A stretch of DNA of 50,994 bases from Desulfomicrobium sp. (GTDB taxonomy: Bacteria > Desulfobacterota > Desulfovibrionia > Desulfovibrionales > Desulfomicrobiaceae), in contig JANJWV010000181.1 in the NCBI GenBank assembly GCA_024709365.1, positions 1 through 50,994 on the forward strand, written 5' to 3'. Below are positions 1-50,994 of the stretch, one piece after another; position 1 is the first letter of the stretch, and every line of letters begins with the position of its first letter. Both the position numbers and the translations under genes were made by a program. Below the pieces are notes generated by a model. It was not told the DNA's origin. It ran no database searches and saw only the letters and a program-made list of their open reading frames with translations.

Positions 1-2753
<2,753 letters not shown>

Positions 2754-2843
2754 GTGATAATAAGGGGGGTTATATGTGTCGAAATGCCGTCCGGAGCGCG
2801 GGCGGCACTACAGCCGTCATGCCCGCACCGATGAGGCCCCAGT

Positions 2844-2872
2844 ACACTAAACACTGAGTACGGGAAGGTCAA
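2844..2872 (-). promoter_or_regulatory. Candidate carB sigma70 promoter
   Basis: Reading the minus strand, TTGACC (2872-2867) is followed after 17 bases by TAGTGT (2849-2844). The -35 is good and the -10 weak. This would give a leader of roughly 85 bases. Prediction by eye only. Confidence 0.35.
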
Positions 2873-3052
2873 ACACTGCGTTCATGCAAAATCCTGCCCA
2901 ACCCGCCGCGCCTCACACGCCCCGGTTCCGGGCATCGCCGTCGTCGCCGGACGATTGACAAATTTCGGATGCAAGGCGCCGAAAGCGACGAAAATTTTTT
3001 CCACGGCGACACGTTTTTATCATTTACACACGATCATTCTTTTTCTTGACCA

Positions 3053-3075
3053 ATCATCCGAATGATATTCATATC
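3053..3075. promoter_or_regulatory. Inverted repeats upstream of lrp-putA, candidate operator
   Basis: ATCAT-CCGA-ATGAT (3053-3066) overlaps the perfect palindrome GATAT-TC-ATATC (3064-3075). Further ATCAT copies lie at 3019 and 3033. Lrp/AsnC proteins often bind several half-sites near their own promoter, so autoregulation is a reasonable guess. A near copy of the first element occurs at 6864-6879. Confidence 0.4.
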
Positions 3076-3162
3076 CCGCCGTCCGGGCTGTATCCCGCCA
3101 ATCGCCCGTCCGGAGCCGGCCGGACGTGTTCGCACCCGGTTTCCCAATAATGGCAATCTTCA

Positions 3163-3191
3163 TTGACGAAGATCCTTCAAAGAATTATATT
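3163..3191 (+). promoter_or_regulatory. Candidate promoter of lrp-putA
   Basis: TTGACG (3163-3168), 17-base spacer, TATATT (3186-3191), close to the sigma70 consensus. The transcript would start near 3198, giving a short leader that still carries the purine-rich AAAAAGAGAGAGA before the ATG at 3215. Confidence 0.5.
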
Positions 3192-3214
3192 CCTAAAAAG
3201 AGAGAGATCAAACC

Positions 3215-3700
3215 ATGTTAGACAGCACAGACATTCAGATCCTGAACATCCTTCAAGAAAACGGGAAAATCACCAACGCCGAACTGGCCCGCCAGATCGG
3301 CATGGCGCCGTCGGGCGTCCTCGAACGCGTGAAAAAGCTGGAGCAGAAGGGCATCATCGCCGGCTACGAGGTCCGCCTGAACCCCAAGGCCCTGGGGATT
3401 TCCCTCTCGACCTTCATCCAGATCAAGACCTCCGACGCCGTGGGCAGCTCCGAGATAGGCCGCCAGCTGGCCGGGATCGACGAGGTGCAGGAAGTGCACT
3501 GGACCGCGGGCGAGTACAACTATCTCGTCAAGGCCCGGGTCAGCAGCACCGAGACCCTGGCCCTCCTGATGAAGAAATTCGGCGAGATCCCCGGGGTGCG
3601 CGACAGCCGCACCACGCTGGTCCTGGACACCCTGAAGGAAACGCAGGCCCTGTCGCTGCAGTTCATCGAGTGCAGGCAACCCAAGAAAACGACAAAATAA
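3215..3700 (+). CDS. Lrp/AsnC-family transcriptional regulator
   Basis: A 161-residue protein, the normal length for the family. The N-terminal part (about 3-60) is the AsnC winged helix: LDSTDIQILNILQENG, then NAELARQIGMAPSGVLERVKKLEQKGII. The C-terminal part (about 68-150) is the ligand-binding RAM domain. It lies 22 bases upstream of putA on the same strand, so it is probably a local regulator of proline catabolism, and proline or another amino acid is the likely effector (inference). ATCAT-type repeats upstream may be its operator. No frameshift or truncation seen. Confidence 0.9.
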   Translation: MLDSTDIQILNILQENGKITNAELARQIGMAPSGVLERVKKLEQKGIIAGYEVRLNPKALGISLSTFIQIKTSDAVGSSEIGRQLAGIDEVQEVHWTAGEYNYLVKARVSSTETLALLMKKFGEIPGVRDSRTTLVLDTLKETQALSLQFIECRQPKKTTK

Positions 3701-3722
3701 CCCCCAGTACAGGAGACGAGGA

Positions 3723-6700
3723 ATGGACAGTTCAGCTTTGGACAAAAAGATCCGCGAGCGCGGCAAGGAGTTCTTCGCCAGCATTTCCGGCGAGGCCCCT
3801 TCCATCTTCAACAAGGGCTGGTGGACCGGCAAGGTCATGGACTGGTCCATGAAGAACGAGAACTTCAAGGTTCAGCTTTTCCGCTTCGTCGACGTCCTGC
3901 CCTATCTGAACACCTCCGACTCCCTGACCCGGCACATCGACGAGTACTTCGCCGGCGACGACCAGGACGTGCCCAAGGTCCTCAAATGGGGCGCGGGCGC
4001 CATGGGCTCGGGCCTGGGCGGGAAGCTGGCAGCCGGCCTCATGGCCAAGACCATCCGCTCCAACATCGAGGGCATGGCCAAGCAGTTCATCATCGGCGAG
4101 AACACCTCGGACGCCATGAAGAACCTGAAGAAGATCCGCAAGGACGGCTTCGCCTTCACCGTCGACATCCTGGGCGAGGCCACGGTCAGCGAGATCGAGT
4201 CCGAAGCCTACCTGAATGAATATATGGAGCTCCTGGCCGCCCTCAAGAAGGAGCACTCCTCCTGGCCGGCCCTCGGCGTGGGCGAGTTGGACTGGGGACA
4301 CGCGCCCAAGGTCAACATCTCGGTCAAGCCCACGGCCCTCTTTTCCCAGGCCTCGCCCAAGGACTTCGAAGGCTCCGTGCGCGGCATCCAGGACCGCCTG
4401 GCCACCATCCTGCGCAAGGTGAAGGAAATGAACGGCTTCATGCGCATCGACATGGAGCAGTACAAGTTCAAGGACATCACCCTTGAAGTGTACCGCCGCC
4501 TGCGTTCGAGCGAGGAATTCCGGGACTACCCGCACCTGGGCATCGTCCTGCAGGCCTACCTCAAGGACACGGACCAGGACCTGGCCGAACTCCTGGCCTG
4601 GGCCCGGGCCGAGAAGCTCCCCATCTCCATCCGCCTGGTCAAGGGCGCCTACTGGGACTACGAAACCGTCATCGCCAAACAGAACGGCTGGGACATCCCG
4701 GTCTGGACCGTCAAGGCCGACAGCGACGCGGCCTACGAGCGCCAGGCCAGGGTCATCCTGGAGAACCACGACATCTGCCACTTCGGCTGCGCCTCCCACA
4801 ACATCCGCACCATCGCCGCGGTCATGGAGACGGCCAAGGAACTGAACGTGCCCGAGGAGCGCTACGAATTCCAGGTGCTCTACGGCATGGCCGAACCCGT
4901 GCGCAAGGGCCTGCTGAACGTGGCCAAGCGCGTACGCCTCTACGCCCCCTACGGCGACCTGCTGCCCGGCATGGCCTACCTTGTGCGCCGGCTGCTCGAG
5001 AACACGGCCAACGAGTCCTTCCTGCGCCAGTCCTTCGCCGAGGAGGCCGAGGTCGACCGCCTGCTGGAAAACCCGGTCCAGACGGCCGAACGCGAGAAGG
5101 CCTGCCGCGTGCCCAAGGCTGAAACCGAGGCCAAGGGCCTGCCCCGCTTCGAGAACGAGCCCTTCGCCGACTTCACCAAGGAGTCCGTGCGCAAGGCCTT
5201 CATCGACGCCGTGGCCCAGGTCCGCTCCCAGCTCGGCCGCGAATACCCGCTCATCATCGGCGGCAAGGAAGTGCGCACCTCCGACACCCTGCCCTCGGTC
5301 AACCCGGCCAACCCGAGCGAAGTCATCGGCACCATCTGCCAGGCGTCCACCAAGGAGATCGACCTGGCCATCGAGGCCGCCAAAAAGGCCGCCCCGGCCT
5401 GGAAGGCCCTGTCCCCCGAGGAGCGCGCCGGCTTCCTGCTCAAGGCCGCCGAGATCGCCCGCAAGGAGATCTTCACCCTCTCGGCCTGGCAGACCCTCGA
5501 AGTCGGCAAGCAGTACGACCAGGCTCAGGCCGACGTGGCCGAGGCCATCGACTTCCTGGAATACTACGCCCGCGAGATGATCCGCCTCGGCAAGCCCCAG
5601 CGCATGGGCCGCGCCCCGGGCGAGATGAGCCAGCTCATCTACCAGCCCAAGGGCATCGCGGCCGTCATCGCCCCCTGGAACTTCCCCCTGGCCATCAGCT
5701 GCGGCATGAGCGCTGCGGCCATCGTCGCCGGCAACCCGGTCCTGTACAAGCCGGCCGGGCCTTCCTCGGTGGTCGGCTTCACCCTGTCCGAGATCTTCCG
5801 CAAGGCCGGCCTGCCCGACGGCGTGTTCAACTATGTCCCGGGCCGCGGCTCGGTCATGGGCGACTACCTCGTCGAACACCCCGACGTCTCGCTCATCGCC
5901 TTCACCGGCTCCATGGAAGTCGGGCACCGCATCATTAACAAGGCCTCGGTAGTCCACCCCGGCCAGAAGCAGATCAAGAAGGTCATCGCCGAACTGGGCG
6001 GCAAGAACGCCATCATCATCGACGACGACGCCGACCTGGACGAGGCCATCAGGGAAGTGCTCCACTCGGCCTTCGCCTTCCAGGGCCAGAAGTGCTCGGC
6101 CTGCTCGCGCGTCATCGTGGTCGAGCCCATCTACGCCAAGTTCATCGAACGCCTGGTGGAAGGCGCCCGCTCCCTGGCCGTCGGCCCCGCCGAGGACCCG
6201 ACCTACTTCATGGGCCCGGTGGTCGACGACAAGGCCCAGGCCAACGTCCTCAAGTACATCGAGATCGCCAAGAGCGAAGGCAAGCTTCTGGTATCCAGCT
6301 CCGCGCCGTCGAGCGGCTACTACGTGCCCCTGACCATCGTCGAGGGCATCACGCCCGAACACCGCATCGCCCAGGAGGAGGTCTTCGGCCCGCTCCTGTC
6401 GGTCATGAAGGTCAAGAACTTCGACCAGGCCATCGAGTGGGCCAACTCCACCCGCTACTCCCTGACCGGCGCCGTGTTCTCGCGCAGCCCCAGACACCTC
6501 GATCGGGCCCGCGCAGAGTTCAACGTCGGCAACCTGTACCTGAACCGCGGCTCCACCGGCGCCCTGGTCGAACGCCACCCCTTCGGCGGCTTCAACATGT
6601 CCGGCATCGGCTCCAAGGCCGGCGGCCCCGACTACCTCCTGCAGTTCATGGACCCGCGCGTGGTCTGCGAAAACACCATGCGCCGCGGCTTCGCCCCCAT

Positions 6701-6728
6701 CGAGGCCGACGACGACTGGATCATCTGA
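3723..6728 (+). CDS. putA: Bifunctional proline dehydrogenase / delta-1-pyrroline-5-carboxylate dehydrogenase
   Basis: Oxidises proline to glutamate in two steps: an FAD proline dehydrogenase, then an NAD aldehyde dehydrogenase. The 1001 residues match the short PutA class without the ribbon-helix-helix DNA-binding domain of E. coli PutA, consistent with a separate Lrp regulator next door. The PRODH barrel shows RLVKGAYWDYE and the late YAPYGDLLPGMAYLVRR stretch. The ALDH half shows ELGGKNA with the general-base Glu757, the catalytic Cys791 in QGQKCSA, and HPFGGFNMSG near the end. AGGAG at 3711-3715 supports the ATG at 3723. A terminator hairpin follows, so lrp-putA looks like a two-gene operon. 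Confidence 0.97.
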   Translation: MDSSALDKKIRERGKEFFASISGEAPSIFNKGWWTGKVMDWSMKNENFKVQLFRFVDVLPYLNTSDSLTRHIDEYFAGDDQDVPKVLKWGAGAMGSGLGGKLAAGLMAKTIRSNIEGMAKQFIIGENTSDAMKNLKKIRKDGFAFTVDILGEATVSEIESEAYLNEYMELLAALKKEHSSWPALGVGELDWGHAPKVNISVKPTALFSQASPKDFEGSVRGIQDRLATILRKVKEMNGFMRIDMEQYKFKDITLEVYRRLRSSEEFRDYPHLGIVLQAYLKDTDQDLAELLAWARAEKLPISIRLVKGAYWDYETVIAKQNGWDIPVWTVKADSDAAYERQARVILENHDICHFGCASHNIRTIAAVMETAKELNVPEERYEFQVLYGMAEPVRKGLLNVAKRVRLYAPYGDLLPGMAYLVRRLLENTANESFLRQSFAEEAEVDRLLENPVQTAEREKACRVPKAETEAKGLPRFENEPFADFTKESVRKAFIDAVAQVRSQLGREYPLIIGGKEVRTSDTLPSVNPANPSEVIGTICQASTKEIDLAIEAAKKAAPAWKALSPEERAGFLLKAAEIARKEIFTLSAWQTLEVGKQYDQAQADVAEAIDFLEYYAREMIRLGKPQRMGRAPGEMSQLIYQPKGIAAVIAPWNFPLAISCGMSAAAIVAGNPVLYKPAGPSSVVGFTLSEIFRKAGLPDGVFNYVPGRGSVMGDYLVEHPDVSLIAFTGSMEVGHRIINKASVVHPGQKQIKKVIAELGGKNAIIIDDDADLDEAIREVLHSAFAFQGQKCSACSRVIVVEPIYAKFIERLVEGARSLAVGPAEDPTYFMGPVVDDKAQANVLKYIEIAKSEGKLLVSSSAPSSGYYVPLTIVEGITPEHRIAQEEVFGPLLSVMKVKNFDQAIEWANSTRYSLTGAVFSRSPRHLDRARAEFNVGNLYLNRGSTGALVERHPFGGFNMSGIGSKAGGPDYLLQFMDPRVVCENTMRRGFAPIEADDDWII

Positions 6729-6751
6729 CGCGCTTCATCGATTCACTTCGC

Positions 6752-6787
6752 GGCTTGCCGGACACCTCTACGGCCAGCCATTTTTTT
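6752..6787 (+). terminator. Rho-independent terminator after putA
   Basis: GGCT-T-GCCG pairs with CGGC-C-AGCC (one internal mismatch) and is followed by A and seven T residues at 6781-6787. Confidence 0.75.
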
Positions 6788-7172
6788 GTACGCACGATTA
6801 CCCCCCCATGCCACGACAAAACATTGGTACGAAAAATCGCCCATCACGGAGTCCGGAAATCAGCAATCATCCGGAATGAGGCCGTGTCCCGCCATTGAAA
6901 TTGAACAAAATTTCCTATATCGCCCATTTTCCGAATATTCACCAAAACAGAATCACCTCGGGTGAGCACCTTTCTCTTTTTGGAAAGAAATTGATTTCTA
7001 ACCGGTTCTCATGTAGTCGTTTTTTACAAAATTTGCATAATTGTCCCGTCGTTACCGCTTCCGTCCCTTGTTTTTCCCGAAGGGGGTAATCCGGATTCTC
7101 CGGTTCCATATCTCACCCAAACCGGTCCGCCGTCTGCGGACCCAAGGGCTCTGCAACCTGAAGGAGGACTTC
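6788..7172. other. AT-rich intergenic region upstream of livJ
   Basis: No credible gene. The stretch 6890-7050 is clearly more AT-rich than its surroundings and probably carries the liv promoter; several weak -10-like boxes (such as CATAAT at 7036) exist but none with a convincing -35. It includes CAATCATCCGGAATGA at 6864-6879, resembling the element before lrp-putA, and a leader hairpin at 7124-7142. Confidence 0.6.
7124..7142 (+). repeat. Hairpin in the livJ leader
   Basis: GGTCCGC and GCGGACC form a perfect 7-bp stem around a 5-base loop, ending about 30 bases before the livJ ATG. No T-run follows, so this is not a terminator. It could stabilise the transcript or be an operator. Confidence 0.45.
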
Positions 7173-8303
7173 ATGAAGAGAAAGCTGTTCACACTTGGAT
7201 TCCTGACCCTGGCCCTCGTGGCGCTGACCCTGGGGTCGGCCTGGGCGAAGACCGTCCGCATCGGCCTCATGTGCCCCCTGACGGGCTCCTGGGCCAGCGA
7301 AGGCCAGGACATGAAACAGATCGTCGAGCTGCTCGCGGCCGAGACCAACAAGGCCGGCGGCATTAACGGAGATCAGGTCGAGATCGTCATCGAAGACGAC
7401 GGCGGCGACCCGCGCCAGGCCGCACTGGCAGCCACCCGTCTGACCACCAAGGAAATTTCCGCCGTCATCGGCACCTACGGTTCCTCCGTGACCGAAGCCT
7501 CCCAGAACATCTACGCCGAATCCGGCATCCTGCAGGTCGCCACTGGCTCCACGGCCATCCGCCTGTCCGAGAAGAACCTGCCCCTCTTTTTCCGCACCTG
7601 CCCCCGCGACGACGAGCAGGGCATGGTCGCCGCCAAGACCCTGAGCACCCTGGGCTTCGCCAAGATCGCCATCCTGCATGACAACACCTCCTACGCCAAG
7701 GGCCTGGCCGACGAAGCCAAGTCGCTGCTCGAAAAGGAAGGCAAGACCATCGCCTTCTTCGACGCCCTGACCCCCGGCGAGCGCGACTACAACGCCATCC
7801 TGACCAAGCTGAAGTCCGCCGCCCCCGACGTCATCTTCTTCACCGGCTACTACCCCGAAGCCGGCATGCTGCTGCGCCAGAAGATGGAAATGGGCTGGAA
7901 GGTGCCCATGCTCGGCGGTGACGCCACCAACAACCCCGACCTGGTCAAGATCGCCGGCAACAAGGCCGCCGAAGACTTCATGTTCCTGAGCCCGCCCGTC
8001 CCGGCCGACCTCGACACCCCTGAGGCCAAGGCCTTCATGGAAGCCTACAAGGCCAAGTACGGCACCGCTCCCGGCTCCGTCTGGGCCGTGCTGGCCGGCG
8101 ACGCCTACCGCGTCATCGTCGAAGCCATCGCCAAGTCCAAGGAGACCGCCGGCGAAAAGCTCGCCGCCTACCTCAAGACCCAGCTCAAGGATTTCTCCGG
8201 CCTGACCGGCAAGATCTCCTTCAACGAGAAGGGCGACCGCGTTGGCGACCTGTACCGCGTGTACAAGGTCGACGCCGCCGGCGCCTTCGTCCTGCAGCCG
8301 TAA
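7173..8303 (+). CDS. livJ: ABC transporter periplasmic amino-acid binding protein (LivJ-like)
   Basis: Captures a branched-chain or related amino acid in the periplasm and delivers it to LivHM. 376 residues with a clear signal peptide: basic start MKRK, hydrophobic core, predicted cleavage after Ala25 in GSAWA. The mature part is a type I periplasmic binding fold (VRIGLMCPLTGSWASEGQ; GSTAIRLSEKNLPLFFRTCPRDDEQG). The ATG at 7173 has AAGGAGG at 7161-7167; a longer in-frame reading from 7041 runs through non-coding leader. First gene of livJHMGF. The true substrate is not fixed by sequence; location next to putA allows proline or another amino acid. Confidence 0.92.
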   Translation: MKRKLFTLGFLTLALVALTLGSAWAKTVRIGLMCPLTGSWASEGQDMKQIVELLAAETNKAGGINGDQVEIVIEDDGGDPRQAALAATRLTTKEISAVIGTYGSSVTEASQNIYAESGILQVATGSTAIRLSEKNLPLFFRTCPRDDEQGMVAAKTLSTLGFAKIAILHDNTSYAKGLADEAKSLLEKEGKTIAFFDALTPGERDYNAILTKLKSAAPDVIFFTGYYPEAGMLLRQKMEMGWKVPMLGGDATNNPDLVKIAGNKAAEDFMFLSPPVPADLDTPEAKAFMEAYKAKYGTAPGSVWAVLAGDAYRVIVEAIAKSKETAGEKLAAYLKTQLKDFSGLTGKISFNEKGDRVGDLYRVYKVDAAGAFVLQP

Positions 8304-8310
8304 ACGCCAA

Positions 8311-8335
8311 GGGCTCCCCCCGCGCGGGGGAGCCC
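8311..8335 (+). terminator. Hairpin between livJ and livH (partial terminator)
   Basis: GGGCTCCCCC and GGGGGAGCCC form a perfect 10-bp stem with a CGCGC loop, followed only by TTTCCC. It probably stops some transcripts or protects the livJ message, giving more binding protein than permease, as is common in such operons. Confidence 0.7.
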
Positions 8336-8367
8336 TTTCCCATCAACACCTTGCCCTGGCGTTCATC

Positions 8368-9273
8368 ATGGAAGAATTTTTTCAGCAGCTGACCAACGGT
8401 CTGGCGGTCGGAGGGATCTACGCCCTCATCGCCCTGGGCTACACCATGGTCTACGGGGTCATGAAGCTCATCAACTTCGCCCACGGAGACCTTTTCACCA
8501 TCGGCGCCTACCTCGGCCTGACCCTGCTGGTGTCATTCGGCCTCTTCGACAAGATCGGACCGCTCCCGGCGGTGATCCTGCTGGCCGTCATGGTCATGGT
8601 CCTGGTGGCCATCATCGGCGCGATCCTCGAACGGGTGGCCTACAAACCCCTGCGGCATTCGCCGCGGCTTTCGGCCGTGGTCTCGGCCCTGGGCGCGTCC
8701 ATCTTCTTTCAGAACGCGATCATGGCCATCTACAGCCCCAAATTTCTGGTCTACCCCCACGACATCCTGCCCAAGGCCGCCGTCAACATCCTGGGGCTGG
8801 ACATCCCGATCATGCGCATCATCCTGTTCCTGACGTCCCTTCTGCTCATGCTGGCCCTCTACTTCTTCATCCAGAAGACCAAGATCGGCACTGCCATCCG
8901 CGCCGCGGCCATCGACCAGGGCGCGGCCAAGCTCATGGGCATCAACGTGGACCGCGTGATCATGCTCGTCTTCTGCATCGGCCCCGCCCTGGGCGGCGCG
9001 GCCGGGCTCATGGTCGGGCTCTACTACGGGCAGATCAACTTCAGCATGGGCTGGATGTACGGCCTCAAGGCCTTCACCGCCGCCATCCTGGGCGGCATCG
9101 GCAACATCCCCGGCGCCATGGTCGGCGGGCTGCTGCTGGGCGTCATCGAAGCCCTGGGCGCGGCCTACATCTCCATCGCCTGGAAGGACGCCATCGCCTT
9201 CTGCGTCCTGATCCTCATCCTCATCGTCAGGCCCACGGGCCTGCTGGGAGAAAGGGTGGCTGAAAAAGTATGA
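8368..9273 (+). CDS. livH: Branched-chain amino-acid ABC transporter permease LivH
   Basis: Inner-membrane permease of 301 residues with many hydrophobic segments. The N-terminus (LTNGLAVGGIYALIALGYTMVYGVMKLINFAHGDLF) is a clear LivH signature, and GAMVGGLLLGVIEALGA lies near the end. The ATG at 8368 fits family starts, but the upstream bases show no Shine-Dalgarno, so translation may be weak. The stop overlaps the livM start by the ATGA tetranucleotide, implying translational coupling. It forms the membrane channel with LivM. Confidence 0.94.
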   Translation: MEEFFQQLTNGLAVGGIYALIALGYTMVYGVMKLINFAHGDLFTIGAYLGLTLLVSFGLFDKIGPLPAVILLAVMVMVLVAIIGAILERVAYKPLRHSPRLSAVVSALGASIFFQNAIMAIYSPKFLVYPHDILPKAAVNILGLDIPIMRIILFLTSLLLMLALYFFIQKTKIGTAIRAAAIDQGAAKLMGINVDRVIMLVFCIGPALGGAAGLMVGLYYGQINFSMGWMYGLKAFTAAILGGIGNIPGAMVGGLLLGVIEALGAAYISIAWKDAIAFCVLILILIVRPTGLLGERVAEKV

Positions 9274-10226
9274 AATCGAGCAAAATCCTCTACCTCGTCT
9301 TCGCCGCGGCCATGGCCACATGCCCGTTCTTCCTCAACGCCTACTGGACGGACGTCTTCAACAACGTCGGCCTGTACGCCATCCTGGCCCTGAGCCTCAA
9401 CGTCATCCTCGGCCACTGCGGACTCTTCCACATGGGACACGCCGCCTTCTACGCCATCGGCGCGTACACCGCGGCCATCCTGAACACCATGTACGGCGTC
9501 CCCGTGCTCTGGCTCATGCCCCTGGCCGGCATCCTGGCCGGGCTGTTCGCCATGATCGTGGCCCGGCCCATCATCCACCTGCGCGGCGACTACCTGCTCA
9601 TCGTGACCATCGGCATCGTCGAGATCGTGCGCATCGCCCTCATCAACAACGTCTTCGACATCACCGGCGGCGCCAACGGCATCTTCGGCATCAGCCGCCC
9701 TTCGGTCTTCGGGTTCAAGATCTCCAAGCCCGAACACTTCTTCTACCTCATCTGGGGCTTCGCCGCCCTGACCATCTTCCTCCTCATGCGCCTGGAGCAC
9801 TCCCGCTTCGGCCGGGCGCTCCTGTACATCAAGGAGGATGAGGTCGCGGCCGGCGGCAGCGGCATCAACGTGGCCCACCACAAACTCGTGGCCTTCATCA
9901 TCGGCGCGGTCTGGGCCGGCATGTGCGGCACCATCTACGCGGCCAAGATGACCATCATCGCGCCGGAGTCCTTTTCCTTCGCCGAGTCCGTCATCCTCTT
10001 CACCATCGTCATCCTGGGCGGCTCGGGCAGCATCCCCGGCGTCATCCTCGGGTCCTTCCTGCTCGTGGGCCTGCCCGAAGTGTTCCGCGGCCTGGCCGAG
10101 TACCGCATGCTGGTCTTCGGCGCGGCCATGGTCCTCATGATGATCTTCCGCAACCAGGGCCTGCTGCCCCCCGGCCCGAAACGCTACGACGTCGCGGCCA
10201 GGCTCCAGGCGGGAGGTGCGCAGTGA
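9270..10226 (+). CDS. livM: Branched-chain amino-acid ABC transporter permease LivM
   Basis: 318-residue integral membrane permease partner of LivH. Family signatures include LNVILGHCGLFHMGHAAFYAIGAYTAAIL and, later, GGSGSIPGVILGSFLLVGLPEVFR. The start overlaps livH by four bases and the end overlaps livG by four bases (GTGA), so the three are translated together. Length is usual for the family. Confidence 0.94.
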   Translation: MKSSKILYLVFAAAMATCPFFLNAYWTDVFNNVGLYAILALSLNVILGHCGLFHMGHAAFYAIGAYTAAILNTMYGVPVLWLMPLAGILAGLFAMIVARPIIHLRGDYLLIVTIGIVEIVRIALINNVFDITGGANGIFGISRPSVFGFKISKPEHFFYLIWGFAALTIFLLMRLEHSRFGRALLYIKEDEVAAGGSGINVAHHKLVAFIIGAVWAGMCGTIYAAKMTIIAPESFSFAESVILFTIVILGGSGSIPGVILGSFLLVGLPEVFRGLAEYRMLVFGAAMVLMMIFRNQGLLPPGPKRYDVAARLQAGGAQ

Positions 10227-10987
10227 CCCTCCTCTCCGTCGACAACCTGAGCAAGAGCTTCGGCGGCCTCATGGCCGTGAACGACGTCACCTTCGAGGTG
10301 GAGTCTGGCAGCATCGTCGGCCTCATCGGCCCCAACGGGGCGGGCAAGACCACGGTCTTCAACCTCATTACCGGCAACTACCAGCCCAACACCGGCACGG
10401 TCCTCTTCGACGGGCAGAACCTCGTCGGGCTGCCCACCCACACCATCGTGGAAAAGGGCATTGCCCGCACGTTCCAGACCATCCGCCTGTTCCAGAACAT
10501 GACGGTCCTGGAGAACGTCCTGGCCGGAGCCCACTGCCGCATGCGCGCCGGGTGCATCGCTGCCATGCTGCGCACGCCCGCGCAGCGCCGGGAAGAGGAA
10601 GAGGCCATGCGCCAGGCCATGGGGGAACTCGAGTTCGTGGGCCTGGGCAAGGAGTGGCAGAACAAGGCCAAGAACCTGTCCTACGGCAATCAGCGCCTCC
10701 TGGAGATCGCCAGGGCCCTGGCCACAAAGCCCAAGCTCATCGTGCTCGACGAGCCCGCGGGCGGCATGAACGATCAGGAGACCCAGGAACTCATCACCCT
10801 CATCCGCGCCATCCAGGACCGCGGCATCACGGTGCTCCTGATCGAACACGACATGGGCCTGGTCATGCGCGTCTGCTCGTCCCTGGTGGTGCTTGAGCAC
10901 GGGGCCAAGATCGCCTCCGGAACCCCCGCAGAAATCCAGTCCAACCCAAGGGTCATCGAAGCCTATCTCGGCGCCGACTCCGAATAA
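10223..10987 (+). CDS. livG: Branched-chain amino-acid ABC transporter ATPase LivG
   Basis: 254-residue ATP-binding subunit powering the LivHM channel. Walker A GPNGAGKT at residues 36-43, signature region LSYGNQRLLEIARAL, Walker B LIVLDEPAGG, and a switch histidine in LLIEHDM. The signature motif reads LSYG rather than LSGG, as in many LivG proteins. The start is GTG at 10223 with GGGAGG at 10211-10216; a longer reading from 9923 only runs through livM in another frame. Confidence 0.95.
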   Translation: MTLLSVDNLSKSFGGLMAVNDVTFEVESGSIVGLIGPNGAGKTTVFNLITGNYQPNTGTVLFDGQNLVGLPTHTIVEKGIARTFQTIRLFQNMTVLENVLAGAHCRMRAGCIAAMLRTPAQRREEEEAMRQAMGELEFVGLGKEWQNKAKNLSYGNQRLLEIARALATKPKLIVLDEPAGGMNDQETQELITLIRAIQDRGITVLLIEHDMGLVMRVCSSLVVLEHGAKIASGTPAEIQSNPRVIEAYLGADSE

Positions 10988-10997
10988 GGTATCCGCC

Positions 10998-11711
<714 letters not shown>

Positions 11712-11738
11712 CCCCTTTCAGCGCAGAGCGGAAAAAGG

Positions 11739-11771
11739 AAAGCCACGCCGGTTCCGCCGACGTGGCTTTTT
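11739..11771 (+). terminator. Terminator after livF
   Basis: AAAGCCACG pairs with CGTGGCTTT across a 13-base loop, and the 3' arm runs into a T tract. It marks the end of livJHMGF; the convergent EVE-domain gene ends just beyond. Confidence 0.8.
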
Positions 11772-11802
11772 CATTGCCGCACGACAACGCAGGCGCGAGC
11801 CG

Positions 11803-12264
11803 TCATTCTCTGCCCAGGCGGCAGACGATCTCGAACTCCTCCTGCGTGACCGGCATGACCGACAGCCGCGAGCCCTTCTTCAGGAGTTCCATCCGCTCCA
11901 GCCCCTTGACCCCGCGCAACGCGGCCAGCGGGACAGGACTCGCAAACTTCTCCACGAACTGCACATCGACCATGAACCACAGGGGCTTCTCGGGCGTGGA
12001 CTTGGGATCGAAGTGCCTGTCCTCGGGATTCCAGGCCGTGTGGTCCGGGTACGCCTCCCTGGCCACCCTGGCGATGCCCGCCACCGAAGGGGTCGTCACG
12101 CTGTGGTAAAACAGGATCAGGTCGCCCACGCTCATGCCGTCGCGCATGAAATTGCGCGCCTGGTAGTTGCGCACCCCGTCCCAGCTCGTGGTGCCTTCGG
12201 GCAGGGCCGCCAGATCGTCGATGGAAAAGCACCCGGGTTCCGTCTTCATGAGCCAGTATTTCAT
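11803..12264 (-). CDS. EVE-domain protein
   Basis: 153 residues, the whole protein being one EVE domain (PUA-like fold): MKYWLMKTEPGCFSIDDL at the start, WDGVRNYQARNFMRD and GDLILFYHS next, then VGIARV-like VAGIARVAREAYPD. EVE domains are reader modules thought to bind modified bases in DNA or RNA; related human THYN1 has the same layout. Target here unknown. Start at 12264 is preceded by GGGAGG. It lies downstream of qmoD but a terminator (12347-12381) separates them. The leader holds a second hairpin at 12308-12337. Confidence 0.88.
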   Translation of the reverse strand: MKYWLMKTEPGCFSIDDLAALPEGTTSWDGVRNYQARNFMRDGMSVGDLILFYHSVTTPSVAGIARVAREAYPDHTAWNPEDRHFDPKSTPEKPLWFMVDVQFVEKFASPVPLAALRGVKGLERMELLKKGSRLSVMPVTQEEFEIVCRLGRE

Positions 12265-12307
12265 CGCAGCCTCCCCGACTGAAATTTTCCCGCACTGTCC
12301 CAGATTC

Positions 12308-12337
12308 GCGCAAGGTCGGCAACAACCCGCCTTGCGC
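12308..12337 (-). repeat. Hairpin in the leader of the EVE-domain gene
   Basis: GCGCAAGG and CCTTGCGC form a perfect 8-bp outer stem, extended by CGG/CCG inside with one bulged base. No T tract follows. It lies between the qmoD terminator and the EVE gene start. Confidence 0.5.
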
Positions 12338-12346
12338 CGCAGATAC

Positions 12347-12381
12347 AAAAAAGGCTTCCCCCGCGGACGGGAGAAGCCTTT
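12347..12381 (-). terminator. Terminator of the qmo operon
   Basis: Read on the minus strand, AAAGGCTTC...GAAGCCTTTTTTG forms a strong stem (with GC-rich interior) followed by six T residues, right after the qmoD stop. Confidence 0.85.
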
Positions 12382-12403
12382 GAGGCGCATATCAGACCCG
12401 ATT

Positions 12404-13063
12404 CTACCAGTTGGAATCGGCGAAGGGGTCCTGGGAACCGCCGGAGAAGCCGAAATCGGTTCCGGCAGCAACTTCGGCGGGAGCGCCGGCGGCGGGGGCG
12501 GCGCCGGCGGCAGCGGCCACACCGGCCACGCCGGCAACCACGACACCGGTCTTCTTCACTTCATCGACTTCCTTCAGCAGGGCTTCGAGCTTGCCGGTGA
12601 ATTCGACGATGCGGGCTTCGGTGGTCACGAACAGGGCTTCGGCTTCGCCCTTCTTCTGGCCTTCGAATTCCTTGACCTTGGCGGTCAGGGCGGCGATTTC
12701 GGCGTCCTTGGCAGCCAGAGCCTTGGTCAGCTCATCGATCTTGGCGGCCTTGGCGTTGATCTGACCCTTGTAGTCGGCCAGCTTGGCGAACACTTCGTCC
12801 ACTTCGGTCTTGGCCTTGACGGGCATGGGGGCCACGGAGACGGACTGACCCAGCTCGACCACCTGTCCCTTGGACATCTTGGTCAATTCGGGGTGCTGCT
12901 CGTAAATCCAGGCCTTGGCCAGGGCGGCGGCGAAGGGCACGGAATCGGCATCCAGATCCTTCTGGGTCAGGTAGCCAAGCATCTCGGCCACATTGGCGCT
13001 GCCATCACCCTTCAGATAGGCCACAAACGTATCCATGGGAAAAATCTTGCGAGCTTCAGACAT
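12404..13063 (-). CDS. qmoD: QmoD, conserved Qmo-associated protein
   Basis: 219 residues with no enzyme motif and no cysteine. Residues 1-80 look globular (IFPMDTFVAYLKGDGSANVAEMLGYL). Residues about 85-170 are a heptad-like, Ala/Lys/Glu-rich coiled coil. Residues 172-201 are almost only Ala, Gly, Val and Pro, followed by a short acidic-aromatic tail ending in FADSNW. It begins 15 bases after qmoC with AGGAGG, so it is the last gene of qmoABCD. In Desulfovibrio vulgaris Hildenborough a gene of unknown function sits at the same place and is called qmoD; it seems confined to sulfate-metabolising bacteria. Function unknown; a role in binding Qmo or AprBA is inference from position. Confidence 0.85.
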   Translation of the reverse strand: MSEARKIFPMDTFVAYLKGDGSANVAEMLGYLTQKDLDADSVPFAAALAKAWIYEQHPELTKMSKGQVVELGQSVSVAPMPVKAKTEVDEVFAKLADYKGQINAKAAKIDELTKALAAKDAEIAALTAKVKEFEGQKKGEAEALFVTTEARIVEFTGKLEALLKEVDEVKKTGVVVAGVAGVAAAAGAAPAAGAPAEVAAGTDFGFSGGSQDPFADSNW

Positions 13064-13078
13064 GGTGTCCTCCTTTAA

Positions 13079-14305
13079 TTAAATAACAAAGATTTTATCG
13101 TCTTCGATGAGCTTTTCGCCGATGGGCAAACGACCTACGTACCTGGCGTAAATGAGCGCCGTGGTACGGTACACCAAGTGCCCCAGCTTGGACCAGGGCA
13201 GGTACCCGATAAGCATGAAGATGCTGACCAGGTGCACGTAATAGGTGAAGAAGGCCAGGGGGGCCACACCGGCCAGTCGGAACACTTCCGAACCGATGCC
13301 GGTCAGGGTCACGACCCAGATCACGCCGAGCAGATACCAGTCGTAGTAGTTCGACCGGGATTTCGCGGTGTCCGCGTTGAGGCGGCGACGGGTCAGCAGG
13401 GTCAGGCCGGTCACCAGCAGGACGGCGCCCACGTTGGCCAGGATCTTGACCGGGCTCCACAGGGGCATGGGCGTATGCCCGAGAGGCGCGATGAAGTGCA
13501 CGACCTTGCCGCCCCAGTGGCTCACAGCCACGATGGTGGTGACGATGGCGCACGCCACGAAGCCGTAGAACAGGATCTGGTGGCCCTTGACGCGCTCTTC
13601 GTCGGCCGGGCTGTCCACGCAGTTCTTGAACCTGGAGTGCTGCAGGATGTCGTACTTGACGGTGTCGATGATGGCGTCCTTCAGGCTCGGCTTCTTGTAG
13701 CCGAGAACAAAGGTCTGCCCCACCGTCGCCTTGAAGCCGTCGATCATGTTCTTGATGCCCATGCCGAAGCACAGACACACGCACAGGAACAGGAGCACGA
13801 ACACCGGATCGATGGTGAAGTCACCGGGGAAGAGGTTCCCGTAGACGATCTTGCCGTCTTCGGTCAGCGGGAAGAAGGTCCCGAGCATGGCGGCCCGGAT
13901 CATCCAGATGATGGCGAAGAGGGCGGCCGGAATGCCTGCCAGGATGGGCAGGTGCTTGGGCGAACTCATCCACGTGCCGATGATGGTCGGGGCGACGAGC
14001 TTGCGGTACGCCATGTTGCGCAGGGCCGACATGAGATCGCCCGGCTTGGCACCGCGGGGGCACAGCTCGGAGCAGTTGCCGCAGTTGTGGCACAGCCAGA
14101 TGTCGATGTCGTTGACGAGCTTGTCCTTGAGACCCCACTGCGCCCAGACCATTTCCTTGCGAGGATACGGATTGTCGGCGGGAGACATGGGGCATGTGAC
14201 AGAGCAGGTCGCGCACTGGTAGCACTTCTTGAGGTCCGCACCACCCACCTCCTGCAGTTCCTTGACGAACTGCAGATTAGGCTCGATTTTCACAGTTTTG
14301 GACAT
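13079..14305 (-). CDS. qmoC: Quinone-interacting membrane-bound oxidoreductase subunit QmoC
   Basis: Membrane subunit of the Qmo complex, which links the quinone pool (or a partner) to APS reductase. 408 residues: an HdrC-like N-terminus with two [4Fe-4S] motifs (Cys28/31/34/38 and Cys72/75/78/82), then an HdrE/NarI-like cytochrome b part with about six hydrophobic helices and several His, such as YYVHLVSIFMLIGYLPWSKLGH. The ATG at 14305 has AGGAGGAG upstream; a longer reading to 14650 is the qmoB C-terminus in another frame. It follows qmoB by 11 bases. Confidence 0.94.
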   Translation of the reverse strand: MSKTVKIEPNLQFVKELQEVGGADLKKCYQCATCSVTCPMSPADNPYPRKEMVWAQWGLKDKLVNDIDIWLCHNCGNCSELCPRGAKPGDLMSALRNMAYRKLVAPTIIGTWMSSPKHLPILAGIPAALFAIIWMIRAAMLGTFFPLTEDGKIVYGNLFPGDFTIDPVFVLLFLCVCLCFGMGIKNMIDGFKATVGQTFVLGYKKPSLKDAIIDTVKYDILQHSRFKNCVDSPADEERVKGHQILFYGFVACAIVTTIVAVSHWGGKVVHFIAPLGHTPMPLWSPVKILANVGAVLLVTGLTLLTRRRLNADTAKSRSNYYDWYLLGVIWVVTLTGIGSEVFRLAGVAPLAFFTYYVHLVSIFMLIGYLPWSKLGHLVYRTTALIYARYVGRLPIGEKLIEDDKIFVI

Positions 14306-14316
14306 ACATGCTCCTC

Positions 14317-16608
14317 CTAGTATCCCTTGAACGGGTTGGGGCCGAGCTTGGTGATCGCATCGACGAACTCGTCGATCATGCCGGGCACCTTGTCGTATTC
14401 GTCGATGGCCACCTGCATCTGCTGCACCCGTTCGGTTTCGATGCCGAGTTTGCCCAGGGTCTCGCCGATGTTGGCCATGCGGCGGTTGCACAGCTCGGAA
14501 CCCTTGACGAAGTGGCACTGGTAGTCTTCGCCGTACTTGCAACCCAGGAGCAGACATCCGTCCGTGCCCTTGGACATGGCGTCCGCGATCCAGATGGTGT
14601 TCACGGAGCCGAGACAGCGGACCGGGACGATGCGGACGTACGGGCTCCACTTCTTGCCGCGCAGGGCGGCCATGTCGAGGGCCGGGTAGGCGTCGTTCTC
14701 ACAGGCCAGGATGAGCATGCGCGGGCCGCCCACGGCCATGTCGTCAGGCACTTCGACCTGCTTGATGGCGGAACCGATCTGGTCGACGTTGTAGTTGTCG
14801 AAGAAGATGACGCGTTCCGGGCAGGCGCCCATGCACGTGCCGCAGCGACGGCAGCGCGAGGTGTTGGGCATCGGGTTGCCCTTCTCGTCCTCGTCCAGGG
14901 CGCCGAAGGGACATTCCTCGGTGCAGCGTTTGCACTGCGTGCAGCGCACCAGGTTGAACCTGGGGTAGGACAGGTCGCCCGAACGGGGATGGACGGCCAT
15001 GCCGCGGTTGGCGGACTCGAGGCACTGGATGGCCTTGAGGGCCGCGCCGGCCGCGTCGGTCTCTGTCGTGGACAGGGTCATGGGCTGGCGCACGGTGCCG
15101 GCGGCATAGATGCCGGTGCGGCGGGTTTCGTACGGGAAGCAGATGTAGTTGGAGTCGGCGTAGCCGCTGAAGAGCTCCAGGTCGGGCATGGCCGGACCCT
15201 GGCGGTATTTCAACTTGAGGATCGGGTCCAGGGCCGTGGTCGGCACCAGGGCCGTGGGCAGGACGAGCATGTCCACTTCGACCTCGATCTTGGAACCCAG
15301 CAGCGTGTCCTCCAGGACCACGACGATGTCGCCGTCGCCGCCGTCACGCACGTCGTTGATGACGCCCTTGGTCATCATGACGCTCGGGTCGTTCTGGGCG
15401 GCCTTGTAGTAGAGCTCGTTGATGCCGGGCACCATCATGTGCTCGTACACGACCATGGCCACGCCGCCGGGGATGAACTCGCGGACGTAGTTGGCCTGCT
15501 TGAGGGCCGTGACGGAGGTCAGCTCGGAGCTGTAGTAGAGGTGCTTGCAGGTGTCCTGCTTGCTGAAGTTGGTCTTGGGCGCGTCGTCGACTTCCTTGTT
15601 GGCAGCCGCGGCCAGGGCCGCAGCCTTGGCTTCGGCTTCCTTGGCCTCCTGCGGGATGAGCTTGTCGCCCACGCCGAGCAGGAACATGACCTTCTGGGGC
15701 TTGGCGCCGTCGCTCTTGCGCACGATGGCTCCGGCCTTGGCCATGGCCTCGAACTCGCGCGAGGTCACGACGTTCTTCAGCTTGCCGTAGCCCAGGGGCT
15801 TCAGCACGGCGGTATCCTGCGGGACCCAGCCAGTGGCCAGGACCACGGAACCGCACGGGATGACGCGCTCGTCACCACCGACGGACACCGTCGCCTCGTA
15901 GTTGCCCGGGGCGCCGGCGATGCTCACGACTTCACTCGAAAGCAGGACTTCGATCTTGTCGTTGCCGGTCACTTCGGCGATCTTCTTCTCCACTCCCGTG
16001 GGGTGAGCCGCGTCGTAGGGGTAGGAAAGGGGGATGGTCTTGTACATGGTCGCGGCGGCGCCGCCCAGCACATCCTTCTTTTCCACCAGCGTCACGTCGT
16101 AGCCGACGGAGGCCACGTTCTTGGCCGCGGTCAGGCCGGCCCAGCCGCCGCCGATGACCAGCACGCGCTTGACGACCTCGACCGAGTCCCCGGCAGGGAT
16201 GTTGGCCTTCTGCAGCTTGACCACGCCCATGTTCACATAGTCGTTGGCCATCTTGTGCAGCAGCTCGGGCGTCTGTCCGGGCTGGACCTTCTCGCCGCTC
16301 GGGTCGGCGTAGCAGAGCACGCACTGCTCGCGCAGGTTGACGCGCTCGACCAGGACGCCCTCGCCGAACTTGTAGAAATCCCACTCAACGCGCGGCGACG
16401 TGCCGCAGATGCAGACGGCTTCGATCAGGCCGGCGTCGATGTCCTTCTGGATCATCGCACGTCCGTCGTCGCTCGCCAGGCGGGGATGAATCTTGACCAC
16501 CGGACAGAGATCGCTCCATTTCTTCTGCACGCCTTCGCAGAGTTTCTGGATATCCAGCACTCCGCCAAGGCTCGATTCGTCAAAGTAAACACCAATCTTG
16601 TCGGCCAT
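14317..16608 (-). CDS. qmoB: Quinone-interacting membrane-bound oxidoreductase subunit QmoB
   Basis: Soluble FAD/iron-sulfur subunit, 763 residues, related to heterodisulfide reductase HdrA fused to an MvhD-like tail. An FAD fold begins near residue 148 (VLVIGGGWAGLTAAKNV). Near residues 555-600 lie two ferredoxin-type motifs, CTQCKRCTEECP and CRRCGTCMGACP. The C-terminus carries the MvhD-like Cys region (VPVRCLGSV, GCLLLGCKYGEDYQCH). These fit a flavin-based electron-transfer role with QmoA. Start has GGGAGG; only three bases separate it from the qmoA stop. Confidence 0.95.
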   Translation of the reverse strand: MADKIGVYFDESSLGGVLDIQKLCEGVQKKWSDLCPVVKIHPRLASDDGRAMIQKDIDAGLIEAVCICGTSPRVEWDFYKFGEGVLVERVNLREQCVLCYADPSGEKVQPGQTPELLHKMANDYVNMGVVKLQKANIPAGDSVEVVKRVLVIGGGWAGLTAAKNVASVGYDVTLVEKKDVLGGAAATMYKTIPLSYPYDAAHPTGVEKKIAEVTGNDKIEVLLSSEVVSIAGAPGNYEATVSVGGDERVIPCGSVVLATGWVPQDTAVLKPLGYGKLKNVVTSREFEAMAKAGAIVRKSDGAKPQKVMFLLGVGDKLIPQEAKEAEAKAAALAAAANKEVDDAPKTNFSKQDTCKHLYYSSELTSVTALKQANYVREFIPGGVAMVVYEHMMVPGINELYYKAAQNDPSVMMTKGVINDVRDGGDGDIVVVLEDTLLGSKIEVEVDMLVLPTALVPTTALDPILKLKYRQGPAMPDLELFSGYADSNYICFPYETRRTGIYAAGTVRQPMTLSTTETDAAGAALKAIQCLESANRGMAVHPRSGDLSYPRFNLVRCTQCKRCTEECPFGALDEDEKGNPMPNTSRCRRCGTCMGACPERVIFFDNYNVDQIGSAIKQVEVPDDMAVGGPRMLILACENDAYPALDMAALRGKKWSPYVRIVPVRCLGSVNTIWIADAMSKGTDGCLLLGCKYGEDYQCHFVKGSELCNRRMANIGETLGKLGIETERVQQMQVAIDEYDKVPGMIDEFVDAITKLGPNPFKGY

Positions 16609-16611
16609 GTG

Positions 16612-17853
16612 CTACCTCCCTCTCACCGTCTGGATCGCTTTCATCGCTGCCCCGGTGGCAGACTGGGCCGACTTCATCACGTCCAGAGGTTGTTTGGCAC
16701 AGCCAGCGGCGAAAATTCCCTTTTCCTCCCCGCCGATGATGAACCCTTCGGAGTCAACCGGGACATCGAGGGGTAGGGAAGCGCCGGCCAGGCTGGGCTG
16801 CATTCCTGTGGCCAGAACCACGAGATCGAAACGTTCGACGGACTTGCTGCCGGACACCGCGTCTTCCACGGTCACCCATACATCGTCGCCCGCCTTGTCC
16901 TGCTCGACGGCAGCGACTTTGCCCTTGACGGCAAAGGTCTTCTCGTCGGCCAGCACCTTCTTGGAAAAATTATCGTAACGACCGGGAGTACGCAGATCGA
17001 TGTAGAAGATCGTGACTTCGGCGTCCGGATACTGCTCACGGACATACTGCGCCTGCTTCAGTGATGCTGCACAGCAGATGTAGGAGCAGTAGTGCAGATG
17101 ATTCTCGTCGCGTGAACCGGCGCACTGCACGAAAGCGATCTTTTTCGGCTCACGGCCGTCGGAGGGACGCACGATCTTGCCGTTGGTCGGTCCGTAGGGC
17201 GAAGCCAGGCGTTCCATCTGCATGTTGGAAATGCAGTTCTTGACCTGTCCGGCGCCGAGGTTGGTCAGCTTGGTGACATCGTACGGCTTCCAGCCCGTGG
17301 CGATGACGATGGAACCGACGTTCAGCGTGACCGTCTTTTCCTCTTCGTTCAGGTCGAAGTAGTCGCACTTCTGGACCTTGGCCTTGTCGGCATCGCTCAT
17401 CCCGGCCTTGTCGACGACGTAGCGCTGCGGGAAGGCGAACGGGGCGTCCATGTAGACGGGCTTGCGCGTGGCAAGTCCAAATTCGAAGTCGTTGACCACT
17501 TCCGAGTCGAGCGAGCTGCACAGATCGGAAAGATCGGGACTGCTGGGGCCAGCGTAGCGCGGCTTGATGCGGACGGTAACATCGTAGTTGCCGACCCCGC
17601 CTTCAACCTTGGTGACTTCGGCCAAGGTGAAAAACTTCACTTTGGGGTTGTTCTTGATTCGCTGATACTGGATTTCCAGGCCGCACGACGGTGGGCAGAG
17701 CTTCGGAAAATACTTGTTCAGCTGCATAACGCGTCCACCCAGAAATGGGGTCTTCTCTATGATGAAGACCTCATGACCGATCTCTGCGGCCTCAAGGGCG
17801 GCGGTGAGTCCTGCAAAACCACCACCTATGACAAGTATGCTGTTGCTAGCCAT
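16612..17853 (-). CDS. qmoA: Quinone-interacting membrane-bound oxidoreductase subunit QmoA
   Basis: 413-residue HdrA-like flavoprotein, first gene of qmoABCD. The FAD dinucleotide motif is at the start (ILVIGGGFAGLTAALEAAE), and the HdrA signature VQCAGSRDENHLHYCSYICCAASLKQ follows later. Start ATG 17853 is preceded by GGGAGGAA; an upstream in-frame extension runs into the inverted repeat region and is rejected. A terminator separates it from aprA, so qmo probably has its own promoter as well as any read-through. Confidence 0.95.
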   Translation of the reverse strand: MASNSILVIGGGFAGLTAALEAAEIGHEVFIIEKTPFLGGRVMQLNKYFPKLCPPSCGLEIQYQRIKNNPKVKFFTLAEVTKVEGGVGNYDVTVRIKPRYAGPSSPDLSDLCSSLDSEVVNDFEFGLATRKPVYMDAPFAFPQRYVVDKAGMSDADKAKVQKCDYFDLNEEEKTVTLNVGSIVIATGWKPYDVTKLTNLGAGQVKNCISNMQMERLASPYGPTNGKIVRPSDGREPKKIAFVQCAGSRDENHLHYCSYICCAASLKQAQYVREQYPDAEVTIFYIDLRTPGRYDNFSKKVLADEKTFAVKGKVAAVEQDKAGDDVWVTVEDAVSGSKSVERFDLVVLATGMQPSLAGASLPLDVPVDSEGFIIGGEEKGIFAAGCAKQPLDVMKSAQSATGAAMKAIQTVRGR

Positions 17854-17896
17854 TAGATTCCTCCCAGAACACACATGTTGAAGGCCATAAAAATGA

Positions 17897-17960
17897 ATAG
17901 AATGGCCCAAGCGTGATCTATAACTACCAGAGGTTACAGATCATGCATAGACCATTCTAT
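17897..17960 (-). repeat. Long interrupted inverted repeat upstream of qmoA
   Basis: Outer arms ATAGAATGG (17897-17905) and CCATTCTAT (17952-17960) are perfect. Inner arms GCGTGATCTATAAC (17911-17924) and GTTACAGATCATGC (17933-17946) pair at 12 of 14 positions around an 8-base loop. It lies 44-107 bases upstream of the qmoA start and just after the aprA terminator. No T-run follows on the minus strand, so it is not a simple terminator. Confidence 0.7.
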
Positions 17961-17972
17961 ATCCTGATACAG

Positions 17973-18005
17973 AAAAAAGGCTGCGGGTTGGACCCGCAGC
18001 CTTTT
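17973..18005 (-). terminator. Terminator after aprA
   Basis: On the minus strand AAAAGGCTGCGGGT pairs with ACCCGCAGCCTTTT around a short loop, with six T residues at its end. It begins about 10 bases after the aprA stop. Confidence 0.9.
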
Positions 18006-18015
18006 GGCCCATAAA

Positions 18016-20007
18016 CTAGTCAGGGATGATCTGGTAGTAGTGTCTCTTGAAGATCTCGGTTTCACCAGTGGCCGGGTTGAACTTGGAGTTAACAAAGCAC
18101 TTCCACTTGGCATCGTCCAGACCCATGAAGTCAGCACGATAGTAGAAACCGGGGTAACGGCTTTCCTGACGGAACCGGATGTGCTGCATGTGCAGACGAA
18201 CGGTCCACAGTCTGTGGTACTGTTCCCAGCAGCGGAGCAGCTCGTGCAGGTCACGGGCGGCCAGCTTCTGGGAGTCTTCTTCCAGCATGTCGAGCAGGGC
18301 GAAGCCGGTGTCGAGCAGTCTGTCGGAAGTGGTGTACAGGGTGGCAACACCGCCGCCGTATTCATCGGTGGCCTTGATCAGGCGCATCATGAAGTTGTTC
18401 GGGGAGATGTAGTTCGGGTTGACGACCGGATCGGTGGACGCGCCCTTGAACTGCTCGTAGGTGTACCAGGGCTGATAGATTTCCTTCTTCAGCTGGTCGG
18501 CGGAGACGTTCAGCGTGGGGGTGAAGTCCTTGTGATCCAGGCAGTAGCGCACCATCTGCTTGCCGACGATGCGGCCTTCAGCGTGGGAACCGGAGGAGAA
18601 CTTGTGACCGGAAGCGCCTACGCCGTCAGCGCAGGTGAACAGACCGTTGACCGTGGTCATGCGGTTGTAGACCTTGCCGTTGGCGGCCTTGACCTTGTAT
18701 TCCTCGGGAACCCAAGGCTCGTTCGGGCCGGAAACCCAGATGCCGCAGCAACCGGAGTGGGAGCCGAGCAGGTAGGGTTCGGTGGGCATGATCTCGGAGC
18801 CGCGTTCTTCGGGCTTGATGTTCATGGCGGCCCACAGGTTGGCCTGGCCGACGCACATGTCGAGGAAGTCTTCCCAAGCTTCGGACTCAAGGTGCTTCTG
18901 CTCGGACTTGGACAGGGTGGCGAAGGTGGTCTGCAGGGCAGTGGCGGTGTCCATGTAGATGGGGCCGCGACCTTCGCGCATTTCGCGCAGCATCATGTGG
19001 TTACGCAGACAGGTCGGGATGACGTGACCCTTGGCGTAGCCGCGATCCTCGTAGGGCTTCAGCATGGCGCGGTTGGTGACGCAGTAGTCTTCACCCTTGG
19101 CGTTGGTGGCTTTGGCCTTGAAGAGCAGGAACCATGCGCCGACCGGGCCGTAACCGTCCTTGAAGCGGGCGGGGACGAAGCGGTTTTCCATCATGGTCAT
19201 TTCGGCGCCGACCTGAGCACACATGGTGTAGGTGGAACCGGCGTTCCAAACGGGGTACCAGGCGCGGCCGAGGCCTTCACCGGTGGAGCGGGGGCGGTAC
19301 ACGTTGACGGCGCCGCCGCAGGCCACGGACATGGTCTTGGCCTTGATGATGTACACCTTGTTCTCGCGGACGGAGAAGCCCACGGCGCCGGCGATCTGAT
19401 TCGGGACCTTGGCGTCGAGGAGCAGCTTCACGATGAACAGGCGCTCGATGTAGCGGTCGGAACCCAGGGCGTTCTTGGCGGCTTCAGCAACGATGACCTT
19501 GTAGGACTCACCGTTGATCATGATCTGCCAGCGGCCGGAACGGACAGGGGCGTCACCCTTGCGCAGGGCCAGGCCTTCCTTCTTGGCCTGGGCGCCGTCC
19601 AGGTTCTTGCCGTCCTTCTTGATCCAGCAGGGCAGGCCCCACTCTTCGAACAGATGGACGGAATCGTCGACGTGACGGCCCAGGTCGAAGATCAGGTCTT
19701 CGCGGACCAGGCCCATGAGGTCGGTGCGGACCATGCGGACATAGTCGTCGGACTCGTTTTCACCGATGTAGGTGTTGATGGCGGAAAGACCCTGAGCAAC
19801 CGCGCCGCCGCGATCGATAGCAGCCTTGTCGACCAAGAGAATTTTGAGGTCGCCACCAACTTTGTCGGCCCAGCGAACTGCTTCGAAAGCAGTACCGCAG
19901 TTGCCCATACCACCACCGACCATAAGAATATCGGTGTCCATTTCAACGACTTCGGGTTCTGCGCAGGCAAGACCCTTGATCACGTCTTTAACAGGAATCT
20001 GAGGCAT
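18016..20007 (-). CDS. aprA: Adenylylsulfate (APS) reductase alpha subunit
   Basis: FAD catalytic subunit that reduces APS to sulfite and AMP in the cytoplasm. 663 residues, usual for sulfate reducers. FAD motif at about 28-38 (LMVGGGMGNCG), DRGGAVAQGLSAINTYIG for flavin contact, and the substrate-channel segments NRFVPARFKDGYGPVGAWF and SHSGCCGIWVSG. Starts 38 bases after aprB with AGGAGG; a terminator follows. It forms a heterodimer with AprB and receives electrons through AprB, probably from QmoABC. Confidence 0.98.
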   Translation of the reverse strand: MPQIPVKDVIKGLACAEPEVVEMDTDILMVGGGMGNCGTAFEAVRWADKVGGDLKILLVDKAAIDRGGAVAQGLSAINTYIGENESDDYVRMVRTDLMGLVREDLIFDLGRHVDDSVHLFEEWGLPCWIKKDGKNLDGAQAKKEGLALRKGDAPVRSGRWQIMINGESYKVIVAEAAKNALGSDRYIERLFIVKLLLDAKVPNQIAGAVGFSVRENKVYIIKAKTMSVACGGAVNVYRPRSTGEGLGRAWYPVWNAGSTYTMCAQVGAEMTMMENRFVPARFKDGYGPVGAWFLLFKAKATNAKGEDYCVTNRAMLKPYEDRGYAKGHVIPTCLRNHMMLREMREGRGPIYMDTATALQTTFATLSKSEQKHLESEAWEDFLDMCVGQANLWAAMNIKPEERGSEIMPTEPYLLGSHSGCCGIWVSGPNEPWVPEEYKVKAANGKVYNRMTTVNGLFTCADGVGASGHKFSSGSHAEGRIVGKQMVRYCLDHKDFTPTLNVSADQLKKEIYQPWYTYEQFKGASTDPVVNPNYISPNNFMMRLIKATDEYGGGVATLYTTSDRLLDTGFALLDMLEEDSQKLAARDLHELLRCWEQYHRLWTVRLHMQHIRFRQESRYPGFYYRADFMGLDDAKWKCFVNSKFNPATGETEIFKRHYYQIIPD

Positions 20008-20045
20008 GTGTTCCTCCTGAAATTTCTTCGTTACAAAAGCCAGAG

Positions 20046-20534
20046 CTAGGCAACAGCGGACTTAAAGGTGACCTTCAGGTCAGCCTCACCAATTTCAATC
20101 TTCTTGCCGAGGGCTTCTTTCGGAGCCTTCAGAGCCGTCTCGGTGAACAGAAGTTCGTTTTCAATGTCGCCGGGTTCGGGCTTGCCATCGAAAGGCTTGA
20201 TGGAACCTTCAACGGTGGTGCGGATGGGGAACTTGAAGCGCTTCACTTCGCCATTGCGGAACTGGACGGTCCACATGATGTCTTCGGCGCCGCGCAGCGG
20301 GATACAGGTGCCGCCCATGGGAGCGAAGTCGGCGTAGGGGCGGGCAGTGATCGCGCCCTGGGGGCAGATCTTGACGCAGGAGTAACATTCCCAGCAAGCG
20401 GCCGGCTCCTGGTTGTAAGCCTTCATCTCGACGGGGTCCAGGATCATCAGGTCGTTAGGACAGATGTACATGCAGGCAGTCTTCTCACCGCCCTTGCATC
20501 CATCACACTTTGCTGGATCAACAAAGGTTGGCAT
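20046..20534 (-). CDS. aprB: Adenylylsulfate (APS) reductase beta subunit
   Basis: 162-residue iron-sulfur subunit. Two [4Fe-4S] sites: Cys10/13/21/25 (with an insertion, CDGCKGGEKTACMYICP) and Cys47/50/53/57 (CWECYSCVKICP). The C-terminal tail of about 100 residues matches the arm that wraps AprA. Start 20534 has GGAGG. First gene of the aprBA operon; a promoter-like sequence and a Rex-like site lie upstream. Confidence 0.98.
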   Translation of the reverse strand: MPTFVDPAKCDGCKGGEKTACMYICPNDLMILDPVEMKAYNQEPAACWECYSCVKICPQGAITARPYADFAPMGGTCIPLRGAEDIMWTVQFRNGEVKRFKFPIRTTVEGSIKPFDGKPEPGDIENELLFTETALKAPKEALGKKIEIGEADLKVTFKSAVA

Positions 20535-20603
20535 AATTCCTCCGAATAAAGAGTTAAAAACTACTTAGCCACAGGCCCGAACAAAATTACCCAAGCAATT
20601 CGC

Positions 20604-20621
20604 TTGTGAATCTTTTATCAA
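20604..20621. promoter_or_regulatory. Rex-like operator upstream of aprB
   Basis: TTGTGAA-TCTT-TTATCAA. The left half is identical to the Rex consensus half-site TTGTGAA, and the right half matches five of seven bases of TTCACAA. It overlaps the proposed apr -10 box, where a repressor would block transcription. Confidence 0.5.
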
Positions 20622-20640
20622 AGCGCGTATGCCGTGTCAA
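20614..20640 (-). promoter_or_regulatory. Candidate aprBA promoter
   Basis: On the minus strand a perfect TTGACA (20640-20635) is followed after 15 bases by GATAAA (20619-20614). The spacer is short, but both boxes are good. Confidence 0.45.
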
Positions 20641-20688
20641 GCTGCCCGGCGGCATATCGTGACCGCCTCAAGCCGTGCCCAACATGGC

Positions 20689-20722
20689 AAAACGGGAGGC
20701 GGGGGGTTCCCCCGGCCTCCCG
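20689..20722 (-). terminator. Terminator after sat
   Basis: On the minus strand CGGGAGGC and GCCTCCCG arms, with a further CGGGGG/CCCCCG core, form a strong hairpin followed by TTTT. Confidence 0.8.
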
Positions 20723-20734
20723 ATGTTCGTCAAA

Positions 20735-22003
20735 CTACATCTTGGTCGCAGCAGCGTGGCTCTGCATCTTGATCTCGACCTTCTCGGTCAGAGAGGAGTA
20801 GTATTCGCGCAGGATGTCCAGGACTTCGTCGCGGCCGAAGTGGTCGGCGACGGGGGCGCCTTCGGACAGGGCCTTGCGCAGCTTGGTGCCGGACAGGACC
20901 ACGCGGTCTTCCTTGCCGTGCGGGCAGGTGCGCAGGGAGGCCATGCCGTCACACTTGTAGCAGTAGAAGGTCCAGTCGATCTTCATGGGCTGGGTGATCA
21001 GGTCCTTGCCGGCGCCGAGGTTCTTGGGCACGCGGTCAAAGATTTCCTGAGCTTCGAACAGGCCGTAGAAGTCGCCGACACCGGCGTGGTCACGACCGAT
21101 CAGCATGTCGGAAACGCCGTAGTTCTGGCGGAAGGTGGCGTGCAGCAGGCCTTCGCGGGGACCGGCGTAACGCATGTCGAGGGGGTAGCCGCCCTGCACG
21201 ACGTTGGCCTTCACGAAGTACTTGTCGATGAGGGTGTCGATGCACTTGATGCGCACTTCAGCCGGGATGTCGCCGGGCTTCAGGTTGCCGACCAGGGAGT
21301 GGATGAACACGCCGTCGCACACTTCAACGGCGATCTTGGCCAGGAATTCGTGGGAGCGGTGCATGGGGTTGCGCAGCTGCAGAGCGGCGACCTTGCTCCA
21401 ACCCTTCTCTTCGAAGGTGGCGCGGGCTTCGGCCGGGGACATGTAGCAGCCGGGGAATCTGTCGCGGTAGTCGCCTTCGGACAGGACCTTGACCGGGCCG
21501 GCGACGTTGTACTTCTTCTGAGCCATGACCATCTGCACGCCGGGGTGATCCTTCGGGGCGATTTCCCAGAACTTGTCGTCCGCGGACTCTTCGCCCTGGC
21601 CCTTGTAGACCTTTTCGCATTCCCACTTCTTGTCGGCTTCGGTCATTTCGTACACTTCGGTGACCTTCATGGTCGCCATGAACACGCCCTTCTTGGGGTC
21701 GAACAGGGCGATCTCTTCACCGACCTTCACTTCCTCGTCCATGTCCAGGGTCACGGGCACGGGCCAGAAGGTGCCGTCGGCCAGCGTGAAGTTTTCACAA
21801 ACGGACTTCCAGTCGGCCTTGGACATGAAGCCGTTCAGCGGGCTGAACCCGCCGATGCCCATCATGATCAGGTCGCCCTTGGCGCGGGGGCTGATGTCGA
21901 TCTTCTTCAGACCTTCGGCCTTCTTCTGCTCGGCAGCGAGTTCAGCGCCCTGAAGCAGACAGCAAACCAAACCTTTTCCACCATGCGGGGGTACGAGAGC
22001 CAT
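20735..22003 (-). CDS. sat: Sulfate adenylyltransferase (ATP sulfurylase)
   Basis: Activates sulfate with ATP to APS and pyrophosphate, the first step of dissimilatory sulfate reduction. 422 residues, the homo-oligomeric form. Catalytic motifs [11 protein letters not shown] (209-219) and GRDHAGVG (303-310) are intact. Cys348, Cys351, Cys360 and His362 (CYKC...CPH) form a zinc-site pattern. Start ATG 22003 has AGGAGG. It is a single-gene unit with its own terminator, upstream of aprBA on the same strand. A Rex-like site lies in its leader. No pyrophosphatase gene is seen in the window. Confidence 0.98.
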
Positions 22004-22027
22004 AATGCGGATCCTCCTAAATATAGT

Positions 22028-22045
22028 TTGTTATTATCTTCACAA
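22028..22045. promoter_or_regulatory. Rex-like operator upstream of sat
   Basis: On the minus strand TTGTGAA-GATA-ATAACAA: a perfect left half-site and a right half matching five of seven bases of TTCACAA. It lies 25-42 bases before the sat start codon. Rex, the NADH-sensing repressor, is known to control sat in D. vulgaris Hildenborough. Confidence 0.55.
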
Positions 22046-22087
22046 ATAACAGGTCGGAGACCCCTATTTGCTTCGGCTCGGCAAACT

Positions 22088-22093
22088 TGTCAA
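22088..22093 (-). promoter_or_regulatory. Candidate -35 box of the sat promoter
   Basis: A perfect TTGACA on the minus strand. The -10 position at the proper distance (around AAGCAAATAG) is a weak match, so the exact start of transcription is unsure. Confidence 0.35.
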
Positions 22094-22320
22094 CCTTTTT
22101 GTGATTTTTTTATCAACCTCCTTTCAACCCGTCATGAAACATCTCCCCTTTCGGTGAGCTCAAACATAAATCTTTCTATTTCGGCATGTTGCATTCTTAC
22201 GCGCCAACAACCCCTTGCAATCCGTACTTTCTTATTGTTAAACAACCCTATTGTTCCCTGAGTAATCGCTGCGTTCATCTACCCATGAACCAGCAACACC
22301 CTAGCCCCGAAGCGAATCGA

Positions 22321-23973
22321 ATGGCCGAAAAACACACGACCCTCTCACTCACCCAGGAACTGGCGCAGCTCGACGAACGCCTCGTGTCCCTCATTGCCGC
22401 CCGCACCAACCTTCTATCTCGGGCGGCTGCGTCCCGCCGTGCAAAAAACCTGGGCATCACCGACCCGAACCAGGAAAAGGTCCTGTGGCAGGTCTGGAGG
22501 GATTCGTCCAAGGGCGACAATCTCGAGCCCCAGATCCTCAAGAAGATCTTTCACCTGACCAACAACCTGTCCTACGCCCGCGTCGAGAAGAACACCTCCA
22601 ACGACAAGCCCCTGTGCCTCTATCCCAGGCGCAAACCCGTCAACATAGACCTGTCGGCCCCGCGCGACCAGATCCTGCGCAGCATGATGTTCTTCCTCGG
22701 CGCCACGAATCCCACGCCCCTGACGGTGGCCCCGTTCCAGGGCAACGACATCTCGCTCGAACTCATCAACGCCCTGAACCTCTGCGGCTTCAACCTGACC
22801 TTCCAGAACCGCGAGTGCTCGACGCAGCCGGTCTCGTCCTGGTCCCTCGACAACAAGATCATCTACGCCGGCCAGAGCAAGTTCCATTTCTACCTGTTGC
22901 TCTGCCTTGCGCTGGGCCAGGTGACCCGGGCCAAGTTCACCGGCTCGACCAAGCTGAAGATTCACGACGTCAGACCCGTCCAGGATCTGCTGCCCAAGCT
23001 CGGCGCCCGCCTGACCATCGTCGAGCCTCACAGCAACGGCGTTCCCGTGCGCGTGGAATCAAGCGGCCAGCTGCCCGACAGCATCTTCATTCCCGAAGGC
23101 ATGTCCAGGAAGTTCATCCTCGCCCTGGCCGTTGCCGCCACCACCTTCAAATCCGGACTGACCATCCGCCTGCACGAGTCCTATGCAGGCAGCAAGCTGC
23201 TGCGCAAGGGCCTCATCTTCCTGCAGCAGTACATTCCGGAAGTGCAGTACGAAGGGACCGGCATCATCATCCCGCCTGCGCCGATGAACCTCAACCTCTC
23301 CTCCGTCGACATCCCGGTGGACCCGCTCATGAGCCTGCACCTGCTCACGCTGCCGTTCTTCGTGGACGGGAACGTGGTGCTGCACGGCAAGTGGCCGGAG
23401 TACGTGCCGCACCTGCAGGACATCATGGACATCCTCCACGAGTTCGGCCTGCGCATCAACGTCGGCGCAGACCAGATCTCCTCGCGCATGGGCAACAGGC
23501 CCAAGCAGCTTTCCATTGATCTTACATACTGCCAGGAGTACCTGCCCCTTGTCCTGGCCATGGCCATGGGCCTTCGCGGCAAGTGCGCCATCACCCTGGA
23601 CACCTCCCGCGAGGACGTCGAGCACGCCCAGGACATGCTCGAGAACCTCGGCGCAGGGTACTCCATCGAGCCCGGGCTCCTGCAGGTCGGACTCCCGGCG
23701 GCGCCGCAGGCGAACAAGAAAAGCGGCGAGTCGCCCTGGCAGAGTCCCGGCCCCTACTGGACCCTGGCGGGCGCGCTCATCTCCTTTACCCATCCCGGGC
23801 TGTGCATGAGCAACGCCGACAACATCACCTCCGCATGGCCCTGGTTCTGGAAGATCTTCATGAACCTCCCGGACCCGCAGAACTTCATCAACCCGCCGCG
23901 CAGCGAAGAACAGGAAGACGAAACCCGCGATGACAAGCCCAAGCGCAAGCGAATCAGAATCTCCACAGACTGA
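22321..23973 (+). CDS. Chorismate mutase-like / EPSP synthase-like fusion, probably non-catalytic
   Basis: 550 residues. Residues about 9-90 resemble an AroQ chorismate mutase (LAQLDERLVSLIAARTNLL, then TDPNQEKVLW). Residues about 104-520 follow the EPSP synthase repeat pattern. By hand alignment to E. coli enzymes, key residues are changed. In the mutase, the Arg of DPxRE is Gln51. In EPSPS, Lys22 becomes Arg115, Ser23 becomes Asp116, Asp313 becomes Glu406, the DHR motif with Arg386 is replaced by GPYW, and Lys411 becomes Ala505. Arg27 is kept (Arg120). The frame is open with GC-ending codons, so it is under selection as protein. The C-terminal tail is charged. Start 22321 is chosen over 22285 and 22186 because codon use upstream is atypical; none has a good Shine-Dalgarno. 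Function unknown. Confidence 0.75.
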   Translation: MAEKHTTLSLTQELAQLDERLVSLIAARTNLLSRAAASRRAKNLGITDPNQEKVLWQVWRDSSKGDNLEPQILKKIFHLTNNLSYARVEKNTSNDKPLCLYPRRKPVNIDLSAPRDQILRSMMFFLGATNPTPLTVAPFQGNDISLELINALNLCGFNLTFQNRECSTQPVSSWSLDNKIIYAGQSKFHFYLLLCLALGQVTRAKFTGSTKLKIHDVRPVQDLLPKLGARLTIVEPHSNGVPVRVESSGQLPDSIFIPEGMSRKFILALAVAATTFKSGLTIRLHESYAGSKLLRKGLIFLQQYIPEVQYEGTGIIIPPAPMNLNLSSVDIPVDPLMSLHLLTLPFFVDGNVVLHGKWPEYVPHLQDIMDILHEFGLRINVGADQISSRMGNRPKQLSIDLTYCQEYLPLVLAMAMGLRGKCAITLDTSREDVEHAQDMLENLGAGYSIEPGLLQVGLPAAPQANKKSGESPWQSPGPYWTLAGALISFTHPGLCMSNADNITSAWPWFWKIFMNLPDPQNFINPPRSEEQEDETRDDKPKRKRIRISTD

Positions 23974-24178
23974 GGCCATCGAGCGGGACATCGACCGCAT
24001 CCGGACGGAACAGGCCGCCATCCAGACCCGGGTCCGGGATCTGCTGCAGCGCGAGGACCCGGCCAACGGCGTCGTCTTTCACGACGAAATCTTCCGGCTG
24101 CAGCAGGACAAGCTGCGCATGGACACGGAAATCCAGTTCCTGCAGGTCAAGCTGCGACGGCTCACATCCACCTGGTGA
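23930..24178 (+). CDS. Small coiled-coil protein overlapping the CM/EPSPS-like gene
   Basis: 82 residues, highly charged, with long helical heptad-like stretches (IERDIDRIRTEQAAIQTRVRDLL; FRLQQDKLRMDTEIQFLQVKLRRL). No cysteine, no membrane segment. It starts 44 bases before the end of the preceding gene in another frame, which suggests coupled translation, and is closed by a strong terminator 13 bases after its stop. Codon use is GC-ending as in real genes here. Not recognised; it may be a partner of the upstream protein. Confidence 0.65.
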   Translation: MTSPSASESESPQTEAIERDIDRIRTEQAAIQTRVRDLLQREDPANGVVFHDEIFRLQQDKLRMDTEIQFLQVKLRRLTSTW

Positions 24179-24190
24179 ACCAGACACTAC

Positions 24191-24221
24191 AGGCTCCCGG
24201 CTTCGGCTGGGAGCCTTTTTT
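24191..24221 (+). terminator. Terminator after the small coiled-coil gene
   Basis: AGGCTCCC and GGGAGCCT arms with a CTTCGG-type loop, followed by six T residues. Confidence 0.9.
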
Positions 24222-24253
24222 CAAATACACGTCTTTCCCGTGAAGGAGCATCC

Positions 24254-26176
24254 ATGAAACAGAACCTGACCCAGAAGATCATCGCGGCGCACCTCGTCGA
24301 AGGCGACATGACGCCCGGCAGGGAAGTGGCCATCAGGATAGACCAGACCCTGACCCAGGACGCCACCGGCACCATGGCCTACCTGCAGTGGGAGGCCATC
24401 GGCCTGCCCAGGGTCAAGACCGAGCTGTCCGTCAGCTACGTCGACCACAACACCCTGCAGATGGGCTTCCGCAACCCCGACGACCACCGCTACCTGCGCA
24501 GCGTAGCGGCCAAGTACGGCATCGTCTTCTCGCCTCCCGGCACGGGCATCTGCCACCAGCTGCACCTGGAGAACTTCGCCGTCCCGGGCAAGACCCTCAT
24601 CGGCTCCGACTCCCACACCCCCACGGCCGGCGGCATCGGCAGCCTGGCCATGGGCGCCGGCGGGCTGTCCGTGGCCCTGGCCATGGCCGGCGAGCCCTAT
24701 ACCATCACCATGCCCAAGGTCTTCAAGATCCGCCTCGAAGGCGAGCTGACCGGGCACGCCTCGGCCAAGGACGTCATCCTGCACCTGCTGGGCGTCCTGA
24801 CCGTCAAGGGCGGCGTGGGCGCGGTCATGGAGTACTGCGGCCCCGGCGTGGCCAGCCTGAGCGTGCCCGAACGCGCCACCATCACCAACCTGGGCGCGGA
24901 GCTGGGCGCCACGACCTCCGTCTTCCCCAGCGACGAACAGACTCGCGCCTTCCTGGCCCTCATGGGCCGCGAGGCGGATTTCGCGCCCCTGGCCGCCGAC
25001 GAAGGCGCCGAGTACGACCGCGAGATCGTCATCGACCTGAGCGCCCTTGCCCCCCTGGCTGCCCGCCCGCACATGCCCGACCTGGTCGTTCCCGTGGCCG
25101 AACTCGACGGCCTGACCGTGGACCAGGTGGCCATCGGCTCCTGCACCAACTCGTCCTACTCCGACCTGCAGGCCGTGGCCCAGGTCCTGGACGGCGAGCA
25201 CATCGCCCCGAACACGGACCTGCTGCTCTCACCGGGCTCCAAGCAGGTGCTCAAGATGCTCATGGCCGAAGGGCTCCTGGACAAGATCCTCGACGCAGGC
25301 GGCCGCCTCCTGGAATGCTCCTGCGGCCCGTGCATCGGCATGGGCGGCTCTCCGTCGAGCCACGGCGTCAGCGCTCGCACCTTCAACCGCAACTTCGAGG
25401 GCCGTAGCGGCACCCAGGACGGCCAGGTCTATCTGGTCAGCCCCGTGACCGCGGCCTTCTGCGCCCTGAACGGCAAGTTCACCAACCCCGCGGGCTGGAC
25501 CAAGGCCGTCTCCAAGCCGTCCCTGCCGTCCTCGGCCCCGTCCATCCGGCACCTCTTCGCCTTCCCGCCCGAAGACGGCTCCACGGTTGAAATTGTGCGC
25601 GGGCCCAACATCGTGGCCCTCTCGCCCTTCGACAGGCTGCCCGACAGCATGGAGCTGCCGGTGCTGATCAAGGTCGGCGACAACATCACGACCGACCACA
25701 TCATGCCGGCCGGCGCGGCCATCACGGCCCTGCGCTCCAACATCCCGGCCATCAGCCGCCACGTCTTCGAGCGCGTGGACAAGGACTTCGTGGCCCGCGC
25801 CGAGGCCGCCGGCCAGGGCCTGATCCTCGGCGGCGACAACTACGGCCAGGGCTCCAGCCGCGAACATGCGGCCCTGGCCCCGCGCCACCTCGGGGTGCGC
25901 ATCGTCCTGGCCAAGTCCTTCGCCCGCATCCACAAGGCCAACCTGATCAACTTCGGCATCCTGCCCCTGGTCCTGACCGACCCGGCGGACTACGACACCC
26001 TGTCCCAGGGTGCGGTCCTGCGCTTCGACCTGACGGCGCTGGAAGCAGGCAAGCCCCTGGAAGCGACAACTTCCGAAGGAAGGAGGATCGCCCTCGGCCA
26101 TGATTTGACGGGTAACGAAATAGCCATTATCAAGGCGGGCGGTTTGCTCAACTACGTCAACGACAGGCAGAAATAA
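24254..26176 (+). CDS. Aconitate hydratase (short form)
   Basis: Interconverts citrate and isocitrate through a [4Fe-4S] cluster. 640 residues, the shorter aconitase form (AcnA of E. coli is about 890). Substrate motif GSDSHTPTAGGIGSLAMGAGG, first cluster Cys in GSCTNSSYSDL, the other two in CSCGPCIGMGG, and the swivel-domain loop GDNYGQGSSREHAALAPRHLGV are all present. ATG 24254 follows AAGGAG. It stands 48 bases before the PpiD-like gene and may be cotranscribed with it. In sulfate reducers it serves the partial citric-acid cycle for glutamate synthesis. Confidence 0.95.
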   Translation: MKQNLTQKIIAAHLVEGDMTPGREVAIRIDQTLTQDATGTMAYLQWEAIGLPRVKTELSVSYVDHNTLQMGFRNPDDHRYLRSVAAKYGIVFSPPGTGICHQLHLENFAVPGKTLIGSDSHTPTAGGIGSLAMGAGGLSVALAMAGEPYTITMPKVFKIRLEGELTGHASAKDVILHLLGVLTVKGGVGAVMEYCGPGVASLSVPERATITNLGAELGATTSVFPSDEQTRAFLALMGREADFAPLAADEGAEYDREIVIDLSALAPLAARPHMPDLVVPVAELDGLTVDQVAIGSCTNSSYSDLQAVAQVLDGEHIAPNTDLLLSPGSKQVLKMLMAEGLLDKILDAGGRLLECSCGPCIGMGGSPSSHGVSARTFNRNFEGRSGTQDGQVYLVSPVTAAFCALNGKFTNPAGWTKAVSKPSLPSSAPSIRHLFAFPPEDGSTVEIVRGPNIVALSPFDRLPDSMELPVLIKVGDNITTDHIMPAGAAITALRSNIPAISRHVFERVDKDFVARAEAAGQGLILGGDNYGQGSSREHAALAPRHLGVRIVLAKSFARIHKANLINFGILPLVLTDPADYDTLSQGAVLRFDLTALEAGKPLEATTSEGRRIALGHDLTGNEIAIIKAGGLLNYVNDRQK

Positions 26177-26224
26177 GGCCTGCGGGCGGCATCATTTAAC
26201 CCCAGACACTCCGTCGGAGATTCC

Positions 26225-28126
26225 ATGCTCGATATACTGCGCAAAGGCGCTCAAAGTTGGGGAATCAAGATACTCTTCGGCATCATCATCGCCGTGTTCG
26301 TCCTGGCCTTCGGCATGAACCGCATGCAGAACGACAAGACCACTGTCGTGGCCACGGTCAACGACGCCCCCATCCACCTGCAGCACTACCAGGAACGTCT
26401 GCAACGCAACCTGGAGCTCATCCGCCGCCAGAACCCGGACGTGACGTCCGAGATGCTGGCCCAGATGGGCTTCAAGCGGCAGATCCTCGACCAGATGGTG
26501 ATGGAGGAGCTCATGCTGCAGCAGGCCGCTTCCCTCGGCATATCCGTGTCCAAGGAGGAACTCGCCAAGCAGATCCACCTCATCCCGGCCTTCCAGAAGG
26601 ACGGGAAGCTCTTTGACCCCGAAACCTACCAGAGCGTGCTGCGAGCCAACAATCTCACCCCCGGCAAGTTCGAGTCCGAGTACATGCGCAGCATGCTCAT
26701 GGACAAGCTCCAGGCCTACGTCGGCCTCACGGGGCGTCTGGGCGAGGAGCAGGCGCGCGACTATTACGAGTACGGCCGCAGCACGGCCGTGATCGCGTAC
26801 CTGAAGTACCCCTGGGAAAAGTACAAAGACCAGGTCAACGCCACCGAGGATAAGATCGCGGAACAGTACGCCGCGCGCAAGGACGCCTTCGCCGTGCCGG
26901 CCAGGGCCAAGATCGACTACCTCGCCCTGACCCCCGGCGCCCTGGCCGACACGGCCTCCGTGACGGACCAGGAGGCCCGGGCCTACTACGACCAGCGCAA
27001 GGACAGCTTCAAGATCGAAGAACAGGTCCAGGCGCGCCACATCCTGGTGCGCGCCGAGGAAAACGCCACCGAAGCCGACGTCGCCAAGGCCATGGACAAG
27101 ATCAAAAAGGTCCAGGCCGACCTGAAGGCCGGCAAGAGCTTCGAGGAAACGGCCGCCAAATACACCGAGGATCCGTCCGGAACCCAGACCGGCGGCGAGC
27201 TCGGCTGGTTCGGCCGGGGCCGGATGGTCAAACCCTTCGAGGATGCTGCCTTCGCCCTGGAAAAAGGCGCGGTCAGCGAACCGGTCCGCACCCAGTTCGG
27301 CTTCCACCTCATCAAGGTGGAGGACAAGAAGGCCGCCGGATTCGAGGAATTCGACAACGTCGCCGGCGAGATCCGCCGTTCCATCGCCGAGGACCGCGCA
27401 GCGGAGACGCTGCAGGACCGCCTGGACCAGGCGCTGGAAATGGTCCTCGTCGGCGAGCCTCTCGACGCCGTGGCCAAGGCTCTCGGCATAGGCGTCCGCT
27501 CGACCGGCTTCTTCACCCGCGAGCAGGGTCCGGAGGAACTCGCCGCGCTGTCGCCCGAGAACACCGCCGCCCTCTTCGACCTGGCCCTGAACGCGACGAC
27601 CCAGTCCCCCGTGCCCTTCGAGGACGGCTACGTACTCGCGGCCAAGCGCGAACAGATCGAAGCCTCGGTGCAGCCGCTGGATGCCGTCCGCGAGAGCATC
27701 GTGGCGGCCATCAAGCGGGACGAAGCCATGAAGCTGGCCAAGGCCGACGCCGACGCCGACCTGGCCCTACTCATGAAGGGCGAAGCCCCGTCCGCGGCGT
27801 CCGTCGCCACGGCCGTGGAGACGGAACCCTTTGCCCGCCAGGGCGCCATCCCGGGCCTGGGCGCGAACCAGATGCTCTCTGACAAGGCCTTCGTGTCCCC
27901 TGCCGGCGCCTGGATTCCCGAGGCCTTCGCATTCGCCACTGGCTATGTCCTGGCCAAGCCCGTCAAGGTCACGCCTCCCTCGCCGGAGGAATGGGCCGCG
28001 GAGAAGGACCTGTGGCTCTCGACCCTCAATCAGCGCACCGAAGACCAGGCCATGCAGGCCTTCATGGCGGAGCTGCGGGCCAAGGCCGACGTTCGCCTCA
28101 CGAATCCGGCCCTGCTCGACAACTGA
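26225..28126 (+). CDS. PpiD-like membrane-anchored peptidyl-prolyl isomerase / chaperone
   Basis: 633 residues, the usual PpiD length. A single N-terminal membrane segment (about 16-33, GIKILFGIIIAVFVLAFGM) anchors the rest in the periplasm. A SurA-like N-terminal helical region follows. A parvulin domain spans about 268-368, with QARHILVR, FEETAAKYTEDPSGTQTGGELGWFGRGRMVKPFEDAAF and FGFHLIKVED. It assists folding of exported proteins. Start is preceded by GGAG; a strong terminator closes it. Confidence 0.92.
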   Translation: MLDILRKGAQSWGIKILFGIIIAVFVLAFGMNRMQNDKTTVVATVNDAPIHLQHYQERLQRNLELIRRQNPDVTSEMLAQMGFKRQILDQMVMEELMLQQAASLGISVSKEELAKQIHLIPAFQKDGKLFDPETYQSVLRANNLTPGKFESEYMRSMLMDKLQAYVGLTGRLGEEQARDYYEYGRSTAVIAYLKYPWEKYKDQVNATEDKIAEQYAARKDAFAVPARAKIDYLALTPGALADTASVTDQEARAYYDQRKDSFKIEEQVQARHILVRAEENATEADVAKAMDKIKKVQADLKAGKSFEETAAKYTEDPSGTQTGGELGWFGRGRMVKPFEDAAFALEKGAVSEPVRTQFGFHLIKVEDKKAAGFEEFDNVAGEIRRSIAEDRAAETLQDRLDQALEMVLVGEPLDAVAKALGIGVRSTGFFTREQGPEELAALSPENTAALFDLALNATTQSPVPFEDGYVLAAKREQIEASVQPLDAVRESIVAAIKRDEAMKLAKADADADLALLMKGEAPSAASVATAVETEPFARQGAIPGLGANQMLSDKAFVSPAGAWIPEAFAFATGYVLAKPVKVTPPSPEEWAAEKDLWLSTLNQRTEDQAMQAFMAELRAKADVRLTNPALLDN

Positions 28127-28148
28127 CGCTTCCCGAACACGATACGCG

Positions 28149-28189
28149 CGAAGGCCCGCCTCGGTAATCGAGGCGGGCCTTCGTTTTTT
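28149..28189 (+). terminator. Terminator after the PpiD-like gene
   Basis: CGAAGGCCCGCCTCG and CGAGGCGGGCCTTCG form a perfect 15-bp stem with a 5-base loop and six T residues. Confidence 0.95.
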
Positions 28190-28223
28190 GAAAAGAACTC
28201 GTCGAATCAGGACATTGCGCGCT

Positions 28224-28709
28224 TCAGAGCGTCACCCACTCCACCTCCGGGTCCCGGCCCCGTTCGAGCGTGAGCCTGGCCAGCCCGCCGTCCCCGCCCC
28301 TGGGCCAGAAGAGGGAGCCGGGGTTCAAGAGCCGCACGCCGCTGCCCAGCCTGCGCCAGTCGCGGATGTGCGTATGCCCGTAGCAGACGATGTCCGCCTC
28401 GGGAAACTGCTCGGCCACGGCCTCGCCCACACGGGAGCGCGGTCCCCAGCCATGGCCCATGCCCAGGCGGAAGCCTTCCAGCTCCAGCTCGCGCAGGGCC
28501 GGCAGCGCACCCCGTAGCGGAGGCAGGTCGCAGTTGCCCTGCACGGCATAAAAACGGGGATGGGAGTTGAGGAAGGCCCACGTCTCCTCGCCCACGCAGT
28601 CCCCACAGTGCAGGAGGACGTCCGCGTCCCGGCAGAAGCGGTCGTACACGGCCGACAGCAGCCGGTCCGGCCGTTCGAGATGGGTGTCGGAAATGACCGC
28701 GACGATCAT
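28224..28709 (-). CDS. YfcE-type metallophosphoesterase
   Basis: 161 residues, one calcineurin-like phosphoesterase domain. Metal ligands are visible: Asp8-x-His10 (SDTH), Asp37 (HCGD), Asn59 in QGNCD, the GHGWG loop, and YGHTH, then LLNPGS. YfcE-type enzymes hydrolyse phosphodiesters with Mn or similar metals; the natural substrate is unknown. Its start overlaps the upstream gene's end by ATGA (28706-28709). It is the last gene of a five-gene minus-strand run that begins with the Rrf2 regulator. Confidence 0.88.
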   Translation of the reverse strand: MIVAVISDTHLERPDRLLSAVYDRFCRDADVLLHCGDCVGEETWAFLNSHPRFYAVQGNCDLPPLRGALPALRELELEGFRLGMGHGWGPRSRVGEAVAEQFPEADIVCYGHTHIRDWRRLGSGVRLLNPGSLFWPRGGDGGLARLTLERGRDPEVEWVTL

Positions 28710-29290
28710 GACGCCCCTTTGCTCCTGCGCGGTTGAATGACGAACTCGCATTCGATCCACAGCGGCTCGCCGGCACCGCCGAGGGTGCCCGAGGTGGCCT
28801 TGAGCGTCGACAGGAACGAAAGGAGGAAGGCCTGGAACTCCTCTCCGCCGGAGATACGGTTGAGGACGAACTCGCCGATGCTCCCGTCCTCGCGGATGTT
28901 CAGGCTGACCAGGGCGTAGCCCGGCCGCTCGGGGGACATGCTCTCCCACAGATTCCTGATGGCGCGCTGCACGGCGCGGGCCCTGACGAGCTCCGCCTCG
29001 CTGCGCGGGCCCGAGACCCGCTTCCCGGTGTCGGGACGGGCCTGCATGGACACGGTGATGTTCAGCGGCGGTACGGCGGTGGGCTGGACCGTGCCGTCGG
29101 ACGGGCGTTCCCGGAAGATGCGCTGCCGATACCAGTTGATGGCGTCTATGTTGAGTTCGAGAACGCTCGGCAATCCGTAGAGGTGGCCGAAGAAAAGGTA
29201 CCAGACAGGGCCGGCGTGCAGGCAGAGGGCGAGAAGGACGCTCGTCACCGCCCACCCGAGCCGGGGCGCCTTCCTCTCCGGCCTGTCCAT
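28706..29290 (-). CDS. Membrane-anchored protein with TonB-like C-terminal domain
   Basis: 194 residues. One membrane segment at about 13-35 (WAVTSVLLALCLHAGPVWYLFF), a linker of about 70 residues, then a C-terminal region (about 105-185) reminiscent of TonB/TolA C-terminal domains: AVQRAIRNLWESMSPERPGYALVSLNIREDGSIGEF is the x-x-G-x-V-x-V-x-I-x-x-D-G pattern. It lacks the long proline-rich spacer of true TonB. No ExbBD genes are near. It is coupled to the phosphoesterase gene and lies three bases after the HD gene. Role unknown; the TonB relation is by pattern only. Confidence 0.7.
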   Translation of the reverse strand: MDRPERKAPRLGWAVTSVLLALCLHAGPVWYLFFGHLYGLPSVLELNIDAINWYRQRIFRERPSDGTVQPTAVPPLNITVSMQARPDTGKRVSGPRSEAELVRARAVQRAIRNLWESMSPERPGYALVSLNIREDGSIGEFVLNRISGGEEFQAFLLSFLSTLKATSGTLGGAGEPLWIECEFVIQPRRSKGAS

Positions 29291-29293
29291 GCC

Positions 29294-29923
29294 TCAGGAC
29301 CGTCGCTTCCCGTTGCCCTTGCGCCACCAGGATTCGTCGGGCCGGGCGAACCACCACTCGGACTGGTCGGTCTCCCGGATGACCGCGGCGAAGTCCCGGG
29401 CCACGTCGGTCCTGAGCCGCGGCAGGGCATGGGCCAGCCACTTGGCCGCGTAGGGGTTACCCAGGTCCTGCTCCTCCTTCAGGTTGGCGATGAAGTCGAG
29501 CTGGTCCGCGTCCTGGGCCAGTTTCGCCTCCAGGGTCTCGCCGGCTTCGAGCTCATGCCACATGTCCAGCACCTCCGTCCGCAGGCCCGTGCCCTCCAGG
29601 GCGTGGGTGAAGGCCAGGACAGGGTCGCTCGTGTTGTAGATGCGGTTGACGTAGTTGAAGTCGCCGATGCGCGCCTCGTGCACGTCATGGAACAGGCACA
29701 GGAACACGGTCCTGGCCACGTCGGCCCCGGCCTTGCGGGCCAGGATGTAGCCGATCATGGCCGTGCGGAAGGAATGCTCGGCCACGTTCTCCGCGCCGGA
29801 GCCGAGAAACTGGTAGCCCGTGCGCGGAGTGCGGCGCAGCATGCCCAGCTCGAAGACGAAATCGGCCAGGCGTTTCCAGGTCTGGTCGGCCACGACGGCA
29901 GCCTCAGGTTCGGTATTCAGCAT
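29294..29923 (-). CDS. HD-domain hydrolase (YfbR/HDDC2-like)
   Basis: 209 residues. Conserved HD ligands: His50 in ENVAEHSFR, His79-Asp80 in CLFHDVHEARIGD, and Asp140 in DADQLDF. The pattern NVAEHS...FHDVHE...ADQLD matches the 5'-deoxynucleotidase-like HD branch, which dephosphorylates deoxynucleoside monophosphates. Substrate not proven. Its start overlaps the 3' end of argJ by 20 bases; no strong ribosome-binding site, so coupled translation is likely. Confidence 0.85.
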   Translation of the reverse strand: MLNTEPEAAVVADQTWKRLADFVFELGMLRRTPRTGYQFLGSGAENVAEHSFRTAMIGYILARKAGADVARTVFLCLFHDVHEARIGDFNYVNRIYNTSDPVLAFTHALEGTGLRTEVLDMWHELEAGETLEAKLAQDADQLDFIANLKEEQDLGNPYAAKWLAHALPRLRTDVARDFAAVIRETDQSEWWFARPDESWWRKGNGKRRS

Positions 29924-31079
29924 TGATCTTGATGTACTCCTCGGTGAAATCGGACGCCAGGAGCGTCAGCTCCGTCCCGCCGGCGCCCAGCTCGATGTCG
30001 ATGTCCACGGTGTCGCGGCGCAGGGCCGAGGCCAGCAGGCTGTCCCAGTCGGCCTTGACCGGCGTGCCCTGGCGGAAAATGGTCAGGCCCGCGATGCGCA
30101 CCACCACATCCTCGGGCACGAAGCTCGCGCCGCTACGGCCCAGCGCGGCCACGATGCGGCCCCAGTTGGGGTCGCGGCCGTAGAGGGCCGTCTTGACCAG
30201 GGGCGAGTTGCCCACGGCCCTGGCGGCCAGCTGGGCGTCGGCCATGCTGGCTGCGCCGCTGACGTTGACGCGCATGACCTTGGTGCCGCCCTCGGCGTCC
30301 TGCACGATCATGTAGGCCAGATCCTGGCAGATTTCGAGCAGGGCCTCTTCAAGGATCTGCAGATCGGCCCCTGCGGCCGGTGCGGCCGCGCCGTTGGCCA
30401 GGGCCAGCACGCAATCGTTGGTGCTTGTGTCCCCGTCCACGGTGATGGCGTTGAAACTCTTGTCCACGCAGCGCGTCAGGGCCGCCTGCCACCAGGCCGG
30501 GTCCACGCCCGCGTCGCAGAGGATGAAGCCGAGCATGGTGGCCATGTTGGGGCAGATCATGCCGGCACCCTTGCAGAAGCCGGCCAGGCGTACGGCGCCG
30601 GAGCCGAGGGACACCTCGCGGGCGGCGATCTTGGGGAAGGTGTCCGTGGTCATGACGGCCCTGGCCACATCGACGAGGCCCACGCGGCCGAGGTTGTCGC
30701 GCAGGGACGGCACGCCCAGCTCCCACAGGTCCATCTTCAGCTGGTCGCCGATGACGCCGGTGGAGGCGGGCAGAACCTCTTCGGGCCTGAGCCCCAGGAC
30801 GCCCAGCAGCTTAAGGGTTGCCCGGCATTTGTCGATGCCTTCCTGGCCGGTGCAGGCGTTGGCCTGGCCGGAGTTGACGACCAGGGCGCGGATGCCGGCC
30901 GGCGAAGCGGCCAGGATCTCCCGGGCCACCAGGACCGGGGCGGCCTGGAAGCGATTGGTGGTGAAGACGCCTGCTGCCGCGGCCGGCGCATCGCTGACCA
31001 CGAGGGCCAGATCCGCACGGCCCGGACGTTTGAAACCGCACTGGGCGGTGGAAAAGCGAAAACCTGACGGGATGTTCAT
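29904..31079 (-). CDS. argJ: Bifunctional glutamate N-acetyltransferase / amino-acid acetyltransferase
   Basis: Moves acetyl from acetylornithine to glutamate in arginine synthesis, and may also make acetylglutamate from acetyl-CoA. 391 residues, normal. The self-cleavage site is clear in NMATMLGF, with Thr181 as the nucleophile that becomes the N-terminus of the beta chain. The oxyanion segment PASTGVIG (105-111) and TTDTFPK are intact, and the C-terminus is the family's usual short acidic end. Start has GGAGG. A terminator-like hairpin stands between it and the Rrf2 gene. Confidence 0.96.
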   Translation of the reverse strand: MNIPSGFRFSTAQCGFKRPGRADLALVVSDAPAAAAGVFTTNRFQAAPVLVAREILAASPAGIRALVVNSGQANACTGQEGIDKCRATLKLLGVLGLRPEEVLPASTGVIGDQLKMDLWELGVPSLRDNLGRVGLVDVARAVMTTDTFPKIAAREVSLGSGAVRLAGFCKGAGMICPNMATMLGFILCDAGVDPAWWQAALTRCVDKSFNAITVDGDTSTNDCVLALANGAAAPAAGADLQILEEALLEICQDLAYMIVQDAEGGTKVMRVNVSGAASMADAQLAARAVGNSPLVKTALYGRDPNWGRIVAALGRSGASFVPEDVVVRIAGLTIFRQGTPVKADWDSLLASALRRDTVDIDIELGAGGTELTLLASDFTEEYIKINAEYRT

Positions 31080-31095
31080 GACTCCTCCGGATACG

Positions 31096-31122
31096 AAAAA
31101 TCCCGCGCCCGGGCACGGGATT
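31096..31122 (-). terminator. Terminator-like hairpin between the Rrf2 gene and argJ
   Basis: On the minus strand AATCCCG and CGGGATT arms with a GC-rich centre are followed by TTTTT, 17 bases before the argJ start. It may uncouple argJ from the regulator or act as an attenuator. Confidence 0.65.
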
Positions 31123-31149
31123 CCTCCCTGACAGGGGAAAAAACCTTTG

Positions 31150-31605
31150 TCAAAGGGGTTGGTTGCGATCGAAATAGTCTTCGGCCAGCTGGCAGCAGTT
31201 GGGCGCCCCCTTGGCCAGCTCGTCCAGGGTTATGGTGTCCAGCTCGCGCAGCATGGCATCCGTGGCCCGCTGCCAGGCCGCCCTGGTCAGGCAGTTCTCG
31301 GTCCTTCCGCACAGCTTCGGGTCGCTCAGGCAGGCCGAAAGCTCCACCGAACCCTCCATGACGCGCACGATGTCGCCGAGGGTGATGTCTTTGGCGGATC
31401 TGTTCAGCTGATGCCCCCCCGCGGCGCCGCGCTTGCTCGCGACCATGCCCGCGTGCTTGAGGGGCTTTATGATCTGCTCGATGAACGGAACGGTGATGCC
31501 CGTTCGCTCGGAAATGTCGTTGACACGGTGCGGGACGCCTTCGTTGTGCAGGGCCAGATCAAGGAGAATGCGGGACGCGTATCTGGATTTTGCGGAAAGT
31601 TTCAT
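31150..31605 (-). CDS. Rrf2-family transcriptional regulator, probable iron-sulfur sensor
   Basis: 151 residues. Winged helix at about 1-65 (MKLSAKSRYASRILLDLALH; VPFIEQIIKPLKHAGMV; RGAAGGHQL) is typical of Rrf2/IscR proteins. Three cysteines, Cys92, Cys99 and Cys105, in ACLSDPKLCGRTENCLT are spaced as in Fe-S-binding members, although the first gap is six residues rather than five as in IscR. Likely senses iron-sulfur, redox or a similar signal. It is divergent from murB and upstream of argJ. Target genes unknown; no isc genes are in the window. Confidence 0.88.
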   Translation of the reverse strand: MKLSAKSRYASRILLDLALHNEGVPHRVNDISERTGITVPFIEQIIKPLKHAGMVASKRGAAGGHQLNRSAKDITLGDIVRVMEGSVELSACLSDPKLCGRTENCLTRAAWQRATDAMLRELDTITLDELAKGAPNCCQLAEDYFDRNQPL

Positions 31606-31751
31606 GTTTTCTCTGGTGATACGGGTTGATGTTTCGCGGCCGTCCATCCGTCCGCCGGGCTCCTCGATGCCGCCGCTGCGCGTGGTGCATGCCCCGCGCG
31701 GCCCTTCGCGACCAGCTTCAGCCCATCCCCTACATTCTCGACGCACGCACC

Positions 31752-31761
31752 GCAATATTGC
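31752..31761. promoter_or_regulatory. Small palindrome between Rrf2 and murB
   Basis: GCAATATTGC is a perfect 10-bp palindrome 35 bases upstream of the murB start in the divergent region. It could be an operator, for example for the adjacent Rrf2 protein. Weak evidence. Confidence 0.25.
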
Positions 31762-31795
31762 ACCTTCCCGGCTGCGGGAGTACGTGGGAGGAATC

Positions 31796-32668
31796 ATGAA
31801 ACACCTTCGCGACATACCCCTCAAAAATTACTGCACCTACCGCATCGGCGGCGTGGCCCGGGATCTCTATTTCCCCGAGAGCATCGACGAGATGGCCGAA
31901 ATCGTCCGCCTGCACCGCGCCCAGGGACGCCCATTCTGGATTCACGGCGGCGGGGCCAACACCCTCTTCCCGGACGGCGAAATCCGCATGCCCGTCATCT
32001 CCACGAGCGAGATGACGGCCACCTCGCGCCGCGGCGGCACCGTCTTCGCCGAGGCCGGCAAGGTCATGGACTCCTGGGTCCTGGAGAACCTGCGCCAAGG
32101 CCTGGGCGGCGTCGAATGCCTCTCGGGCATCCCCGGCACCCTGGGCGGCGCGCTGTTCATGAACGCCGGGGCCTACGGCCAGGAAATCTCCGATCATCTG
32201 CACAGCGTCACGGTCCTGACCAGGGACAGCCGCGTGGTCGAAATCCCCAAGGACGAATGCGGCTTCGGCTACAGGCGGGCTCTGGCCCTGCGCGACACCG
32301 TCATCCTGGCCGGAACCTGGAGCCTGCCCGCAGGCGACCCCGAAGCCCTGCTGGCCAAACGCAAGGAAATCCTGGCCAGACGCAAGGAAAAGCAGCCCCT
32401 GGAATTCCCGTCGGCCGGCAGCGTCTTCAAGCGCCCAGAGGGGGCCTACGCCTCGGAGCTCATCGACAGGGCCGGCCTCAAGGGCGCCCGCGTGGGCGGG
32501 GCCCAGGTTTCGGAGAAACACGCCGGCTTCATCGTCAACGTCGGCGACGCCACGTGCCAGGACGTCCTTGAACTGGTCGAACTGTGCCGCCGGACCGTGC
32601 GCGAACGCTTCGGCTACGAACTCGAACTCGAACAATGCCTCTGCCCCTTCTGCCCCGATCACGAATAA
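31796..32668 (+). CDS. murB: UDP-N-acetylenolpyruvoylglucosamine reductase
   Basis: Reduces UDP-GlcNAc-enolpyruvate to UDP-MurNAc with NADPH in peptidoglycan synthesis. 290 residues. The FAD-binding segments are present (NYCTYRIGGVARDLYFP; WIHGGGANTLFPD; GVECLSGIPGTLGGALFMNAGAYGQEI), as are FPSAGSVFKRP and IDRAGLKG. The short form fits the type IIb class. ATG 31796 has GGGAGG; a longer upstream reading overlaps the Rrf2 gene and is rejected. It ends 14 bases before fhs. Confidence 0.95.
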   Translation: MKHLRDIPLKNYCTYRIGGVARDLYFPESIDEMAEIVRLHRAQGRPFWIHGGGANTLFPDGEIRMPVISTSEMTATSRRGGTVFAEAGKVMDSWVLENLRQGLGGVECLSGIPGTLGGALFMNAGAYGQEISDHLHSVTVLTRDSRVVEIPKDECGFGYRRALALRDTVILAGTWSLPAGDPEALLAKRKEILARRKEKQPLEFPSAGSVFKRPEGAYASELIDRAGLKGARVGGAQVSEKHAGFIVNVGDATCQDVLELVELCRRTVRERFGYELELEQCLCPFCPDHE

Positions 32669-32682
32669 GACAGGAGAGCGCC

Positions 32683-34365
32683 ATGCCCGCAACCGCCAAG
32701 ACCGACATTTCCATCGCCCAGCAGGCCAAGATGCTGCACATCCGCGACATCGCGGCCAAGCTCGACCTGAGCTACGACCAGCTCGAACCCTACGGCAAGC
32801 ACAAGGCCAAGCTGCCCCTGCACCTGGCCGAAAAGGACCAGTGCAAGTACGGCAAGCTCATCCTGGTCTCGGCCATCACGCCCACGCCGGCCGGCGAAGG
32901 CAAGACCACCGTCTCCATCGGCCTCTCCGACGGCCTGAACCGCATCGGCAAGAAGGCCATGGTCGTGCTGCGCGAGCCGTCCCTGGGCCCGGTCTTCGGC
33001 ATCAAAGGCGGCGCCACGGGCGGCGGGTACTCGCAGCTTCTGCCCATGGAGGACATCAACCTCCACTTCACAGGCGATTTCGCGGCCATCGAAAAGGCCA
33101 ACAACCTCCTGGCCGCCCTCATCGACAACAACCTGCAGAGCAAGGGCAGGTCCCTCAACCTCGACGGCCGCACCGTGGCCTGGAAGCGGGTCATGGACAT
33201 GAATGACCGGTCGCTCAGGCGCATGGTCTGCGGCCTGGGCGGTCTGGCCCACGGCGTGCCGCGCGAGACGGGCTTCGACATCACGGCGGCCTCGGAGATC
33301 ATGGCCATCCTCTGCCTGGCCGACGACCTGCCGGACCTGAAGAAACGCCTGGGCGACATCTTCATCGGCTTCACCCACGGCCGCGAACCCATCCACGCCC
33401 GCGACCTGAACGCCCAGGGCGCCATGGCCGCTCTGCTCAAGGACGCCATCAAGCCCAACCTGATCCAGTCCCTGGAGGGCAACCCGGCCATCATGCACGG
33501 CGGCCCCTTCGCCAACATCGCCCAGGGCACCAACACGGTCATCGCCACGCGCACGGGCCTGTGCCTGGCCGACTACGTGGTCACGGAGGCCGGTTTCGGC
33601 TTCGACCTGGGCGGCGAGAAGTTCCTGGACATCAAGTGCCAGTCCGCGGGCTTCGACCCCTGCGCCGTGGTCCTGGTGGCCACGGTCCGGGCCCTCAAGT
33701 ACCACGGTGGCGTGGAGCTGCCGCACCTGTCCGTGCCCAACGCCAAGGCTCTGGCCAGGGGCCTTGAGAACCTCTCCAAGCAGGTCGAGAACGTGCGCCA
33801 CTTCCAGCTCACGCCCATCGTGGCCATCAACCGCTTCGCCACGGACACCGACGAGGAGCATCAGGTCATCCTCGACCACTGCCAGTTCATGGGCGTGCAG
33901 GCGGCCGTGATGGAAGGCTGGGAAAAGGGCGGGGCCGGGGCCGAGGAACTGGCCGAGCTCGTCGCGGCCACGGCCGACCGCTGCACGGCCCACTACAAGC
34001 CCCTCTACGACTGGAAGCAGAGCGTGCGCGAGAAGATCGAGATCATCGCCACGCGCGTCTACGGCGCGGCCTCGGTGGAATACGCCCCCGGCGCCCTGAT
34101 GGACCTGGACAAGATCAGGCGGCTGGGGCTCGAACACCTGCCCGTCTGCATCGCCAAGACCCAGAGCTCCCTCTCGGACCAGCCCGGCCTGCGCGGCCGC
34201 CCGCGGGACTTCACGGCCACGGTGCGCGAGGTCGAGATCGCGGCCGGAGCGGGCTTCCTGGTGCCCATCACCGGCAACATGATGCGCATGCCCGGCCTGC
34301 CCGAAATCCCCTCGGCCGAAAAGATCGACATCGACGCAAACGGGGTCATCAGCGGTCTGTTCTAG
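32683..34365 (+). CDS. fhs: Formate-tetrahydrofolate ligase
   Basis: Joins formate to tetrahydrofolate using ATP, giving 10-formyl-THF for C1 metabolism. 560 residues, normal length. Phosphate-binding loop TPTPAGEGKTT, followed by the family signatures LREPSLGPVFGIKGGATGGGYSQ and VTEAGFGFDLGGEKF. AGGAG before ATG 32683. It forms a two-gene unit with murB, which has no metabolic link. Confidence 0.98.
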   Translation: MPATAKTDISIAQQAKMLHIRDIAAKLDLSYDQLEPYGKHKAKLPLHLAEKDQCKYGKLILVSAITPTPAGEGKTTVSIGLSDGLNRIGKKAMVVLREPSLGPVFGIKGGATGGGYSQLLPMEDINLHFTGDFAAIEKANNLLAALIDNNLQSKGRSLNLDGRTVAWKRVMDMNDRSLRRMVCGLGGLAHGVPRETGFDITAASEIMAILCLADDLPDLKKRLGDIFIGFTHGREPIHARDLNAQGAMAALLKDAIKPNLIQSLEGNPAIMHGGPFANIAQGTNTVIATRTGLCLADYVVTEAGFGFDLGGEKFLDIKCQSAGFDPCAVVLVATVRALKYHGGVELPHLSVPNAKALARGLENLSKQVENVRHFQLTPIVAINRFATDTDEEHQVILDHCQFMGVQAAVMEGWEKGGAGAEELAELVAATADRCTAHYKPLYDWKQSVREKIEIIATRVYGAASVEYAPGALMDLDKIRRLGLEHLPVCIAKTQSSLSDQPGLRGRPRDFTATVREVEIAAGAGFLVPITGNMMRMPGLPEIPSAEKIDIDANGVISGLF

Positions 34366-34391
34366 TCCGTTCCCCGTCCTGCGCACGCAGC

Positions 34392-34425
34392 AAAAAACCC
34401 TCGCCGGTCGCCCGGCGAGGGTTTT
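34392..34425. terminator. Bidirectional terminator between fhs and metG
   Basis: CCCTCGCCGG and CCGGCGAGGG form a perfect 10-bp stem with a 4-base loop. TTTT follows on the plus strand, and six T residues on the minus strand, so it can serve both convergent genes. Confidence 0.9.
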
Positions 34426-34451
34426 GTCGTCATGGGGCCTGCAAGCCCGCC

Positions 34452-36398
34452 CTAGGAGACCTTGCTCCCGTTCAGGACTTCGGAGCTCGGCCCCAGCAGG
34501 GCCAGGCCGCCTTCCTTCTTGACCGCCAGGACCATGCCCTGGGAGACCATGCCGCGCAGCTTGCGGGGCTTGAGGTTGAAGACCACGACCACCTGCCGAC
34601 CCACCAGCTCCTCGGGCTTCCAGAACTCGGCGATGCCGGCCACGACCTGCCGCGGGCTCTCCTCCCCGGCATCGATCTTGAGCACCAGCAGCCTGTCGGC
34701 CTCGGGGTGCGGGGCAGCTTCGAGGACCGTGCCGACGCGCAGGTCGACCTTGGCGAAATCCTCGAACTCGATGCACTCGGGGCAGGCCATCTCGATCTTG
34801 GGACCGGCCTTGGCCTCCTTGGGGGCCTTGGCCTTCTTCGGCTCGGCGGGCTTGTCCTCCTTGGGTTCCAGGTCCTGGCGGGGGAAGAGGTTGGACCGAT
34901 CGGCCACGGGCGTGCCCGGGGCCAGACCGAACCAGGACGAGGTCTCGGCCTCCAGGTCCACGCCTTCCAGGGCGAACTTGATCCCGAGCTGGGTCAGCAT
35001 GGTCTCGCTGGTGGACGGCATGACCGGCCACAGGTGCAGGGCGACCTTGCGCATGCCTTCGAGGATCACGTAGATGACCGTGCCCAGTCGGTTCATGTCC
35101 CCGTTCTTGTACAGGGTCCAGGGAGCGGACGAGTCGATGTACTTGTTGAGGTGGCGGATCAGTTCCCACAGGGACTTGAGGGCGCGGGAGAACTGGAAGT
35201 GCTCGAACTGCGTCTGGAAGTTGGCCATGGCGTTGTGCCCGATCTCAAGCACCTCGCGGTCCAGGTCCTGGAGTTCGCCGCATTCGGGCACCACGCCACC
35301 GAAATACTTGTGCGTCATGGACAGGCTGCGCGAAAAGAGGTTGCCCAGGTCGTTGGCCAGGTCGGCGTTGAAGCGGCCGACCAGGGCGTCCTCGCTGAAG
35401 GACGAGTCCTGGCCGAAGCTCATCTCCGACAGCAGGAAGTAGCGGAAGGCGCTCAGGCCGTACTTCTTGGCCATGTCCAGGGGGGCGACGACGTTGCCCA
35501 GGCTCTTGGACATCTTGGTCTCGTTGACGGTCCAGTAGCCGTGCACCCGCAAGCCCCTGTACAGAGGGATGCCGGCCGACATGAGCATGGTCGGCCAGAA
35601 CACGGCGTGGGGCTTCAGGATGTCCTTGGCCACGAGATGGTGGGCGCCGGCCCAGTATTTGCGGAAATCCTCGCCGTCTGGGTAGCCCAGGGCCGAGATG
35701 TAGTTGATGAGGGCGTCGAACCAGACGTAGGTCACGAAGTCGCTGTCGAAGGGCAGCTCGATGCCCCAGGTCAGGCGCGTCTTGGGCCGGGAGATGCACA
35801 GATCCCCCAGGTCCTCCTTGAGCATGGACAGGACCTCGTTGCGGTAGCGCTCGGGCTGGATGAAGTCCGGGTTGGCCTCGATGTACTCGCGCAGCGGCTC
35901 CAGATACTTGCTCATGCGAAAGAAGTAGTTCTTCTCCTTGATGAAGGTCGGCACGGTCTGGTGGTCCGGACACTTGCCGTCCACCAGCTCCTTCTCGGTG
36001 TAGAAGCGCTCGCAGCCGAAGCAGTAGTGCCCGCCATACTCGTCGAAGTAGATGTCCCCTTTGTCGAAGACCTGCTGCAGCACGTGGCGCACGCAGAGCT
36101 TGTGCCGGGCGTCGGTGGTGCGGATGAACTGGTCGTTGGACACCTCGAGTTCGGGCCAGAGATCCTTGAAGAGCTGGCTGACGGCGTCGGAATAGGCCTT
36201 GGGATCCTGGCCATTGGCCTCGGCGGCCTGCACGATCTTGTCGCCGTGCTCGTCGGTGCCCGTGAGGAAAAAGGTGGCATCGCCTTTCAGGCGGTGAAAG
36301 CGGCTCACGCTGTCGGCGACGATGGTCGTATATCCGTGCCCGAGGTGGGGGCGGGCGTTCACGTAATAGATGGGAGTCGAAATGAAAAACGGTTTCAA
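34452..36398 (-). CDS. metG: Methionyl-tRNA synthetase
   Basis: Charges tRNA-Met. 648 residues. The class I signature HLGH (residues 18-21), a zinc knuckle CFGCERFYTE...KCPDHQ, the KMSKS loop near residue 295, and a C-terminal OB-fold tRNA-binding domain (FAKVDLRVGTVLEAAPHPEADRLLVLKID) are present. The start is TTG at 36398, preceded by AAGGAGCACAGCG. This gives the standard N-terminus MKPFFISTPIYYVNARPHLGH, whereas a longer reading to 36812 is the neighbouring gene's DNA in another frame. It follows the RicT-like gene by 25 bases. Confidence 0.96.
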   Translation of the reverse strand: MKPFFISTPIYYVNARPHLGHGYTTIVADSVSRFHRLKGDATFFLTGTDEHGDKIVQAAEANGQDPKAYSDAVSQLFKDLWPELEVSNDQFIRTTDARHKLCVRHVLQQVFDKGDIYFDEYGGHYCFGCERFYTEKELVDGKCPDHQTVPTFIKEKNYFFRMSKYLEPLREYIEANPDFIQPERYRNEVLSMLKEDLGDLCISRPKTRLTWGIELPFDSDFVTYVWFDALINYISALGYPDGEDFRKYWAGAHHLVAKDILKPHAVFWPTMLMSAGIPLYRGLRVHGYWTVNETKMSKSLGNVVAPLDMAKKYGLSAFRYFLLSEMSFGQDSSFSEDALVGRFNADLANDLGNLFSRSLSMTHKYFGGVVPECGELQDLDREVLEIGHNAMANFQTQFEHFQFSRALKSLWELIRHLNKYIDSSAPWTLYKNGDMNRLGTVIYVILEGMRKVALHLWPVMPSTSETMLTQLGIKFALEGVDLEAETSSWFGLAPGTPVADRSNLFPRQDLEPKEDKPAEPKKAKAPKEAKAGPKIEMACPECIEFEDFAKVDLRVGTVLEAAPHPEADRLLVLKIDAGEESPRQVVAGIAEFWKPEELVGRQVVVVFNLKPRKLRGMVSQGMVLAVKKEGGLALLGPSSEVLNGSKVS

Positions 36399-36423
36399 CG
36401 CTGTGCTCCTTGTCTGCCGGAGG

Positions 36424-37653
36424 TTATTGCTGCTCTGTGGGCTTGGGGGTCTGGTCCTTTCGCGGTCCGGACCGGCGCCGTTTGTCCCTGGGGCGCCCGT
36501 CCCTGCGCTCACGGGGCTGGCCTGACCCTTCGGGTCTGCGTTCGCCGCCCTCTGCGGGCTGGGCCTCGGGCCGGGGCCTGGGCCGATCGGCCCGGTCCTG
36601 GCGATCCTGACGCTCGGGACGCTCCCCTCTTTCGGAGCGGTCCGGACGGTCGGGGCGGTCCCCCCGTTCCTGGCGGTCGGGTCGCGGCTGGCGGTCGCCG
36701 CCCGGGCGCGGGCGGTTGTCCTTGCGCGTGGGCTTGGGCCGGCGGTCCTGCCGCCCGGCCTGGCCCCGGACCTCCGGGTCCATGAGGGCCGCCAGCTCGG
36801 CGGGTACGTCATCGGAGGAATCGTCCTGCGCGGCTCCGCGCGGCTGGTCCGGCAGGACCATGGCCGCCCAGTCCGTCAGGGAAAAATCGAGCTCGTCCCC
36901 GTTCTCGGTCACCACGCTGACGGAGTCGCGGAACATGTTGGCCCTGATGGTCTTCATGGGGCCCTGGGTGGTCATGTAGCGGCGGCCGAGCTTGGGGGCC
37001 CGGCTCTGAAAATCGGCGTAGTTGTCCTTCTCGTAGGCCAAACAGCACAACAGCCGCCCGCATACGCCCGAAATCTTGGCCGGGTTCAGGAAAAGGTTCT
37101 GGTCCTTGGCCATCTTGATGGTCACGGGCTCGAAGCGGCGCAGGTAGCGGCGGCAGCAGCACATCTGCCCGCAGTTGCCGAGCGCCCCGATCATCTGGGT
37201 CTCGTGGCGCACGCCGATCTGGCGCAGCTCGATGCGGGTGCGGTAGTTGCGCACCAGGTCCTTGACCAGCTCCCGGAAATCGACCCGGCCCGGCGCCGTG
37301 AAATAGAAGATCATCTTGCTCTTGTCGAAGTAGATCTCGACATCCACGAGCTTCATGTCCAGGTGCAGCCGGGCCATGGAGCGCTGGCAGTACTTGCGCG
37401 CCTCCCTGGCCAGCTCCCGGTTTTCACGGTCGATGGCCGTGTCCTCGGCCGTGGCCGGGCGGTAGATGGGCTTGACGGCTTCCGGGTCCACGCCTTCGGG
37501 CAGATCGTCGCGCAGGGCCACTATCTCGCCGAAGCCGATGCCCTCCTCGGTCTTGACCAGGACCATGTCGTGCATGGACAGCACGAAGGGGGTGGACAGG
37601 AAAAAGTATATCTGTCCCTGGCGTCTGAAAGAAACACCAACGTATTGAGCCAT
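36424..37653 (-). CDS. PSP1/RicT (YaaT)-family protein with long charged tail
   Basis: 409 residues. Residues about 1-268 are the PSP1 domain. It contains the Cys cluster GNCGQMCCCRRYL and CGRLLCCLAYE expected for iron-sulfur binding in RicT, and the TAPGRVDFRELVKDLVRNYRTRIELRQIG core. In Bacillus, RicT works with RicA and RicF and affects RNase Y-dependent RNA processing; no such partners are here. Residues about 280-409 are a low-complexity Arg/Asp/Pro/Gly/Glu-rich tail (RPDRPDRSERGERPERQDRQ), probably disordered and RNA- or protein-binding. Start has only a weak GGA. Location before metG is often seen for this family in related bacteria, as far as I recall. Confidence 0.87.
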   Translation of the reverse strand: MAQYVGVSFRRQGQIYFFLSTPFVLSMHDMVLVKTEEGIGFGEIVALRDDLPEGVDPEAVKPIYRPATAEDTAIDRENRELAREARKYCQRSMARLHLDMKLVDVEIYFDKSKMIFYFTAPGRVDFRELVKDLVRNYRTRIELRQIGVRHETQMIGALGNCGQMCCCRRYLRRFEPVTIKMAKDQNLFLNPAKISGVCGRLLCCLAYEKDNYADFQSRAPKLGRRYMTTQGPMKTIRANMFRDSVSVVTENGDELDFSLTDWAAMVLPDQPRGAAQDDSSDDVPAELAALMDPEVRGQAGRQDRRPKPTRKDNRPRPGGDRQPRPDRQERGDRPDRPDRSERGERPERQDRQDRADRPRPRPEAQPAEGGERRPEGSGQPRERRDGRPRDKRRRSGPRKDQTPKPTEQQ

Positions 37654-37726
37654 ATATATTCCAAAGGATGATCCCGTCGCGTTGCGCGGGAGGTGATGAC
37701 GGTTTCACGTTCGTGCGCAATGGCGC

Positions 37727-37762
37727 AAAAAAACCGGTTCCAGGCCGATGCCCGGAACCGGT
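37727..37762 (-). terminator. Terminator after nfnB
   Basis: On the minus strand AACCGGTTCC and GGAACCGGTT arms with a GC-rich loop, followed by seven T residues. Confidence 0.9.
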
Positions 37763-37792
37763 TGTGTAGCGGGAGAAGCCGAAAGTGACAAG

Positions 37793-39208
37793 CTAGAGAA
37801 GGCCGAGCCTGCGCGCGATTTCCCGGGCCGATTTGCGCCCCGCGCCCATGGCCAGGACCACCGTGGCCGCGCCGGTGACGATGTCCCCGCCGGCGAAAAC
37901 CATGGGGAGATCCGTCTCGCCGGTTTCGGGATCGGCCTGGATGTAGCCCCACTTGTTCAGCGTCAGTTCCGGGGTTTCGCGCAGCAGGACCTGGTTGGGC
38001 CCCGTGCCGATGCCCAGGATGGCCAGATCCGTGGGGATGTCGAAGAAGGCCCCTTCCACGGGAACGGGCTTGCGCCGCCCCGAGGCGTCGGGTTCGCCCA
38101 GTTCCATGCGCTGCACGGTCAGGCTCCGCAGATGGCCCTTCTCGTCGCCGTTGAAGGCCACGGGGGCGGCCAGATTCTCCAGGATAACCCCCTCCTCCAG
38201 AGCGTGCTCGAGTTCTTCGAGACGGGCCGGCATCTCCTCCTTGGTGCGGCGGTAGACGATGGTCACCTTCTCGGCGCCCAGGCGCAGGGCCGTGCGCGCG
38301 GCGTCCATGGACACGTTGCCGCCGCCCAGGACCGTGACCTGCCGGCCGGCCGCCACGGGCGTGTCCACGTCCGGGAACTTGTAGCCGCGCATCAGGTTGA
38401 CGCGGGTCAGGTACTCGTTGGCGCTGTAAACGCCCAAGAGGCTCTCGCCGGGGATGTTCAGGAACTTTGGCAGGCCCGCGCCCACGCCGATGAACACGGC
38501 CTTGTAGCCCTGATCGAAGAAGTCCTGGATGGACACGGTCTTGCCCACGACCCAGTTGGTCTTGAAGACCACGCCCATACGTTTCAGGAACTCCACTTCC
38601 GTGTGCACGATGGCCTTGGGCAGGCGGAACTCGGGGATGCCGTAGGTCAGGACGCCGCCAACTTCGTGCAGGGCCTCGAAGACGGTCACGGACACGCCCA
38701 GGGCGGCCAGGTAGCCGGCCGCCGTCAGGCTGCTCGGGCCCGAGCCCACGCAGGCGACCTTCAGGTCCTCGCGCAGGAGTTTGCAGTCATCCCCGCCGGT
38801 GATGGCGTCGCAGGGGTTCACGGCATAGTAGGAATCGGCCACGAAACGCTCCAGGCGTCCGATGGCGATGGGCTGGCCCGTCGGGTTCAGCTTGCACCGC
38901 AGTTCGCACTGCTTTTCCTGGGGACAGACCCGGCCGCAGACCGCGGGCAGGCTGTTGGTGACCTTGATGACCTTGTAGGCCTCGTCGAGCCGCCCCTCGG
39001 CCACCTCGCGGATGAAGGCCTTGCAGTCCACCTCGACCGGGCATCCGGCCTGGCAGGTGGGGTTCTTGCATTGCAGACAGCGCCTGGCCTCGGCCTGCGC
39101 CTGCTCCAGGGTATACCCCAGGGCGACCTCGTTGAAGTTGCCGCTGCGGACATGGGGGTCCTGCATGGGCATGGAAACGCGGGGGAGGAGTTTAGCTTTC
39201 TTTGCCAT
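37793..39208 (-). CDS. nfnB: NfnB / GltD-like NADPH flavoprotein subunit
   Basis: Large subunit of the NADH-dependent ferredoxin:NADP oxidoreductase (NfnAB), a flavin-bifurcating enzyme; often annotated gltA or sudA. 471 residues. N-terminal iron-sulfur Cys set (CLQCKNPTCQAGCP; CGRVCPQEKQCELRC), an FAD motif (VACVGSGPSSLTAAGYLAALG), and an NADP motif (VTVLGGGNVSMDAARTALRLG, then YRRTKEEMPA). ATG 39208 overlaps the end of nfnA by 17 bases; a GTG at 39217 is an alternative. No large glutamate synthase gene is nearby, and the pairing with NfnA supports Nfn over glutamate synthase. Confidence 0.92.
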   Translation of the reverse strand: MAKKAKLLPRVSMPMQDPHVRSGNFNEVALGYTLEQAQAEARRCLQCKNPTCQAGCPVEVDCKAFIREVAEGRLDEAYKVIKVTNSLPAVCGRVCPQEKQCELRCKLNPTGQPIAIGRLERFVADSYYAVNPCDAITGGDDCKLLREDLKVACVGSGPSSLTAAGYLAALGVSVTVFEALHEVGGVLTYGIPEFRLPKAIVHTEVEFLKRMGVVFKTNWVVGKTVSIQDFFDQGYKAVFIGVGAGLPKFLNIPGESLLGVYSANEYLTRVNLMRGYKFPDVDTPVAAGRQVTVLGGGNVSMDAARTALRLGAEKVTIVYRRTKEEMPARLEELEHALEEGVILENLAAPVAFNGDEKGHLRSLTVQRMELGEPDASGRRKPVPVEGAFFDIPTDLAILGIGTGPNQVLLRETPELTLNKWGYIQADPETGETDLPMVFAGGDIVTGAATVVLAMGAGRKSAREIARRLGLL

Positions 39209-40037
39209 GGCACTCACAATAGCACTTGTAGGACTGTTTTTCCTGCGGAACGTACGACCCCAGCCGCATCATCAGTTCGCCGAAATCCACCTTGTGGGCG
39301 TCGAACTCCGGGCCGTCCACGCAGGCGAAGCGGATGGAGTCGTCCACCCGCACCCGGCAGGCGCCGCACATGCCGATGCCGTCGACCATGATGGAATTGA
39401 GGCTGACCACCGTCTTCACGCCAAAGGGGCGGGTCACTTCGGCCACGGCGCGCATCATGGGCACCGGTCCAACGGCCACGACCTCCTTGACCTCCGGGTC
39501 CGATTCCAGGCGCTCCTTGAGAACCTGGGTCACGAAGCCCTTCTGGCCCTTGCTGCCGTCGTCCGTGGCGATCAGGACCTCGTGGCTGAACTTGGACAGT
39601 TCCTCCTCGAACAGCAGCAAGTCGGCCGAACGCGCGCCGATGATGGACACCACCTTGTTCCCGGCCTGGGCATGGCCCTTGGCGATGTGGTGCATGGCCG
39701 CGATGCCCGTGCCGCCGCCCACGCAGACGACGGTGCCGACCTTGTGGATGTCCGTGGCCCGGCCCAGGGGACCGCACAGGTCTAGGACCGCATCGCCTTC
39801 GCCCAGACTGTCCAGAATGGCCGTGCTCTTGCCCAGGACGAGATAGACGATGGTGATGGTGCCTTTTGCGGCATCGGCGTCGGCGATGGTCAGCGGAAAG
39901 CGCTCGCCGTCCTCCGCCACGCGCAGGATGACGAAATTGCCCGGCTTGGCCTTGGCCGCGATCTCGGGTGCGTCCAGGGTCATCTCCGTGACCCGGCCGG
40001 GAATGAGAATTCTTTTTTTCAGTATGGTCGTGCTCAC
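39192..40037 (-). CDS. nfnA: NfnA / ferredoxin-NADP reductase-like subunit
   Basis: Small subunit of NfnAB. About 281 residues. An FAD domain (ILRVAEDGERFPLTIAD), an NAD-binding part (VVCVGGGTGIAAMHHIA), and a C-terminal [2Fe-2S] Cys set (GIGMCGACRVRVDD, FACVDGPEF) are visible. The GTG at 40037 is preferred because GGAGG stands five bases before it; the ATG at 40049 has only a weak site. The enzyme balances NADH, NADPH and reduced ferredoxin, useful for sulfate-grown cells. Confidence 0.92.
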   Translation of the reverse strand: MSTTILKKRILIPGRVTEMTLDAPEIAAKAKPGNFVILRVAEDGERFPLTIADADAAKGTITIVYLVLGKSTAILDSLGEGDAVLDLCGPLGRATDIHKVGTVVCVGGGTGIAAMHHIAKGHAQAGNKVVSIIGARSADLLLFEEELSKFSHEVLIATDDGSKGQKGFVTQVLKERLESDPEVKEVVAVGPVPMMRAVAEVTRPFGVKTVVSLNSIMVDGIGMCGACRVRVDDSIRFACVDGPEFDAHKVDFGELMMRLGSYVPQEKQSYKCYCECHGKES

Positions 40038-40108
40038 CAATTCCTCCATGCCCTAACCTGGGCGTCTTATTGAACAAGTGGCCCAGAACACCGCCGTTGT
40101 CCCACTGC

Positions 40109-40135
40109 TTGTCAAACTACCTGGGCGATTATAAA
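40109..40135 (+). promoter_or_regulatory. Candidate promoter of the 121-residue gene
   Basis: TTGTCA (40109-40114) and TATAAA (40130-40135) with a short 15-base spacer, about 30 bases before the gene's ATG. A minus-strand TTGACA overlaps here (40115-40110) and may serve nfnA. Confidence 0.3.
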
Positions 40136-40166
40136 GAAATATGAATCCCAAAGGAAGGATTTGCCT

Positions 40167-40532
40167 ATGACCCCAGACCCCATCAGCACGTATTCCAGTC
40201 AGAGCATCGGCTCCGACGCGCAGTGGAATTCGGGGTTGTCACGGCAGATGCTTTCGGCCCGCGTCACCACCCGAACCGTCGGCGTGCAGCTCGGCAAGCT
40301 CGGCGTCAGCCTGAGCACCCAGAACATCTCCTTCGCCGACGAGCCCGCACCCAAGATCCTCAAGGACTTCGCCCAGGAACTGGAACTCCAGTACCTGACC
40401 CAGCACGTATCGCCCTACCGGCCGGCCGGGGACTACGCCCCCAACCCGACCACCCGGCGCCTGGGCGCCATGGCCTACGGGCAGCAGGCCAACCTGCGCA
40501 GCGTCTCCCCCATGATCAGCGTCGTGGTCTAG
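40167..40532 (+). CDS. Unrecognised 121-residue protein
   Basis: Not recognised. ATG 40167 has AAGGAAGG at about 40151-40158, a good ribosome-binding site. The first 35 residues are Ser/Thr-rich and probably flexible; a middle stretch VGVQLGKLGVSLSTQNISFADEPAPKILKDFAQELELQYLTQHV has strand and helix character; the rest is Pro/Arg/Tyr-containing. There is no signal peptide, cysteine or membrane segment. It stands alone between divergent nfnA and convergent alaS with its own promoter-like sequence, and codon use is like real genes. Alternative TTG start at 40161. Confidence 0.7.
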   Translation: MTPDPISTYSSQSIGSDAQWNSGLSRQMLSARVTTRTVGVQLGKLGVSLSTQNISFADEPAPKILKDFAQELELQYLTQHVSPYRPAGDYAPNPTTRRLGAMAYGQQANLRSVSPMISVVV

Positions 40533-40601
40533 CACGCTGCGCGGAGATCTCGTCAAAAAGATTATCGATTGTCAAGACCGTCCGACCGGGACCTAAAGTG
40601 A

Positions 40602-40627
40602 AAGGGCCGCTCCATGAGGCGGCCCTT
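40602..40627. terminator. Convergent terminator between the 121-residue gene and alaS
   Basis: GGGCCGC and GCGGCCC arms with an 8-base loop; the minus strand continues CCCTTTCACTTT and the plus strand CCCTTCC. More useful for alaS than for the plus-strand gene. Confidence 0.65.
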
Positions 40628-40632
40628 CCACA

Positions 40633-43272
40633 TCACTGCGCCAGAAAGGCCTCGAGCCTGTCCAGAGCCCGGTCGATGCCCGCGGGCTCCGAGCCGCCTG
40701 CCTGAGCCAGATCCGGACGCCCGCCGCCGCCGCCCTTGATCTCTCCCGAGACCTCCTTGATGAGCGCCGGGGCCGTGTAGCGGCCGTGCAGGTCCTTGCT
40801 GACCGACAGCACCAGCATGGCCTTGCCGTCGATCTCGGCGGCCAGGGCGATGATGCCGCTTGCGATCTTGGAGCGCAGGTCGTCCATGAGATTACGCAGC
40901 GCGTTCATGTCCGGCGCCTCGACCCTCTTCGCCAGCACCTTCATGCCGGCGATGTCCTTGGCCTCGGAGGCCAGGTCCTTGCCGCTCTCGGACATGACCT
41001 TGGCCTGCAGGGCCTGCAGCTCCTTGGACAGGGCCTTGGCCTGATCCTGCAGGGCCGCGATCTTCTTCGAAACCTCGTTCGGTGCGGCCTTGAGCAGGGC
41101 GGCCGCGTGGCGGACCTCCTCGCGCTGGGCCTGCCAGTGGCGCAGGGCGTCCCAGCCCGTCAGGGCCTCGATGCGGCGCACGCCGGCTGCGATGCCGGCC
41201 TCGGACAGGATGGCGAAGGAACCGGCCTGGCCCGTGGACTCCAGGTGCGTGCCGCCGCACAGCTCCACGGATTCGCCGGCCATTTCGACCACACGCACGT
41301 CGGCCTCGTACTTCTCGCCGAACAGGGCCATGGCCTGTTTTTCGTTCACGGCCGCGTCGTAGGACATGACCTGTGTGGTGATGGGCGCGTCGGCCAGGAT
41401 GGCCCGGTTGACCTCGTCCTCGACCCGCTGCAGCTCCTCGGCCGTGAGGCCCGAGATGTGGGTGAAGTCGAAGCGCAGGCGCGACGGGCCCACCAGGGAG
41501 CCGGCCTGCTTGACGTGATCGCCCAGCACCCGGCGCAGGGCCGCGTGCAGCAGGTGGGTGGAGGAGTGGTTGCGGGCCGTGGCCACACGCTCGCCTTCCT
41601 CGACGAAAAGCTCAACTTCCTGGTCGGCCAGGATCTCGCCTCCGCTGACCTCGATCTTGTGCACGAGGAGCGTCGGCGCGGGCTTCAGGGTATCGACCAC
41701 GCGGGCCGCACCCGTGGGGGCCTGCACCCGGCCCGTGTCGCCCATCTGGCCGCCGGACTCGCCGTAGAACGGGGTCTTGAGCGTGACCATGAAGCCCGTG
41801 CCGCCGGTCAGGCGCTCGACGGGCTGGCCTTCGGCGTCCAGCAGGGCCACGATGCGGCTCACGGCGGACAGGCAGTCATAGCCGATGAAGGCGGACTCCA
41901 GGCCCGAACCCATGAGGGCCGCGAACTGCCCGGCCAGGCCCTTGTCGCCGGAACCGGCCCAGGCTTCCTTGGATTTCTTCTTCTGCACGGCCATGTGCTC
42001 GCGGAAACCCGCCTCGTCCACGGCAAAGCCCTGCTTCTCGGCGATGTCGTTGACGATATCGAGGGGGAACCCGTAGGTGTCGTAAAGCTTGAAAGCCGTC
42101 TCGCCCGAGATGGTCCTGCTCCCGGCGGATGCAAGGCTCGCCATCTCGTCCTCGAGGATGCGCAGACCCTTGTCCAGGGTCTCGCCGAAACGCTCCTCCT
42201 CCTGGCGCACGACGCGGACCATGAAGTCCTTGCCCGCCACGAGTTCGGGGAAGGTCGCGCCCATCTCGGCCACGACCTGGGCCGTGGTCTCGCACAGGAA
42301 GGGTTCACCAAAGCCCAGCAGCTTGCCGAAGCGGTAGGCGCGGCGGATCAGGCGGCGAAGGACGTAGCCGCGGCCCTCGTTGGAGGGCAGCATGCCGTCG
42401 GCCAGCAGGAAGGCGATGGAGCGGCTGTGGTCGGCGATGACGCGCAGGGCCGTGTCCGAATCGTCGTGCTGGCGGTAGGCCACGCCGGCCTTCTTGGCCA
42501 TGGTCTGAATCAGGCCCTGGAAGAGGTCGGTGTCGAAATTCGAGCGCTTGCCCTGGCAGATGGCCGTGATGCGCTCCAGGCCCATGCCCGTGTCGATGCT
42601 CGGCTTGGGCAGGGGCGTCATGGTCCCGTCGGCCGAGCGGTTGAACTGCATGAAGACGAGGTTCCAAATTTCCAGGAACCGGTCGCAGTCGCACTTGCCG
42701 ATGCCGCAGTCCGGGCCGCAGGCCATGTCCGCGCCCTGGTCCACGTAGATCTCGGAGCAGGGGCCGCAGGGGCCGGTGTCGCCCATGGCCCAGAAGTTGT
42801 CCTTCTCGCCCAGGCGGAAAATGCGCTCGGCCGGCACGCCGGCCACCTTCTGCCACAGCTCCCCGGCCTCGTCGTCGTCGCGGAAGATGGAGACGTAGAG
42901 GCGGCTCTTGTCGAGGCCAAGCTCGACGGTCACGAAGTTCCAGGCGAAGCGGATGGCGTCTTCCTTGAAGTAGTCGCCGAAGGAGAAGTTGCCGAGCATC
43001 TCGAAGAAGGTGTGGTGGCGCGCCGTGCGGCCGACGTTCTCCAGGTCGTTGTGCTTGCCGCCCACGCGCAGGCACTTCTGGGAGGTGGCGGCTCGGGTGT
43101 AGTCGCGCTTCTCCTGGCCCAGGAAGATCTTCTTGAACTGGACCATGCCCGCGTTGGTGAAAAGCAGGGTCGGGTCATCCTGGGGGACCAGGGAGGAGCT
43201 GGGCTGCACGCTGTGGCCGTGCTTTTCGAAATATTCCAAAAACCGTTTACGGATTTCACCGGCGCTGATCAC
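40633..43272 (-). CDS. alaS: Alanyl-tRNA synthetase
   Basis: Charges tRNA-Ala and edits mischarged Ser/Gly. 879 residues from a GTG start at 43272, which gives the family N-terminus [19 protein letters not shown] and has GAGG eight bases before it; the upstream ATG at 43296 lacks a site. Class II core ([36 protein letters not shown]), editing-domain zinc motif in [12 protein letters not shown] and [11 protein letters not shown], and the C-Ala end [14 protein letters not shown] are all present. Downstream of recA with a hairpin between. Confidence 0.98.
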
Positions 43273-43320
43273 GTTCGTTACCTCGTTACACCCCATCTGC
43301 AGCGGGGCCTGAATGGTATG

Positions 43321-43359
43321 AAAAGGGCATGGAGTCCCGCAAAGGCGGGAATCCATGCC
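43321..43359 (-). terminator. Hairpin/terminator between recA and alaS, REP-like
   Basis: On the minus strand GGCATGGA..TCCCGC pairs with GCGGGA..TCCATGCC around CTTT, followed by CTTTT. The core (TCCCGC-CTTT-GCGGGA beside TGGA) looks like the dispersed extragenic palindromes seen in many proteobacteria. Confidence 0.7.
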
Positions 43360-43380
43360 TGATGAATGTTTCCTGAAATA

Positions 43381-44433
43381 CTACTCGGCAGGCGCCGCCG
43401 CGGGCGCTTCCTCGGGCACGGGCATGCCCAGGTGTTCGAGCAGGGCGCGCTCGATCTGCATGCGCAGCTCGTCGTTGTCCTGCAGGAAGGCGCGCACGTT
43501 CTCCTTGCCCTGGCCCAGACGCTCGGAGCCGAAGGCGTACCAGGCGCCGCTCTTGTCGACGATGCCCTGCTCCACGCCCAGGTCGAGCAGTTCGCCCACG
43601 CGGGAGATGCCGGTGCCGAAGAGCACGTCGTACTCGGCCTCGCGGAAGGGCGGGGCCATCTTGTTCTTGACCACCTTGACCCGCACGCGGTTGCCGTACG
43701 ACTCCTCCTTGTCCTTCAGGGTCTGGATGCGGCGCAGGTCCATGCGCACGGAGGCGTAGAACTTGAGGGCGTTGCCGCCCGTGGTCGTCTCGGGGCTGCC
43801 GTAGCCGGTCATGCCGATCTTCATGCGCAGCTGGTTGATGAAGATGATGGACGTGCGGGACTTGTGGATGGTGCCCGTCAGCTTGCGCATGGCGTGGGAC
43901 ATGAGGCGGGCCTGGCTGCCGACCTGGGTCTCGCCCATGTTCCCCTCGAGTTCGGCCTGGGGGATGAGGGCCGCCACGGAGTCGACCACGACCACGTCCA
44001 CGGCGCCGGAGCGGACCAGCATGTCCGCGATCTCCAGGGCCTGCTCGCCGTAGTCGGGCTGGGAGATGAGCAGTTCCTCGGTCTTGACCCCGAGCCTGCG
44101 GGCGTAGTTGATGTCCAGAGCGTGCTCGGCGTCGATGAAGGCCGCCACGCCGCCGCGCTTCTGGGCCTCGGCGATGATGTGCAGGGCCTGGGTGGTCTTG
44201 CCCGAGGATTCCGGCCCGAAGATCTCCGTCACACGGCCGCGCGGGATGCCGCCGACGCCCAGGGCCAGATCCAGCCCGATGGATCCCGTGGGGATGACCG
44301 GGACGACCTGGTGGGACGTGTCGGAAAGGCGCATGACCGAGCCCTGGCCGTAGCGGCGCTCGATGGTGGCCAGCGCGGTTTCCAGCGCTTCGCGGCGCGC
44401 GTCTTCGGGGGATGCGGTTTTTGGTCGGGCCAT
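43381..44433 (-). CDS. recA: Recombinase RecA
   Basis: Strand-exchange ATPase for homologous recombination and SOS induction. 350 residues. Walker A GPESSGKT at 73-80, Walker [11 protein letters not shown], the L1/L2 loop region ([53 protein letters not shown]) are intact. ATG 44433 has GGAG seven bases upstream; the ATG at 44445 lacks a site. No clear LexA box found upstream, and no recX between recA and alaS. Confidence 0.98.
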
Positions 44434-44617
44434 GAGATGCTCCATGAAAGTTGTGGTTCGGCGAAAACAGAGAAACAAGCGCTCGTAGCAAATAAGGGTA
44501 TGGAAGACAATGCCGGGAAACCGGTGCCCGGCGCCGCCCTCCGGTTCGACAATATGCCCACGCCGAGCCGGTTTTCCCCCGGGGACGCCGGTCGCGTTCG
44601 ATGCCCCGCGCTCGTCT

Positions 44618-45463
44618 TCAGGCGATGCGCCGCCCGACGAAGGCGGCGACGAGAATGACCGCCATGCCGATCACGGCGTGGGGCGTCACGGCGGCGCCGC
44701 GGGCCAGGGCCGCCAGCAGGACGGCCAGGGGAGGGGTGAGGTAGGAGAGGTAGCCGATGACGGTCATGTTGCCCGTGGTCACGGCCCGGTTCCAGAGGGT
44801 GAAGGACAGGCCCAGGGGTACGAGTCCCAGATACAGGGCCGAGAGCAGCGCGCCTGTGGGCGGCAGCCCCTGGGGGGCGCCGGCGGCGTAGACCGCGGTC
44901 GAGCAGGCCGCGGCCAGGACGGTGAAGGCGGGCATGTAGTCGCGCTCGGGCCGCAGCCGCGACAGGGCAACGGAGAAGCTGCTCCAGATGAGGCCGCAGC
45001 ACAGGGCCAGGGCGTAGCCCGGGAGGTGGGCCGGGTCGAACTGCAGGCTCCTGCCGCCGGACACGACCAGCCCCGCCCCCAGGAGCCCGGCCAGGGCCAC
45101 GGCCAGCACGGGGAGGGACAGGCGGCGCCTGGCCAGAACCGATGAAAAGACCACGATCCAGAAGGACCAGGTCGTCGTCAGGATGGCCCCCTCCACCAGG
45201 GGGGCGCGGTCCAGGGCCAGGTAGTAGACCGCGTGGTAGCCGAAGATGCCGACGAGGCCCAGGGCGGCCATGGGCGGCGAGGGCCAGGGAATGGTCGCGC
45301 GCTTCGAGATGAGCATTTCCTGCGCGGCCAGGTACAGCGCGGCCGGCACGAAGCTGAAGAACAGCAGCTCCGGCACCGAGAGACCGTCCAGGCCGCTGCC
45401 CGTGGCCGCCGGCAGGCTGGCCCAGCAGAGCACCGCGCCCATGGCGTAGAGGTAGGGTTTCAT
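44618..45463 (-). CDS. EamA-family (DMT) transporter
   Basis: 281 residues, almost entirely hydrophobic, with about ten predicted membrane segments in two EamA repeats; the second repeat ends [18 protein letters not shown], typical of the family. Likely exports or imports a small metabolite; substrate unknown. It begins 9 bases after the tRNA-binding protein gene, so the two are cotranscribed. Confidence 0.85.
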
Positions 45464-45472
45464 GGGCGCGGC

Positions 45473-45832
45473 CTAGAAGAGCTTGCTGCCGAGCTTGGCG
45501 TTCACGGCCGGGGAGACGAAGGTCGCCTCGCCGCTGTCCCTGCCCGGGTACTGCACGCCGAGCACGAGGGCTTCCGAGACGACCGGCCCCATCTGTCGCG
45601 GCGGGAAGTTGAGCACCCCGAGCACCAGCCGCCCCACGACCTCGTCAAGGGGGTGGGCGGTGAAACGCCCGTAACTCGTGCGGCGGCCGTATTTGCCGAA
45701 GTCGATGACCATCCTGTACGTCGGCTTGGGGGTCTCGGCGCAGGGCTCGGCCTCGACGATGCGCCCGAGACGGATGTCCAGGAGGCCGAAGGACTCTTCG
45801 AAGCTCACCTCGGATTTCAGTTCAGCAGCCAT
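45473..45832 (-). CDS. CsaA-like tRNA-binding domain protein
   Basis: 119 residues, a single OB-fold tRNA-binding domain as in the C-terminal part of MetG: FGLLDIRLGRIVEAEPC, then YRMVIDFGKYGRRTSYGRFTAHP, and VLGVLNFPPRQMGPVVSEALVLGV. CsaA-type proteins bind tRNA or unfolded proteins and can have chaperone activity. Start has AGGAGAA. It lies between lysE and the EamA gene. Confidence 0.88.
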   Translation of the reverse strand: MAAELKSEVSFEESFGLLDIRLGRIVEAEPCAETPKPTYRMVIDFGKYGRRTSYGRFTAHPLDEVVGRLVLGVLNFPPRQMGPVVSEALVLGVQYPGRDSGEATFVSPAVNAKLGSKLF

Positions 45833-45857
45833 GCATTCTCCTTGTGCGATGTGCCCC

Positions 45858-46484
45858 TCACGCCTGCCGCAGAGAGGCCAGGGCCAGGGTCAGGCCGAGG
45901 CAGACCAGGACGCCGCCGATGCCCCGCTCCACATGGTGCCGGGCCGATGCGACGACCCGCTGGGCCGGGACCGAGGAAAAGGCCAGGGCAACCAGGACGA
46001 ACCACGCCAGGTGCGCCAGGGACATGAACGCCCCGTAGCCGAGCTGGACCGGCAGGGGGGTCCGTGGGCTGACGACCTGGGTGAACAGGCTGACCACGAA
46101 GAGGGTGGTCTTGGGGTTGGTGGCGTTGGTCAGAAAACCGCGGCGCAGGGCGCCGAGGTCGGACAGGGGCGGCAAGGGCGCCGCGCCGGGTTCCGCGGGC
46201 CGGGCCCGCAGCATGCCGACGCCGAGCCAGACGAGATAGGCCGCGCCCAGATACTTGATCAGGCCGAAAAGCGTCTCCGACCGGGAGATGACGAGGCCCA
46301 CCCCCAGCAGGCTGTAGGCCACATGGACCAGCACGCCAAGGGAGATGCCGACGGCGGTCAGCACCCCCGCACGCCTGGAGATGACCATGCTGTTGCGGGT
46401 GACCATGGCGAAATCCGCGCCGGGGCTGACGACGGCCAATATGGTGATGGTGGCGACGGTGACGAGTTCGAGCATCTTTCCCAT
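45858..46484 (-). CDS. LysE/RhtB-family amino-acid exporter
   Basis: 208 residues with about six hydrophobic segments. Family motif near the N-terminus (VVSPGADFAMVTRNSM) and the central GAAYLVWLGVGMLRA segment are clear, followed by FLTNATNPKTTLFVVSLF. Exports an amino acid or related compound; substrate unknown. Start at 46484 (MGKM) or 46475 (MLEL); both fit, neither has an ideal ribosome-binding site. Confidence 0.88.
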   Translation of the reverse strand: MGKMLELVTVATITILAVVSPGADFAMVTRNSMVISRRAGVLTAVGISLGVLVHVAYSLLGVGLVISRSETLFGLIKYLGAAYLVWLGVGMLRARPAEPGAAPLPPLSDLGALRRGFLTNATNPKTTLFVVSLFTQVVSPRTPLPVQLGYGAFMSLAHLAWFVLVALAFSSVPAQRVVASARHHVERGIGGVLVCLGLTLALASLRQA

Positions 46485-46644
46485 CCGCAGAAGTGTTGCG
46501 CCTCGGGCGCAAAGCCCGGACGCCCGCATGGGCCTTACGCCGTGTTGCGCAGGAAACGCAAGCCTTTGCTTCTTGCCGCTTGTCCCTCGGGTGGAACTCG
46601 GATAGCGAGGAGGATGCAGCGCTCAAAGGGTTCAAGGAGTCCCC

Positions 46645-48276
46645 ATGTCCATCAGAACCAAGGTCTTCCTCATCATCTTCGTCCTCTTCGCCGCCCTCGG
46701 AATAGCGGATTTCTTCGTCCAGCGCTTCATCATCTACCCGAGTTTCCTGGCACTGGAGCACCGTGAGGTCGGCGAGAACCTGCAACGCATCTTCCACGCC
46801 ATCGACCGCGAAACCTACCACGTGGAGCGCCTGTGCCGCGACTGGGCCACGTGGAACGACTCCCACGACTTCATGGCCACGGGCTACGAGGGGTTCATCG
46901 AAAGCAACCTGAGCGACGACTCCCTGGACAACATCTCCCTGAATCTGCTTGTCTTCTGCGACACAAAGGGCAACATCGTCTGGAGCCGGGTCCGCGACTT
47001 GGAGGACAAGACCTCCCTGCAGCTCGGCTTCATGGCCGAAGGACGCATCGACCTGAAGCACACGACGCTCGCCGTTCGCCCCTCTCCCGAAGGCGGCAGG
47101 GGCAAAAGGGGCATATTCAACACCGAGGCCGGGCCCATGCTCTTCGCCACCCGCGAAGTCCTGCGCTCCAACGGAACCGGTCCGACCAACGGATTCCTGA
47201 TCATGGGGCGTTTCCTGAACAAAACCATGCTCGAAACCCTGATGGAGCAGACCCGCCTGTCCTTTGAAATCGTCGACCCCCGCGATGCGTCGAAGTTCCT
47301 CTGTCGCTCGGCCGGCATGAAACCCATGACCATCGGCGACCTGATCTACTACACCAAGACCGAAGGCGGGAACTTGGTGTCCTGCGCCGGGTTCCAGGAC
47401 GAAGCCGGCGAAACCCTTTTCGGTGTCCAGTACCTCTTTCCCCGCGAGACAACCCGCAAGGGCATCGACAGCATCCGCTACGCCGTCTTCCTGGTCGTCG
47501 GCTCCGGCGTGACCGTGCTCGTGATCCTGAACCTGATGATGCAGGCCGTGGTCCTGAGGCCCCTGCGGCGTCTGACCGACCATGCCGCCAGGCTGCAGGA
47601 GGAGGGCGACTATTCCCTGCGCCTGGGGCTCGACCGCAAGGACGAGATCGGAGTCCTGGCCAAGAGCCTCGACTCCCTGGTCCAGACCATCAGCGACCGC
47701 ACCGTGGAGCTCCAGCGGGCCAACGAGCAGCTCACGCAGCTTTCCCTGAACGACGCCCTGACCGGCATCGCCAACCGCCGCATGTTCGACGCCTACCTCA
47801 AGCAGGAATGGCGGCGGGCCATGCGCGAGCAGACCCCGCTGTCCATCATGCTGGCCGACGTGGACCACTTCAAGAACTACAACGACACCTATGGCCACCA
47901 GCAGGGCGACATGTGCCTCATCGGCGTGGCCGCGGTCATGCAACTGCACATGCAGCGTCCGGCCGACCTGCTGGCCCGGTACGGCGGAGAGGAGTTCGCC
48001 GTGATCCTGCCGGCCACCGACGCCGAAGGGGCCCGCCACATGGCCGAAGTGCTGGGGCAGGCCGTCCGGGATCTGAGCATCGACCACTGCCGGTCCGACG
48101 CCGCGCCCTGCGTGACCCTGAGCATCGGCGTCGTGACCACGATCCCCTCGCCCGAGGAAGGGGACGGGGGCATGGACATGCTCCTTGAACATGCCGACCA
48201 GGCCCTGTACCAGGCCAAGAAAGCCGGACGCAACCGGGTCCTGGCCTGGACGCCCGAACTGCTCAAGGCCGACTAG
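46645..48276 (+). CDS. CHASE4-HAMP-GGDEF diguanylate cyclase
   Basis: Makes cyclic di-GMP from two GTP. 543 residues. N-terminal membrane segment (about 6-27), a CHASE4 periplasmic sensor (about 30-270, with WATWNDSHDFM), a second membrane segment (about 275-297), HAMP (VLRPLRRLTDHAARLQEEGDYSLRL), and a GGDEF domain ending at about 535. The catalytic motif is GGEEF at 447-451. RPAD at 438-441 is a proper inhibitory I-site five residues before it, so it should be active with product feedback. ATG 46645 follows AAGGAG. Divergent from lysE. Confidence 0.93.
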   Translation: MSIRTKVFLIIFVLFAALGIADFFVQRFIIYPSFLALEHREVGENLQRIFHAIDRETYHVERLCRDWATWNDSHDFMATGYEGFIESNLSDDSLDNISLNLLVFCDTKGNIVWSRVRDLEDKTSLQLGFMAEGRIDLKHTTLAVRPSPEGGRGKRGIFNTEAGPMLFATREVLRSNGTGPTNGFLIMGRFLNKTMLETLMEQTRLSFEIVDPRDASKFLCRSAGMKPMTIGDLIYYTKTEGGNLVSCAGFQDEAGETLFGVQYLFPRETTRKGIDSIRYAVFLVVGSGVTVLVILNLMMQAVVLRPLRRLTDHAARLQEEGDYSLRLGLDRKDEIGVLAKSLDSLVQTISDRTVELQRANEQLTQLSLNDALTGIANRRMFDAYLKQEWRRAMREQTPLSIMLADVDHFKNYNDTYGHQQGDMCLIGVAAVMQLHMQRPADLLARYGGEEFAVILPATDAEGARHMAEVLGQAVRDLSIDHCRSDAAPCVTLSIGVVTTIPSPEEGDGGMDMLLEHADQALYQAKKAGRNRVLAWTPELLKAD

Positions 48277-48364
48277 CCCGTACGCCGGGTCGCCTCCCGC
48301 CGGACGCGGGGAACAGCACTCCAGCCTTCATCTGCCGGCCGAAAGCCGCACCCAAAGGAAATCT

Positions 48365-49819
48365 ATGTCATTCGAATCACTCGGATTGCCCATAACGCTT
48401 GTACAGGCCCTGGCCGCACGCGGGCTGCGCGAAGCCCTGCCCGTGCAGGAGGCTGCCCTGCCCGTCCTGGCCGCCCGCGAATCGGCCATGCTCATCTCCC
48501 GGACCGGGTCGGGCAAGACCCTGGCCTACCTCCTGCCCATCCTGGCGGGCATCGACCCGCAAAGCCCGCACGTGCAGGCCGTGATCCTGACCCCGACCCA
48601 CGAGCTGGCCATGCAGATCAACCGCGTGGCCAAGGAGCTGTCGGCGGAGGCCGGCCTCGGGGTCAGAGTCCAGTCCCTCATCGGCGGCGCGGCCGCCAGC
48701 CGGCAGATCGAGGGGCTGAAGAAAAAGCCGCACATCGTCGTCGGCTCGGCCGGACGCATCACCCACCTCCTGGACCTGGGCAAGCTGAAGCTGCGCGACA
48801 CGGCCTGGCTCGTTCTCGACGAGGCGGACCGACTGCTCATCGAGGAAGGGCTCGAACACGTGCGGCGCATCACCGGCGAACTGGGGCCGCAGACGCGCTT
48901 CGTCTTCGTCTCGGCCACCGAAGGCCCGGCCACGACCCGCATCGCCAAGGGCCTGGCCCCGGACCTCAAGTTCGTGCGCGTGCAGGCGGGCATCAGCCCC
49001 TCCATCCGCCACTGCTACCTCGTGTGCGAGGAGCGGGACAAGATCGAGTGGCTGCGCAAGGCCCTGCGCGGCCTCGAACCCAGCCGCGCCCTCGTCTTCG
49101 TGCACCGCGGTGCCAGCGCCGAACGCATCTCCGAACGACTCGACTATCACCAGCTGGCCGTGGCCGACCTGCACGGGGCCAGGGACAAATTCGAACGCCA
49201 GTCCGCCCTGGACAGCTTCCGAAAGGGCCGGGCCCGGGTGCTCATCGCCTCGGACATCGCGGCCCGCGGTCTGGACATCGCGGACGTGGAACTGGTGGTC
49301 AACGTCGATGCCCCGAGCCAGAGCCGGGACTACCTGCACCGCGCCGGACGGACCGGCCGGGCCGGGGCCGCCGGGCTCGTCCTGTCCCTGCTGACCGAGG
49401 CGGAAGCCAGACTGGCCAGACGCTATTCCGAGGAGCTCGACATCTCCATGGAGCCCGTGCGCATGGTGCGCGGCGCCCTGGTCCCGTCCGACGGGTCCGG
49501 CGCACAGCCCCTGGCCCCGGCCCCGCGCAAGCGCGGCCTGGCCGCCCCCGGCTCACCGCGAAGGACAGGCAAGACCTCGACGGAGGCCCCAGCCCGCCAG
49601 CCCGGAAAAGGCGCGCGCCGCCCGGAAACCCGGCACGGGGAACCTACCGACAAGGAGCCGCAAAGCCCGGGCAGAAAATCCGGCGCGCATCCCAAACCGA
49701 GCGCACGGCGACCGGAACCCGACAGGCAGGACGGCCCGCCCCGCCGCAAGCCCGCGCAGGCCGGCAGGCCTGCGACCACCCCGCCTGCACGGCGCCCCAA
49801 ACCCAAAAAACCCGCATGA
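48365..49819 (+). CDS. DEAD-box RNA helicase with basic tail
   Basis: 484 residues. Motif I SRTGSGKT (45-52), Ia PTHELA, GG, SAGRI instead of the usual TPGR, DEAD (152-155), SAT, VFVHR, SDIAARGLDI and HRAGRTGRAG give a full helicase core of about 375 residues. Residues about 390-484 are low-complexity, Pro/Arg/Lys/Ala-rich, as in RhlE/DbpA-like tails that bind RNA. AAAGGAAA before the ATG 48365. It follows the cyclase gene by 88 bases. Confidence 0.92.
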   Translation: MSFESLGLPITLVQALAARGLREALPVQEAALPVLAARESAMLISRTGSGKTLAYLLPILAGIDPQSPHVQAVILTPTHELAMQINRVAKELSAEAGLGVRVQSLIGGAAASRQIEGLKKKPHIVVGSAGRITHLLDLGKLKLRDTAWLVLDEADRLLIEEGLEHVRRITGELGPQTRFVFVSATEGPATTRIAKGLAPDLKFVRVQAGISPSIRHCYLVCEERDKIEWLRKALRGLEPSRALVFVHRGASAERISERLDYHQLAVADLHGARDKFERQSALDSFRKGRARVLIASDIAARGLDIADVELVVNVDAPSQSRDYLHRAGRTGRAGAAGLVLSLLTEAEARLARRYSEELDISMEPVRMVRGALVPSDGSGAQPLAPAPRKRGLAAPGSPRRTGKTSTEAPARQPGKGARRPETRHGEPTDKEPQSPGRKSGAHPKPSARRPEPDRQDGPPRRKPAQAGRPATTPPARRPKPKKPA

Positions 49820-49827
49820 GCCCAGCG

Positions 49828-49865
49828 CAGACCGCCCGGATGGACCACTCCATCCGGGCGGTCTG
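49828..49865 (+). terminator. Hairpin after the DEAD-box gene
   Basis: CAGACCGCCCGGATGGA and its exact complement form a 17-bp perfect stem with a CCAC loop; only CGTTT follows, so the T tract is weak. Likely a terminator in either direction. Confidence 0.7.
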
Positions 49866-49903
49866 CGTTTACCCCCGCTTTATCTCGCAACCCCTCTAAA
49901 TCA

Positions 49904-49919
49904 TGATTGACAACAATCA
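49904..49919. promoter_or_regulatory. Palindrome upstream of the NikK-like gene
   Basis: TGATTG-ACAA-CAATCA, a perfect 6-bp inverted repeat. It also contains TTGACA at 49907-49912, which could be a -35 box. Symmetry suggests a dimeric repressor or CRP/FNR-type activator site; no consensus is matched exactly. Confidence 0.35.
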
Positions 49920-49944
49920 CGTCTCGGCTGTAGTTCATCTCTGG

Positions 49945-49971
49945 GTGTTATGATTTTATTATAGGTGTTAC
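49945..49971. promoter_or_regulatory. Direct repeat of GTGTTA before the NikK-like gene
   Basis: GTGTTAT (49945-49951) and GTGTTAC (49965-49971) are spaced 20 bases start to start. GTGTTAC is the half-site proposed for NikR in delta-proteobacteria, but there the second half is inverted; here both point the same way. The AT-rich spacer contains a TATTAT-like -10 box. Confidence 0.35.
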
Positions 49972-50066
49972 TTTTTCGGCATTTTCTTACGTTCAATATT
50001 CTTTTAACGCAATTTCCGGAGCCAGCCGTATTCCACGCACGGGTCCGGGACAGGAGGTGCGCCGCG

Positions 50067-50837
50067 ATGACGAGAATCCTATTGCTCTGTTTCACCCTGG
50101 TTTTCTGCGCCGCCAACTCGGCCCTGGCGCATTTCGGCATGCTCATTCCCTCCGCGGGCAGCATCGCGGACAAGAAGGACGCGTCGTTGACCCTGACCCT
50201 GTCCTTTTCCCATCCCATGGAGATGGTCGGCATGCCGCTGGCCGCACCCGCATCCTTCAAGGTCTTTGTCGACGGTGCGGCCGAGGATCTGCTGCCGACC
50301 CTGAAACCGGCCAAAGTCATGGAGCATGAGGCCTGGAGCGCCGCGTACGCCGTCAAAAAGCCCGGCGTGTACCAGTTCGTCATGGAGCCCAAACCCTACT
50401 GGGAGCCGGCCGAGGACTGCTTCATCGTCCACTACACCAAGACCGTCGTGCCGGCCTTCGGAGAGGAGGAGGGGTGGGACGCGCCCCTGGGCCTCAAGAC
50501 CGAGATCGTGCCCCTGACCCGCCCCTTCGGCAACTATGCGGGCAACGTCTTCCAGGGACAGGTGCTCCTCGATGGCAAGCCCGTGCCCGGAGCCATGGTC
50601 GAAGTCGAGTTTTACAACCGGGACGGCAGGCACGAAGCCCCCAACGATTACATGATCACCCAGGTCGTCAAGGCCGACGAGGGCGGCGTGTTCACCTACG
50701 GCGTGCCCTTTGCGGGCTGGTGGGGCTTCGCCGCCCTGAACACGGCGGACGAGAAGATGAACCACGAGGGCAAGCCCAAGGATGTGGAGCTCGGCGCCGT
50801 GCTGTGGACGGAATTTCTTGAACCCGTGCGCAAGTAG
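50067..50837 (+). CDS. DUF4198 / NikK-like secreted protein, possible nickel-uptake component
   Basis: 256 residues. Signal peptide [21 protein letters not shown], then [10 protein letters not shown], the start expected of DUF4198 proteins. Following parts include [30 protein letters not shown] and a C-terminal carboxypeptidase-regulatory-like fold ([27 protein letters not shown]). NikK-type DUF4198 proteins are the periplasmic extra component of NikMNQO nickel transporters. AGGAGG at 50052-50057 supports the ATG 50067. No NikMNQO genes lie in the remaining 157 bases, so the nickel link rests on family and upstream repeats. Confidence 0.8.
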
Positions 50838-50994
50838 GGCTACACGACTGCCTCGGGACATTCTTTCGAGACGGGGGGCCCGGCCGCCAACCCGAGCCCC
50901 CGCCCAGCCGCCGGGGCAAGCCGGAACAAAAAGGAACAGTAAATGCAAAAATAACAAAGGGTCCGCTACCCCGCCCAAAACGGCGCCCGCCCCG
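50838..50994 (+). other. GC-rich structured region at the window end
   Basis: No gene seen. It has CGGGGG/CCCCCG arms (50872-50877 and 50897-50902), other GC-rich complementary stretches, then AAGGAACAGTAA and a three-codon ATG-CAA-AAA-TAA reading. May be the leader of a gene beyond the window. Confidence 0.4.

Follow-up and report, generated by a model that had tools for sequence, protein, structure and literature searches.

Bifunctional proteins in which an AroQ-type chorismate mutase (CM) is fused to another enzyme (CM-PDT, CM-PDH and DAHPS-CM) remain catalytically active and function in aromatic synthesis. In feedback-controlled DAHP synthases, the mutase domains act as ligand switches. 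Pseudoenzymes are described in two reviews as enzyme folds that are under selection after loss of catalytic residues (PMC5106787; PMC10211241). In the open-access literature searched, neither a fusion of chorismate mutase to EPSP synthase (EPSPS) nor an EPSPS pseudoenzyme was found described.

The order Desulfovibrionales consists mostly of sulfate breathers, and almost every member encodes a protein, termed here CMEP, in which an AroQ-type domain is followed by an EPSPS-fold domain. Automatic annotation would tend to label this protein chorismate mutase or EPSP synthase; by sequence it is most likely neither.

The CMEP gene and the fold of its product

The window, i.e. the whole 50,994-nucleotide stretch of Desulfomicrobium DNA analysed, belongs to a Desulfomicrobium-like draft genome with a completeness of 98.55%. 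Features of the locus are listed in Table 1. The CMEP reading frame has its ATG at 22321 and a stop codon ending at 23973, and the frame is open from 22186; a possible alternative in-frame ATG is at 22288. A start at 22321 or 22288 is favoured over one at 22186 because a non-coding block conserved in the genus lies in between. This block may act as the promoter or a regulatory element of CMEP, and no match to the sigma-70 consensus was found in it. The gene is divergent from sat, as read in the initial annotation, with 317 bp between the two start codons. Rex represses sat in D. vulgaris (PMC7531388), and the Rex-like site close to the sat start would be in line with such control. No Rfam family match was found anywhere in the window. 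A second Rex-like sequence is present in the sat/CMEP intergenic region at positions 22099-22116 and is conserved in most of the genus.

Table 1. Features of the CMEP locus, in positions of the window
Feature	Position	Strand	Remarks
CMEP, pseudo chorismate-mutase/EPSPS fusion, 550 aa	22321..23973	+	ORF, CM_2 and distant aroA matches, model
AroQ-type three-helix domain	22348..22590	+	Helices at residues 10-41, 49-66 and 70-90; R28 and E52 family-invariant
EPSPS-fold domain, ligand-binding residues lost	22612..23874	+	About residues 98-518; profile and model
Family-specific conserved cluster in one EPSPS repeat	22912..23067	+	Residues 198-249
C-terminal basic motif, RKRI here	23944..23955	+	RRR[I/V] in most of the family
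sat (ATP sulfurylase), divergent neighbour	20735..22003	-	
s82, 82-aa helical-hairpin protein	23930..24178	+	Overlaps 3' end of the fusion gene
Intrinsic-terminator-like hairpin 3' of s82	24191..24216	+	Conserved in most of the genus
Rex-like site TTGTTATTATCTTCACAA	22028..22045	.	Close to sat start; conserved in most of the genus
Genus-conserved non-coding block	22214..22241	+	80-107 bp upstream of the fusion start

A canonical aroA is also present in the host genome, inside a pheA-aroA-tyrA cluster on another contig (C176, L002), and the genome encodes MurA and a canonical chorismate mutase (PheA) as well. Thus, the fusion is the third EPSPS-fold protein and the second AroQ domain of its host. 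The true aroA rules out the fusion as the sole aroA-like gene of the genome, a case that the initial annotation had named as contrary to its reading.

At the sequence level, the N-terminus matches Pfam CM_2 (E=6.5e-9; 36.3 bits versus a gathering score of 27), and the AlphaFold2 model displays the three-helix AroQ fold. Residues 137-425 match the aroA model TIGR01356 with E=1.1e-9 and 37.7 bits, and the fusion thus misses the curated EPSP synthase equivalog cut-off of 287 bits; the canonical AroA of the same genome scores 376 bits. The window protein searched alone has no match to Pfam EPSP_synthase. A profile of the fusion family matches a solved EPSPS with E=3e-30 over profile positions 98-513, and a profile-to-profile comparison gives an EPSPS match of 1.3e-41 over the whole length. 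The AlphaFold2 model of the single chain (pLDDT 91.5, pTM 0.88) has EPSPS structures as its best PDB matches, with E down to 2.8e-24, a TM score of 0.84 by target length and an rmsd of 3.5. Profiles and model together reveal a complete two-domain EPSPS fold. The two consecutive shikimate-pathway folds originally proposed from hand alignment are therefore found by the HMM searches and structure prediction that had been suggested as a check: CM_2 is above its cut-off, the EPSPS profiles match, and the EPSPS fold is in the model.

Residues lost, kept and newly conserved

The EPSPS site was compared between 31 AroA proteins (30 from Desulfovibrionales and that of E. coli) and 81 fusion proteins. 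The 18 ligand positions have a mean entropy of 0.05 bits in AroA, versus 1.41 bits overall. At the homologous positions of the fusion proteins the entropy is 2.78 bits versus a domain average of 2.27 bits; these positions are at the 99th percentile of variability, a level that only about 0.8% of random position sets reach. K22, S23, R27, R124, S169-Q171, D313, K340, E341, R344, D384-R386 and K411 are kept in 31 of 31 AroA proteins, and the S3P/PEP residues are all lost in the 81 fusion proteins. Profile alignment places Q117 at K22 and I118 at S23; R386 is replaced by Y479 and K411 by S504/A505. These four losses had been noted by the initial annotation and hold, and its view that Arg27 is kept is not supported, as the profile alignment gives M122 at this position and R120 lies two places earlier.

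R28 and E52 of the mutase domain do not vary (81/81 fusion proteins) and are likewise retained in 13 genomes checked separately. K39 is represented by R in 58 and by K in 5 of the 81 proteins, and D48 is retained in 69, with D48 and R39 varying or sitting in gaps in several genomes. R11, R51, S84 and Q88 are lost and variable. The mutase arginine reported earlier as lost (DPxRE to DPNQE) is R51, now Q51. The fusion therefore does not have the full AroQ active-site set (R11, R28, K39, D48, R51, E52, S84 and Q88), and the eight CM active-site positions have an entropy of 1.47 bits versus a domain average of 2.38 bits (p about 0.002). By these residues, the EPSPS site has been given up and the mutase site is half retained. 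The original proposal that both active sites are lost stands for EPSPS but not for the mutase, where R28, K39 (as R39), D48 and E52 remain. By such residue tests, either name, EPSPS or chorismate mutase, would be wrong for this protein.

A new conserved patch is found at residues 198-249, in the EPSPS repeat that holds the R124 position. It includes K205, L212, K213, D216, R230, P236, R244 and E246, and R230 and E246 are invariant in 81 of 81 fusion proteins. More than one-third of the fusion-conserved positions that are not common to AroA fall within this patch. Outside of it, conserved positions are mostly Gly, Pro, Leu, Trp and Phe, many of them common to AroA.

The C-terminal basic motif is preceded by a linker of low confidence in the model (pLDDT below 50). 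The RRR[I/V] tail is found in nearly all members, including those without an overlapping s82 gene. Its retention in genomes without s82 rules out the motif as a by-product of the overlap.

Distribution, descent and genomic neighbours

Homologues of the fusion are present in 178 of 199 Desulfovibrionales genomes, and in 162 of the 180 of good quality, and none was found in the 287 genomes sampled from the rest of the phylum. Scores are 579-727 bits for members versus 165 bits for the next best protein, an ordinary AroA without a mutase part. In the tree the family is one clade (support 100/100) on a stem of 3.1 changes per site, and it has a single origin, probably early in Desulfovibrionales. 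With so long a stem, the tree gives this clade no definite place among the AroA proteins. With the family profile, AroA proteins of other Desulfobacterota score up to 165 bits versus about 55-68 bits, in partial matches, for the order's own AroA. The higher scores hint, short of proof, that the EPSPS part came from another AroA lineage. Unusually many aroA-profile matches (six and seven) are found in two draft genomes, G017 and G051, and these are perhaps fragments, contamination or paralogues.

Within the genus, dN of the fusion is 0.024-0.118 and dS is 0.27-1.4, with dN/dS about 0.1 or less; in none of the four genome pairs compared does its dN exceed the AroA value. The fusion is under strong purifying selection and is a maintained protein. 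Order-wide presence and low dN/dS bear out the earlier claim of such maintenance, and they rule out local decay or a pseudogene. The gene is retained in reduced genomes of 1.4-1.7 Mb (G125, G090 and G102). Clean losses are found in four genera (g17, g21, g32 and g34). In a single-contig genome of the window's genus, G052, the gene appears to be frameshifted (G052:C1:1322839-1324475, L021), which is either real decay or an assembly error. The missing gene in four genera, together with the apparent frameshift, indicates that the fusion is not essential throughout the order.

Canonical AroA and PheA are found in nearly all genomes of the order. Two genomes, G102 (1.7 Mb, 99% complete) and G185 (98% complete), have no AroA over the cut-off, no chorismate synthase (AroC) and no other CM_2 match. 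Both encode an intact fusion (loci L203 and L204) with R28, E52, R230, E246 and RRRI. Lacking AroA, chorismate synthase and a canonical chorismate mutase, the two organisms are probable aromatic auxotrophs. The fusion gene does not lie beside an aro cluster in the loci examined. As to sulfate reduction, nine fusion-bearing genomes of at least 90% completeness have no match to AprA (G028, G037, G041, G046, G090, G102, G169, G180 and G187), and six further fusion-bearing genomes have only weak or paralogous AprA matches. In genera g26, g29 and g31 the lack of a proper AprA match in fusion-bearing genomes is consistent. Absence in a draft genome may represent a gap; what carries the argument is the number of near-complete genomes and the agreement within whole genera. 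All of the clean losses of the fusion are in genomes with AprA. Kept without the aromatic pathway or the sulfate-reducing enzymes, the fusion must have taken on another job. It is thus most likely neither a regulator of the aromatic pathway nor a sulfate-activation protein, despite its neighbours.

Among 60 sampled loci, aprB is divergent upstream of the fusion in 35 and sat is upstream in 21. The conservation next to sat that had been proposed for checking is thus found in only 21 of these loci. Downstream, acn and ppiD are each present in 35 of the 60 loci. The closest neighbour is s82, which begins within the 3' end of the fusion gene and was detected by BLAST at 43 of 60 loci. s82 represents a previously undescribed protein family, a conserved helical hairpin encoded by 151 of the 199 Desulfovibrionales genomes. 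The window member has no Pfam family above the cut-off, other members show only scattered weak coiled-coil matches in Pfam, and a fold search yields only generic coiled coils. Given the terminator-like hairpin 3' of s82, the fusion gene and s82 probably form a two-gene transcription unit that ends ahead of acn.

s82 is retained in the four genera that lost the fusion (g34 has the gene order sat-s82-acn, with the fusion gene cleanly missing), and no s82 was detected in g12 and g14, where the fusion is present. Each survives without the other, which rules out s82 as an obligate partner. At loci that have no apr, sat or acn close by, often only s82 is left beside the fusion, and in genomes without AprA the fusion is in unrelated neighbourhoods where at most s82 stays with it. 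A class I/II-like aminotransferase gene is found downstream of the fusion in three different genera without AprA; it adjoins the fusion gene in two loci (L204:1916-3112 and L205:7547-8746) and is about 1.3 kb away in the third (L085:7946-9157). By gene order, D. vulgaris Hildenborough would be expected to have an orthologue upstream of aprB. A first guess for it, DVU1062-1065, is rejected since DVU1063 is a flagella regulator, and a second guess is DVU0843-0845; in the open-access literature searched, nothing on the orthologue was found.

Possible functions and relation to known systems

The fold is kept, the EPSPS residues are lost and the gene is under purifying selection, and the pseudoenzyme reading of the initial annotation is well supported in this respect; the EPSPS part would qualify as a pseudoenzyme, and the mutase part partly so. 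The preferred reading, with a probability of about 0.58, is that CMEP is a repurposed double shikimate-pathway pseudoenzyme that functions as a non-catalytic dimeric adaptor, with the patch and the tail docking a partner. Homology, fold, catalytic residue loss, a single origin, selection and retention in genomes devoid of the shikimate pathway or of AprA are computed, and the adaptor function is what we infer. Early in Desulfovibrionales, an AroQ-type mutase domain would have joined an EPSPS domain, after which EPSPS catalysis would have been abandoned and the product retained for another job. The three-helix AroQ part may dimerise. The EPSPS part would form a rigid platform whose former cleft no longer binds S3P or PEP, and residues 198-249 together with the RRR[I/V] tail would dock the putative partner. 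The latter may belong to general cell physiology rather than to aromatic synthesis or sulfate activation, with s82 a likely, not obligatory, associate. In broader terms, chances are about even that this order-defining shikimate fusion is a non-metabolic cell component, an adaptor or regulator usually encoded with s82, and that in some lineages, small genomes included, it has outlived aromatic synthesis as well as sulfate reduction.

Invariant R28 and E52 and the mostly kept R39 and D48 speak against an adaptor, in that a ligand may still be bound at the mutase site. The main rival to the adaptor reading is thus a ligand sensor, in which the half-kept mutase pocket (R28, R39, D48 and E52) would bind a small carboxylate and switch the EPSPS-like part or the tail. 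The entropy of the CM active-site positions, below the domain average, and the constancy of R28 and E52 in the 81 proteins and the 13 additional genomes point in this direction. However, four of the active-site residues, R11, R51, S84 and Q88, are gone and their positions variable, and several genomes have other residues or alignment gaps at D48 and R39. R28 and E52 could be structural, and both are retained in G102 and G185, which lack the enzymes for producing and consuming chorismate. A sensor is considered unlikely. Still less likely is a new enzyme on the EPSPS fold, with another substrate and with catalytic residues moved elsewhere. The charged cluster of R230, E246, R244, K213 and D216, invariant or nearly so and located in the R124 repeat, is consistent with this, and migrated catalytic residues may occur in some pseudoenzymes, according to a review (PMC10211241). 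Yet few positions of the domain vary as much as those of the former cleft, the EPSPS cleft offers no hint of a new activity, and besides the one patch, conservation is mostly of Gly, Pro, Leu, Trp and Phe, often as in AroA.

Two further readings follow from neighbours and ancestry. A role in regulating or assisting sulfate activation or APS reduction (Sat, AprBA) is suggested by the divergent aprB and upstream sat genes and by the Rex-like site in the region common to sat and the fusion. The fusion is nevertheless kept without AprA, in unrelated neighbourhoods where only s82 stays if anything does, and AprA is kept without the fusion in g17, g21, g32 and g34; such a role is rejected as very improbable. 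In the other reading, CMEP regulates aromatic amino acid synthesis, as raised in the initial annotation, and would do so by binding AroA, PheA or metabolites of these enzymes. Derivation from two enzymes of the aromatic pathway, and canonical AroA and PheA in nearly all genomes of the order, would agree with it. It is hard to square with the intact fusion in G102 and G185, which have no AroA, AroC or PheA-type CM, or with loci in which no aro cluster adjoins the gene, and it is the most improbable of all.

CMEP is an order-wide protein in a well-studied group, and its function is directly approachable through the genetics available in Desulfovibrio vulgaris. That it persists in small genomes, one of which has no aromatic pathway, suggests a general cell function. 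The family also constitutes a natural experiment in the repurposing of biosynthetic enzymes, where the ligand site is among the fastest-varying parts and a new surface has become fixed.

Compared with known systems, CMEP resembles EPSP synthase (AroA, TIGR01356, PF00275) in its complete two-domain fold and in the structural positions P114, G228, P242, P507, F509 and W510. It differs from AroA in the lost and variable S3P/PEP residues, in a score far under the TIGR01356 cut-off (37.7 versus 287 bits) and in its separate, long-stemmed clade (3.1 changes per site). Its three helices align without a gap with those of AroQ chorismate mutases (CM_2, PF01817; the E. coli PheA N-terminus), and R28, E52 and mostly K/R39 and D48 are kept; unlike these enzymes, it is without R11, R51, S84 and Q88, and its partner is an EPSPS fold and not PDT, PDH or DAHPS. 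With the bifunctional AroQ fusions (CM-PDT, CM-PDH and DAHPS-CM) it shares a mutase domain joined to an aromatic-pathway enzyme, but CMEP is also retained where the pathway is missing, and the site of its EPSPS part is lost. As in the pseudoenzymes described in two reviews (PMC5106787; PMC10211241), an enzyme fold is selected after residue loss. Unlike those pseudoenzymes, CMEP consists of two pathway enzymes fused to each other, with the site of one gone and that of the other half kept.
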